A model generated the notes under the pieces. The model ran no database searches, was not told the DNA's origin, and was given only the letters and a program-made list of their open reading frames with translations. Below, piece by piece: positions 1-49,134 of a stretch of 49,134 nucleotides of DNA. Origin of the DNA: Gemmatimonadota bacterium (GTDB lineage Bacteria > Gemmatimonadota > Gemmatimonadetes > Gemmatimonadales > Gemmatimonadaceae); the NCBI GenBank assembly GCA_021324775.1, contig JAJPIM010000022.1, positions 1 through 49,134 of the forward strand. The letters run 5' to 3'. Position numbers and translations under genes: made by a program. Each line of letters begins with the position of its first letter. Position 1 is the first letter of the stretch.

Positions 1-84
1 CCGGCAGACCTCGGCGGCTTTCCCGCCCTCCGCCTCGCGTACCATCGCCAGGATCTGCTCATCGCTGAACCGGCTCTTCCGCAT
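1..84 (-). CDS. IS3-family transposase OrfA, N-terminal fragment cut by window edge
   Basis: Reading leftwards from the ATG at 82-84, the 28 visible codons begin MRKSRFSDEQILAMVREAEG and continue GKAAEVCR. This is the helix-turn-helix start typical of OrfA of IS3-family elements (IS407-like group). A good ribosome binding site (GGGAGGATCCG before ATG) supports the start. OrfA binds the element ends and normally yields the full transposase by frameshifting into OrfB. Both the rest of OrfA and all of OrfB lie outside the window, so intactness cannot be judged. The element end should lie within roughly 85-150, but I could not fix an inverted repeat. It sits just outside the tRNA-bounded island that starts near 257. 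Confidence 0.75.
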   Translation of the reverse strand, partial: MRKSRFSDEQILAMVREAEGGKAAEVCR

Positions 85-256
85 CGGATCCTCCCGCCTC
101 AGGCAGGGTCAGGACCCATAATTAGTGTTCCTCATCGCGGGGGGAAGGTCACGGGGATAGAAGTTACGATCTGTGGCCAGCACATGGGTACTGCCCTTGG
201 TGCGTCGAGGCCCTATCGGGGAGCAGGGACGAAGTACGTCGCCGCAAGGAAGCCCG

Positions 257-303
257 AATCGGGACGGCGGGATTTGACCGGCACGCCACGAGCTGAACGC
301 GAG
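257..303. repeat. Truncated copy of tRNA-Pro 3' end (left boundary repeat)
   Basis: Positions 257-277 repeat exactly the last part of the tRNA-Pro gene (core CGGGACGGCGGGATTTGA) found intact at 5394-5414 and again at 5291-5311. Similarity to the 5291 copy continues for about 25 more bases (ACCG..., then GCCACGAGC.GAACGCGAG). The bases just left of it (241-256) also resemble those left of the true tRNA end. A 3' tRNA fragment in direct orientation, about 5 kb from the intact gene, is the usual footprint of a tRNA-targeted integrative element. The interval contains a tyrosine integrase remnant, which agrees. Confidence 0.7.
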
Positions 304-725
304 CCCAGCGCCGTTGGAGATAGCGGACCTGGGACCCATGGGGGATTCGGTTCTTCCGGGTGGATCATTCGATTCGGGGTTCAGGTGCCTTCGCGACTCA
401 CACCCCGATCGGTTGGATCGGCTACTCAGGCGACTTGAGGCGCCACGGACATAGCTGAGAGCGCACCGAGAAGTTCGCGAGAGAGCTAACGACCTTGAAC
501 CCCGCGCTGTTTATCGTGGAAGGCACCAGGCTCGACGAGAAAGCCGCGACCAAGGAGCCCGCAGTGCACGAGGCGGCTCGCGAGGTGGTGCGTCGAGAGA
601 AAGGACTCGTAATTGGCGACTCGGGATCGACCTGGTGGCTCAGTCACGCGCAACCAAGCCGCCGCGGATGCACCGGCGTAGCGGCAGCTCGCCATTCTCG
701 ACCGACTTCGCACGGACGGGCGGCG
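304..725. other. No gene recognised
   Basis: Short open frames exist on both strands but none has a recognisable protein, a convincing ribosome binding site or normal length. It lies between the left tRNA-end repeat and the stop codon of the leftward protease gene, and probably is decayed island DNA. Confidence 0.5.
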
Positions 726-1691
726 TCAGGACGCGGGCGGACGCGAGAACACCTTCGAGACCCCGACGGACTCGGGCTTGAGGATCTCAATAATTAGCGG
801 GTCGGCCAAGCGGGCATCGAGGGCGTGTCCGTAACCGATCGGCATTTCAATATTCCCCTCAACTGCCGTATAGCTCTTCTTGGTGGGCGTCGAGAGGCGG
901 GGATTCTCCACGAGCAACATCGCTGCCTTGGGTATGCGGGTCCATTGCACTACAACGCCGAGCGCCTTTCCGGACACCAGGTCGAAGACCGGACCCCCAC
1001 TGTTTCCAGGATTGACCACCGCGTCGATCTGAAAGAAAGGAGACAGATTCCGTGGAGCCCCAGGATACGGAAAGACGGCGCTGACGATCCCTGCTGAGAA
1101 AGATGGGTTGATGACCGCTCCGAGAATCTCTCGGTGCAGTAGACGTCCGTAAGGGTATCCGCAAATCCCGATTTGATCGCCCTCTTCGCAATCTGACGTC
1201 GCGGACTCCAAAACACTGAGTGGCGGCAAGGGTGTTTTCGGTAGCCGCACCCTCAGCACGGCAAGGTCAAGTGTTTCGTCACTGACAATGCCGTCGATGG
1301 GAGCCATGCCAAAGCCATATAACGTACGCCCGGCGTCTTGGCGCGTTGGCACATGGATGAGCGCCCGTAGCGGGGTAAGAGTCTGCGAAGCGCCCTTCGC
1401 AATGGCTTGCGATTCTTCGATCCATGGCTGTACCACGTGCTTCGCAGTCACGGCGATGCCGCTTTCGTGTACGAAGAAGCCAGAACCAATAATACCGATC
1501 TTCTCGTACAGCTCCTTCACCGATTCCTTGGTGAACGCGTCTCCTGGTCTCGGATCAACGAGTTCGCCCGGCGGAATCGCAATGGCGACGACGCTGGGCT
1601 TCACCCGTCGAAACACTTCCCGGCGCGTCGCGGCGTGCGGCGGTCGGGTGCCGTCGTTGCCATACTCCTTCCGGCGCTTGGCCTGCCCCAT
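726..1691 (-). CDS. Trypsin-like (HtrA/S1C-type) serine protease, no PDZ domain
   Basis: A 321-residue protein with the chymotrypsin-fold triad of the trypsin-like/HtrA group: His85 in VTAKHVV, Asp142 in LDLAVLRV and Ser231 in NPGNSGGPV. The protease domain spans about residues 25-255. The C-terminal 65 residues contain no recognisable PDZ domain. The N-terminus is basic (GQAKRRKEYG) with no signal peptide, so it should act in the cytoplasm, unlike DegP. The start is supported by AGGAGGCACG before ATG. It is the only apparently intact cargo gene in the left half of the tRNA-bounded island. Its substrate is unknown. A role in mobile-element defence or stress is possible but nothing in the sequence proves it. 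Confidence 0.85.
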   Translation of the reverse strand: MGQAKRRKEYGNDGTRPPHAATRREVFRRVKPSVVAIAIPPGELVDPRPGDAFTKESVKELYEKIGIIGSGFFVHESGIAVTAKHVVQPWIEESQAIAKGASQTLTPLRALIHVPTRQDAGRTLYGFGMAPIDGIVSDETLDLAVLRVRLPKTPLPPLSVLESATSDCEEGDQIGICGYPYGRLLHREILGAVINPSFSAGIVSAVFPYPGAPRNLSPFFQIDAVVNPGNSGGPVFDLVSGKALGVVVQWTRIPKAAMLLVENPRLSTPTKKSYTAVEGNIEMPIGYGHALDARLADPLIIEILKPESVGVSKVFSRPPAS

Positions 1692-1819
1692 CGTGCCTCC
1701 TTCGGATTGCCGACACGCAGCTCGCTAGGCGCCGCCGTCGTATCGATCGGCGAGGAAATCTATGAAGGCGTTCGCCGCTTCCGCGTGATCCTCAAACGGT
1801 ACCATCGGGAACGCGAGAC

Positions 1820-2301
1820 CGGCGGCTGGGCGCCATTCGGCAGCTGCGGTGGGGAGATATACTTTGGGACCGCAGCTCGATTAGGTGGCGCGCGGAAGCA
1901 GACGAGAGGTGGCGCGAGTGGGTCGCGTCGGCACCAGATGCTCTCCTCGGCGAGCTCCGGCAGTTTCAGCGCCAGCTCAATGCGGTTGGTGGCTGGGTCT
2001 TCGCGGCAGAGCGCAACGCGGCAATCCCGAGGACCGTCACCTTTTCGACCGGTGGCTGGTACATGCCGAGCGGAAGGCGAAGTTACCTAAGCTCGAGGGC
2101 GGGCTCTGGCACCCGTATCGGCGGAAGAGGGCGACTGAGCGGAAGCACCTGTCGATTACCGATGTCCCGGCGGCCGGCGGGTTGCAGGACACCGCAACGT
2201 TGCTCACGTGCTATCAACGGCCCATAAACGACGCGCTCCTCGCGGTGATGAGCGAGGAGCGCAAAGTGCGAGACGTCGCGGTGCTTGCACTTAGGTCCTG
2301 A
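1820..2301 (+). pseudogene. Tyrosine recombinase/integrase remnant, frameshifted
   Basis: From about 1820 one frame reads RRLGAIRQLRWGDILWDR, then RWREWVASAPDALLGELRQF and NAVGGWVFAAERN, ending near 2025. The sequence then continues in another frame with HLFDRWLVHAERKAKLPKLE, LWHPYRRKRATERKH and DTATLLTCYQRP. This matches the C-terminal catalytic domain of phage-type integrases: first Arg in the GRR-like segment, His-x-x-Arg in HPYR, and the nucleophile Tyr in CYQ near the C-terminus. The N-terminal arm-binding and core-binding domains are missing, and a one-base frameshift near 2021-2031 breaks the frame. It is probably the original integrase of the tRNA-Pro island, now dead. The exact left limit is uncertain. 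Confidence 0.7.
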
Positions 2302-2418
2302 GAAACGGACCACGAAACACATCTACAACTCGATGTTAGCGTGGGATCATGGGGCGACGCCATGGTTCGGGTCCGAATCGAGAGTCCGTGAGCGGCGACA
2401 TCGTCCGCGCAGCCGAAG

Positions 2419-3777
2419 ATGAAACGCGGCCGAGCGATCGGCGTATCAGGAGCGCGGGCGCATGAGGCGTCCCAATCCCCGCCAGACGCCTCACTGGAGC
2501 CGCCGCCTATGACCGCTGACGAGAAATCGGCCTACGCCCACACGTTCCCCGTCCATGTCGGCGTCGACACAGGGAAGAGTTTCCACAAGCTCGTCGCGCG
2601 CGGCGCGGACGGCCACCGGACGAAAGCGTTCACCGTGCCAGTCAGCCGGGCGGGCTTCGATACGGCCGACGCGCACCTGATGTCCCTCTTCCCCAATGTC
2701 TCTCGCGGGCGGATCCTCGCCGGCATCGAGTTCGCCGGGCACCACGGCTTCACCTTCGCGCACGACCTCCGCCGGCGGGGCTACGTGATCGTCAATGTCC
2801 TCCCCTCGGTCACCAAGCGCTTCAAGGAGGTCGAGGACAATAGCCCGAGGAAAGACGACGCCAAGGATGCTGCACAGATTGGCAAGTTGCTCGAAGCCGG
2901 ACTCTTCGTCGGCTTCCCCGACCTGCACGAGCTCCCGGCCGAGCTCCGGCTGCTCACGACCGAGCGCCAGCGCGTTACGGTCGACGAGACGCGGCTCCGG
3001 AATCGTTTGTTGAGCGTGCTCGATCTCGCCTGGCCAGAGTTTGCTGGGTTCTTCTGCACGATCGCCAAGCCGACCGCCCTCGCGCTCCTCGGCCGGTGGC
3101 CGCTCCCACGTGACCTAGCCGGTGCGACGCCAGAGACGGTGTACCGGGTGGCCAAGACCGTCTCGCAGAACCACCTCCCGCGCGAGCGCGTGGCCCGTCT
3201 ACTCGACGCCGCGCGGACCAGTGTCGCCTTGAAAACGGCGGCCTCCGCGCGCCGCGCCGAGATCCACCGGTTGCTCACCCGGTGGGAGCTCCTGCGGTGC
3301 CAGCTCCACGAGATCGACACGCGGCTCGCGCTACTCGTCGAGCAGCACCCCGCCGCCCGGGCCCTCACGACCGTGCCAGGGGTGAGCGTCGTGTGTGCGG
3401 CCACCCTCGTCGCGGAGCTCGGGACGCCGGAGACCTAGGAGTCGCCACGCCAGGTCTTGAAGCTCGCGGGTATGAACTTGGCGAGGAAAGAGAGCGGCAC
3501 GTCGGTGCGCGGGCGGATCAAGCAGACCAAGCGGGGCCGGCCGGCGCTTCGCCGACAGCTCTTCCTGCTGGCGGCCCGCTGGTGTATGACCCGGGGCCTC
3601 TATCGAAGCGAGTACCTGGCGCTCCGGGCCCGCAATGGCGGGGCGAAGACCAGTGCGATGTGCGCCATCGCCCGGAAGCTCGTGCCCCTGCTGCTCCACA
3701 TCATGCAGACCGGGGAAGCCTTCGACGAGATGCGCTGGTGCGCGGTCCACGACCGGGTACCGTCGCGCGCGGCGTAA
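2419..3777 (+). pseudogene. IS110-family transposase interrupted by an amber codon
   Basis: Residues from about 45 on (VGVDTGKSFHKLVARG, then GIEFAGHHG and KDDAKDAAQIGKLLEAG) form the RuvC-like DEDD domain of IS110-family transposases. The C-terminal Tnp_20 domain follows (TTVPGVSVVCAATLVAELG... QVLKLAGMNL...). A TAG at 3436-3438 falls where homologues usually have Tyr (TPET-stop-ESPRQ). The frame then continues unbroken to the stop at 3775-3777, giving 339 + 112 residues. A single substitution therefore inactivated, or nearly inactivated, the gene. The ATG at 2509 (MTADEKSAYAH) may be the real start rather than 2419. IS110 elements lack long inverted repeats and encode a bridge RNA in a non-coding end; the gene-free flanks 2302-2418 and 3778-4425 are where it could be. 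Confidence 0.88.
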
Positions 3778-4425
3778 AACCGTTAGTGCACTAGGTGATC
3801 GACCGAATGTCCCGTGCCTCATCTGTCTCTGAGCCGAGCGTAGGGGGAGATGCTTCGACCATCCAAACCTGTCGCGGCCTCTGACGGTCCGCCGTTGGAG
3901 TGACCGCCGTGCTGACTCACGTCCTCCGGTTTCCCCCGGACCTGAAGCGCCCGTGAAGATGAGTCGTGCCCGGTGAGACGCGTGCGCGGCTGGCCGGAGC
4001 ACCCAGGATCTTTGAGTGTCGCGCGACGGTCCCACCAGGTACGCTGCTCCTCGGCGCTGTTTGACAACTGACCGTCGGTGTTGCCCCATGCGGCGAGGCC
4101 CGGTGACCCGACCGCCCCAGCTGAGGCCCAACGAAACACTCGGCCCGCCGCGCAGGGCCGACCCTGCACACGCCCGATCGGGCCACGCCCGCATGGCGGT
4201 GACAGCGCGTGAGGTCCAGCGACCCGGACGGCCCAGTGAGGCCCCAATTCACACTCGACTCGCGCTCGCACGCCGCAAAGAGCAGCGCCATACATACGTC
4301 CGCACTCCCTTGGTCTCGTCTTTTGTCACCGCGTCGAGTAGTCTAGTGCGCCTGGCAAGTCGGTCGTAGGTCTGCAATGCGCGATCCACGCCGTATCGGA
4401 TCAGTCGAAACTACGTGACAACTTC
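3778..4425. other. No gene recognised; right flank of IS110 element
   Basis: About 650 bases without a recognisable protein on either strand. Long frames exist on the minus strand (3819-4295) but their residue composition is that of GC-rich shadow reading. Part of this stretch may be the non-coding right end of the IS110 element. Confidence 0.45.
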
Positions 4426-4839
4426 TCACCTTCCATGGCTAACGCGTAGAATCCGGCCATCGGCCTTGCTGATCTCGACAACCGCTACGCCGCCGATATA
4501 ATCTCTGCCTGGGTGGACGTGAGGAGTTGATCCTTCAACGGTCCACGTATCGCCAGACAGCGTGGCCTGGAATGGTCGCTCGGAATTCAGAAGCTCGGCG
4601 GAATAGATCGGGCTTAGCACGGCTTCAGCGATACGCACCGCGGTGAGACTGTCCGGCACGAAGCCGTTTGGTGGAACATATGAATGTTTGACAGCATCCT
4701 GGGGTTGCTGCGCCGATGCATCCCGGATGCCACCTAGACCGACAAGCACAAACACGAGAATGAGCCATTGCCAATCATGGATGGACCGTACCAATCTCTG
4801 TTGTGGCGCCCATGGTTGGGTGATAAGGCGTCGGATCAT
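4426..4839 (-). CDS. NTF2-fold immunity protein (Imm-NTF2-2/YbbC-YhhH type), exported
   Basis: A 137-residue protein. After a signal peptide (hydrophobic WLILVFVLVGLGG, cleavage likely after DASA) comes a domain with the pattern of the NTF2-fold immunity family often encoded after Rhs toxin tips: YVPPNGFVPDSLTAVRIAEA, LSPIY, RPFQATLSGDTWTV, then GGVAVVEISKADGRILRVSHGR. It lies directly downstream of the Rhs tip. The first ATG (4837-4839) lies inside the toxin frame, giving a 65-base overlap. A later start, such as the TTG/GTG codons near 4791-4797, would shorten the overlap. The signal peptide suggests it neutralises its toxin in the periplasm. Confidence in the family is good; toxin specificity is unknown. 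Confidence 0.8.
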   Translation of the reverse strand: MIRRLITQPWAPQQRLVRSIHDWQWLILVFVLVGLGGIRDASAQQPQDAVKHSYVPPNGFVPDSLTAVRIAEAVLSPIYSAELLNSERPFQATLSGDTWTVEGSTPHVHPGRDYIGGVAVVEISKADGRILRVSHGR

Positions 4840-5290
4840 AGCGTAGCATCCTCCCTGAAGGCGTGACTACATAGGCCGGCTTAGCATAACGGTCCGCAGT
4901 ACGCTTGTCGCGGTCCGAGAAGTGCTCGTCATCAAAGACGCCGTTGCTTGCAGCCCCGTGACTGTGATAGTACCCCTCATATCCCGGGACGCTGGCATCG
5001 ACCTCGCTGCCCTCTCTGCCCTGACGAATGCCAGCGGTGTAGTTGTAATCCCCTGAATTCTCCTTCACGACGTCACCGACATATTCTCTGTCCTCGGCTA
5101 CAGACTCGGTGTAGATAGACTGCATCCCCGCTCTCGCGGCCAAGTCAGGGGTGGCATGCGCCGCGGCCTTGTCTATTCCTTCCTGCGCTTGCGTGCAATT
5201 TCCGCTAACATGGCATGGATCCAGCCCAAACGGATCATCGTAGTTGACGGACCACCGCCCGCGAAACGAATTTGTAAGTCGCTGTGCTGC
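4775..5290 (-). pseudogene. Rhs/polymorphic toxin C-terminal tip (DUF4329-like), 5' truncated
   Basis: On the minus strand the frame reads VNYDDPFGLDPC near 5245, the DPFGL hinge that ends the Rhs core, followed by about 155 residues of variable tip. The tip has EGYYHSHGAASNG, FSDRDKRTADRY and AYVVTPSGRMLRYDP, resembling DUF4329, a domain found at Rhs C-termini. Nothing of the Rhs beta-propeller/shell precedes the hinge: similarity stops at the tRNA-end repeat (5291-5337). The frame stays open through that repeat and the tRNA gene to an ATG at 5437, but that upstream reading is an artefact of the tRNA. It is thus an orphan tip, paired with the immunity gene downstream. It may be silent, or serve as donor sequence for tip exchange. 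Confidence 0.72.
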
Positions 5291-5337
5291 AATCGGGACG
5301 GCGGGATTTGACCGAGAATGCCACGAGCGGAACGCGA
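5291..5337. repeat. Second truncated copy of tRNA-Pro 3' end (right boundary repeat)
   Basis: Positions 5291-5311 equal 257-277 and 5394-5414. The following bases (ACCGAGAATGCCACGAGCGG and on) match the left copy at 278-303 with a few differences. It abuts the truncation point of the Rhs tip and lies 100 bases from the intact tRNA gene. This gives three copies in all, suggesting more than one integration or excision event at the same tRNA. Confidence 0.7.
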
Positions 5338-5344
5338 GTGGCGA

Positions 5345-5392
5345 CGGAAAAAAGCCCGGCGAAACGAGTCGGCCCCGCCGAAAGGCGAGGCC
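5345..5392 (-). terminator. Probable intrinsic terminator of tRNA-Pro
   Basis: Read on the minus strand, directly after the tRNA comes a hairpin with arms GGCC.CGCC and GGCG.GGCC around TTTC. A second possible stem (CGGCG...CGCCG) follows and then GGGC with a run of six T. This is the expected layout of a factor-independent terminator for the leftward tRNA gene. Confidence 0.55.
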
Positions 5393-5395
5393 GAA

Positions 5396-5469
5396 TCGGG
5401 ACGGCGGGATTTGAACCCGCGACCCCCTGAACCCCATTCAGGTGCGCTACCGGGCTGCGCTACGTCCCG
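5396..5469 (-). tRNA. tRNA-Pro (anticodon GGG)
   Basis: The minus strand folds as a cloverleaf. The acceptor CGGGACG (5469-5463) pairs with CGTCCCG (5403-5397), with discriminator A at 5396. The anticodon stem CCTGA/TCAGG encloses the loop ATGGGGT, giving anticodon GGG. The T-arm is GCGGGTTCAAATCCCGC. CCA is not encoded. Its 3' part is the repeat that bounds the accessory island. Confidence 0.95.
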
Positions 5470-5711
5470 CAACTGCGAGACGGGTAACGTAATCCCGCGA
5501 ACCCCTGCCCGGCCAGTCCATTGCCTGGATATGCTCCAGCCGCATCCTCGCGGGCGCCATGCCTGGCACAACGACGTGCGCCCCAATTGTCGATTTCACG
5601 CTTCCCCATTCGACACACCTAATAGAATGACAAATCCGGCGGCTGACTAACGACTCCCCGGCAAAAGCCAGCCCCTCACTACGAAACCTTCAGGACTTGG
5701 GAATAACCACC

Positions 5712-6050
5712 ATGCGCTACCTCAGCGTCTTCAAAAACGTCGAACGCAACACGCCACCGTCCGCAGACGAGATGGCAAGAATGGGCAAGCTGATCGAGGA
5801 GGGCTTCAAGGCCGGCTGGCTCCTCAGCACCGAAGGCTGCCTCCCCACCAACCTCGGCGCCCGCGTCCGATCCTCAAACGGCAAGGTCACGGTCACCGAC
5901 GGCCCATTCACCGAAGCCAAGGAAGTGGTCGGCGGCTTCGCGATCCTCAAAGCCAAATCCAAGGCCGAAGCGATCCAGTTGACCAAGGACTTCCTCAAGG
6001 TCGCCGGCGACGGCGAGTGCGAAATCCGCCAGCTCTACGAAGCACCCTGA
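5712..6050 (+). CDS. YciI-like (DGPF domain) protein
   Basis: A 112-residue protein starting MRYLSVFKN. It has the YCII-related fold signature TVTDGPFTEAKEVVGGFAIL and a C-terminal half that reads KSKAEAIQLTKDFL and ends IRQLYEAP. YCII proteins are small dimeric alpha-beta barrels; the DGPF group often sits beside ECF sigma factors and has no settled reaction. The ATG at 5712 fits family length better than the upstream start at 5697. No sigma factor gene is adjacent here. It is a stand-alone gene between tRNA-Pro and the VapBC pair. Confidence 0.88.
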   Translation: MRYLSVFKNVERNTPPSADEMARMGKLIEEGFKAGWLLSTEGCLPTNLGARVRSSNGKVTVTDGPFTEAKEVVGGFAILKAKSKAEAIQLTKDFLKVAGDGECEIRQLYEAP

Positions 6051-6476
6051 CACGCTCTACCATCGCCGCGCGTTGACGCTACACGAGAGTCAACGCGCCG
6101 GCCCCGCGGCTTGGTCCCGTGAGCCACGGCAGCGCGATGTCTTGGCCAGCCGACACAACCGCCGCGCACAACTCTTCGAACGTCCCACGAACGGGCACGC
6201 CTGAAGCCTGTGTGGTGACCGTCGGTGTGCTTTCCCCTTTGCCCGTCAGCCATCATCCTGTCACGATAAACCGCGTGTGCCACACAATGGCCGGGGGATT
6301 CAGGCAGCGGGGGCGGTTCGCGAACCGTAGGTCGCCCCCTTCGGGCAACCGCCCCCAGACGGATGCAGCGGCCAACTGTTAGCCCTAAATCGCAACCATC
6401 AGTACCGCAGCCTCTAGAAGACCCGCTGACTCCGCACTTTGCGCGCGCTCGGCAATATGAGCGGCGCGACAGCGAC
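6051..6476. other. Intergenic stretch with one family-A hairpin, no gene
   Basis: Apart from the hairpin at 6308-6357 I see no gene. An open minus-strand frame of about 59 codons near 6060-6235 has no start codon in place and no recognisable product. Confidence 0.5.
6308..6357. repeat. Family-A hairpin repeat
   Basis: The arms GGGGGCGGTT and AACCGCCCCC enclose CGCGAACCGTAGGTC and the inner stem GCCC(CCTTC)GGGC. It has the same architecture as the copies near 12.2, 12.3, 21.2, 28.2-28.5 and 47.1 kb, but with different, still complementary, stem bases. It is followed by AGACGGATGCAGCGGCC, which recurs after the 13.8 kb copy. Confidence 0.75.
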
Positions 6477-6917
6477 TCAGGGCCAAGGCGCGGTGTGACG
6501 AAAGCCTCTCAGCTCAGGACCAATCTGCTTGAAGTCACGATCCCCCGTGATCAGCGTGATTCCATTCTCGCGGCATGACGCCGCAAGGAGGATGTCGTTC
6601 ACGAGTGAGCGGGGACGGTCACGAAAGGATACGCCATCCCGCTTCCACAAGGCGGCGAGCACCCGGCCGCATTCCTTGAACGCCTCTGCCGAGGGTCCGA
6701 ACACCCGTCCTCGGCGCTCGAACGCCTCGAAAATCGTGGACTGAAGAACGTGCGCCTGGCCGGTCGTTCGAGCCCCTGCTCGTAGTTCCTGGACAACCAC
6801 GGCACTGAGGTATGTCAGCGGCGCGGCATGATCGAGGAATGCATCCACCTCGTTGTCAAACTCCGAACTGGCGAATGCGTCGATGTACAGGTTTGTGTCG
6901 AGGGTGTACTTCGCCAC
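6477..6917 (-). CDS. vapC: PIN-domain ribonuclease toxin, VapC-like
   Basis: A 146-residue PIN domain with the four expected acidic positions: Asp in YTLDTNLYID, Glu in VVVQELRAG, Asp in LVNDILLAAS, and Asp residues in LITGDRDF. VapC toxins are Mg-dependent RNases that cut tRNA or rRNA and are held inactive by VapB. The start is 22 bases after the stop of the VapB-like gene, as in a two-gene operon. No truncation is seen. The specific RNA target cannot be read from the sequence. Confidence 0.9.
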   Translation of the reverse strand: MAKYTLDTNLYIDAFASSEFDNEVDAFLDHAAPLTYLSAVVVQELRAGARTTGQAHVLQSTIFEAFERRGRVFGPSAEAFKECGRVLAALWKRDGVSFRDRPRSLVNDILLAASCRENGITLITGDRDFKQIGPELRGFRHTAPWP

Positions 6918-6939
6918 GTGAGTTGTGCTTCAGGCTCTG

Positions 6940-7194
6940 TCAGCCGTCTACGGCATAAATGTCCCGGATTCCGCCGGCTGCCCGAACCCGGCGAATCCCC
7001 TCGAGCAACTCACGGCGAAACGCAATCGCGTCAAGCGCGGCATCGACCGTATCCGTTTCAGTCTCCGTGCCAAGCACCGCCCGAGCCGCATCCAGTTTGC
7101 GCTGGTCGATCTGCATGTTCTTCCGTACCCAGCCCCGCTTGGGCCGCCCCGGTCCACGCGAGCCCGGCGGAGCGGCAACGTGGCGGCGTGCCAT
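6940..7194 (-). CDS. vapB: VapB-like antitoxin
   Basis: An 84-residue protein starting MARRHVAAPPGSRGPGRPKR. The second half (MQIDQRKLDAARAVLGTETE, then DTVDAALDAIAFRRELLEGI) has the pattern of the VapB antitoxin family, in which the C-terminal tail wraps the toxin. The N-terminal 30 residues are Gly/Pro/Arg-rich and longer than usual, possibly an AT-hook-like DNA contact (GRPKR). The frame is open upstream to 7290, but the ATG at 7194 gives the family-like size. It probably represses its own operon. Confidence 0.8.
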   Translation of the reverse strand: MARRHVAAPPGSRGPGRPKRGWVRKNMQIDQRKLDAARAVLGTETETDTVDAALDAIAFRRELLEGIRRVRAAGGIRDIYAVDG

Positions 7195-7401
7195 GATGGG
7201 CTCCTGATCTGTACGATATTGGATTGTAGCTGTATGACGATCGAACCGCAAGACGGTCCCGCCTGACGGTCGATACCGTTCACCGCCCACGTGTCCGTTC
7301 GCCGAATCGGGCTCGGTCCCATTGCCACCCGGACCATACCATGACCGCGGCCCTGCTCCTCACCGCGACCCCGCCCGGCCGCGGTCACGAGATCGGCGGT
7401 A

Positions 7402-8496
7402 TCACCGTAAGCTTATCTCTTGATAGGTGAGGCCAAGCAGCGCCGCCGCCTCGTTGTCAAACTCCGCGCCGAGCTCCTTGTTATTTCCGGCAAATCGCTG
7501 CCGGAACGGCGTGAGATCCAGGCTTCCCTTGATCTCGTCGAAGCTGGCGAACTTGCCATGACCGGATTTCCCGAGCGCATCGTTCACCTGATCGACCGCG
7601 CTTTTCAACATATCCCTCACCAGGTAGATGTGCGTCTTGTCGTGCAGCACGGGCCCGTGCCCCGGCACGATCGCCGTCGCATCCAACTGGGCGAGTTTGT
7701 CGAGCGTTTGGATCCACTCGCTGGGATAGCCGTCGTACATGTACGTCAGCGGATACCCCACGATATCACCCGCCATCACGATGCGTTCCTTGGGGAGATA
7801 GGCCTGCGCGTCACCCGCCGTGTTGCCTCGCCCCAGGAACATGACCCGAACCTCTCGATTGCCCAGGTCAATGCTGAAATCATGATCAAAGGCGAGCGTG
7901 GCACTCTGGAACTGCGTCTTCGCGATCTCCTCCATGATCGGCCCGCGATGCGCGAGATACTCCCTGATCCTCGCCTTACGCTCCTCCGTCAACGGCTTGC
8001 CCTCACCGTCCTTTCCGCTGTCCAGCGCCTGCTGATTCTCGATGTTGCTCTGCTTCTCCCGCAACTCCGTCGTCGGCCCATAACGGTCCATATCTTTCTT
8101 CGCTTCCACCGTGGCGATGAAGGTCGCCGCGGGGAAGGCATCCATGTAGGCGCGGTTCGCGAAGTTGTGGTCGTTGTGGAAGTGCGTCGTCAGCACGAAA
8201 CTGACCGGCTTGTCCGTCCACTGGCGGATCTGGGCGATGTCTTCCCGGGCAACCGAGGGCATGAACCCGGCATCGACCACGAAGACCTGCCGATCGCCGA
8301 TGATCACCGTCGTGTTACTGCTCTGAACGCCAAGGTTCAAATTCTTGTGCTCGATCTCGTAGACGCCTTCGGCGAGCTTCGTCACTTTCCGTTCCGACTG
8401 GCCGCGCAGCGGCCGCACCGGCGCGCCGAGTCCAAGCGTCACCACGCACAGGTACGGCCAGAGCGAATTGCCGAGCGAACGGCCGCGAAATGTCAT
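7402..8496 (-). CDS. Metallo-beta-lactamase-fold hydrolase, secreted
   Basis: A 364-residue protein with an N-terminal signal peptide (MTFRGRSLGNSLWPYLCVVT, with likely cleavage after RPLRGQ). The MBL fold shows the metal motif THFHNDHN, a third ligand region GRGNTAGD, Asp in MAGDIVGYP and His in VPGHGPV. The family includes quinol-degrading, lactonase-like and other hydrolases, so the substrate is open. An upstream ATG at 8550 is in frame but would put 18 polar residues before the signal peptide. The AraC regulator gene ends 63 bases upstream on the same strand, suggesting joint transcription and regulation. Confidence 0.85.
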   Translation of the reverse strand: MTFRGRSLGNSLWPYLCVVTLGLGAPVRPLRGQSERKVTKLAEGVYEIEHKNLNLGVQSSNTTVIIGDRQVFVVDAGFMPSVAREDIAQIRQWTDKPVSFVLTTHFHNDHNFANRAYMDAFPAATFIATVEAKKDMDRYGPTTELREKQSNIENQQALDSGKDGEGKPLTEERKARIREYLAHRGPIMEEIAKTQFQSATLAFDHDFSIDLGNREVRVMFLGRGNTAGDAQAYLPKERIVMAGDIVGYPLTYMYDGYPSEWIQTLDKLAQLDATAIVPGHGPVLHDKTHIYLVRDMLKSAVDQVNDALGKSGHGKFASFDEIKGSLDLTPFRQRFAGNNKELGAEFDNEAAALLGLTYQEISLR

Positions 8497-8559
8497 TTGG
8501 GGGGTCTCCAGGAGCGAATGGATGCTGGCGCAAAGGCGCCAATATGGCATCGCCCCGCT

Positions 8560-9459
8560 TCAGAAATCTTGGAGATTCCGGCCATCCAGCGTGAGGTCCG
8601 ACGCCATAGCCGGCGTGGCCTGCGCGCGGCGCTCGCGATACGCCTGTGTCGGCGTTATCCCGCACATGTCCTGAAGGTCGCGGGCCAGATGCGCCTGGTC
8701 GCAATATCCGGCTTCCACGGCAAGGCGCGTCCAGCACGGACGCTGGCCGCGCGGGGTCCGGTCCGCAGCCGTCAGAGCTTGGACCAGTCGCACGGCCCGG
8801 GCAAACGCCTTGAGTGAGACCCCGGCGTCCCGGCGCACAACGCGACGCAGATGCCGGATCGAATAGCCCGTCCGGCCGGCCACGTCATCGAGGGAAAGCA
8901 GCCCGCGGGTCCGGCGGATCAGATCCAGCGCCCGCGTGGCCGTCTCCGGGCGGTGCACTGGCTGACGCTGGGCCCGGCGCGCAACCGCTGCGATCATGAG
9001 GGCGAGAGCCTCAGGCGCCGCGCGCGTCTCAGTCAGTGGCCCGAACATCGACTCGGCCAACCGCGGGAGCACGAGCGACAGGTCATCGCCGAAGTCGTCG
9101 TGCGCGTCCGGCTCCAATCCGAACAGCGGCCCCACCCACTCGCGTTTCACCATGACCGCCGCCACTTCGTATCCAGGCCGCACCGCGAAGAACTGCGGGG
9201 CCACCACCGGACCCAGGAGCAGAAGCCGCGGCGCGACCGGCCGCCCTCCAGGCTCACGGTAGCAGCAAAACGTCAGTCCGAACGCCGGATCAGGCAACAC
9301 GCGGTGCATCTCCGCGCCTTTCAGCGGCACCTCGGCCGGCGTGCGGTGGATCCAGACCACGTCGCTCACCGACGCGAGCAACGGCGGCGCGACGTACTCC
9401 CGATACCCGCCGACGACGTGCCGCAACGCCAGGGACATCGCGCCCAGCTCAACCGCCAT
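8560..9459 (-). CDS. AraC-family transcriptional regulator
   Basis: A 299-residue regulator. The N-terminal ~150 residues resemble the sensing domain that precedes HTH_18 in this subgroup (LRHVVGGYREYVAPP... FAVRPGYEVAAVMV). The C-terminal ~100 residues hold the double helix-turn-helix: LLSLDDVAGRTGYSIRHLRR and LAVEAGYCDQAHLARDLQD, then GITPTQAYRER. The start was chosen at 9459 because a strong AGGAGGAGGA lies just before it; the ATG at 9486 has that purine run inside its reading frame. It lies upstream of the MBL hydrolase gene in the same direction and probably controls it. Confidence 0.88.
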   Translation of the reverse strand: MAVELGAMSLALRHVVGGYREYVAPPLLASVSDVVWIHRTPAEVPLKGAEMHRVLPDPAFGLTFCCYREPGGRPVAPRLLLLGPVVAPQFFAVRPGYEVAAVMVKREWVGPLFGLEPDAHDDFGDDLSLVLPRLAESMFGPLTETRAAPEALALMIAAVARRAQRQPVHRPETATRALDLIRRTRGLLSLDDVAGRTGYSIRHLRRVVRRDAGVSLKAFARAVRLVQALTAADRTPRGQRPCWTRLAVEAGYCDQAHLARDLQDMCGITPTQAYRERRAQATPAMASDLTLDGRNLQDF

Positions 9460-9776
9460 TGACGCCCATCCTCCTCCTCTTGCCAACCATGAAAGACACC
9501 GGCCCCAACCGCAATACTACACGCCGTGCGCCCGAACGACTCGGCCCCGCCGGAAAGTTGCGTCTTAGACCGTGCCGGCCAGCCTAAGGCGCAAACTCGG
9601 CCCGCTGCCCCACCGGCCGGCCACCCGCTCCTGGTCGTCCACCGTCCCGCACGCCCATCGGAGTGCCACCGTTTCGTCCCTTGCGCTCGGCATGTGCCCC
9701 TCGGGTACTGGGAAGGCCGTGCCGTGGCCTGCGTACGGGGCGATTTACGCCAGAGTTTGGTATATGTTCAGCCCCT

Positions 9777-11417
9777 ATGCGTCGACTCCTGCCCCTCGCC
9801 GGCATCCTTGCCGCAAGCTGCGCCCACCCGTCCAGCCGCGCCACTCCTGCGTCACCAATCACCGCGGCCGAGCTCAAACACCGCGTCGAGATCATCGCCG
9901 ACGACTCCATGGGAGGCCGGCTCCCGGGATCCCGAGGCAACATCGAGGTCACGGACTACATCGCGTCGGAGTTCAAGCGTCTGGGACTCCAGCCAGCAGG
10001 TGACAGCGGCGGATATCTCCAGTACGTGCCAATGATATCGAGCCGCCTCGACACCACCGAGCACCTGACCGTCAACGGCGCCGCTCTCCCGTTCTGGACC
10101 GGCCTCGTCCCCCAGAATCCCGGCAACGTCGCCCAGACGTTCGATCCGGCCGGTGTCCCGGTCGTCTACGGCGGCCGGCTCGGACCGGATCGCGCAGCGA
10201 TGATCAGCGCCGATTCGGCCGCCGGCAAGATCGTCGTGTTCGCGGTCGCATTGCTGAGCGACGGGCGTCCCGATGTCCGGAGCGGGCGATACGTGCCCGC
10301 ATTCACACGCCCGGCCGCCGCCCTCGTGTTCGTCTATCCGGAGCTGCCCCCGGTCACGATCTACACCCACCTCACGCGCTTCTCAGTCCCGTCGCCCACG
10401 CACGCCGCACCGTTGTCGTTCCAGATCGGCGCCGCGACGGCGCAGACGCTGTTCGGCGACCCGCTCGAGCGCCTGAGCGTCGGCGCCACCGCCCGCGGCA
10501 CCCTCGGCGGACGCGTGCGCTACCTGACTCCCGATTCGATCCAGGCCCGCAACGTCGTCGCCATTCTGCCCGGCAGCGATCCCGCGCGCAAAGGCGAGTA
10601 CGTCGCCATGGGGGCCCACAACGATCACCTGGGAATCGGCGCCTTTGGCCTCGATCACGACTCGGTTCGCGCCTACAACATCCTGCTCGCGCGCCAGCAT
10701 CTCGACGGCCCGGCCGCCGGGAATCCGGGCGCACGATCGCCGGCGATCGTCGTCAACGTGGACAGTCTGCGCCGCATTCGTCCCCCGCGACGAGACTCCA
10801 TCTTCAATGGCGCCGACGACGATGGCGCCGGCACTGCCTCGCTCCTGGCGATCGCGCACGCGCTCACGAAACAGCACCCGGCACGCTCGATCCTCTTCGT
10901 CTCCCATACGGGCGAAGAACAGGGACTACTCGGCTCACGTTGGTACGCCGAGCACGCGACCGTGCCCCGCGACTCCATCGTCACGTATCTGAACATGGAT
11001 TTGTTCGGACACGAATACACTGGCGACCCGGCCCGATCCGGGCCGCGATACTTGCAATCCGGCGGTGCGAGGCGGCTGTCGAAAGAGCTCGGCGCGCTCA
11101 TCGACTCCGTAAACGCCGCGCTGCCCGAGCCGATGGCAATCGATTATTCGTGGGACGCGCCAGGGCACCCATCGCAGAAGTATTGCCGAAGCGATCACGC
11201 GTCCTACGCGCGCTATGGCATCCCGGTGGCGTACTTCTCGACGGGCTACGGCGTCGACTACCATCAGGTGACCGACGAGCCGCAATATCTCGACTACGCG
11301 CACATGGCCCGCGCGGCCACGCTGGTGTACGCGGTCGCGCTCCGCGTCGCGAACCTCGAACACCGGCCTCTCGTCGATCAGCCCAAGCCCGATCCCACGG
11401 CGCCCTGCCGCCAGTGA
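9777..11417 (+). CDS. M28-family zinc aminopeptidase, lipoprotein
   Basis: A 546-residue protein. The signal peptide MRRLLPLAGILAASCAHPSS has a lipobox ending in Cys15. Further domains: a protease-associated insertion (about residues 125-240) and the M28 catalytic domain with zinc ligands in MGAHNDHLG, NGADDDGAG, THTGEEQGLLGS, LNMDLFG and YHQVTDEP. This is the complete set for a co-catalytic di-zinc exopeptidase. The ATG at 9777 gives the lipoprotein signal; the frame is open to 9663 but that extension has no signal character. Expected role: outside the cytoplasm, removing N-terminal residues from peptides. It is transcribed divergently from the AraC gene. Confidence 0.9.
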   Translation: MRRLLPLAGILAASCAHPSSRATPASPITAAELKHRVEIIADDSMGGRLPGSRGNIEVTDYIASEFKRLGLQPAGDSGGYLQYVPMISSRLDTTEHLTVNGAALPFWTGLVPQNPGNVAQTFDPAGVPVVYGGRLGPDRAAMISADSAAGKIVVFAVALLSDGRPDVRSGRYVPAFTRPAAALVFVYPELPPVTIYTHLTRFSVPSPTHAAPLSFQIGAATAQTLFGDPLERLSVGATARGTLGGRVRYLTPDSIQARNVVAILPGSDPARKGEYVAMGAHNDHLGIGAFGLDHDSVRAYNILLARQHLDGPAAGNPGARSPAIVVNVDSLRRIRPPRRDSIFNGADDDGAGTASLLAIAHALTKQHPARSILFVSHTGEEQGLLGSRWYAEHATVPRDSIVTYLNMDLFGHEYTGDPARSGPRYLQSGGARRLSKELGALIDSVNAALPEPMAIDYSWDAPGHPSQKYCRSDHASYARYGIPVAYFSTGYGVDYHQVTDEPQYLDYAHMARAATLVYAVALRVANLEHRPLVDQPKPDPTAPCRQ

Positions 11418-11600
11418 CCGGCTTCTTGAACCGTCCGCGCACATTCTGAGTGACAGCGTGTGCGGCGGCCCGGCTCGATGTCCGGGTGGATGCTCGCGAG
11501 AACCTGGGCCGTCACCCAATACCCGTTGACGTGGACGACCTGTCCAAGCGTGATCTCGCTCTACGCCTGAAGGCGACCCCGAGCCGCCTAGCGCCGGCAA

Positions 11601-12041
11601 TCACCCGAATCGCCGGATGCTATAGGAAATCGGCAGGCCGATGGTGATCATGTGCACGCCCAGCCCGAGCAGTACGGTCTTGAGCTCGTACGGACCCACG
11701 GCGTGCAGTGCGGAGAGCGGCAGCACGACGTAGCTCATGACGCACTCGACGACCATGCCGTACAGGAGCCCACAGACGAGCGGATGCTCCGTCATGAACG
11801 TGAGCTTGCGGCTCGCCAAATAGTAGGCGGCCGTCCAGGTCGTCGCGATGCCGTAGTGCAACACGACGCCGAGTATGTAGACGGGCACGAGTGGCCCCGT
11901 CTGCCCGGCGGCGGTGCCGATCAAGGCCGCCGAGATCCCGAGGGGCACACGCCAGCCGAAGAGGATCAACGCCTGGGTGATGTCCAGCGTTCCGGCGATC
12001 AGTCCACCCGCCCCGATCGCCCGGAGTGCGCTCTTTTTCAT
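11601..12041 (-). CDS. Small integral membrane protein of unknown function, four membrane segments
   Basis: A 146-residue hydrophobic protein. Segments lie near residues 10-30 (GGLIAGTLDITQALILFG), 50-75, 85-110 and 120-140. The motifs LIAGTLDI and CGLLYGMVVE...MSYVVLPLSA recur in an uncharacterised membrane family known from soil bacteria. No catalytic motif is visible. It is convergent with the M28 gene across a 180-base gap in which I see nothing. Its upstream side carries palindromic repeats. Confidence 0.7.
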   Translation of the reverse strand: MKKSALRAIGAGGLIAGTLDITQALILFGWRVPLGISAALIGTAAGQTGPLVPVYILGVVLHYGIATTWTAAYYLASRKLTFMTEHPLVCGLLYGMVVECVMSYVVLPLSALHAVGPYELKTVLLGLGVHMITIGLPISYSIRRFG

Positions 12042-12147
12042 CCCAGCATGTTAGCCGGTCAGTGCGCGCGAAGTCCTGAAATTCGCCTGAAATACTCTGA
12101 ATTTCGCCGAATTCACGACCGTCGCGCCGACCGGCCCAGCCCTGGTA

Positions 12148-12167
12148 GGGGCCGGTCGCGACCGGCC
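12148..12167. repeat. Family-B palindrome
   Basis: The perfect inverted repeat GGGCCGGTCGCGACCGGCCC is preceded by CCTGGTAG and followed by GGTAAGACTG. The same unit occurs at 13593, 13848 (one mismatch), 21152, 26077, 26933 and 47269. Confidence 0.8.
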
Positions 12168-12217
12168 CGGTAAGACTGTGGTCGCCGTCCCACCATAGCC
12201 CGTCGTCGAGGGCAGCA

Positions 12218-12263
12218 GGGGCCGTTCGCGAACCGAAGGTCGCCCTGTTCGGGCAACGGCCCC
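12218..12263. repeat. Family-A hairpin repeat
   Basis: The arms GGGGCCGTT and AACGGCCCC surround CGCGAACCGAAGGTC and the inner stem GCCC(TGTTC)GGGC. Confidence 0.8.
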
Positions 12264-12303
12264 ACCAACCGCTGCCATCAAACGCCCGTCGCCGAGCGCA
12301 GCA

Positions 12304-12349
12304 GGGGCCGTTCGCGAACCGTAGGTCGCCCGGTTCGGGCAACGGCGCC
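12304..12349. repeat. Family-A hairpin repeat
   Basis: The left arm is GGGGCCGTT but the right arm is AACGGCGCC, so one outer pair is mismatched. The inner stem is GCCC(GGTTC)GGGC. It lies 86 bases from the previous copy, the same phase as the 28 kb array. Confidence 0.75.
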
Positions 12350-12544
12350 TTTCCGGCCCCCGCACAATTCCCAGCCGCCAATAGCCCGCAGCACGCTCGC
12401 GATGCCACATCGGCCATTTGCATCGAACCAGAGCCGCGGCGGTGGCGTACCCTTGGCAACGGCGGTTTCCACGCGCAACGTTGTGCAGGCTCGCGTTGCT
12501 CGACGCCGGCGGTCGACGAACAACCGAGTACTCGCGGAGGGAAC

Positions 12545-13561
12545 ATGGGTAACGTCGCCGATCGTGAAGCTGTCGAGCAAGGTTTGTGGACGTCGACGAT
12601 GCCGCCGGTGGTTGCCCGTGCCTTCGCGCTACCGCCATTCCTGAAAATCATTCGCAGTGGCGGACCGTGCCGGATACAGCACGCACGGCCGATTCCCTCG
12701 TTCCTGGAGCTGATCCATAGCCTGGCCGGCGCCGGCGTCGACGTCAGCGACCCCGCGATCGTGGGCGTGTCGGAACGCGAGCTCGTGGCGTTCAGCGCTC
12801 ACCATCGCATCGATTTGGACTGGCTGCGACAGGGATCCGGCAACCTCATTGTCAATCCCACCGCCTGGCAGAACGCGGTTCGCAAGTTTCTCGGATTTCA
12901 GGCGGGTGATCCCATCCTGACCGAGGTCGACGTCCCGCTTCCGATCGCGGAAATACACTCGCCGCCGATCGACGGCTGCGAGTCCGCGTACGAAATCGTT
13001 CGCAAGCGAGAGGCGGGCGTGAGTCTGAAGGTCGAGGTCCGAGGAGTCGGAGCGGGCGGTGGCGTGAGTGGCACAATCACACTCGAAAACAAGGTCATGA
13101 TCGAGGGAAACTGCGGCCAGATCACCGTTCCAGGACACGTCGAAGTGGTCCCGTGGACGAATCGATATTCGGGGGAAACGATTTACGTTGTCTCCGTCAC
13201 GCAACTATCGGAGAGCTCGTGGAACATCGTTGAGATCCCCGAGGGCCGGAGGCACCTCTGTTCAAGTCGATTTGACGAGGTGTGGTCTGCCATTGGAGTG
13301 CAGCGCGCGCGTGGCTGGCTGCAGTATGACACCGATTTCATTCGATACGAGATCCCACAGACAGGGGGAAGCGTTGCCCGGAAGCGTAAAGTCGAGGACT
13401 CGCGAGAGTTCTCCCTTGGCTGGGGCGGCATCGTCGAATTGACCTCGAAGTTCAGCACGAAGTGTTCGTATCCGTTCAAGATCGTCGCCAAGGCAGATTA
13501 CGTCGGCTACTATGAGAATCGAGAGTCGGAAGCGTTCTTCTGGGCCTGGAAGCAGATGTGA
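12545..13561 (+). CDS. Hypothetical protein, no recognised domain
   Basis: A 338-residue soluble protein with a good ribosome binding site (GGAGGGAAC before ATG). I recognise no family. Residues about 55-120 look helical (FLELIHSLAGAGVDVSDPAI, then WLRQGSGNLIVNPTAWQNAV). Residues 150-330 look beta-rich, with a Gly segment (VRGVGAGGGVSGTITLENKV) and alternating strands such as GETIYVVSVTQLSESSWNIV. There is no signal peptide or membrane segment. Base use is less GC-biased than the neighbours and both flanks are repeat clusters, which hints at a transferred gene. The function is unknown. Confidence 0.7.
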   Translation: MGNVADREAVEQGLWTSTMPPVVARAFALPPFLKIIRSGGPCRIQHARPIPSFLELIHSLAGAGVDVSDPAIVGVSERELVAFSAHHRIDLDWLRQGSGNLIVNPTAWQNAVRKFLGFQAGDPILTEVDVPLPIAEIHSPPIDGCESAYEIVRKREAGVSLKVEVRGVGAGGGVSGTITLENKVMIEGNCGQITVPGHVEVVPWTNRYSGETIYVVSVTQLSESSWNIVEIPEGRRHLCSSRFDEVWSAIGVQRARGWLQYDTDFIRYEIPQTGGSVARKRKVEDSREFSLGWGGIVELTSKFSTKCSYPFKIVAKADYVGYYENRESEAFFWAWKQM

Positions 13562-13592
13562 CCGTTATCGCCGAGATCCCATGCCTTGGTAG

Positions 13593-13870
13593 GGGCCGGT
13601 CGCGACCGGCCCGGTTCGGGCAACCGTAGGTCGCCCCTTTTTGGGCACCGGCCCCACCATTCGCTGCCATCAAACGCCAGTCGTCGAGGGCAGCAGGGGC
13701 CGTTCGAGAACCGAAGGTCGCCCTGTTCGGGCCCGGTAGAACTGTCGTTGCCGTCCCACAGCGGCCCGTGGCCTACGCAGCGGGGGCGGTTCGAGAACCG
13801 CCCCCAGACGGATGCAGCGGCCCACAGATGCCGATCCGTCCCTGGTAGGGGCCGGTCGCGACCGACCCGG
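13593..13870. repeat. Composite cluster of family-A and family-B repeats
   Basis: Order: family-B palindrome (13593-13612) running straight into a family-A right half; a family-A left half (13696 on) ending in GTTCGGG and fused to the family-B tail CCGGTAGAACTGT; a minimal family-A hairpin at 13782-13805 (GGGGGCGGTTC, GA, GAACCGCCCCC) that lacks the central part; and a family-B copy with one mismatch at 13848-13867. The A/B junctions look like recombination between the two families. No gene lies in 13562-13921. Confidence 0.7.
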
Positions 13871-13921
13871 TAGAACTGCAGTTGCCGTCCCACCGGGCCA
13901 GCGACCTACGGATGCCGCACT

Positions 13922-14827
13922 TCACGCACTCGGAGGCGCCTCGCGGGCCGCCGGTGCACGCTCGCGCTCGGCCGTCCGCGCTGGCGCCTCTTTTTCCACC
14001 TCGGGTCGAGCCTCCGCAAACGCGAGAAGATCGGCGTTGAGTTGGTTCTTGTGCGTCGTCACCAACCCGTGCGGCGCGCCGTTGTACACCTCGAGTTCCG
14101 CCCCAGGAATCCGCTGCGCCGTCAACGCGCCCGACACCGCCAACGGCACGATCTGATCGTCGTCGCCGTGAATCACGAGCGTCGGGATGTCGAACTTCTT
14201 GAGGTCTCCGCGGAAGTCCGTCTCCGAAAACGCCTTGACGCAGTCGTAGCAGCTCTTGTACGTGGCCAGTTCACTCATACTGAAGAACCAGTCGAGCGTC
14301 CCCTTGGACACCTTGGCGTCCGGCCGATTCGCGCCGAAGAACGCCTGTGGGAGATCCGCGAAGAACTGCATGCGGTCATGCGCGATGCCCGCGCGAATCC
14401 CGTCGAAGGCGCCCATGTCCACCCCCGTCGGGTTGTCCGCGGTCTTGAGCAGGAACGGTGTCACCGCACCGATCAGCACGGCCTTGGCGACGCGCTTCGT
14501 TCCATGCCGGCCGATGTAGCGCGCCACTTCGCCGCCGCCCATCGAGTGCCCGACGAGGACGATGTTCTTGAGATCGAGCCCATCGATGACCGCGGCGAGA
14601 TCGTCCGCAAACGTGTCGTAGTCGTATCCGCTCCACGGCTGGCTCGAGCGGCCGAAACCCCGCCGGTCATGCGCGACGACACGGTAGCCACGCGACGCGA
14701 GAAAGGTCATCTGGTATTCCCACATGTCGGCGTTCAGTGGCCACCCATGACTGAACACCACCGGCTGCCCTGTGCCCCAATCCTTGTAGTAGATCTCGGT
14801 GCCGTCGTGAGTCTTGATGGTGGGCAT
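13922..14827 (-). CDS. Alpha/beta hydrolase, non-haem chloroperoxidase type
   Basis: A 301-residue protein starting [20 protein letters not shown], typical of cofactor-free haloperoxidases/esterases. Catalytic Ser is in VGHSMGGGE, Asp in HGDDDQIVP and His in [10 protein letters not shown]; the oxyanion segment is FSHGWPL. Family members run about 275 residues. The C-terminal 30 residues here (Ala/Arg/Glu/Pro-rich, [20 protein letters not shown]) are an extra tail. The ATG at 14827 is preceded by GGAG and matches the family start; the frame is open to 14908. It probably acts as a cytoplasmic esterase or perhydrolase. Confidence 0.9.
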
Positions 14828-15013
14828 GGCGCACGCTCCGCGATTGATGTATTGACCCGGCGCGGCGTCCCAGGTGGTGCACGCCGCCGTCGACCCTAGT
14901 CTACACAACTCGCAGGCGCATTAGCACGCTCGGCAAGCGTCACATCATCGTGACACGGCGAATCCTGTCGAGCCCAACCGCACTACGCGCTCGCCGCCGC
15001 GAGCCGCACGCGG

Positions 15014-15508
15014 TTACCCGTCGTACGCCCGTTTCAGCGCCGCGAGATCAAGCTTCTTCATGGGAAGCATCGCCGTCATGAGGCGCCCGGTCTTCTTCGT
15101 GTCTTTGTCGGCGAACATCTCGGCGAGCTTGGCGGGTGCGATCTGCCACGAGAGGCCGTACTTGTCTTTGAGCCAGCCGCACTGTTGCGCGGATGGATCG
15201 CCGCCCGCGGAGAGTTTGTTCCAGTAGTAGTCGATCTCGTCCTGCGTGTCGCAGAACACCTGGAGCGAAACGGCTTCGTTGAACTTGAAGACAGGGCCGC
15301 CGTTGAGCGTGGTAAACGTCTGGCCTTCGAGCTCGAACTCGACCGTCAGGACTGTTCCGGGTGCCCGGCCATGCGTTTCGCGCCCTGCTTCGCCGTAGTG
15401 GCTGATCGCGAGGATCTTCGAATGCTTAAAGATGGAGCAGTAATACCGCGCGGCCTCCTCGGCCTGGGTATCGAACCACAGGCACGGGCTGATCTTCGAC
15501 AGTTTCAT
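15014..15508 (-). CDS. VOC-family (PhnB-like/3-dmu-9_3-mt) protein
   Basis: A 164-residue protein with the PhnB-type glyoxalase-fold pattern: SPCLWFDTQAEEAARYYCSI, TVEFELEGQTFTTLNGGP, then FKFNEAVSLQVFCDTQDEID, a block reading CGWLKDKYGLSWQIAP, and the end LMTAMLPMKKLDLAALKRAY. These proteins are dimeric metal-binding-fold proteins of mostly unknown activity; the methyltransferase name is historic. The start is supported by GAGGA eight bases upstream. It is complete and has normal length. Confidence 0.9.
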   Translation of the reverse strand: MKLSKISPCLWFDTQAEEAARYYCSIFKHSKILAISHYGEAGRETHGRAPGTVLTVEFELEGQTFTTLNGGPVFKFNEAVSLQVFCDTQDEIDYYWNKLSAGGDPSAQQCGWLKDKYGLSWQIAPAKLAEMFADKDTKKTGRLMTAMLPMKKLDLAALKRAYDG

Positions 15509-15619
15509 CGGATCATTCCTCTGTTAGTCGAGTGATTGCTCCTCTGATCGTCGAGCATCCGCAGTGCAGAAAGTACATCGCGTCGCCGCAATCCCGCGAA
15601 CCGACTCGCCCCACAACAC

Positions 15620-15659
15620 ACTCGGGCGGCGCCTGATTCCTCCCAGACGCCGCCCGAGT
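15620..15659. terminator. Hairpin, possible terminator of the YXWGXW gene
   Basis: A perfect 12-base stem, ACTCGGGCGGCG with CGCCGCCCGAGT, encloses 16 bases, with three further pairs (CTG/CAG) inside. It lies about 60 bases beyond the stop of the leftward gene that ends at 15719. There is no T-run, so it is a weak or factor-dependent terminator at best. Confidence 0.45.
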
Positions 15660-15718
15660 ACTGTCACAATCCCGCTATCACTTCCCGCTTCGCTGCTTCC
15701 TGCTTACCTGCTCTTCGC

Positions 15719-16852
15719 TTACCTGCTTCCCTGCGGCTGATCGGGCTTCGACTCCTTGGGCTTCTCCTCCGGCTTGGGCTTCTCTTCCGGCTTGGCCTGG
15801 GGCTTCGGATGATCGTCAGGCTTGGCCTGACCCGCCGGCTTCGCGTGATTGTCCGGCTGCGGCTTGCCCTGCGGTTTCTCTTGCGGCTTGCCCTGCTGCT
15901 GTGGCTTGCCCTGAGGCTGCGCCTCCCTCGGCGGAGGACTCTTGGGAGGCGGTGGTCCACCCGCCGGCTTCGCCTCCCCAGCCGGCTTCGCCTCACCACC
16001 GGGTTTGGCGTCACCACTAGGTTTCGCCTCGCCAGCCGGCTTCGCCTCACCGCCAGGCTTCGCCACACCCTCAGGCTTCGCCTGCGGACTGTTCGCGGGC
16101 GGATGGTACGGCGCACCTGCCTTGCTCGCCATCACCACATCCTTGCCCGTGAAGGCGCCCGGCTTGGCAGTCGCTGCCACCGCCGGCTTCCCCTGGTTCT
16201 GCGACGCCCACTGCGAACGGTCGGCGTGAGCGGCCTCCTTGTGCTGCGTCTGCTCGGTCGTCGGAGGCACGTGCTGCTCGTGCGACACCGCCTCCTCCGC
16301 CGCCGTCGGCCGCCGGTCCACGCCACCCGGACCGCCGTTGTAGCTCACGTTCGTCGTCGTGTTGTTGATGACGGTCTTGTTGTAGACGTTCGTGATGGTG
16401 GTGGTGTTGCTGATGTTGTTGACGGAACGGTTGTAATACATATGACCGTTGTTCCAGTACCCGCCCTGGTACCCCTCGCCGCCGTACCCGTAGCCGTAGT
16501 TCACACCGCCGTAAAAGCCGACGTGCTCACCCCAGTACCCGCCGGTCCACACATACACGCCGTTGTTCCAGCCCCAATACCCCGGCGTCCACAGATATCC
16601 CGGCTGCGGTGCCGGCACCCACGTACCGGGCACCCAGAAGTAGCCGGCATCGTCGTCGTAGGACCAGTATCCAGGCGTCCAGATGTAACCGTCCTCAGGA
16701 CACGGCGGCTGCTCGTACACCGGCAGCGCCGGCGGCCCGAACGAGACGGACACCACCACTTGCGCCGACGACACGGCAGGAACCGCCGCCACCATCGCAG
16801 CGGCCGCCACGGCGCCAACGAACAGCGAACGACCACCGCGCATGATGCGCAT
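15719..16852 (-). CDS. Secreted YXWGXW-repeat protein with KP-rich tail
   Basis: A 377-residue protein. The signal peptide MRIMRGGRSLFVGAVAAAAM continues to cleavage near SSAQ. Then come four or more repeats of the YXWGXW/YxWxPGxW type (YIWTPGYWSYDDD, YFWVPGTWVP, YLWTPGYWGW, YVWTGGYWGE). An Asn/Thr-rich region with VYNKTVINNTTTN follows. The last 130 residues are low-complexity (GGEAKPAGEAKPSGDAKPGG and similar) and highly charged. YXWGXW repeats occur in exported proteins of unknown role, possibly surface-associated. The start is supported by AGGAGGCACC before ATG. The frame is open upstream to 17077 but without signal character. Confidence 0.85.
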   Translation of the reverse strand: MRIMRGGRSLFVGAVAAAAMVAAVPAVSSAQVVVSVSFGPPALPVYEQPPCPEDGYIWTPGYWSYDDDAGYFWVPGTWVPAPQPGYLWTPGYWGWNNGVYVWTGGYWGEHVGFYGGVNYGYGYGGEGYQGGYWNNGHMYYNRSVNNISNTTTITNVYNKTVINNTTTNVSYNGGPGGVDRRPTAAEEAVSHEQHVPPTTEQTQHKEAAHADRSQWASQNQGKPAVAATAKPGAFTGKDVVMASKAGAPYHPPANSPQAKPEGVAKPGGEAKPAGEAKPSGDAKPGGEAKPAGEAKPAGGPPPPKSPPPREAQPQGKPQQQGKPQEKPQGKPQPDNHAKPAGQAKPDDHPKPQAKPEEKPKPEEKPKESKPDQPQGSR

Positions 16853-17179
16853 GGTGCCTCCTGATCTCGTGATTTCTCGCGCGACTGACCGCGACTTACA
16901 CCGCTCGCGCGATTGACTGTGCGATTGCTGCGCGCGACGTCTGTGTGTGATGTCGCGGCGGCTGGGATCCCGAACGACCCGCTGAGGCTGGATCCGCCGC
17001 AGGTTACCCGCGAACGGCTGACCTCGCAGCGCTGGATGGCCCACACCGCCACGACGCAATGACCGGATCCCTCGCACGCTCTAGTACCCCGCCCAAGCAA
17101 GCACTATCCGTGCCGGGCGGGTCCAAGTGTGCGCTGCACCACAGTTTCGGGCTCTTTCCGGTCTGCTTGCCGATTCCAC

Positions 17180-17209
17180 TTGACAGGTGACCATTTGGTC
17201 ACCTATTAT
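17180..17209 (+). promoter_or_regulatory. Promoter with palindromic operator filling the spacer, arsR-SRPBCC operon
   Basis: TTGACA at 17180-17185 and TATTAT at 17204-17209 are separated by exactly 18 bases, and those 18 are the perfect inverted repeat GGTGACCATTTGGTCACC (8+2+8). The ATG of the regulator is at 17218, so transcription should start on or within a base or two of it. ArsR-type repressors bind such dyads inside promoters and block RNA polymerase. Autorepression by the downstream regulator is the simple reading. Confidence 0.82.
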
Positions 17210-17217
17210 TTCAACCC

Positions 17218-17535
17218 ATGGACGCCATGGATGCCGTGTTCAAAGCGCTCGCCGATCCCTCACGCCGCAAACTCCTCGACGCGCTCTACAAACACGACGG
17301 CCAAACGCTCTCCGCGCTCGAGCGGCGGCTCCCCATGACGCGGTTCGGCGTCATGAAACACCTGCGCGTCCTCGAAGCCGCCCACCTCGTCATCACTCGC
17401 CGCAACGGCCGCGAGAAACTCCACTTCCTCAACGCCGTCCCCATTCGCCTCATCCACGACCGGTGGGTGAGCAAATACTCGGTCCCCTTCGCCGCCGCGC
17501 TCGCCGAGATCAAACACCAGTTGGAGGAAACCTGA
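17218..17535 (+). CDS. ArsR-family (winged HTH) repressor
   Basis: A 105-residue regulator. The start MDAMDAVFKALADPSRRKLL is the classical ArsR opening. The recognition helix lies in LPMTRFGVMKHLRVLEAAHL, and the wing in VITRRNGREKLHFLN. No Cys metal-binding motif is present, so it belongs to the group that partners SRPBCC (AHSA1) proteins and does not sense metals. The ATG is at the expected transcript 5' end, so translation is probably leaderless. The stop is 2 bases before the SRPBCC start. Confidence 0.93.
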   Translation: MDAMDAVFKALADPSRRKLLDALYKHDGQTLSALERRLPMTRFGVMKHLRVLEAAHLVITRRNGREKLHFLNAVPIRLIHDRWVSKYSVPFAAALAEIKHQLEET

Positions 17536-17537
17536 CG

Positions 17538-17984
17538 ATGGAAAAGGTCTACGAGATCTACATCAAGACCACACCGGAGAAACTCTGGGACGCCCTCACC
17601 AATCCCGACCTCCGCAGCAAATACAACTTCGGCGTCCGCGTCGAATCCGACTGGACACCCGGCTCCCGCTACGAAGGCAAAAGCCCCGGCGCGCCGATGC
17701 TCCTCCTCGAAGGCGAAAACGTCGAGGTCGACAAGCCGCGCAAACTCGTCCAGACGTTCCGCGCACTCTGGAGCGACGCGGCCAAGAAGGAAGGCACGTC
17801 ACGCGTCACCTGGGAGATCACGCCGATCGCCGACTCCTGCAAGCTCACCGTCACCCACGACCAGCTCCGCGACAACGCGAGCGCTGAGCTCTACGGCGGC
17901 CACATGATGGTCCTCTCGGGTCTCAAGACTTTCCTCGAAACCGGCCAGAAACTCACGACCCCTGGATCGCTGATGTACACCTGA
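17538..17984 (+). CDS. SRPBCC/AHSA1-domain protein
   Basis: A 148-residue protein of the START/Bet v1-like AHSA1 group: VYEIYIKTTPEKLWDALTNP at the start, a middle block reading PRKLVQTFRAL, and the family ending with GGHMMVLSGLKTFLETGQ. Such proteins have a large hydrophobic ligand pocket and often share an operon with an ArsR regulator, as here. GGAGG lies 10 bases before the ATG. The ligand is unknown. It is probably co-regulated through the palindrome at 17186-17203. Confidence 0.92.
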   Translation: MEKVYEIYIKTTPEKLWDALTNPDLRSKYNFGVRVESDWTPGSRYEGKSPGAPMLLLEGENVEVDKPRKLVQTFRALWSDAAKKEGTSRVTWEITPIADSCKLTVTHDQLRDNASAELYGGHMMVLSGLKTFLETGQKLTTPGSLMYT

Positions 17985-17997
17985 TCGAATTCTTGTA

Positions 17998-18045
17998 CTG
18001 TTTTCTACTCTCTACTTTCTACTCTCTACTTTCTACTTTCTTGAT
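17998..18045 (+). repeat. Family-C pyrimidine repeat
   Basis: Tandem TTTCTAC/TCTCTAC units (about six) directly downstream of the SRPBCC stop. It is C/T-only on the plus strand. Similar tracts occur at 20282, 23060, 32021, 42512 and 43770. Confidence 0.75.
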
Positions 18046-18129
18046 TTTCCGGCATCGCCCGGGCCCGGCCACACCACGCCGCGCCCGGGCAAGCGCTATA
18101 TTCGGCGGCCTTCACGGAGTCCCTCCCGC

Positions 18130-20265
18130 ATGCGCCGCCGCCAGCTATCGCTCGCCATTTGGCTCGCCATCGCGTCCACGCTCGCCGGATGCGCATCCCC
18201 TGCGCCGCCCGCACCCCTCGCCCGCCTCACCGGTGACTGGGATGTCTACCACGCACTCGGCACTACCCCCGCCGATGGCTTCGAGGGCTGGCGCCGCACC
18301 GCATTCGCGCACTTCCCCACCGCCGACTCCCACTTCCTCGGCACCATCCGCTCCCGCACCGGTCTCTCCGGCGTCAATGCCAGCGGCTCGGTCGTAGGCC
18401 TCACCGCGACGGCCGTCCACGCGATCGGGAGCGATTCCGTCGTCATCGATGGCGACCACGGCACGGCCTTCCGCGCTCGCTGGCACAACGACACACTCAC
18501 CGGCGTCGTCTCCTCCGCCACCGGACCCGATGGCCGCTGGCGACTCGTCCGCCGCACGTCCCCCGCCGTCGCCGAATCCAGCTTCCCGCTCTGGCCCGGA
18601 CCGCTCTCGGACTCGGCCTACACGGTCACAGAAGACACGCTCGTCTACATGCACACACGCGACGGCGCCCGCCTCGCATCCTACATCGCGCGCCCGGCCG
18701 GCCCCGGGCCGTTCGGCGTCGTCCTCCTGCGCACACCCTATGGCCGCGTACGGCCGCCGATCGGCCGGTACTGGGCGTCCCACGGCTACATCTTCGTCGG
18801 CCAGGACGTCCGCGGCCGCGATCTCTCCGACGGGAATGATTTCGGCGACTACGATACCGATGTCACCGACGGCTACGACGCGGTCGAATGGGCCGCCACG
18901 CTCCCCGGCGCCAACGGCCGCGTCGGCATGATCGGCCACTCTGATGAAGGACGGCTCGCCTGGTACGCCGCGCTCGACGCCCCGCCGCACCTCGCCGCCA
19001 TCGCACCCACCGCCGCCAGCAGCGACCCGTGGCGCATCTCGCCGTACGAAGACATGGTCTTCGCGCCGATCAACGTCGCGTGGGCGTGCCTGATGCGCGC
19101 GCGCCGGCTCACCGACGTCGATGACCTCCCGATCGGCTCCGCCATGCGCCACCTCCCCGTGGCCGATCTCCCGCAATTCCTCGGCTGCCGCAACATCCCC
19201 CTCTGGAACCGGTGGCTCGCGCACCAGTCACTCGATGCGTACTGGCGAGCTCACGCCGTCACGACGCACATCGCCGGCGTCCGCGCCCCGGTGCTCCAGG
19301 TCACCGGCTGGTACGACGACTCGCGCGGCCCGATCGACTACACCAACGCGCTCCAAGCCGTCCCGAACCATCCGCCCATACGCCTGGTCATCGGACCCGG
19401 CGCCCACCAGGGTGTCGACCACGTGGCTGGCGACTTCGGACCGGAATCCCGCGTCGATGACCGGCAGCTCCAATTGCGCTGGTTCGACCACTACCTGCGG
19501 GGCGCCGACAACGGTGTCGACCGCGAACCTCCCCTCGACTTCTTCGTCATCGGCGACAACCACTGGCATCACGCCGCCGACTGGCCCCCCGCGCAGGTCG
19601 CCGCGACCCGATTCTTCCTGCACTCGCGCGGCCACGCGAACACGAGCGCGGGCGACGGCTGGATCGACACACTGCCGCCACGCGCCGAACCGCATGACGA
19701 GTACCGCTACGATCCATCCGACCCCACGCCCTATCTGATCGACTCGCGGGAGCTGGAGACGTCCCTCAATGAAGACTTCGCGTCACTGGACGCCACTCGC
19801 CCCGACGAGTTGGTCTTCACATCGCCCCCGCTCAGCCAGCCCCTCTTGGTCGCCGGTCCACTCAGCGCCTCGCTCTACGCCGCAACCGATGCCCGGGACA
19901 CGGACTGGTACGTGATGCTGCTCGATGTCTTTCCGGACGGCCGTGCGGAGCGGGTGCAGGACGGCGTCTCGCGTGCGCGGTTCCGGAGGGGATTCAGCCA
20001 CCCATCGCTTCTCACCCCTGGGCACGTCGAGCACTACACGATCGACATGTGGTACACCGGGCGAGTCTTCGAGCCGGGACACCGCGTGCGAGTCGTGGTC
20101 TCCTCGGCGCTCTTCCCCAAATACGACCGCAATCTCAACACCGGTGGCGACAACGAACGCGACACAACCTGGGTCACCGCCCACCAGACGATCCTGCACG
20201 ACGCCGCCCATCCGTCAGAGGTCATACTGGGATCCGACGCGAACGCCACTCCCACGAAACACTAG
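18130..20265 (+). CDS. CocE/NonD-family hydrolase (S15-like), lipoprotein
   Basis: A 711-residue protein. The lipoprotein signal MRRRQLSLAIWLAIASTLAG is followed by Cys21. Residues ~25-165 are an extra N-terminal domain. The alpha/beta hydrolase core has RDGARLASYIARPAG and LLRTPYG, then GQDVRGRDLSDG, with nucleophile Ser in MIGHSDEGRLAWYAA, Asp in VTGWYDDSRG and His in IGPGAHQG. The C-terminal jelly-roll (X-Pro dipeptidyl-peptidase C-domain) ends near VILGSDANAT. In this family GxSYxG is usual at the nucleophile; here the residues after Ser are Asp-Glu, a variation. It probably hydrolyses ester or amide bonds outside the cytoplasm. Confidence 0.9.
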   Translation: MRRRQLSLAIWLAIASTLAGCASPAPPAPLARLTGDWDVYHALGTTPADGFEGWRRTAFAHFPTADSHFLGTIRSRTGLSGVNASGSVVGLTATAVHAIGSDSVVIDGDHGTAFRARWHNDTLTGVVSSATGPDGRWRLVRRTSPAVAESSFPLWPGPLSDSAYTVTEDTLVYMHTRDGARLASYIARPAGPGPFGVVLLRTPYGRVRPPIGRYWASHGYIFVGQDVRGRDLSDGNDFGDYDTDVTDGYDAVEWAATLPGANGRVGMIGHSDEGRLAWYAALDAPPHLAAIAPTAASSDPWRISPYEDMVFAPINVAWACLMRARRLTDVDDLPIGSAMRHLPVADLPQFLGCRNIPLWNRWLAHQSLDAYWRAHAVTTHIAGVRAPVLQVTGWYDDSRGPIDYTNALQAVPNHPPIRLVIGPGAHQGVDHVAGDFGPESRVDDRQLQLRWFDHYLRGADNGVDREPPLDFFVIGDNHWHHAADWPPAQVAATRFFLHSRGHANTSAGDGWIDTLPPRAEPHDEYRYDPSDPTPYLIDSRELETSLNEDFASLDATRPDELVFTSPPLSQPLLVAGPLSASLYAATDARDTDWYVMLLDVFPDGRAERVQDGVSRARFRRGFSHPSLLTPGHVEHYTIDMWYTGRVFEPGHRVRVVVSSALFPKYDRNLNTGGDNERDTTWVTAHQTILHDAAHPSEVILGSDANATPTKH

Positions 20266-20281
20266 CCGCAGCTGGTTCCCG

Positions 20282-20345
<64 letters not shown>

Positions 20346-20369
20346 TCTCCCGTCTCCTTTCCGCTCTCT

Positions 20370-21005
20370 TTACTTCGCCGGCGCAGAGACCGCGTTCGCG
20401 ACGGCCGTCGCGGCCTTCTCCACCAATGGCGTCAGCATGTCTTCGCCATTCGACTGCGCGGTCCGCTTGTCGGTCATGTCGACCAGCACTTTGCCGTCGG
20501 CGTTCTCGAGATGCGTGGACAGCGTCATCTCGTCCTTGCTCTGCGTGCCGCTGCCGTAGTTCTGTGCCGCCGCGCCCGCGGCGCCCGACGTTGCGTTCGC
20601 CGCAACGCCTGCACCGGCGGAGCTGGCGAACCCACCCACCGACTGCGCGCCACCCTGCACCGCGCCCGCCGCCGCGCGTCCCAGGAGACTCGGGCCGCCA
20701 CCGCCCTTGTGCACCTGCTTCAACGTCGTGAGCAACACGAACGGGCAGTTCGCCGCTTTGGCCTCGGCTATGGCCTGCGATGGCAACCGTGACTGAAGCG
20801 GCGCGACTTCCAGCGTCGGACCCGTGAGAAAGCTGGAGAATGTCTCGCGCACCGCCTGCATCGCCTGCATGGCCGTCCCCGACGCGGTTTCCACACTCGA
20901 CGGGGCCAGACAGATGTGAGCTTTGGCGGGCGTCCCACCCGCCTGCGCGGCCAGCGCACCAGGCATCGCCATCAACAACACCGGCGCCAGATATCGGGCG
21001 TTCAT
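20370..21005 (-). CDS. Secreted protein of unknown function
   Basis: A 211-residue protein. The signal peptide MNARYLAPVLLMAMPGALAA is followed by a mature part with one conserved-looking block (HICLAPSSVETASGTAMQAM, then ETFSSFLTGPTLEVAPLQSR), a stretch reading EAKAANCPFVLLTTLKQVHK, a Gly/Ala-rich middle (about residues 110-160) and a C-terminal piece (EMTLSTHLENADGKVLVDMT). The two Cys could form a disulfide. No known family is recognised. The start at 21005 was chosen because the signal peptide begins there; the frame is open to 21071. Confidence 0.75.
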   Translation of the reverse strand: MNARYLAPVLLMAMPGALAAQAGGTPAKAHICLAPSSVETASGTAMQAMQAVRETFSSFLTGPTLEVAPLQSRLPSQAIAEAKAANCPFVLLTTLKQVHKGGGGPSLLGRAAAGAVQGGAQSVGGFASSAGAGVAANATSGAAGAAAQNYGSGTQSKDEMTLSTHLENADGKVLVDMTDKRTAQSNGEDMLTPLVEKAATAVANAVSAPAK

Positions 21006-21147
21006 ACGACCCTCGGCACGAATAGGTGGCAGCGTCCGTGGCGAGGCAAAGACCCCGCCGGTTGCGGCCAAATATGGTGTCCGCCTAACGCGGCGTCACG
21101 GCCCTTATAGAACCAGTGGCCGAAGGCCTACCGAGATGACTGCCTTG

Positions 21148-21266
21148 GTAGGGGCCGGTCGCGACCGGCCCGGTAGAACTGTAGCTGCTGTCCCACCGCG
21201 GCCAGTGGCCTACGCAGCGGGGGCCGTTCGTGAACCGAAGGTCGCCCTGTTCGGGCAACGGCCCCC
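21148..21266. repeat. Family-B palindrome plus family-A hairpin
   Basis: GGGCCGGTCGCGACCGGCCC lies at 21152-21171 with the long tail CGGTAGAACTGTAG. A family-A copy lies at 21219-21266 with arms GGGGGCCGTT/AACGGCCCCC. They sit between divergent genes, upstream of the lipoprotein-amidase pair. Confidence 0.78.
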
Positions 21267-21354
21267 TACGGATGCCGCAACGCAATCCCGTCCTACTATA
21301 AGGTAGGCCGGCGCCAGTGGTATGTTTGGTCGGCCTTCTACTCGAGGATCTGAC

Positions 21355-21606
21355 ATGCTTCGTCGTGATGCGATCGCATCGCTCGCGGTTTCCAGTGCCG
21401 GCATCCTCCTGGGCGCGTGCACGCACGCGCCGGCAGAGACGGCATCCACGATCGATATTGGCTCCCTCCTGCACCAGCTCACGGACTACACGGTGCGCCC
21501 CGGTGAAGGCGCGCCCGTCCTCGCGTCGCTGCAAGGGAATCGCTTCACGGCCGCCGTAGATCCCACGATCCAGCCGGCGGACTTCGATGCGGAAACCGAC
21601 GCATGA
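21355..21606 (+). CDS. Small lipoprotein coupled to the amidase, possibly GatC/AtzG-like
   Basis: An 83-residue protein. The signal MLRRDAIASLAVSSAGILLG is followed by Ala and the lipidated Cys (LLGAC). The arginine pair makes it Tat-like in appearance. The mature part is about 60 residues (STIDIGSLLHQLTDYTVRPG, then PTIQPADFDAETDA). The stop overlaps the amidase start as ATGA, so the two are translationally coupled. Size, position and the helical mature part recall GatC/AtzG subunits that assist amidase-signature enzymes, but the similarity is too weak to assert. Confidence 0.65.
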   Translation: MLRRDAIASLAVSSAGILLGACTHAPAETASTIDIGSLLHQLTDYTVRPGEGAPVLASLQGNRFTAAVDPTIQPADFDAETDA

Positions 21607-23048
21607 GCAGCGAAGCCATGAGCGGTGACGCATCATTTCAGTCGGTCGCTGAGCTTGGAGCCCACATCCATGCGCGCCGCATCTCGTGCGCCGATGCGGC
21701 GCAACAGGCCTTCGACCGGATCCACCGCCTGGATCCCGCCCTCAACTCGTTCATCACGCTCGTCCGGGACGCCGCGCTCGCACAGGCGAAACAGCTCGAC
21801 GAGGAAATCGCGCACGGTAAGTACCGCGGTCCGCTCCATGGTATACCGATCAGCGTCAAGGATCACATCGATACCGCCGGTATCCGCACGACCGCCGGCG
21901 CCAAGTCCCGTCTTGGCAACGTCCCCACCACCGATGCGGGCGTCGTCAAGCGTCTGAAAGCCGCCGGCGCCGTCATCGTTGGCAAAGCGAACATGAACAA
22001 GTTCGCGGACGGGGAATCCGGCGATAACCCGGACTTCGGCAAGATCCGCAACCCCTGGAACACCGCCTACTCGCCCGGCGGCTCCAGCAGCGGCTCGGGC
22101 GCGCACGTCGCGGCGGGCATCGTGCCGCTGTCCGTCGGCACCGACAACGGCGGTTCGGTCCGGATTCCTGCCGCGCTGTGCGGCATCGTCGGCCTCAAGC
22201 CCACCCACGGACGCGCAAGCCTCGAAGGCATCTTCCCGCGGCTCTACTCCCTCGATCACCCCGGGCCGCTCACCCGCTCCGTCGAGGATTGCGCGATCGC
22301 GCTGCAGATTCTCGCCGGCCACGATTCCAGCGACCGGACCACGGCGCGCCACGCGGTCCCCGATTATCGCACCGCGCTTCGCTTGGGGCTCAAGGGGTTG
22401 AGCATCGGCGTCGATCACGCCTATGTCTCGGTCGGCCAGCCGGATGTCCTGTCGGCCTTCAATGCCGCACTCGACACCCTGCGTTCACTCGGCGCCAGGA
22501 TCGTAGATGTGACGATCCCCACGGCCGACCAGTTGGGCGCAGTGGGCAACACGATCGCCTCGTGCGAGTACTCGGTCGCGGCCGCACAACTCTTCCACGA
22601 CCACCCCACGGACTTCGATGCGGCCGTCCCGCCGGCGTCGAGCACCGCCGATATCAAGGCGGGCGCACTGATCCCGGCGGTCGACTACATTCGCGCGACG
22701 CAGCAGCGACGCGTTCTGCAGGAAGCCTACGCGAAGGCGACACGTGATGTGGCGGTGGTCGTGACACCCACGTACCCGCTCGCCGGCCGGCCGTTCGGTC
22801 CCTACCCGCGCGTCCAGGACAAGGAGTTCACCGCGAACGATGCCACGCACTATACGTTCGCGTTCGACGTCCTCGGCGTCCCCGCGATCTCCGTCCCCTG
22901 CGGCTTCTCACACGACGGCTTCCCGATCGGCCTGCAATTCGTCGCCCGTCCCTTCGACGAAGGGACCGTACTCCGCGCCGCATACGCCTACGAGCAGGCG
23001 ACGACCTGGCACACCCACCACCCGACGGTGACAACGACGCCGGCCTGA
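21603..23048 (+). CDS. Amidase-signature family enzyme
   Basis: A 481-residue enzyme with the Ser-cisSer-Lys triad: Lys86 in PISVKDHID, cis-Ser161 in GGSSSGSGAHVAAG, and nucleophile Ser185 in DNGGSVRIPAALCG. The spacings (75 and 24) equal those of the family. The C-terminal region (VLGVPAISVPCGFSHDGFPI, then GLQFVARPFDEG) is normal. It has no signal peptide of its own. It overlaps the upstream lipoprotein gene by four bases. The substrate is unknown; it is not a clear GatA because no gatB or standard gatC is nearby. Confidence 0.92.
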   Translation: MSSEAMSGDASFQSVAELGAHIHARRISCADAAQQAFDRIHRLDPALNSFITLVRDAALAQAKQLDEEIAHGKYRGPLHGIPISVKDHIDTAGIRTTAGAKSRLGNVPTTDAGVVKRLKAAGAVIVGKANMNKFADGESGDNPDFGKIRNPWNTAYSPGGSSSGSGAHVAAGIVPLSVGTDNGGSVRIPAALCGIVGLKPTHGRASLEGIFPRLYSLDHPGPLTRSVEDCAIALQILAGHDSSDRTTARHAVPDYRTALRLGLKGLSIGVDHAYVSVGQPDVLSAFNAALDTLRSLGARIVDVTIPTADQLGAVGNTIASCEYSVAAAQLFHDHPTDFDAAVPPASSTADIKAGALIPAVDYIRATQQRRVLQEAYAKATRDVAVVVTPTYPLAGRPFGPYPRVQDKEFTANDATHYTFAFDVLGVPAISVPCGFSHDGFPIGLQFVARPFDEGTVLRAAYAYEQATTWHTHHPTVTTTPA

Positions 23049-23059
23049 CCGCCGGTCGT

Positions 23060-23084
23060 CCTTTTCTACTTTCTACTTACTGTC
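23060..23084 (+). repeat. Short family-C pyrimidine repeat
   Basis: CTTTTCTACTTTCTACTTAC follows the amidase stop by about ten bases. Same unit and same orientation as the other tracts. Confidence 0.6.
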
Positions 23085-23113
23085 GTTCTACGTTCACGCA
23101 GTTACGAACGCCG

Positions 23114-23704
23114 CTACCGAAACAACGGCCGCAACACCCCATACCCCGCGGCCGTCACCGACCCGAACATCGCGTGCGTCGCCATCGGGATCGCCGCTTG
23201 CCGCGCCGGCCGCTTGTCGTCCGGCGGCAACACGCCCAGCGCCGGCATGATACCGCCCCGCGAATAGTTGGCGAGGTACACCAGCACCGAATACAGCGCC
23301 GCGCCCGGACTGCCCGCGTGCCGCCGCCCCGCGGTCACGCCGTAGAGCGCCCCCCACGCCGCGCCGTAGCCGACGTGCAACACACCGCCGGCGACACGCA
23401 CGGCATTCTCGGGCAGACGGTACCCGGCTTCATTTGCCTTCATGCGCACGAAATGCTCCCACTCCGCCTCGCGCGCGCGAATACGCCGCTGCCCCCGCCG
23501 CCGCGGCCCCAGCGCCACCCGCTCGGCCATCGGCCTCACCATCAACATCGCCACCGAAGCCGCGGCGCCCGCCAGCGCGCCCGCCACGACGTCGCCGAGC
23601 ACGGAATCATGCCGCTGGCGCGCCCGTAACCGCACCGCAACTCGCCCCGAGGTCTTCACTCTATAGGGACGCCGCTGTTCGTCGCTCGCTCGATCTTCAC
23701 TCAT
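23114..23704 (-). CDS. Putative membrane protein, possibly DUF1440-like
   Basis: A 196-residue protein with a basic N-terminus (about residues 1-35), a hydrophobic segment (DVVAGALAGAAASVAMLMV), an arginine-rich cytosolic stretch, then weakly hydrophobic segments (GVLHVGYGAAWGALYGVTAG, SVLVYLANYSRGG, ATHAMFGSVTAAGYGVLRPL). The H..YG..WGALYG and HAMFG..TA.GYG patterns recall DUF1440/YagU-type membrane proteins, but I cannot confirm this. Convergent with the amidase gene. Confidence 0.6.
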   Translation of the reverse strand: MSEDRASDEQRRPYRVKTSGRVAVRLRARQRHDSVLGDVVAGALAGAAASVAMLMVRPMAERVALGPRRRGQRRIRAREAEWEHFVRMKANEAGYRLPENAVRVAGGVLHVGYGAAWGALYGVTAGRRHAGSPGAALYSVLVYLANYSRGGIMPALGVLPPDDKRPARQAAIPMATHAMFGSVTAAGYGVLRPLFR

Positions 23705-23895
23705 TGGCCACTCCTCATCCCGGCGTCATGCGGCAACGCGCGTGCCACACTGGTGGCGAGGGGCCGGCCGGGGCGCTCGATCGCGACCTACCGCTCTCAG
23801 GCACAGCACATGCCGTTTAGGGCGCGAATCACGTCGGCCTCTCCGTCAGACTACCAGTATTCTTACCTGTACTTTGCAGCGGCTGGGTCCTGCTC

Positions 23896-24936
23896 ATGCG
23901 CATCCTGATCATCGGTGGTACCGGATTTATCGGCCCTCACGTCGTCACCACCCTCATCGATCAGGGTCACGACGTCGCCGCGCTCGTACGCCCCACCAGT
24001 TCAGCCACACTGCCACCCGGCGTGCAACGCATCGCGGGCGACAGGCGCCAGCTCGAGAACTCCGCGGCCGCGCTCCGCGCATTTCGCCCCGATGTCGTCA
24101 CCGACCTGATTTTGAGCTCCGGCACGCAGGCCCGGACGCTGATGCACGTGTTCCGCGGTGTGGCCCACCGTGTCGTGGCGCTCAGCAGCATGGATGTCTA
24201 CCGTGCGCTCGGTCTCATCCACGGCATCGAGGATGGCCCTCCGGATCCGGTGCCGCTCCGCGAGAATTCGCCGCTCCGCACCAGACTGCAGACGTACCCG
24301 CCCGCACAGATCGAGGTGCTCAAGGGCGTCTTCGGCTGGCTCGACGACGACTATGACAAGATCCCGGTCGAGCGGGCCATACTCGGCGACTCCGACCTCG
24401 CCGGCACCGTGCTCCGGCTGCCAATGATCTACGGGCCCGGCGACCGCTTGCACCGGATGTACCCGATGCTCAAGCGCATGGACGATCGCCGCCGCGCCAT
24501 ACCCATGCAGCAGAACTGGGCCAACTGGCGCTCGCCGCGCGGCTACGTCGAAAACGTCGCGGCCGCGATCGCCCTCGCCACCGTCACCACTCGCGCGGCA
24601 GGCCATACGTACAACGTTGCGGAATCGCAGAGTTTCTCGGAGATCGAGTGGGCAGCCCTCATCGCCAAGATCGCCGGATGGCACGGCGACCTCGTGCCGA
24701 TTCCCGCGGAGCATCTACCGCCCTCGCTGCGCGTGCCGGGCAATTTCGAGCAGAACCTCTCCGCGGACTCGTCACGGATCCGGACGGAGCTGGGTTACGC
24801 GGAACCCGTCCCCCGCAGCAAAGCCATGCGCCAAACCATCGAGTGGGAGCGCGCCAATCCGCCCGCCCAGGTTCCGGCCGGCCAGTTCGACTACGAAGCC
24901 GAAGACCAGGTGCTGGGCGAGGTGGGCACCGTGTAA
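23896..24936 (+). CDS. NAD-dependent epimerase/dehydratase-like extended SDR
   Basis: A 346-residue protein. The Rossmann motif MRILIIGGTGFIGPHV (GxxGxxG) is followed by VVALSSMDVYRAL, the usual Ser plus Tyr neighbourhood. The region expected to hold YxxxK instead reads LDDDYDKIPVER, so the catalytic spacing is altered. A substrate domain follows (RLPMIYGPGDRLHRMYPMLK, GYVENVAAAIALA). Altered YxxxK marks atypical SDRs that may bind NAD(P) without classical epimerase chemistry. It is complete and runs alone in its direction. Confidence 0.85.
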   Translation: MRILIIGGTGFIGPHVVTTLIDQGHDVAALVRPTSSATLPPGVQRIAGDRRQLENSAAALRAFRPDVVTDLILSSGTQARTLMHVFRGVAHRVVALSSMDVYRALGLIHGIEDGPPDPVPLRENSPLRTRLQTYPPAQIEVLKGVFGWLDDDYDKIPVERAILGDSDLAGTVLRLPMIYGPGDRLHRMYPMLKRMDDRRRAIPMQQNWANWRSPRGYVENVAAAIALATVTTRAAGHTYNVAESQSFSEIEWAALIAKIAGWHGDLVPIPAEHLPPSLRVPGNFEQNLSADSSRIRTELGYAEPVPRSKAMRQTIEWERANPPAQVPAGQFDYEAEDQVLGEVGTV

Positions 24937-24963
24937 GAAGTCGTGGCGCCCGGTAGGAACGCG

Positions 24964-25716
24964 CTAGCCGCCGTTCCGGAACTCCACCATCACGAACCGC
25001 GCTGGCGCCGCATTCACATTGACCAGAGACCGCGCCGTGGCGTGACCGCCGCCTGCCGGCCCGGGCGCCGCTGAAAGCCATCCCAGCGTCCCTGGTCCAC
25101 CGCGGATCGGCGCGTCACCCGATGCCGGACCGCCCCGCGCGAGACGCACGTCCGACACGGCGACCACCAGCGCGGGCCCGGGTCCATCCACGAGATCGAG
25201 CCGCCCCGATGGCGGCAGCGTGACCGTCACCGCGGTCCACTGATCCGATCCGAAGACCCGCGTCACCGTCGGACACGCCCCGCCGCTCGACACGGAGCAG
25301 GGCACCGGCTCGGCGCACGACGTCGTGCACTGTTGCAGATGTGTCGCCGGCTTGAGCAGCTCGATGGTGCTGTTGTGAAAGGGATGATCGCCGGTGACTG
25401 TCGCCGAATGCGCGAAACCACCCGCCGCGAATCGCACCTCGCCGTCATGCAGCGAGAATCGCATTGCGGTGTCGCCAACTTTCTGGGTCACGACATCGGC
25501 ATCGCCGAACGTCACGTAGAGGTAGTCCCGGTCGTGCCGGTGGATCAATGTCGTCGCGTGGGGCGCGACGATCACGTTGAAGACGCGCACGTACTCATTG
25601 CTGAGCGCCAGATGATGGCTGGGCTCGTGCGACACGTCCACGATCCGTGGCGCCTGAGCAGACGCAGCCCCGGCCGGCGCGACGGTGAGAGCGATGGCTA
25701 ACAGTGTGCTTCGCAT
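24964..25716 (-). CDS. Secreted cupin-like protein
   Basis: A 250-residue protein with signal MRSTLLAIALTVAPAGAASA and a cupin core: YVRVFNVIVAPHATTLIHRH then DRDYLYVTFGDADV (first metal-binding box, HxH), MRFSLHDGEVRFAAGGFAHS (second part), and a divergent second half with a four-Cys stretch (QQCTTSCAEPVPCSVSSGGA, then C). The ATG at 25716 places the signal peptide at the N-terminus; the frame is open to 25785. Role unknown. Confidence 0.75.
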   Translation of the reverse strand: MRSTLLAIALTVAPAGAASAQAPRIVDVSHEPSHHLALSNEYVRVFNVIVAPHATTLIHRHDRDYLYVTFGDADVVTQKVGDTAMRFSLHDGEVRFAAGGFAHSATVTGDHPFHNSTIELLKPATHLQQCTTSCAEPVPCSVSSGGACPTVTRVFGSDQWTAVTVTLPPSGRLDLVDGPGPALVVAVSDVRLARGGPASGDAPIRGGPGTLGWLSAAPGPAGGGHATARSLVNVNAAPARFVMVEFRNGG

Positions 25717-25954
25717 GTCTTTCCCGAGCCCGCCGCCGGAGACGACCATAGAATTCCGTACCCGCAGCGAGCGATGATGATTCATCAGTAGTGTGACGTG
25801 GCTCTTAAGTGTGACGTGGCTCTCACTTGGTCTCGGTGCCGATCACCACAGCGAGGCCCCGCCGCCACGGTGGCGGCCCTGGATCGCATGAACCTGCCCT
25901 GGCCGCTCACCGGCGTCAATCGGCTGCCAGTGAGGCAATCTGCGCTGAAGCAAT

Positions 25955-26067
25955 CCGCGGCTGGCACGCGGCGGCTAATGCACGTGAAAAACGCGCACCT
26001 GCCGCGCCAACCCGCGGCTGGCACGCGGCGGCTACTGCACGCGAAAACGCCCGCCTGCCGCGCCAAC
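25955..26067. repeat. 57-base tandem repeat, two copies
   Basis: The unit begins CCGCGGCTGGCACGCGGCGG and ends CTGCCGCGCCAAC, repeated from 25955 and 26012 with few differences. It directly precedes the family-B palindrome. Confidence 0.75.
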
Positions 26068-26076
26068 CCTGCCCTG

Positions 26077-26104
26077 GTAGGGGCCGGTCATGACCGGCCC
26101 CTAC
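26077..26104. repeat. Family-B palindrome, extended form
   Basis: A perfect 28-base inverted repeat: GTAGGGGCCGGTCA with TGACCGGCCCCTAC. The same extended form occurs at 47269-47296 with one centre base changed. Confidence 0.85.
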
Positions 26105-26149
26105 GGATGGTGGCCCATCATCGGCACTGTCTCATGCGGCCGGTTTTGC

Positions 26150-27590
26150 CTAGCGCGCCGTTAGCCGCCAATCGCAGAACTCCGACGGCTCGACCCCCCA
26201 GTACGGTGTGGACAGCGCGGTTTGCACCGCCTCGAGCCCGCGCTGCCGCCGATAGTTCCACTCGAACCACCGCGTGTGCGTGAACAACCCTTCCCGCTGC
26301 GGGTCGTCGTACGATTCACGATAGCGCGAGCGGATGAATTGGGCGCACTCCGGCGTGAGATCGCCAAACGACGCGACGACGGCGGGCGCGGCATTGAGCG
26401 ACAGGCTCGCGAGGTAGGACACGTCGACTTTCCCAGTGGCCCGGTATCGCTCGACGTTGCGATGCACGACCCACTGCTCGGGATTCCCGAACGAGAACGC
26501 CACCAGAAAGAGTGCCGCGACCACGGCTACCCGGCGAGCCACCCGTCGTCCATCGAAATCGCCCTCCCAGCCGGACAGTTCACTCGCGAGCAGCACGAGC
26601 GCGATTCCCTCTCCCGCGATGCAGGCCTGCACGTACACGCGGAGCGTCGTGAATCCGTAGCTCGCTTCGTACATCGACAGCCGGTGCCACGCGGACGCCA
26701 GCACGACCAGCACTTCGGCAACCAGCAGCAACGGACCCCAGTATCCCCACGCCCGCAACAGGCCCGGCTGGGGATTGATTCGCGGGCCTACGGGCTGGAG
26801 ATCGACTTGCGGGCTTACGGGCTGGGGATTGATTGGCGGGGTTACGGGCTGGGGATTGATTTGTGGGGTTACGGGCTGGGGATTGATTCGCGGGTCAAAG
26901 TCGGCCGAAGCGCTCTTCAACGTCCCTGGTAGGGGCCGGTCGCGACCGGCCCTCCGTCCCGCCCGTACAATCCCTCGGCAAAACGCCACTGCCCTGGCTT
27001 GCCACGCCGTCCGGTGCGGATCTGGCTCACGCCGCGTGTGGCGGTCCAGCGCCAGGATCAGGAGCACGCACAGTGTCGCCGCGACGGTCAGCTCGCCGAA
27101 CCCTTGGTGCGCGTATTCCGTGTAGCTCATGCCGCTCACGCGGAGCGCGTCCACGTTGCGAAAGAGGTACGTCGGCTGCAGGGCGAGAAACGACCCGAAC
27201 ACGATCGCCACGGCGGCGATGATGATCGACCGTTCCGCCTGGCCGATCGGCCACGACGGGGGCCCGTCGAACGCCAGGATCTCGCTGCCTCCCGAGGAAC
27301 CCCTGAGCGCCATCCCGAACGTCCCGAGCGCCAGCACCATGAGGCAGACGAACACCACCGCCGTGGGTCCGAACGTGATGTTCTTCACCCAGAGGAGAAC
27401 CGCCGAGCGCCAGTGGGTCAGCACCGGGTCCGCGCCTGCGAGCGTCAGGGCGAACACCAGCGCGATCGGTGCGGCGATCGCGACGCCCCGCACGATCGAT
27501 GGATTGCGTCCCCCGGACAGGGCGCTCACGCCCTCCAGCGAGCGCTGCCCGGTCTCGAATATCGAAAACACGGAGATCAGCCGCTGGTGC
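26150..27590 (-). CDS. DUF4173/DUF4153-type membrane protein, C-terminal part of a frameshifted gene
   Basis: This frame carries most of a polytopic membrane protein. It has RLISVFSIFETGQRSLEGVS, several membrane segments (GVAIAAPIALVFALTLAGAD; TAVVFVCLMVLALGTFGMAL; SIIIAAVAIVFGSFLALQPT), the conserved SGMSYTEYAHQGFGELTVAA, and after a low-complexity insert more segments (GYWGPLLLVAEVLVVLASAW). The SYTEYARxGF pattern is typical of DUF4173. The insert (about residues 225-300 of this frame) is encoded by a family-B palindrome and five 27-base repeats giving INPQPVTPQ units. The frame joins the N-terminal part near 27585 by a one-base shift. Confidence 0.8.
26770..26952. repeat. 27-base in-frame tandem repeat plus family-B palindrome inside the gene
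   Basis: About five units (minus strand, 9 codons each: INPQPVTPQ, INPQPVTPP, INPQPVSPQ, VDLQPVGPR, INPQPG) lie at about 26770-26905. The family-B palindrome GGGCCGGTCGCGACCGGCCC at 26933-26952 is translated as part of GRDRPLPGT. Both lie in a loop between membrane segments and keep the frame. Confidence 0.85.
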
Positions 27591-28070
27591 GCCCAGCATC
27601 TGAGCCACCCCGATCCGGTTCCCCGCCACACCCGCCGCGATCCGCGCCGCCGTCGCCAGGAGCGCCGCGCACACGGCGACGATCAGCCCCTGGAACAACT
27701 GGTTGTCCGTGATCGCCGACCCCCAGCCGGCGAGAACGGCGAGCCCAATCGCCCAGAGTGCGGCGCGATCCGCTCGCCGCCTCTTCCGGGTCGCACTCCA
27801 TGCCAGCCCCCCCGCGAGGACGCTCACCCAGATCGCCCAGTTGATCCCCATGCGCGCCTGGTAGATGATCGCCGTTCCGACCCACGCGGCCGCGATCCCC
27901 AGCGCCCACAACCCGCCAAGGATCCACCCCCCGTCCTTCTCCTTCTCCTTTCTGTTTTCTCCCTTCTCGGTCGCTGGTGCCCATCCGCCCTCCTCGCCTC
28001 CGGCCATTCCCCCCGCCGTCCATGTGCCCCCCTCGGCGACACCTTCCGCCCCGCCGGCCTGCCCCAGCAT
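27585..28070 (-). CDS. DUF4173/DUF4153-type membrane protein, N-terminal part of a frameshifted gene
   Basis: This frame supplies the N-terminus. A charged, Lys/Glu-rich stretch (EKGENRKEKEKDGG) encoded by a pyrimidine tract on the opposite strand is followed by four membrane segments (WILGGLWALGIAAAWVGTAI; GINWAIWVSVLAGGLAWSAT; ALWAIGLAVLAGWGSAITDN; LIVAVCAALLATAARIAAG). At AQMLGA (near 27590) it must shift one base to continue as HQRLISVFSIFE. The uninterrupted protein would be about 640 residues. Sequencing error, recent mutation or slippage cannot be told apart from the sequence. The start codon is uncertain (28070 or an internal ATG). Confidence 0.7.
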
Positions 28071-28120
28071 CGACCCGTCCAGTGTTGTGGTACCCCGTAA
28101 CTACACAGAGTGCCCGGCGC

Positions 28121-28154
28121 CGTCAAGTACTTTGTGCGACAAAGTAACTTGACG
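28121..28154. promoter_or_regulatory. Long near-perfect palindrome, probable operator/promoter of the DUF4173 gene
   Basis: The core TACTTTGTGCGACAAAGTA (28128-28146) is a perfect 8+3+8 inverted repeat. With one bulged base the symmetry extends to CGTCAAG...CTTGACG (28121-28154). The minus-strand TTGACG at 28126-28121 can serve as a -35 for the leftward gene. It resembles operator dyads of PadR- or MarR-like repressors, but no such gene is adjacent. Confidence 0.6.
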
Positions 28155-28200
28155 CCATGTTACCCAGCATTACCCCTTCACCCGTCGTCGAGGGCAGCAG

Positions 28201-28480
28201 GCGCCGTTCGAGAACGGCGCCATTCCATCCCCACACGATTGCCAGTCGCCGAGTGCAGCAGGCGCCGTTCGAGAACCGAAGGTCGGCCTGTTCGGCCAAC
28301 GGGGCCATTCCATCCCCACACAATTGCCAGTCGCCGAGGGCGGCAGGCGCCGTTCGAGAACCGAAGGTCGGCCTGTTCGGCCAACGGCGCCATTCCATCC
28401 CCACACAATTGCCCGTCGCCAAGGGCAGCAGGCGCCGTTCGAGAACCAAAGGTCGGCCTGTTCGGCCAACGGCGCCGTTC
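28201..28480. repeat. Tandem array of four family-A hairpins
   Basis: Hairpins with arms GGCGCCGTT/AACGGCGCC start at 28201, 28262, 28347 and 28432. The period is 85 bases for the last three. The first unit lacks 24 bases of its centre (GTTCGAGAAC joins straight to GGCGCC), giving a 61-base step. Linkers carry CATTCCATCCCCACACAATT and GCCAGTCGCC. The open frames on both strands here come from the repeat period and are not genes. Confidence 0.85.
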
Positions 28481-28518
28481 CATCCCCCGCACGATCGCCA
28501 GTCGCGGAGATCCCCTCG

Positions 28519-29697
28519 CTATTTCCTCGCCCGCCGATCCCCTCGCCGATCGATCAGCGCCGGCACCCACTCCTTCGGCGCCACGATCCGCCCGACATAG
28601 AACGACCCGAACTCCGCATACTGCGCACTCACCTCGTCGAACCGCATGTCGGTGACCAGTCGCTTGATTTCCATCGGATCACGCGCGAATAACGTCACGC
28701 CCCACTCCCACGCATCGAGTCCGATCGCGCCCGTGATCACCTGCTGCACTTTCCCGGCGTACCGCCTGCCGGTCATCCCGTGCGCCTGCATCAACCGGCT
28801 CCGCTCCGCCAACGTCAGCGCATACCAGTTCTGCCCCACGGCACGCCGCTTGGACATCGGGTAGAACGACACGTACGGCATGTCGGCCGGGAACGGCGGA
28901 TAGAGCCGCCGCTGCACCATCGGATTCGCCCGCTCGGCCACCGTGCGCTCGGCCATGAGCTTCCGGTACTCGGCGTCGCCCGCCGCGCCGCCCGCGGCGA
29001 CTCGCTCCGCCGCCAACGCCGCCGAGAGATGGTACAGGCCCGCTTCCGTCACACTCAGGAACGAGGTCACGGGCTCGAAGTGGTCGAACAGGGGCTCCCG
29101 CGCGAGACGCTGCTGCGCCGCAGCCACGCCTTCCAGCGTCGGCCGGAAATGCACGACCATGACGTCCCCCAACGAGCCCGCCAGCTCCACGACCGCGCTC
29201 CACCCGGGGCGCCCGGAGGCCGGGCCCCCAGCCCCGGGCGCCATCCCGTCGGCCCGCGGCGCGTCCCCGATGCGCAAGGCGCCAGCGCTGCCGGCATCGG
29301 CCGCACCAGCCGCATCCGCCGTGTTCCTCGCGGCCTCGCCAGCGTTCTCCGTACCAGCATCCGAGACCGGACGCGGCGCGCGGCCTCGCGGGTCGGGACC
29401 GGACAGCTCGACCGTCGCCCAGCGCCCGTAAGCCGCAGGCGCCTCCTCGGCCGCCGTCGGAGCGAGCAACGCTTCGAGCGCGGCGATCGCGCCCGCCCCC
29501 ATCGATTGGCGCTCCGCGCCCGTCAAGGTGCGCAGAGCCCTGCGGTCGATACGGAACACCTGGTGCACGGCGTACCACCCTTCGAGCGTCTCCGGTGGAT
29601 GCGCGACCTCCGCCGCACCGGGCGCCGCCCCGGCCGTGCCCCCTCCCGCTACCCCGGCCTTTCCGGTCGTGCTCGCTTGAGACCGATCGTCTGCCAT
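28519..29697 (-). CDS. hemQ: Chlorite dismutase-family protein, HemQ-like coproheme decarboxylase
   Basis: A 392-residue protein. The N-terminal half starts ETLEGWYAVHQVFRIDRRAL. The C-terminal half has the HemQ signature: YVSFYPMSKRR with the reactive Tyr, NWYALTLAERSRLMQAHGMTG with the proximal His, VQQVITGAIGLDAWEWGVTL, and MRFDEVSAQYAEFGSFYVG. HemQ converts coprohaem to haem b in the coproporphyrin-dependent pathway. Length exceeds the usual ~250 residues because of an Ala/Gly/Pro-rich N-terminus and an ~80-residue Ala/Gly-rich insertion (about residues 115-175) that splits the first ferredoxin-like half. No other haem gene is in the window. Confidence 0.88.
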   Translation of the reverse strand: MADDRSQASTTGKAGVAGGGTAGAAPGAAEVAHPPETLEGWYAVHQVFRIDRRALRTLTGAERQSMGAGAIAALEALLAPTAAEEAPAAYGRWATVELSGPDPRGRAPRPVSDAGTENAGEAARNTADAAGAADAGSAGALRIGDAPRADGMAPGAGGPASGRPGWSAVVELAGSLGDVMVVHFRPTLEGVAAAQQRLAREPLFDHFEPVTSFLSVTEAGLYHLSAALAAERVAAGGAAGDAEYRKLMAERTVAERANPMVQRRLYPPFPADMPYVSFYPMSKRRAVGQNWYALTLAERSRLMQAHGMTGRRYAGKVQQVITGAIGLDAWEWGVTLFARDPMEIKRLVTDMRFDEVSAQYAEFGSFYVGRIVAPKEWVPALIDRRGDRRARK

Positions 29698-29890
29698 TGC
29701 TGCACGCCCCTGTCGTTACGCCCAGGCCGCCCGCCCAGAAGCCGCTAACCGAATGTCCCCCGGGAATCTATCACGTCGCCCGCGCGTGGCCGTCCGCCAG
29801 CCGCCACGGGTTTCCGCCCCGGAAAACCAGCCCTTGGCGTGGTGACAGGCTGCCGCATCGACCGCATGGTCCCCATCTTTCGCGCCATCG

Positions 29891-31849
29891 ATGGCGAATC
29901 CCCTGCTGCGCGCCAAGCGCCTGATCGTCGGGCGCCCACTGGCGACGGAGCGGCTCGAAACCGAGCGGCTCACCAAGACGACGGCACTCGCCGTCCTGTC
30001 CTCCGACGCAATCTCTTCGGTCGCGTACGCCACGGACGAGGTCCTGTATGTCCTCGCCCCGCTCGGCGCAGCCGCGCTGTCGTACGTCTTTCCGATCTCG
30101 GCGGTCATCGTCGGGCTCCTCGTCCTCGTCGCGCTCTCCTACCGGCAGACGATCTTCGCGTACCCCGGCGGCGGCGGCTCGTTTACCGTCGCCTACGAGA
30201 ACCTGGGCGTACTCCCCGGCCTCACCGCGGCCGCCGCACTCCTGACGGACTACATCCTCACCGTCTCCGTTTCGATCTCGAGCGGCGTCGCAGCCATCAC
30301 GTCCGCGTATCCGTCCCTCGCCTCCAAGGCGGTACCCCTCTGTGCGGCCGCGATCATTGTCCTGATGTTCGTGAATCTCCGCGGCGTGCGCGAATCGGGC
30401 GCCGCGTTCAGCGTCCCGACGTACGCGTTCATCGCCGCGATGCTCGCGCTCATCGGCACGGGCATCGCGCAGCTCGCGATCGGCGATACGCACCTGTCTG
30501 TGATCCCCATGCACCCCACGCAGGTGCCGGCGACGGCCGGCGGGATCTCGACCGGGTTCGCGTTCACGTTCCTGATGCTGCGCGCCTTCTCCGGCGGGTG
30601 CGTCGCCATGACCGGTACGGAAGCCATCTCCAACGGCGTCGGTGCTTTCAAGGCCCCCGCCTCCCGCAATGCCGCCATGACGCTCACCTGGATGGCCACC
30701 ATCCTCGGCGTCTTCTTCCTCGGCAACAGCTTCCTCGCGCAACATCTGCACGTGCAACCCAGCACCACGCAGACGGTTCTGTCGCAGCTCGGACACAGTG
30801 TCTTCGGGACCGGTTTCATGTACTACGCGCTGCAGTACTCGACCTTCGCGGTCCTGGTGCTCGCCGCCAATACCTCGTTCGCCGACTTCCCGCGCTTGGG
30901 CAGCATCCTCGCCAACCAGCGGTACCTGCCCCGCCAGCTCTCCGCCCGCGGCGACCGGCTCGCATTCTCGAATGGCATCGTCGCGCTCGCCCTCGTCGCG
31001 ATGCTGCTCGTCTGGATCTTCCACGGCGACACGACGTCGCTCATCCCGCTGTACGCCATCGGCGTGTTCGTGTGCTTTACGCTGTCGCAAGCTGGAATGG
31101 TCCGGCGCTGGATGCGGACCAAGGCTGAGGGCTGGAGATGGAAGGCGGCCCTCAACGGCGTCGGCGCGACTGCCACCGGTGCCGTCGCGATCATTCAGGT
31201 CTGGACCAAGTTCACGCACGGCGCGTGGATCGTCGTGGTCATCATCCCGGCGTTCATCGTGCTGCTGCGCGCGATCAAGAAGCATTACGTCCGCTTCGCG
31301 TCGGAGATCCAGCTCGACGGCACGACGGAAATGATCCCGCTCCGCCATCACGTGATCGTTCCGGTGTCCGGCGTGCACAAGGCGGTCGCCAACGCGCTGA
31401 TCTACGCCACCGCCATCTCGGACGATGTCAAGGCGGTCTACGTCGAAGTCGAGCCCGAAAAGACGAAGACGCTTCAGCAGGAGTGGGAGGCCTGGGACAC
31501 GGGCGTCGATCTGATGGTGCTGACGTCCCCATACCGGTCGCTCATCCGCCCGCTCGTCGAATACGTCTCGGCTCTCGAGAACACCGGGCCGGGCGAGCTG
31601 GTGACAGTCGTGGTGCCGGAGATCGTGCCCAAGCACTGGTGGGAGCACCTCCTGCACAACAAGACGGCGCTCTACATCCGCACGGCGTTCCTCTTCCGTC
31701 CGCGCATCGTCGTCACTTCCGTGCCATTCCACCTGGGCGCCGCGCACCGCCTGCGCGATCTCCTGGACCACGACGAGCAGATCGAGGAGGAACGGCTCCG
31801 CGCCGAGTCAGGCCCCAAAGCCCCGCCCCAGACGCCCGAAGCAGCATAA
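29891..31849 (+). CDS. APC-superfamily transporter, KimA-like potassium/amino acid permease
   Basis: A 652-residue protein. About residues 25-445 form twelve membrane segments, opening ALAVLSSDAISSVAYATDEV, the KimA/YdaO-type start. GGGGSFTVAYENLG and LLTDYILTVSVSISSGVAAI follow, then GTEAISNGV. A cytosolic C-terminal domain of ~170 residues has HHVIVPVSGVHKAVANALIY, resembling the domain that in KimA binds c-di-AMP. KimA takes up K+ with high affinity; closely related APC proteins move amino acids, so substrate remains a guess. Divergent from hemQ. The leader (29805-29850) has a GGTTTCCG/CGGAAAACC hairpin. Confidence 0.82.
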   Translation: MANPLLRAKRLIVGRPLATERLETERLTKTTALAVLSSDAISSVAYATDEVLYVLAPLGAAALSYVFPISAVIVGLLVLVALSYRQTIFAYPGGGGSFTVAYENLGVLPGLTAAAALLTDYILTVSVSISSGVAAITSAYPSLASKAVPLCAAAIIVLMFVNLRGVRESGAAFSVPTYAFIAAMLALIGTGIAQLAIGDTHLSVIPMHPTQVPATAGGISTGFAFTFLMLRAFSGGCVAMTGTEAISNGVGAFKAPASRNAAMTLTWMATILGVFFLGNSFLAQHLHVQPSTTQTVLSQLGHSVFGTGFMYYALQYSTFAVLVLAANTSFADFPRLGSILANQRYLPRQLSARGDRLAFSNGIVALALVAMLLVWIFHGDTTSLIPLYAIGVFVCFTLSQAGMVRRWMRTKAEGWRWKAALNGVGATATGAVAIIQVWTKFTHGAWIVVVIIPAFIVLLRAIKKHYVRFASEIQLDGTTEMIPLRHHVIVPVSGVHKAVANALIYATAISDDVKAVYVEVEPEKTKTLQQEWEAWDTGVDLMVLTSPYRSLIRPLVEYVSALENTGPGELVTVVVPEIVPKHWWEHLLHNKTALYIRTAFLFRPRIVVTSVPFHLGAAHRLRDLLDHDEQIEEERLRAESGPKAPPQTPEAA

Positions 31850-31860
31850 TCAGGCTGGGT

Positions 31861-31905
31861 GGGCGCCGTTGGCCAAACAGGCCGACCTTGGGTTCGCGGG
31901 CGGCA
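31861..31905. repeat. Family-A hairpin repeat, inverted orientation and degenerate
   Basis: The left arm GGCGCCGTT is followed by the inner stem GGCC(AAACA)GGCC, then GACCTTGGGTTCGCGGGCGG. This is the reverse orientation of the other copies, and the outer right arm is degraded. Confidence 0.65.
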
Positions 31906-32020
31906 CTTTCGCGTGGCGGCTTGCCGTGCGCCTCTGCGATTACCATATAAGACCCGGCGTCGAGCCCCCGTAGCCGCTTCGCTCGAAGACGCCGCCACGC
32001 GCACGTCTGCCGTCGTTTTT

Positions 32021-32052
32021 CTCCTCTCTCCTTTCTCCTTTCTCCTTTCTAC
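32021..32052 (+). repeat. Family-C pyrimidine repeat before the histidine kinase gene
   Basis: CTCCTCTCTCCTTTCTCCTT and continuing to CTTTCTAC, directly abutting the TTG used as start of the next gene. Because it replaces the place of a ribosome binding site, the true start may lie downstream. Confidence 0.7.
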
Positions 32053-37124
<5,072 letters not shown>

Positions 37125-37199
37125 TCAGGGTATGCCTCCACTGAACGACTTCTGCCGGCTGCCGATCGCCTGGCCGGCCTCAGAGAAAGGGACCATGTG

Positions 37200-37571
37200 A
37201 TGCCGAAGATCCTGCTGGTCGAGGACAACGAGATGAACCGCGACATGCTCTCTCGGCGCCTGCAGAAGCGTGGCTACGAGGTGAGCATGGCGATGGACGG
37301 ACGGCAGGGGGTCGAGATGGCGCGCGCGGGCGGGTTCGATCTTATACTGATGGACATGAGCCTGCCCGAGATCGATGGGTGGGAGGCGACCCGGCAGCTG
37401 CGCGCCGTGCCGGAGACGCGAACGGTACCGATCATCGGGCTCACCGCCCACGCCATGTCGGGTCACCGCGAGAAGGCGCTCGAAGCCGGCTGCAACGACT
37501 ACGACACCAAGCCCGTCGAGCTTCCTCGGCTGCTCGCGAAGATTGAGACACTGCTCGGCGGTCCGCCGTGA
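37200..37571 (+). CDS. Single-domain response regulator (REC only)
   Basis: A 123-residue receiver beginning MPKILLVEDNEMNRDMLSRR. The phospho-acceptor is Asp in ILMDMSLPEIDGW, Thr in IIGLTAHAM and Lys in YDTKPVEL. It has no output domain, so it works as a phosphate shuttle or by protein contact, like CheY/DivK/Spo0F. ATG at 37200 is preferred over the overlapping GTG at 37197. Its stop overlaps the GTG start of the next gene (GTGA). Confidence 0.94.
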   Translation: MPKILLVEDNEMNRDMLSRRLQKRGYEVSMAMDGRQGVEMARAGGFDLILMDMSLPEIDGWEATRQLRAVPETRTVPIIGLTAHAMSGHREKALEAGCNDYDTKPVELPRLLAKIETLLGGPP

Positions 37572-39502
37572 GCCACGCGGAATCGGCGAATGGCCTGAGC
37601 CCGGCGGCGCTCGGCGAGCTGCGGCACGATCTGCGGACGCCCCTCAATCACGTTATCGGGTACGCCGAGATGTTGCTGGAGGATGCCGGGGATCCCGCAT
37701 TGGCCGCGCGCCGGAAACCGCTGGAGGAGACGCTGGCTGCCGCACGCGAGGCGCTCGGATTGATCAACGAGACCCTCAGCTCGACACGCGGTGCCGGCGC
37801 TCGCGAGGTGTTGCAGCTCTACGACGCGTTGCACGGGCCGCGCACCCGGATCGTACAGGCCGCATCCGCGCTATTGCCCGCCGCCGATGACGGGGCCGAC
37901 GGCACGTTCACGGCTGACGTTCGGAGAATTCTGGCCGCCGCCGAACGGCTCGCCCCGCCTGCCCCAGCCCCGGCCGCCCCGGTCGCCCCGGCCCCGGAAC
38001 AGCCCGCCGCCACGCCGGCGAACGCCGGCGGCGCGCGTCGCGCGCGGATCCTGGTCGTTGACGACGGCGCCGAGAACCGCGACGTGCTGCGCCGGCGCCT
38101 GGAGCGCTCAGGTCATGCCGTCGAGACAGCCGAGCACGGCCGGCGCGCACTCGAGCTGCTGGCCGCGCGGCCGTTCGATCTGGTGTTGCTCGATGTGCTG
38201 ATGCCGGAGCTCGACGGGTTCACGGTCTTGGAAGCTATCAAAGGCGATCCTGCCCTCCGCGACATTCCCGTGATCATGATCTCAGCGCTCGACGAGATGC
38301 CGAGCATCGTGCGCTGCATCGAGCGCGGCGCCGAGGACTACCTGCACAAGCCTTTCGACCCGGTGCTGCTTCGCGCTCGCATCAACGCATCGCTCGAGAA
38401 GAAGCGGCTCCGCGATCAGGAGGTCGAATACCTCCGCGAAGTCGGCCGGGTGACCGAGGCTGCGACGGCGGTCGAAGGTGGGACATACGTGCCGGGCGCT
38501 CTCGCGCCGGTGGCACAGCGGGCGGATGAGTTGGGCCGGCTCGCGCGCGTGTTCGACAGCATGGTGTCGCAGATGAAGGCGCGGGAGGATCGTCTGCGCG
38601 ATCGAGTGCAGGATTTGCGACGGGAGATCGAGCAGGCGCGCCGCGAATCCAAGGACCCCGGACCCGCCTTGGACGGCGGGAACCTGAAGGCCGGCGATCG
38701 ATTCGCGCAACGATACGAGGTACTGTCGGTGCTCGGTCGCGGCGGCATGGGCACCGTGTATCGCGCGCGCGACCTCGAGCTGGGCGAGGAGGTCGCGATC
38801 AAGACGCTGCTGCCGGAGTTCGTGTCGGACACCCGTCTGGTCGAGCGTTTCAAGGACGAGATCCGGCTCGCGCGCCGGTTGTCCGATCGCCACATCGTGC
38901 GCACCCACGACTTCGGCGAGTGGTCAGGCGTGTACTTCCTCACGATGGAGTTCGTCGAAGGCATCACCGTGCGGGCGCTGCTCGACACGCGCGGCCGGCT
39001 CGGCGTCTCCTCTACTCTGGCGGTCGCGACCCAGTTAGCCCAATCTCTGGCGGTTGCTCACGCGCATGGCGTCATCCATCGGGACATCAAGCCGCAGAAC
39101 TTGCTGCTCGATGCCGAGGGGGTTCTCAAGGTGATGGATTTTGGCGTCGCCCGCCTTGCGGAGCGCTCGACGTCGCTGACCGAGGCGGGGCTCGTCATCG
39201 GCACACCTGCCTATATGTCGCCCGAGCAGCTCATGGCGGAGAAGGTCGACGCTCGGAGCGATCTGTACGCCGCAGGGGTGGTGATGTACGAGTGCCTGAC
39301 GGGCGAGCCGCCGTTTCAGGCGGCGTCCGTGATGTCGCTCATCGCCAAGTTGCTCATGAGCGAGCCGCGGCCGCCGGCCGCTCTCAACCCGGATATCCCG
39401 CCGGCGCTCTCCGCTCTCGTGCTGCAGTTATTGGCGAAGCGCCCAGAGCAGCGAGTCCAGACCGCGGAGGGTCTCATCGAGCAGTTGGCGCCGCTGGGAT
39501 GA
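37568..39502 (+). CDS. HisKA-like / receiver / HAMP-like / Ser-Thr protein kinase fusion
   Basis: A 644-residue protein starting at GTG. Residues 10-75 look like a HisKA dimerisation helix pair with His20 in LRHDLRTPLNHVIGYAEML, but no ATPase domain follows. After an Ala/Pro linker comes a receiver (about 158-280; Asp209 in LVLLDVLMPELDG, Lys in YLHKPFD). A HAMP-like/coiled-coil stretch (RADELGRLARVFDSMVSQMK) follows. About 375-640 is an STPK domain: LGRGGMGTVYRARD, EEVAIKTLL, GVIHRDIKPQNLLLD, VMDFGVARL and VIGTPAYMSPEQL. All STPK catalytic motifs are present and there is no membrane segment. Phosphorylation of His20 or Asp209 by the upstream kinases could gate the Ser/Thr kinase. Confidence 0.92.
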   Translation: MSHAESANGLSPAALGELRHDLRTPLNHVIGYAEMLLEDAGDPALAARRKPLEETLAAAREALGLINETLSSTRGAGAREVLQLYDALHGPRTRIVQAASALLPAADDGADGTFTADVRRILAAAERLAPPAPAPAAPVAPAPEQPAATPANAGGARRARILVVDDGAENRDVLRRRLERSGHAVETAEHGRRALELLAARPFDLVLLDVLMPELDGFTVLEAIKGDPALRDIPVIMISALDEMPSIVRCIERGAEDYLHKPFDPVLLRARINASLEKKRLRDQEVEYLREVGRVTEAATAVEGGTYVPGALAPVAQRADELGRLARVFDSMVSQMKAREDRLRDRVQDLRREIEQARRESKDPGPALDGGNLKAGDRFAQRYEVLSVLGRGGMGTVYRARDLELGEEVAIKTLLPEFVSDTRLVERFKDEIRLARRLSDRHIVRTHDFGEWSGVYFLTMEFVEGITVRALLDTRGRLGVSSTLAVATQLAQSLAVAHAHGVIHRDIKPQNLLLDAEGVLKVMDFGVARLAERSTSLTEAGLVIGTPAYMSPEQLMAEKVDARSDLYAAGVVMYECLTGEPPFQAASVMSLIAKLLMSEPRPPAALNPDIPPALSALVLQLLAKRPEQRVQTAEGLIEQLAPLG

Positions 39503-39564
39503 CGGGAGATCCGCCCGTTTGCTGAGTTTCCTGATGCAGGCCACCTGATCCACAGGAGGAAGCA

Positions 39565-40134
39565 ATGATCTCCGAACTCGGGCATCAGATGTATCAGCGC
39601 ACTCGGTGGAGTTTGTTGGTTCGCGGACTCATTTGGCTCGCGCTTGGCATCCTGATCTTCGTTCGGCCACTCGAATCGGTTGCGGCGCTGGCCCTCGTGA
39701 TCGCGATCTGGGCGCTCGTGAGCGGCATCTCGCAGATCGTACAGGCCGTCGAGATCCGTGCGGCCGTGGCCCATTGGTGGCTGCTGCTCGTGAGCGGCAT
39801 CATCAGCGTGGCATTCGGGATAGCGGCCATCCGCTTCTACCCTGGCCTCTCACTGGCCTTCGCCGTCATTTGGACCGCCTACTGGTTTCTGCTCAGCGGC
39901 GTTTTCTCGATCTCGATGAGCCTGCAGGAGCGGCGCATGGGTATGCCGTGGGGATGGACCGCGTTTTTTGGCGGGACCGCGGTGATCGCCGGCGTCTATG
40001 CGCTTTTCTTCCCGCCCGCCACGCTCGCCGTGATCATGGGCTTGTTGGCCGGCCTGGCAATCATCGGCGGCTGCGCCCAGCTCTTGGGTGCCTACGCACT
40101 AGGCCAGATCCGTATAGCCCAATCGGCGGCATAG
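39565..40134 (+). CDS. HdeD-like (DUF308) membrane protein
   Basis: A 189-residue protein with about six membrane segments, opening WSLLVRGLIWLALGILIFVR, the DUF308 repeat start, followed by LVSGISQIVQAVEIRA and a second repeat half (WWLLLVSGIISVAFGIAAIR...). HdeD in enterobacteria is linked to acid resistance; in other bacteria the role is unknown. A strong ribosome binding site AGGAGG lies just before ATG. It starts 62 bases after the kinase fusion and may belong to the same transcript. Confidence 0.88.
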   Translation: MISELGHQMYQRTRWSLLVRGLIWLALGILIFVRPLESVAALALVIAIWALVSGISQIVQAVEIRAAVAHWWLLLVSGIISVAFGIAAIRFYPGLSLAFAVIWTAYWFLLSGVFSISMSLQERRMGMPWGWTAFFGGTAVIAGVYALFFPPATLAVIMGLLAGLAIIGGCAQLLGAYALGQIRIAQSAA

Positions 40135-40276
40135 GCCGGTCGTGGCGGCTTGGCCGCCGATTCTGCGATTGCCTATACGGTGGCCCCTGGGCCGGGCCCA
40201 CGCGGTGCTTCGTGCGTGTGGTCCTCTTGGGCGTGATTTGGGGGCATTGACGGCGGAGGCGCTCGTGCTGGCACCG

Positions 40277-42499
40277 ATGGCGGTTGTAGGTGCAGATTCC
40301 AGTATCCCCACCCCGGTTGTGCTCGTGGCACTCGCGACATCTGAACTCACTGACGCACTCAAAGATCGCTATAGGCTCGATCGCGAGCTGGGGCGTGGAG
40401 GGATGGCGACCGTCTACCTCGCCCAGGATCTCAAACACGATCGGCTGGTGGCGCTCAAGGTGCTCCACCCCGAGCTCGCCGCCAGCTTGGGGCCTGAGCG
40501 TTTCCTCCGCGAGATCAAAGTCGCCGCGCGGCTCAGCCACACGCACATCGTGCCGCTGTACGACTCCGGTCAGGCTGGCGACCTCCTCTACTACGTCATG
40601 CCCTACGTGGAGGGGGAGTCGCTCCGTCAGCGGCTCAAGCGAGAGAAGCAGTTGCCGGTTGATGTCGCCGTTCAGATCGCCCGCAACGTGGCCGGGGCGC
40701 TCGACTATGCGCATCGCCATCAAGTCGTGCACCGCGATATCAAGCCCGAGAACGTGATGCTGCACGAAGGCGAGGCGCTGGTCACGGACTTCGGGATCGC
40801 CAAGGCGATCAGCGCATCGGCTGGGCAGACGTTGACCCAAACCGGCATGGTGGTTGGTACGCCGGCCTATATGAGTCCCGAGCAGGCGGCGGGTGACACT
40901 GAACCGGATGGACGAAGCGACGTCTATAGCTTGGGGTGCATGCTGTACGAGATGCTGGCCGGGACGCCGCCGTTCACCGGCCCGACGGCACAGGCAGTCA
41001 TCAGCAAGCGTTTCACCGAGCCCGTCCCCGCGCTCCGCGCGGCGCGGCCCACTGCGCCGGAAGAGATCGAGCAGGCGGTCACCAAAGCCTTGGCCAGGGT
41101 GCCAGCCGACCGGTTCGCCACTGCTGCGCATCTGGCACAGGCGTTGGTGGTACACACCGGGACCACGCCGCCCGGCGTCGTGCGCACCGCGGTCGCGACC
41201 CCCCCTGCAACCGTCGCCGCCAAGTCGATCGCCGTGTTGCCCTTCGTCAACATGAGCGCCGACCCGGAGAACGAATACTTCACGGACGGTATTGCCGAGG
41301 AGATCATCAACGCGCTGTCGAAGATTCAATCGCTGCGCGTGGCCTCACGCACCTCGTCGTTCGCCTTCAAGGGCAAGAGCAAGGACATCGGTGAGATCGG
41401 GGTGACGCTGAAGGTGGCCACGGTGCTGGAAGGCAGTGTGCGCAAGTCGGGGAACAAGCTGCGGGTGACGGCCCAGCTCGTGAACGTGAGCGACGGCTAT
41501 CACCTCTGGTCGGAGCGTTACGATCGCCAGTTGGAGGATGTCTTCGCGATCCAGGACGAGATCGCCGAGAACATCGTGCGGGCGTTGCGCGTGGTGTTGA
41601 GCGAGGACGAGAAGCGGGCGATCGAGGCCGCGCCCACGACTGATATCGAGGCTTACGATTACTACCTCCGCGGCCGGCAGTTCTTCCATCAGTTTCGCCG
41701 GACCGGCATCCAGTTTGCGCGGCGCATGTACGAACGGGCGATGGAGATCGATCCCGGTTATGCGCTCGCCTATGCCGGCGCGGCCGACTGTTGTTCGTTT
41801 CTCTATATGTACTGGGACGCGAGCAAGGCCAATCTCGACGGCGCCGATATGTACAGCCGGAAAGCGCTGGAGCTGGGGCCTGAGTTGGCGGAGGCGCACG
41901 CATCGCGGGGGTTTGCCTTTTCGCTGAGGAAGCAATACGACGAGGCGCGGCGGGAGTTCGAGACGGCGATCCGGCTCAACCCGAAGTTGTACGAGGCGCA
42001 TTACTTGTACGCGCGCGCCTGCATGCAGGAGGGCAAGCTGGAAGAGGCAGCTCGGCGCTATGAGGATGCCGCGCGGGTGCGGCCGGAGGACTATCAGGCG
42101 CTCCTGTTGATGCAGGGTGCCCTCAACGGCCTGGGCCGGAAGGCCGACGCGATGGAGGCCGTCCGTCGCGGGCTGCAGGTGGTGGAGAAGCACCTCGAGC
42201 TTAACCCCGACGATGCGCGCGCCTTGTACCTGGGCGCGAGCGCACTGGTCATGGTCGGAGACCGGGACCGCAGTCTTGAGTGGGCGCGCCGGGCGTTCGC
42301 GATTGATCCGGAGGATTCGGGCGTGTTGTACAACGTCGCCTGTGCCTACGTCTACCTCGGGTTGACCGAGGATGCGATCGCCTGTTTGGAGAAGGCCGTC
42401 CAGAATGGTTTCGGCCACCGAGAGTGGCTCGAGAACGACTCCGACCTCGATCCGCTACGGGCCGACCCGAGGTTCGAGGCGCTCCGGAAACGGATCTGA
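40277..42499 (+). CDS. Ser/Thr protein kinase with TolB/FlgO-like domain and TPR repeats
   Basis: Counted from ATG 40277, 740 residues. The STPK domain is at about 30-290: LGRGGMATVYLAQD, VALKVL, QVVHRDIKPENVMLH, VTDFGIAKAI and GTPAYMSPEQAAG. A TolB/FlgO-like domain follows (KSIAVLPFVNMSADPENEYF, then TDGIAEEIINALSKI, to about 470). TPR units run to the end (EIDPGYALAYAGAA, ELGPELAEAHASRG, RLNPKLYEAHYLYA, ELNPDDARALYLGA). Unlike many relatives there is no membrane segment between kinase and TolB-like parts. The start is uncertain: GTG at 40319 or 40325 would give the usual short lead (SELTDALKDRYRLDRELG), and the frame is open to 40142. Confidence 0.9.
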   Translation: MAVVGADSSIPTPVVLVALATSELTDALKDRYRLDRELGRGGMATVYLAQDLKHDRLVALKVLHPELAASLGPERFLREIKVAARLSHTHIVPLYDSGQAGDLLYYVMPYVEGESLRQRLKREKQLPVDVAVQIARNVAGALDYAHRHQVVHRDIKPENVMLHEGEALVTDFGIAKAISASAGQTLTQTGMVVGTPAYMSPEQAAGDTEPDGRSDVYSLGCMLYEMLAGTPPFTGPTAQAVISKRFTEPVPALRAARPTAPEEIEQAVTKALARVPADRFATAAHLAQALVVHTGTTPPGVVRTAVATPPATVAAKSIAVLPFVNMSADPENEYFTDGIAEEIINALSKIQSLRVASRTSSFAFKGKSKDIGEIGVTLKVATVLEGSVRKSGNKLRVTAQLVNVSDGYHLWSERYDRQLEDVFAIQDEIAENIVRALRVVLSEDEKRAIEAAPTTDIEAYDYYLRGRQFFHQFRRTGIQFARRMYERAMEIDPGYALAYAGAADCCSFLYMYWDASKANLDGADMYSRKALELGPELAEAHASRGFAFSLRKQYDEARREFETAIRLNPKLYEAHYLYARACMQEGKLEEAARRYEDAARVRPEDYQALLLMQGALNGLGRKADAMEAVRRGLQVVEKHLELNPDDARALYLGASALVMVGDRDRSLEWARRAFAIDPEDSGVLYNVACAYVYLGLTEDAIACLEKAVQNGFGHREWLENDSDLDPLRADPRFEALRKRI

Positions 42500-42511
42500 A
42501 GCCGCGAGCTG

Positions 42512-42548
<37 letters not shown>

Positions 42549-42552
42549 ACAG

Positions 42553-42626
42553 TACGCCGGGTGGGACTCGAACCCACGACCTACGGATTAAGAGTCCGTT
42601 GCTCTAGCCAGTTGAGCTACCGGCGC
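42553..42626 (-). tRNA. tRNA-Lys (anticodon CTT)
   Basis: The minus strand folds into a cloverleaf. The acceptor GCGCCGG pairs with CCGGCGT (first pair G-U). The anticodon stem ACGGA/TCCGT holds the loop CTCTTAA, giving CTT. The T-arm is GTGGGTTCGAGTCCCAC. CCA is not encoded. Confidence 0.95.
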
Positions 42627-42685
42627 AACATCAGGCCACGATGCCCACTGGTTTCTCCTCACCGGCCTTGTCCCGGGAGCAGTTG

Positions 42686-42750
42686 CTGCTTCTCCTTTCC
42701 CCTTTCTCCTTTCTCCTTTCCCCTCTCCCCTTTCGCCTTCTCCTCCTTCT
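42686..42750 (+). repeat. Pyrimidine tract (CCTTTCTCCTTTCTC type)
   Basis: Long C/T-only run built of CTCCTTTC units, between tRNA-Lys and the 3' end of the leftward methyltransferase-like gene. Confidence 0.65.
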
Positions 42751-42785
42751 CGGCTCGAAGCTGGTTCCTACGCAATGCCCGGTAT

Positions 42786-43433
42786 CTAGCGCCAGCGGAC
42801 GCGCTGCATATACGCGGCATACTCAGGATCGGCCGACCGCAGAAACGACTCTTCCACAACGCTCTTGAGGCAAAACCAGAAAATACCGAGCCCGAAAATC
42901 ACCAGGTTGCGCGGCGAATAGGACCTGAGCGCGACTCCCACGAGGCTGATCGAAATCGCCGAATAGATGGGATGCCGCATGTAGCGGTACACGCCGTGAG
43001 TCACGAGCTTGCGCAGCGCTGGAACGAGCCCGATGCTGCGTCCCAGGCTGAGCCGTGCCCAAAGCGCAAGGCCCAGACTCACAATGGCAATCGAATCTGT
43101 CACCCAGTTAGGGGCCAACGGACGGCCGGGAGTTGTAAGCCCCAGAGTGAGCACGCCCCAATAGGTCTCGACAAAGGTGAGCAGCCAGAACCACCGGTTC
43201 GTGGTGATCCGTACCGGGACCCTCCGGATTACCATGGTCGAGATGAGCACGAAAATGTGAATCGCAAATGCGATCCACGGCAGGCTCCACCCCGATATCC
43301 GGAAGCGGGCGTAGACGTAATACACGAACGGTACCATGGCGACGATGGCAATGGCCTTGTCGACCCACGGTACCATGAGGAATGCCAGGGGCTCCTTTCT
43401 TGGAACGCCGGTAGCCGCGCGCTGAGCAGTCAT
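42786..43433 (-). CDS. Isoprenylcysteine carboxyl methyltransferase (ICMT)-family membrane protein
   Basis: A 215-residue membrane protein with about five segments. The C-terminal signature is LVTHGVYRYMRHPIYSAISI followed by VEESFLRSADPEYAAYMQRV, the Y.Y.RHP and E..F....EY.xY pattern of the ICMT/phospholipid methyltransferase group that binds S-adenosylmethionine. In bacteria the substrate of such proteins is generally unknown. It is complete, and is flanked by two tRNA-Lys genes on the same strand. Confidence 0.85.
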   Translation of the reverse strand: MTAQRAATGVPRKEPLAFLMVPWVDKAIAIVAMVPFVYYVYARFRISGWSLPWIAFAIHIFVLISTMVIRRVPVRITTNRWFWLLTFVETYWGVLTLGLTTPGRPLAPNWVTDSIAIVSLGLALWARLSLGRSIGLVPALRKLVTHGVYRYMRHPIYSAISISLVGVALRSYSPRNLVIFGLGIFWFCLKSVVEESFLRSADPEYAAYMQRVRWR

Positions 43434-43589
43434 TCTTCGCCCTCCCGCCTCACGTGGTTGGCTAACTCGGTCTCTGGTGGTTTGAGACTACCGCACCCGA
43501 GAGAAATTGCCACAGCAGGGGCGAACAGTCGCTGTTCGCACGGTGTCCCTCCGCATCGCCAACGCGATGGAAGTCCTTACATCTACGCA

Positions 43590-43662
<73 letters not shown>

Positions 43663-43716
43663 AACTCGGGGATTCGGCCCCGGATACCGCCTCAAAGCTA
43701 AGCGCCACGCCCCTAC

Positions 43717-43762
43717 AAAACACCGGGGGCCGGCTGCGTCCCTCCGCAGCCGGCCCCCGGTG
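43717..43762 (-). terminator. Strong intrinsic terminator of the ompA-like gene
   Basis: A perfect 18-base stem (CACCGGGGGCCGGCTGCG with CGCAGCCGGCCCCCGGTG) with a 6-base loop. On the minus strand it is followed by TTTTG. It lies 50 bases after the stop codon of the leftward OmpA lipoprotein. Confidence 0.85.
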
Positions 43763-43769
43763 TCTCGTC

Positions 43770-43801
43770 CTACTCTCTACTCTCTACTCTCTATTCTCTA
43801 C
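43770..43801 (+). repeat. Family-C pyrimidine repeat
   Basis: CTACTCTCTACTCTCTACTC and further to ATTCTCTACC, between the terminator hairpin and the stop of the leftward OmpA gene. Again C/T-rich on the plus strand although the neighbouring genes run leftward. Confidence 0.75.
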
Positions 43802-43813
43802 CTGCTACGCAGG

Positions 43814-44512
43814 TTACTGCGCCGACGGCTGCCCAACGCCGTCAACGCTCGCCGTCGTCTTACCAGCCGGCGCCGCATTGTCACCCTTGGTCTCGATCAC
43901 GAACACCACACGGCGGTTCTGCTCCGCCCCGGGTTCATCACGCGCGGCGTTCGGAACCACGAGACGCGTCTTGCCGTAGCCGACCGTCTTGAGCTCCGTC
44001 GTCGCCATTCCCTTGGTGACGAGATAGTCGCGTACCGCGTTCGCCCGGCGCTGCGAGAGCGTCAGGTTGTACGTCTTGGTGCCGGCCGGGTCGGCGAAGC
44101 CCTCGATCGTGATCTTCGTCCCCGGGTAATACTTCTGCACGACGCTGGCGAAACGGTCGAGCGCATCGTGATCCTGGTCGCGGATCGACGCGTCATCAAA
44201 CGCGAAGTTCACCGGGAAGTCGAACTGGATCCCCGACTCGAGTGCGGTGATCTTGGCGCCGAACTCCGTGCGCAGGTTCTGCAGATCATTCCGCAGTCCC
44301 TGGACATCCGTCTTCACGCCCGCGAGGTCGCTCTTCACGCCGGCAACATCGGCGTTCTGGGCGCTGTCTGCGTTCATGCGCGCCTGCTGCTCAGCCGTGA
44401 TCTGCGCACGCGTGTCGGCTAGGTCGTGGTGATAGGTGCTGGCCTTCACGCACGCCGCCATCAATGGTGCGATCACGCCGAGCGTGGCGAGCTGTTTGAT
44501 CGAATAGCCCAT
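43814..44512 (-). CDS. OmpA/Pal-family outer membrane lipoprotein
   Basis: A 232-residue protein. The lipoprotein signal MGYSIKQLATLGVIAPLMAA is followed by Cys21. A coiled-coil stretch follows (SDLAGVKTDVQGLRNDLQNL). The OmpA C-terminal peptidoglycan-binding domain has VNFAFDDASIRDQDHDALDR, then IEGFADPAGTKTYNLTLSQRRANAV. Asp and Arg in TLSQRRANAV...NRRVVF are the diaminopimelate-binding region. A Pro/Ala tail ends the protein. It shows the cell has an outer membrane. GGGGAG lies before the ATG. Upstream lie two CRP-type sites and downstream an 18-base terminator stem. Confidence 0.9.
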   Translation of the reverse strand: MGYSIKQLATLGVIAPLMAACVKASTYHHDLADTRAQITAEQQARMNADSAQNADVAGVKSDLAGVKTDVQGLRNDLQNLRTEFGAKITALESGIQFDFPVNFAFDDASIRDQDHDALDRFASVVQKYYPGTKITIEGFADPAGTKTYNLTLSQRRANAVRDYLVTKGMATTELKTVGYGKTRLVVPNAARDEPGAEQNRRVVFVIETKGDNAAPAGKTTASVDGVGQPSAQ

Positions 44513-44575
44513 GAGATTCTCCCCTCGCGTTACATAGTGACGATGCTGGTACGCGGTGTGACAGCGCTTGCGAAA

Positions 44576-44640
44576 ATTTAACCGGTCAGTGGCCAAAAAG
44601 TACCAATCACTACAGTTGTAACACTGTGATCTATCTCACA
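44576..44640 (-). promoter_or_regulatory. CRP-type site with possible -10, upstream of the OmpA lipoprotein
   Basis: TGTGATCTATCTCACA at 44625-44640 equals the TGTGA-N6-TCACA consensus of CRP/FNR-family regulators. A possible minus-strand -10, TTAAAT, lies at 44581-44576. It would place the dyad centre about 62-64 bases upstream of the transcription start, a usual class I position. Confidence 0.6.
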
Positions 44641-44699
44641 CTGCGCGTTTTCATCTGCACCGCTGTGCATCACCGCAAAACGTGAGACCGCGACTGCGT

Positions 44700-44715
44700 T
44701 GTGACGCAGATCACA
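44700..44715. promoter_or_regulatory. Second CRP-type site
   Basis: TGTGACGCAGATCACA, again exact TGTGA-N6-TCACA, centred 75 bases from the first. It lies in the same gap between the SDR stop and the OmpA start. Confidence 0.6.
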
Positions 44716-44854
44716 ATTGATACGATTGGGGTCTCCGCCCCGGCCGAGGTTGCGCCAAATAGTTCAGCATAGATCGCGCCGCGGTTTCGCGGGCCATCCA
44801 CCGGTGTATCACTATTCAACACTCTCGTTTTCTTCTCTTTTCTCCTGTCTCGCT

Positions 44855-45775
44855 TCACTGCGGCTGCCGCTGCAACCACTCGCCGCCGTCGATCACGAAG
44901 ATCGCCCCCGTGATCCAGTCCCCCGCCGGAGACGCGAGAAACGCCACGGCGTTCGCGATGTCCCTCGGCGTCCCCCACCGTCCTAACGGAATCGCGCGCG
45001 CGGCATACTCGGCCATCGCCTGCTTCACGTCGAACAGCGCGGTCGCCGGCGCGGCGTCAGTACCCCGCTCCCGAGGCGCCGAAAACGCCTTGAGCACCCC
45101 AGGCGTCGGGATCGGACCGGGAGCGACGGCATTCACCCGCACACCCCACGGCGCCCACTCCACCGCCAATGTCCGCGTGAGTGCGTCCACACCCGCCTTC
45201 GCCGCCGTCGCATGCGCCATCTGCGGCCAACCGCGGTAGTGCAATGTCATCGACACGTTCACGATCCGGCCGCCACCCTGGCTGCGCATCACCGGTGCCA
45301 CCGCCTGCGAGCAATAGAACGTGCCGAAAAGATCGATCTCCACCACCGATCGCCACGCATTGGGGCTGAGCGTCGCCGACGGCGCGTAGAAATTGCCGGC
45401 CGCGTTGTTCACGAGGAGATCGAGACGCCCCCGCTCACTCGCGACCCGCGATACCACCGCGCGCACCGACTCGGCATCCCGCACGTCGAGCACGGCCACG
45501 CTGGCCTGCCCGCCCGCGTCGCGGATCCGCGCCGCGGCAGCCTCCAGTGTCTCGCCGTTGCGGCTCGCGAGCACGGTGTGCGCACCCAGCGACGCCAACA
45601 GCTCCGCGACGCCATACCCGATGCCGGTCGCGCCCCCCGTAATGAGCGCCACCTGGCCCTCGAGCAAGCCGGGACGAAAGACCGCACCAGAAGCCGCTTG
45701 ACCAGAAGCCGCTTGACCAGAAGCCGCTTGCTGTGAAGCCGCCGGCAGCCCCGGCGCCCGTGCCGGTTCAGTCAT
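44855..45775 (-). CDS. SDR oxidoreductase, 2,4-dienoyl-CoA reductase-like
   Basis: A 306-residue protein. The Rossmann motif VALITGGATGIGYGVAELLA and the NNAAGNF motif lead to NVSMTLHYRGWPQMAHATAA then KAGVDALTRTLAVEWAPWGV and VNAVAPGPI. Where classical SDRs have Tyr before the Lys, this has His-Ala (AHATAAK), as in dienoyl-CoA reductases of the DECR type, which lack that Tyr. Expected role: NADPH reduction of 2,4-dienoyl-CoA in breakdown of unsaturated fatty acids. The N-terminal 32 residues include three copies of QAASG encoded by 15-base repeats at 45686-45730. It overlaps rnhB by 8 bases. Confidence 0.85.
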   Translation of the reverse strand: MTEPARAPGLPAASQQAASGQAASGQAASGAVFRPGLLEGQVALITGGATGIGYGVAELLASLGAHTVLASRNGETLEAAAARIRDAGGQASVAVLDVRDAESVRAVVSRVASERGRLDLLVNNAAGNFYAPSATLSPNAWRSVVEIDLFGTFYCSQAVAPVMRSQGGGRIVNVSMTLHYRGWPQMAHATAAKAGVDALTRTLAVEWAPWGVRVNAVAPGPIPTPGVLKAFSAPRERGTDAAPATALFDVKQAMAEYAARAIPLGRWGTPRDIANAVAFLASPAGDWITGAIFVIDGGEWLQRQPQ

Positions 45776-46526
45776 CCACGGCAGCGGTCATCCAGTCCAC
45801 GTCGTCCGGCGCTCCGAATAGCAGTCGTGTTTGCGCGACACTCGAAAACGAGCGCCGGTGGTGCGGCGATGCACCCTGCCGGTCGAGTCCCGCGAGGTGC
45901 TCCGCCGTTGCGTAGCCCATGTTGTGGCTCCAGGCATATGCGGGATGCCGCACGGCGAGTGACTGCATCAGCCGGTCGCGTGTGACTTTGGCGATGATCG
46001 AGGCGCACGCCACGCTGTAGCACCGCCCGTCGCCGCCCACGACCGCGCGGTGCGCAACGCCCAGCGTTCGCACCGGATTGCCATCCACGACCACGTGGTG
46101 CGGGGCGAGGACGAGCCGGGCGAGCGCGCGGCGCATGGCGAGCACCGACGCATGGTAGATGTTGATCCGGTCGATCTCGCGTGCCGACGCGGCCCCCAGT
46201 CCGATCGCGAGCGCGCGACCCCGGATGAGGATCGCCAGGCGACGCCGCTCCTGCGGCGTCAGTTGCTTGGAATCGTCCACCCCCGCAATCGCGCGCTGGT
46301 CGGGCGGCATGATGACGGCACACGCGACGACGGGGCCCGCGAGGGGGCCCCGTCCCACTTCATCGACTCCGGCGAGCAATGGTCCGAACTGCGCTCGAAG
46401 CGCCCGCTCGATCCCGCTCCAACGCTGCGGATGAACTTTGCGCCGCGGCTCGCTCTGACGATCTACCCGAGGCTCGATCGGACGATCGGCCTCTCGTACC
46501 GCTGGCTGGCTCGGCATGTCCGCCAC
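45768..46526 (-). CDS. rnhB: Ribonuclease HII
   Basis: A 252-residue protein. The core begins LLAGVDEVGRGPLAGPVVAC with the Asp-Glu metal ligands. IAGVDDSKQLTPQERRRLA, HHVVVDGNPVRTLG and YSVACASIIAKVTRDRLMQS follow, all standard RNase HII blocks. It removes ribonucleotides from DNA and RNA in RNA-DNA hybrids. The N-terminal ~45 residues (Arg/Pro/Glu-rich) are an extension; a later start is possible. It is 14 bases downstream of rplS, in the conserved ribosomal/tRNA-modification block. Confidence 0.95.
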   Translation of the reverse strand: MADMPSQPAVREADRPIEPRVDRQSEPRRKVHPQRWSGIERALRAQFGPLLAGVDEVGRGPLAGPVVACAVIMPPDQRAIAGVDDSKQLTPQERRRLAILIRGRALAIGLGAASAREIDRINIYHASVLAMRRALARLVLAPHHVVVDGNPVRTLGVAHRAVVGGDGRCYSVACASIIAKVTRDRLMQSLAVRHPAYAWSHNMGYATAEHLAGLDRQGASPHHRRSFSSVAQTRLLFGAPDDVDWMTAAVDD

Positions 46527-46540
46527 CGGGCCGCCGCGCG

Positions 46541-46918
46541 CTACTCCTCGGTGCCGGTCGTCGGGACCGCGACCTTGATCTTCTTCTCGCGGATCCGGGT
46601 CGCCTTGCCGGTGAGACGACGGAGGTAATAGAGCTTCGCGCGCCGCACCCGGCCGCGCCGCACCACGACGATCTCCGCGATCATCGGGCTGTGCGTGGGA
46701 AAGATGCGCTCCACACCCACACCGTTCGAGACTTTGCGCACGGTGAACGTCTCGCTGACACCCGTTCCCCGGCGCGCAATGCAGATCCCCTCGAACGCCT
46801 GCAACCGCTCCTTCTCACCTTCGATTACCCGAACATTGATGCGCAACGTGTCGCCGGCGCGAAACGGGGGAATCCCCGCGCGCAGCCACGTCTTCTCGGT
46901 TTCGCTGAATTCGTGCAC
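46541..46918 (-). CDS. rplS: 50S ribosomal protein L19
   Basis: A 125-residue L19: [60 protein letters not shown] and [20 protein letters not shown]. It binds at the 30S-50S interface. Length is near the usual 115, with a short extra C-terminus. Separated from trmD by 435 bases holding repeats, unlike the tight spacing common in other bacteria, so it may have its own promoter. Confidence 0.97.
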
Positions 46919-47069
46919 GGATCACTCTCAGTTTTTGACGGCAGACAGGGGAAAATAGCCAGGGGCGGACCCGCGCGCCAGTCGTTCTCTATGCCGGCAT
47001 TGGCTTTACGCCACCGCTCGCGCCGTCGAAATCCACGTTTGCTCGGCAATACCCGCGGCAAAACGCAGC

Positions 47070-47117
47070 GGGGGCCGTTCGCGAACCGAAGGTCGCCCTG
47101 TTCGGGCAACGGCCCCC
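47070..47117. repeat. Family-A hairpin repeat
   Basis: The arms GGGGGCCGTT/AACGGCCCCC surround the same inner part as the copies at 12218 and 21219 (GCCCTGTTCGGGC). Confidence 0.8.
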
Positions 47118-47120
47118 AGA

Positions 47121-47205
47121 CGGATGCCGCAGCAGACGCCGACACACACGGATGCCGCAGCAGACACCGACACACACGGATGCCGCAGCAGACGCCGACA
47201 CACAC
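47121..47205. repeat. 28-base tandem repeat, three copies
   Basis: Units starting CGGATGCCGCAGCAGACGCC at 47121, 47149 and 47177, contiguous with no spacers. The unit extends the CGGATGCCGCA tail seen after other family-A/B copies. Confidence 0.8.
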
Positions 47206-47268
47206 CGATGTCTGCCTTGATCGTCGCCATGACCGCCAACTCCTGGACGCGCATCGATATCTGCCCTG

Positions 47269-47296
47269 GTAGGGGCCGGTCGTGACCGGCCCCTAC
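47269..47296. repeat. Family-B palindrome, extended form
   Basis: GTAGGGGCCGGTC, GT, GACCGGCCCCTAC, followed by GGATGCCGCC. It matches 26077-26104 except at the centre. Confidence 0.82.
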
Positions 47297-47353
47297 GGAT
47301 GCCGCCATACCACCGCCCCATCTCATGCGGCATGTTCATGTCCAACCTTTGGC

Positions 47354-48028
47354 TTATTCGCGGTGGCCGTCCTGCCGCTCCCGCTCCCGCGTCAGCCGCT
47401 CCCCTTCAGCGCGCCGCCACTCGGCGATCCGCTTGTGATCCCCTGACAGCAGCACCTCCGGCACCACATGCCCGCGGAACTCCGGCGGACGCGTATAACT
47501 CGGCGCGCTCAACCCCCGCTCATAGAACGAATCGCCGCGCATACTCTCGGGATCGGACATCGCGCCCGGCAATAGCCGCACCGTGGCGTCGATCACCGTC
47601 AACGCCGCCGCCTCCCCTCCACTCAGCACGAACGGCCCGATCGATCGCTCCTCGGTCGCGAGATGGTCGGCCACGCGCTGGTCCACGTCCTTGTAGTGGC
47701 CGCACAGCAGGGTCAGCTCCTCGCCACCCGCGTAACGCACCGCGTCAGCGTGCGAGAAAAACGGACCTCGCGCGGAGAGCAGCACGATCGGTGGCTTGGA
47801 GCCCAACGCTTCAACTGCCTCGAAGAACGGCCCCGGCGCCATCACCATCCCCGCCCCGCCACCGTACGGATAGTCGTCCACGGTCCGGTGCCGGTCGTGC
47901 GTGTAGTCTCGGAGATCGGCGATGCGGAAGCTCGCCGCGTTCGTCGTCGCGGCACGCCCGACGATGCTGATCGACAGCGGTCCCCTGAAGTACTCGGGAA
48001 AGATCGTGACGACGGTAATGCGCAGCAT
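47354..48028 (-). CDS. trmD: tRNA (guanine-37-N1)-methyltransferase TrmD
   Basis: A 224-residue protein. It starts LRITVVTIFPEYFRGPLSIS and has IADLRDYTHDRHRTVDDYPY, GGGAGMVMAPGPFFEAVEAL, LTLLCGHYKDVDQRVADHL, GPFVLSGGEAAALTVIDATV and a C-terminal block reading YTRPPEFRGHVVPEVLLSGD, all TrmD landmarks including the trefoil-knot AdoMet site. It methylates G37 of tRNAs to prevent frameshifting. It begins 3 bases after the rimM stop, in the usual order. Confidence 0.96.
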   Translation of the reverse strand: MLRITVVTIFPEYFRGPLSISIVGRAATTNAASFRIADLRDYTHDRHRTVDDYPYGGGAGMVMAPGPFFEAVEALGSKPPIVLLSARGPFFSHADAVRYAGGEELTLLCGHYKDVDQRVADHLATEERSIGPFVLSGGEAAALTVIDATVRLLPGAMSDPESMRGDSFYERGLSAPSYTRPPEFRGHVVPEVLLSGDHKRIAEWRRAEGERLTRERERQDGHRE

Positions 48029-48031
48029 CGC

Positions 48032-48622
48032 TCAATCCCCGTCCTCGGTATCCCGCCCGTGGGCATCCTGGTCCGCTGTGTCCCGGTCTTCGGCGACGTC
48101 GTCCATCAATCCCTCCGGTACCTGGACGACCACCGCGCGGCGGCCGAGGTCAACCGTCGTGACGACCTCGGGACGGTACGGCAGCATCAGCGTGCCGGCC
48201 TTTGTCGACACTTCGAGCACGAGCCCCTGCGGCATCTCGTGCAGCGCCTCCACCCGCCCCAGCGCGTCGCCGTCGCTCCGCTCCACACGCAGCCCGACGA
48301 GGTCGTGGAAATACACTTCGTCGCTCGCGGGCGGCTCGATCTCCTCGGATGGCACGAGGAGATATCGCCCGCGCCACAGGTCGGCGGCGTTCCGGTCGGC
48401 CAGTTCCTCCAATCGGAGGATCCACCCGCCTTTGAACGGCTTCGAGCGCCGGATGGTGAGTGTGTGCGGGCCGGGCGTATCGGGCGGGCTCAGCTCGCCC
48501 TTGGCGGTTCCGCCGAGGAGCCGCCGTCCCACGGCGAACCGAGCGTCCGGCTCACTCGTCAGCGACTCCACCACGACTTCACCCCGAATGCCGTGTGCGT
48601 TGCGGACGCGCCCGACGATCAT
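48032..48622 (-). CDS. rimM: Ribosome maturation factor RimM
   Basis: A 196-residue protein from the ATG at 48622: MIVGRVRNAHGIRGEVVVES is the RimM N-terminal (barrel) start, and YLLVPSEEIEPPASDEVYFH, then DLVGLRVE, begins the PRC-barrel domain. It ends with an acidic Asp/Glu tail (VAEDRDTADQDAHGRDTEDG). It helps 30S head assembly with S19. The frame is open upstream through rpsP, but the start at 48622 agrees with the family. It lies 19 bases after the rpsP stop. Confidence 0.95.
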   Translation of the reverse strand: MIVGRVRNAHGIRGEVVVESLTSEPDARFAVGRRLLGGTAKGELSPPDTPGPHTLTIRRSKPFKGGWILRLEELADRNAADLWRGRYLLVPSEEIEPPASDEVYFHDLVGLRVERSDGDALGRVEALHEMPQGLVLEVSTKAGTLMLPYRPEVVTTVDLGRRAVVVQVPEGLMDDVAEDRDTADQDAHGRDTEDGD

Positions 48623-48641
48623 GTGCGCGGGCGCGGGCACG

Positions 48642-48992
48642 TCAGTCGTCGCCCGCGGCGCCCCGCTCCGAGTCGTCCCGAATGGGAACGGCGCCCACTT
48701 GCCGCTTGGACGCGACGCGCGCCTCGTGCCGGACCTTGAGCACACCCGCGCGGCGTAACAGCGAGCGCACGGTGTCGCTGGGCTGCGCACCCACATCGAG
48801 CCAGTGGTGCGCGCGATCGACCTCGATCGAGAGGCGTCCGGTCTTCGCACCGTCCGTCGGCGTCTCCCGTGGCGCGTACTGCCCGATGACTTCGATGAAC
48901 CGCCCGTCCCGTGGACTCTGCGAGTCCGCGACCACGATGCGATACATGGGCGCGTTCTTGCGCCCCACTCGCCGCAATCGAATTCGTACCAT
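48642..48992 (-). CDS. rpsP: 30S ribosomal protein S16
   Basis: A 116-residue S16: [60 protein letters not shown]. It is slightly longer than the usual 80-90 residues through a charged C-terminal tail ([20 protein letters not shown]). First gene visible of the leftward rpsP-rimM-trmD-rplS-rnhB run. Confidence 0.97.
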
Positions 48993-49134
48993 CGTTCACT
49001 CTCCAGTCATCGGCGCGCAACGCGCCATCTCACATCACCGGCTCTTCGCAGTATCGGAATCTCCGACCCGCACCGGCACCCAGCAACGTAATCGATGCCC
49101 AGCCCCCCATCCCCCAACCCCCAACCCCCACCCC
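48993..49134. other. Upstream region of rpsP, ending in a C-rich low-complexity run
   Basis: The last 30 bases are repeats of CCCCCAAC-type sequence. The upstream region of rpsP should hold its promoter; I cannot assign boxes with confidence. Confidence 0.4.

Follow-up and report, generated by a model that had tools for sequence, protein, structure and literature searches.

A likely displaced Rhs toxin tip of the Tox-JAB-2 type and its immunity gene beside a tRNA-Pro gene in a Gemmatimonadota bacterium

The window analysed here is a stretch of 49,134 nucleotides that makes up the whole of contig C39 in the assembly of a Gemmatimonadota bacterium. Read along the minus strand, a tRNA-Pro (GGG) gene is followed by a tail of hairpins that closes with a copy of the tRNA 3' end, by a short linker, by the remnant of an Rhs hinge that leads into a toxin tip frame, and by an immunity gene; remains of transposase genes, a protease gene and a further copy of the tRNA 3' end lie between these and the contig end. 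The coordinates of these features, and of the loci in other genomes to which we refer, are given in Table 1.

Table 1. Features at the locus in the window and loci used for comparison
Feature	Coordinates	Strand	Evidence or remark
IS3-like transposase end, by translation, at the contig end	1-154		99% identity with the beginning of contig C42
Third copy of the tRNA-Pro 3' end	258..276	-	~22 nt of left flank common with the copy at 5310-5292
Trypsin-like protease gene	1691-726		
IS110-type transposase gene, broken	2419-3777		
Imm-NTF2-2 immunity gene, 137 aa, N-terminal signal sequence	4426..4839	-	PF15631; signal from translation
Rhs toxin tip frame: hinge remnant and DUF4329/Tox-JAB-2	4775..5265	-	PF14220, E 2.4e-17; aligned to the tips of G024 and E. 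coli
Rhs hinge remnant VNYDDPFGLDPC, one-base deletion relative to the full rhs gene on C42	5213..5265	-	blastn; 50 hinges compared
26-nt linker, weakly like the tRNA-Pro 3' flank of congener G002	5266..5291	-	Hinge and flank comparisons
tRNA-Pro locus tail: terminator hairpin (5382-5355), second hairpin, tRNA 3' end copy (5310-5292)	5292..5394	-	Terminator call, repeat search
tRNA-Pro (GGG)	5396..5469	-	ARAGORN; Rfam RF00005
Rhs tip arrays of genus g23, other genomes	L014 4337-14940, L049 137-1990 (G024:C2 578-592 kb); L082 5714-11123; L083, L084 (G198); L085 (G193)		
Leader-sharing orphan tips, other genomes	L088 1690, L092 611, L093 2062, L096 2401, L089 4407, L086, L087		

The minus-strand frame ending at 4775 matches DUF4329 (PF14220) with 63.4 bits against a curated cut-off of 28.6 (E 2.4e-17), and the gene that overlaps its 3' end matches Imm-NTF2-2 (PF15631) with 67.4 bits against a cut-off of 26 (E 1.3e-18), so that the Rhs toxin tip and NTF2-fold immunity gene proposed in an earlier, sequence-only reading of this DNA are both borne out by domain matches. 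DUF4329 corresponds to Tox-JAB-2, for which Imm-NTF2-2 is the listed partner in a survey of polymorphic toxins that describes its motif as E, H[ST]H, S and D (PMC3482391). The tip carries residues of the JAMM type, namely E (codon at 5086), H-x-H (4966 and 4960) and S-x-x-D (4918 and 4909); in an alignment, the E, HxH and SxxD columns are common to the tips of the window, of genome G024 and of E. coli, and the motif is intact in the window. Judged by its sequence, the window pair is a further member of the documented Tox-JAB-2/Imm-NTF2-2 pair. The same toxin-immunity pair is held by E. coli and Klebsiella records, where YhhH is the immunity protein, and it resembles the window pair in its two domains, its gene order, the overlap of the genes, the E/HxH/SxxD residues and the export of the immunity protein; the identity is only 35-37%, however, and the window tip differs from its enterobacterial counterpart in the absence of an Rhs shell and in its frameshifted hinge.

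DUF4329 is rare in the lineage, being found in 2 of 179 genomes of the family and in 2 of 395 sampled genomes of the phylum, and the window adds one orphan Rhs tip to the record of this family. Scans of genome contigs returned no relatives of the tip, and a sequence search of the PDB gave no match for the tip and chance-level matches for the immunity protein. Considering that a single-sequence AlphaFold model reached a mean pLDDT of 46, too poor for use, the assignment of the tip as a metallopeptidase rests on sequence motifs. A second DUF4329 and Imm-NTF2-2 pair of the same genome lies on contig C29 (locus L013, 128-2148), where the toxin frame is broken by a frameshift and an IS3-like end stands 5' of it.

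The site at which such a toxin would act can be approached through its immunity protein. The window protein begins with a signal sequence that ends in ASA|QQ, read by eye from the translation, as were the signal peptides of all the immunity proteins considered here, and its export, as claimed in the sequence-only reading, is therefore upheld. Export signals were recognised in five of the six Imm-NTF2-2 proteins inspected, which are those of the window, of C29 and G024 (both lipobox-like), of Klebsiella/E. coli (YhhH) and of a Geobacter plasmid, the last with no DUF4329 motif mapped beside it. The sixth, from Eleftheria, has no export signal, and the stretch inspected around it has no DUF4329-like motif; every Imm-NTF2-2 protein found with a DUF4329 tip bears an export signal. 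An immunity protein located in the periplasm would point to a periplasmic target of the tip, and the metal-binding motif would point to a peptidase or an amidase. The literature has assigned the domain otherwise: Tox-JAB-2 was proposed to be a nuclease by analogy with RadC in a 2012 survey (PMC3482391), and a Salmonella survey lists DUF4329 under RNases (PMC10469887). If these assignments applied here, the tip would be a cytoplasmic nuclease or RNase and the export of the immunity protein would be incidental, a reading that we regard as unlikely, since the signals recur across distant lineages, the only protein without one has no DUF4329-like motif within the stretch that was inspected, and the periplasm contains neither RNA nor chromosomal DNA. 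The recurrence of export signals among the immunity proteins speaks for a periplasmic metallopeptidase rather than for the published label. A domain that is called a nuclease or RNase in the literature is thus more likely to act in the periplasm, which is directly testable.

The DPFGL hinge was found in the window tip, and nothing Rhs-like was detected left of position 5267 (left being upstream in the reading direction of the tip), so that the Rhs shell is absent. Using blastn, the hinge aligned with that of a full rhs gene on contig C42 at 92.5% identity over 40 bp (5251-5213), and at 88% over 49 bp when one gap is included; the missing base throws the upstream portion of the window hinge out of frame. 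In the tip frame there is no ATG, GTG or TTG between the repeat and the domain before TTG 5143 and ATG 5125. The absence of a start codon over this interval and the frameshifted hinge agree with the earlier description of an orphan cassette without its shell. The gene on C42 (hinge DPVNYDDPFGLDPC) has an open frame of 1,824 codons, an N-terminal signal sequence and a different tip, and its nearly identical hinge answers the earlier suggestion to look for a full rhs gene of the same hinge elsewhere in this genome. C42 also holds a second, displaced rhs end that is cut by an IS-like end. No T6SS sheath gene was found in the genome.

Orphan tips of this kind are documented in Salmonella, where rhs tips without start signals become active again after recombination with the main rhs gene (PMC3967940). 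The window tip resembles the orphan rhs-CT/rhsI modules of the Salmonella STM0292 type in being a displaced tip with its immunity gene, in keeping the hinge and, the internal TTG 5143 and ATG 5125 apart, in apparently having no translation start of its own; it differs from them in that it and the full rhs gene are on different contigs and share ~50 bp of hinge homology instead of 522 bp, from which recombination back into rhs would be expected to be much less efficient. As in the C-terminal displacement arrays of rhs genes (Jackson et al. 2009), in which tips are displaced by incoming tips, a full gene of the same genome shares the hinge, but the window tip is single and stray and is not part of an array adjoining its rhs gene. 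The orphan state, together with the remnants on C42 and C29, matches the pattern usually seen with C-terminal displacement (PMC2935791). The left end of the window tip is atypical: orphan tips of the family usually start at the FTQ/STQ codons before DPIG, a point of the Rhs core that lies ~60 nt upstream of the cut in the window tip. That cut falls within the hinge, which indicates that this copy has lost the usual left end.

On the other side of the junction stands the tRNA-Pro locus. The 19-nt tRNA-Pro 3' end, CAAATCCCGCCGTCCCGAT, occurs in three exact copies (5413-5395, 5310-5292 and 276-258), all in one orientation, and nowhere else in the genome; its chance expectation in the window is 0.06, even with 3 mismatches allowed. 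A terminator-like hairpin (5382-5355) stands between the tRNA and the tip, and the tRNA was the only Rfam match. The same succession of tRNA-Pro(GGG), terminator, hairpin and tRNA 3' end copy, with a tail of ~100 bp, is found in G079 and G100, of another family, and in G022, of the same family, and in the sequence inspected no Rhs tip follows the repeat in any of the three. The same T-arm T is missing from the repeat copies of the window, G022 and G100, and in G100 the tRNA and the copy both read TCGAATCC, which argues that the copy tracks its tRNA. Given that the tail recurs behind tRNA-Pro(GGG) in relatives with no tip after it, the repeat is part of the tRNA locus, not of the toxin cassette. 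We take the tail to be reminiscent of the distal repeats of E. coli tyrT. ARAGORN also called a second tRNA-Pro(GGG) at 27662-27764, which at 103 bp and with an odd anticodon position is probably spurious or a pseudogene.

The sequence-only reading had placed the Rhs similarity from just upstream of the DPFGL hinge to the start of the repeat, the cassette being cut exactly there, and had taken the tRNA-derived repeat for the cassette edge and a sign of site-specific capture. The hinge is indeed present; the similarity, however, stops short, since in strict alignments with 50 Rhs hinge sequences it reaches no further left than 5267, so that ~26 nt separate it from the repeat, and the occurrence of tail and repeat in G079, G100 and G022 without a tip deprives the repeat of its role as an edge. 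Were capture nevertheless the explanation, an integrase acting at the tRNA-Pro 3' end would have placed the tip cassette, or a 5-kb island, between 5310-5292 and 276-258. The confinement of the three exact copies to this contig in one orientation, the ~22 nt of left flank that two of them also share, and the use of tRNA-Pro(GGG) as an ordinary island site in other relatives would all suit such an event, and the cassette has direct repeats of a tRNA 3' end beside it, as do genomic islands at such ends. Unlike those islands, however, the window has its repeat within a tail that is independent of the cassette, as shown by the second copy at loci without a tip in three genomes of two families, its tip stands off the repeat by the ~26 nt, and no tyrosine recombinase was seen in the ORFs of 1-5300, although an element could have lost one; the island repeats of relatives, moreover, comprise 45 nt of the tRNA 3' half and not 19-21 nt. 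We therefore consider capture very unlikely. The copy at 276-258 may be either the end of a 5-kb island (277-5291) or a second copy of the tail.

The 26-nt linker that separates the hinge from the repeat was compared with several possible sources. An origin in Rhs sequence was rejected, as strict alignments never pass 5267 and softer ones pass it no more than they do with a shuffled linker; derivation from the leader that precedes orphan cassettes in other genera was likewise not supported (p 0.18). In the congener G002, the native sequence 3' of tRNA-Pro bears a weak resemblance to the linker (p 0.0025 when anchored at the left, with no correction for ~20 comparisons; p 0.013 when summed over relatives). 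If the linker were native tRNA-Pro flank, a short insertion after the tRNA would account for the repeat, and the Rhs junction, 26 nt further on, would be a join of its own, at which the comparison hints. This resemblance, a junction that lies inside the hinge and off the standard left end of orphan tips, and the IS3-like and IS110-type remnants close by are what would be expected if illegitimate or IS-mediated recombination had joined the tip to the tRNA flank once it had left an Rhs array, its position beside the tRNA being accidental. No IS end is present at the junction itself, which counts against such a join, and on balance we give it an even chance of being correct.

A join of this kind is compatible with, and narrower than, the explanation that we prefer for the locus as a whole, which is likely to be a displaced orphan C-terminal module of an Rhs protein, composed of a Tox-JAB-2 tip and Imm-NTF2-2, lacking a shell and truncated within the hinge, in IS-rich surroundings by tRNA-Pro(GGG). 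As it stands, the tip would be silent, tempered by the internal ATG at 5125, which sits behind a purine-rich stretch and could lead to expression of the JAB domain alone. The immunity gene would guard against kin that still bear this tip, and the tip itself could be revived only through recombination at the hinge with a full rhs gene. Once delivered, the tip would act in the periplasm as a zinc metallopeptidase. The adjacent tRNA-end repeat is a feature of the tRNA locus in its own right.

Outside the window, genus g23 has arrays of orphan Rhs tips that bear on how such tips move. In G024, the 11 orphans of the first array all start with GCCCCGCCACGCAG and the 5 orphans of the second all have GCCCACGCAGCCG, and the 7 orphans of the G198 array all have TCTATTCCACGCAG; the invariant unit start in the g23 arrays is the CACGCAG of the Rhs core (the T-Q codons before DPIG). 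Left of the unit start, the similarity between units stops abruptly in the G024 arrays and fades over a few tens of bases in G198. Each of four arrays (two in G024, one each in G198 and G193) has a tyrosine recombinase next to it or inside it, and among the tyrosine recombinases of 12 genomes these four form one clade (support 0.955) that is separate from the XerC/D-like proteins. The recombinase closest to this clade, at 41%, is from G194, on a 4.3-kb contig without Rhs sequence, and the C29 pair has a convergent tyrosine recombinase ~150 bp away that is more distant than the array clade. In the standing model, Rhs tips are swapped by homologous recombination and an integrase is not known to occur with Rhs (PMC2935791).

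These arrays raise the idea that Rhs tips of the family are moved in an integron-like manner by a dedicated tyrosine recombinase at a fixed CACGCAG core site, the window pair being a worn stray from this pool. We hold this to be unlikely. The invariant unit start is no proof of site-specific capture, because homologous recombination within arrays would also preserve a common start, and the window pair has neither the CACGCAG site nor a recombinase, so that the arrays are not tied to it. With invariant starts and a separate recombinase clade, the g23 arrays are nonetheless relevant to how Rhs tips are swapped and merit their own study. Orphan leaders, folded as attC-like sites, showed no excess relative to shuffles. 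Among six further genomes, from six genera, we also observed that the full rhs gene lacks, and the orphan Rhs tips share, a leader of at least ~100 nt upstream of the hinge.
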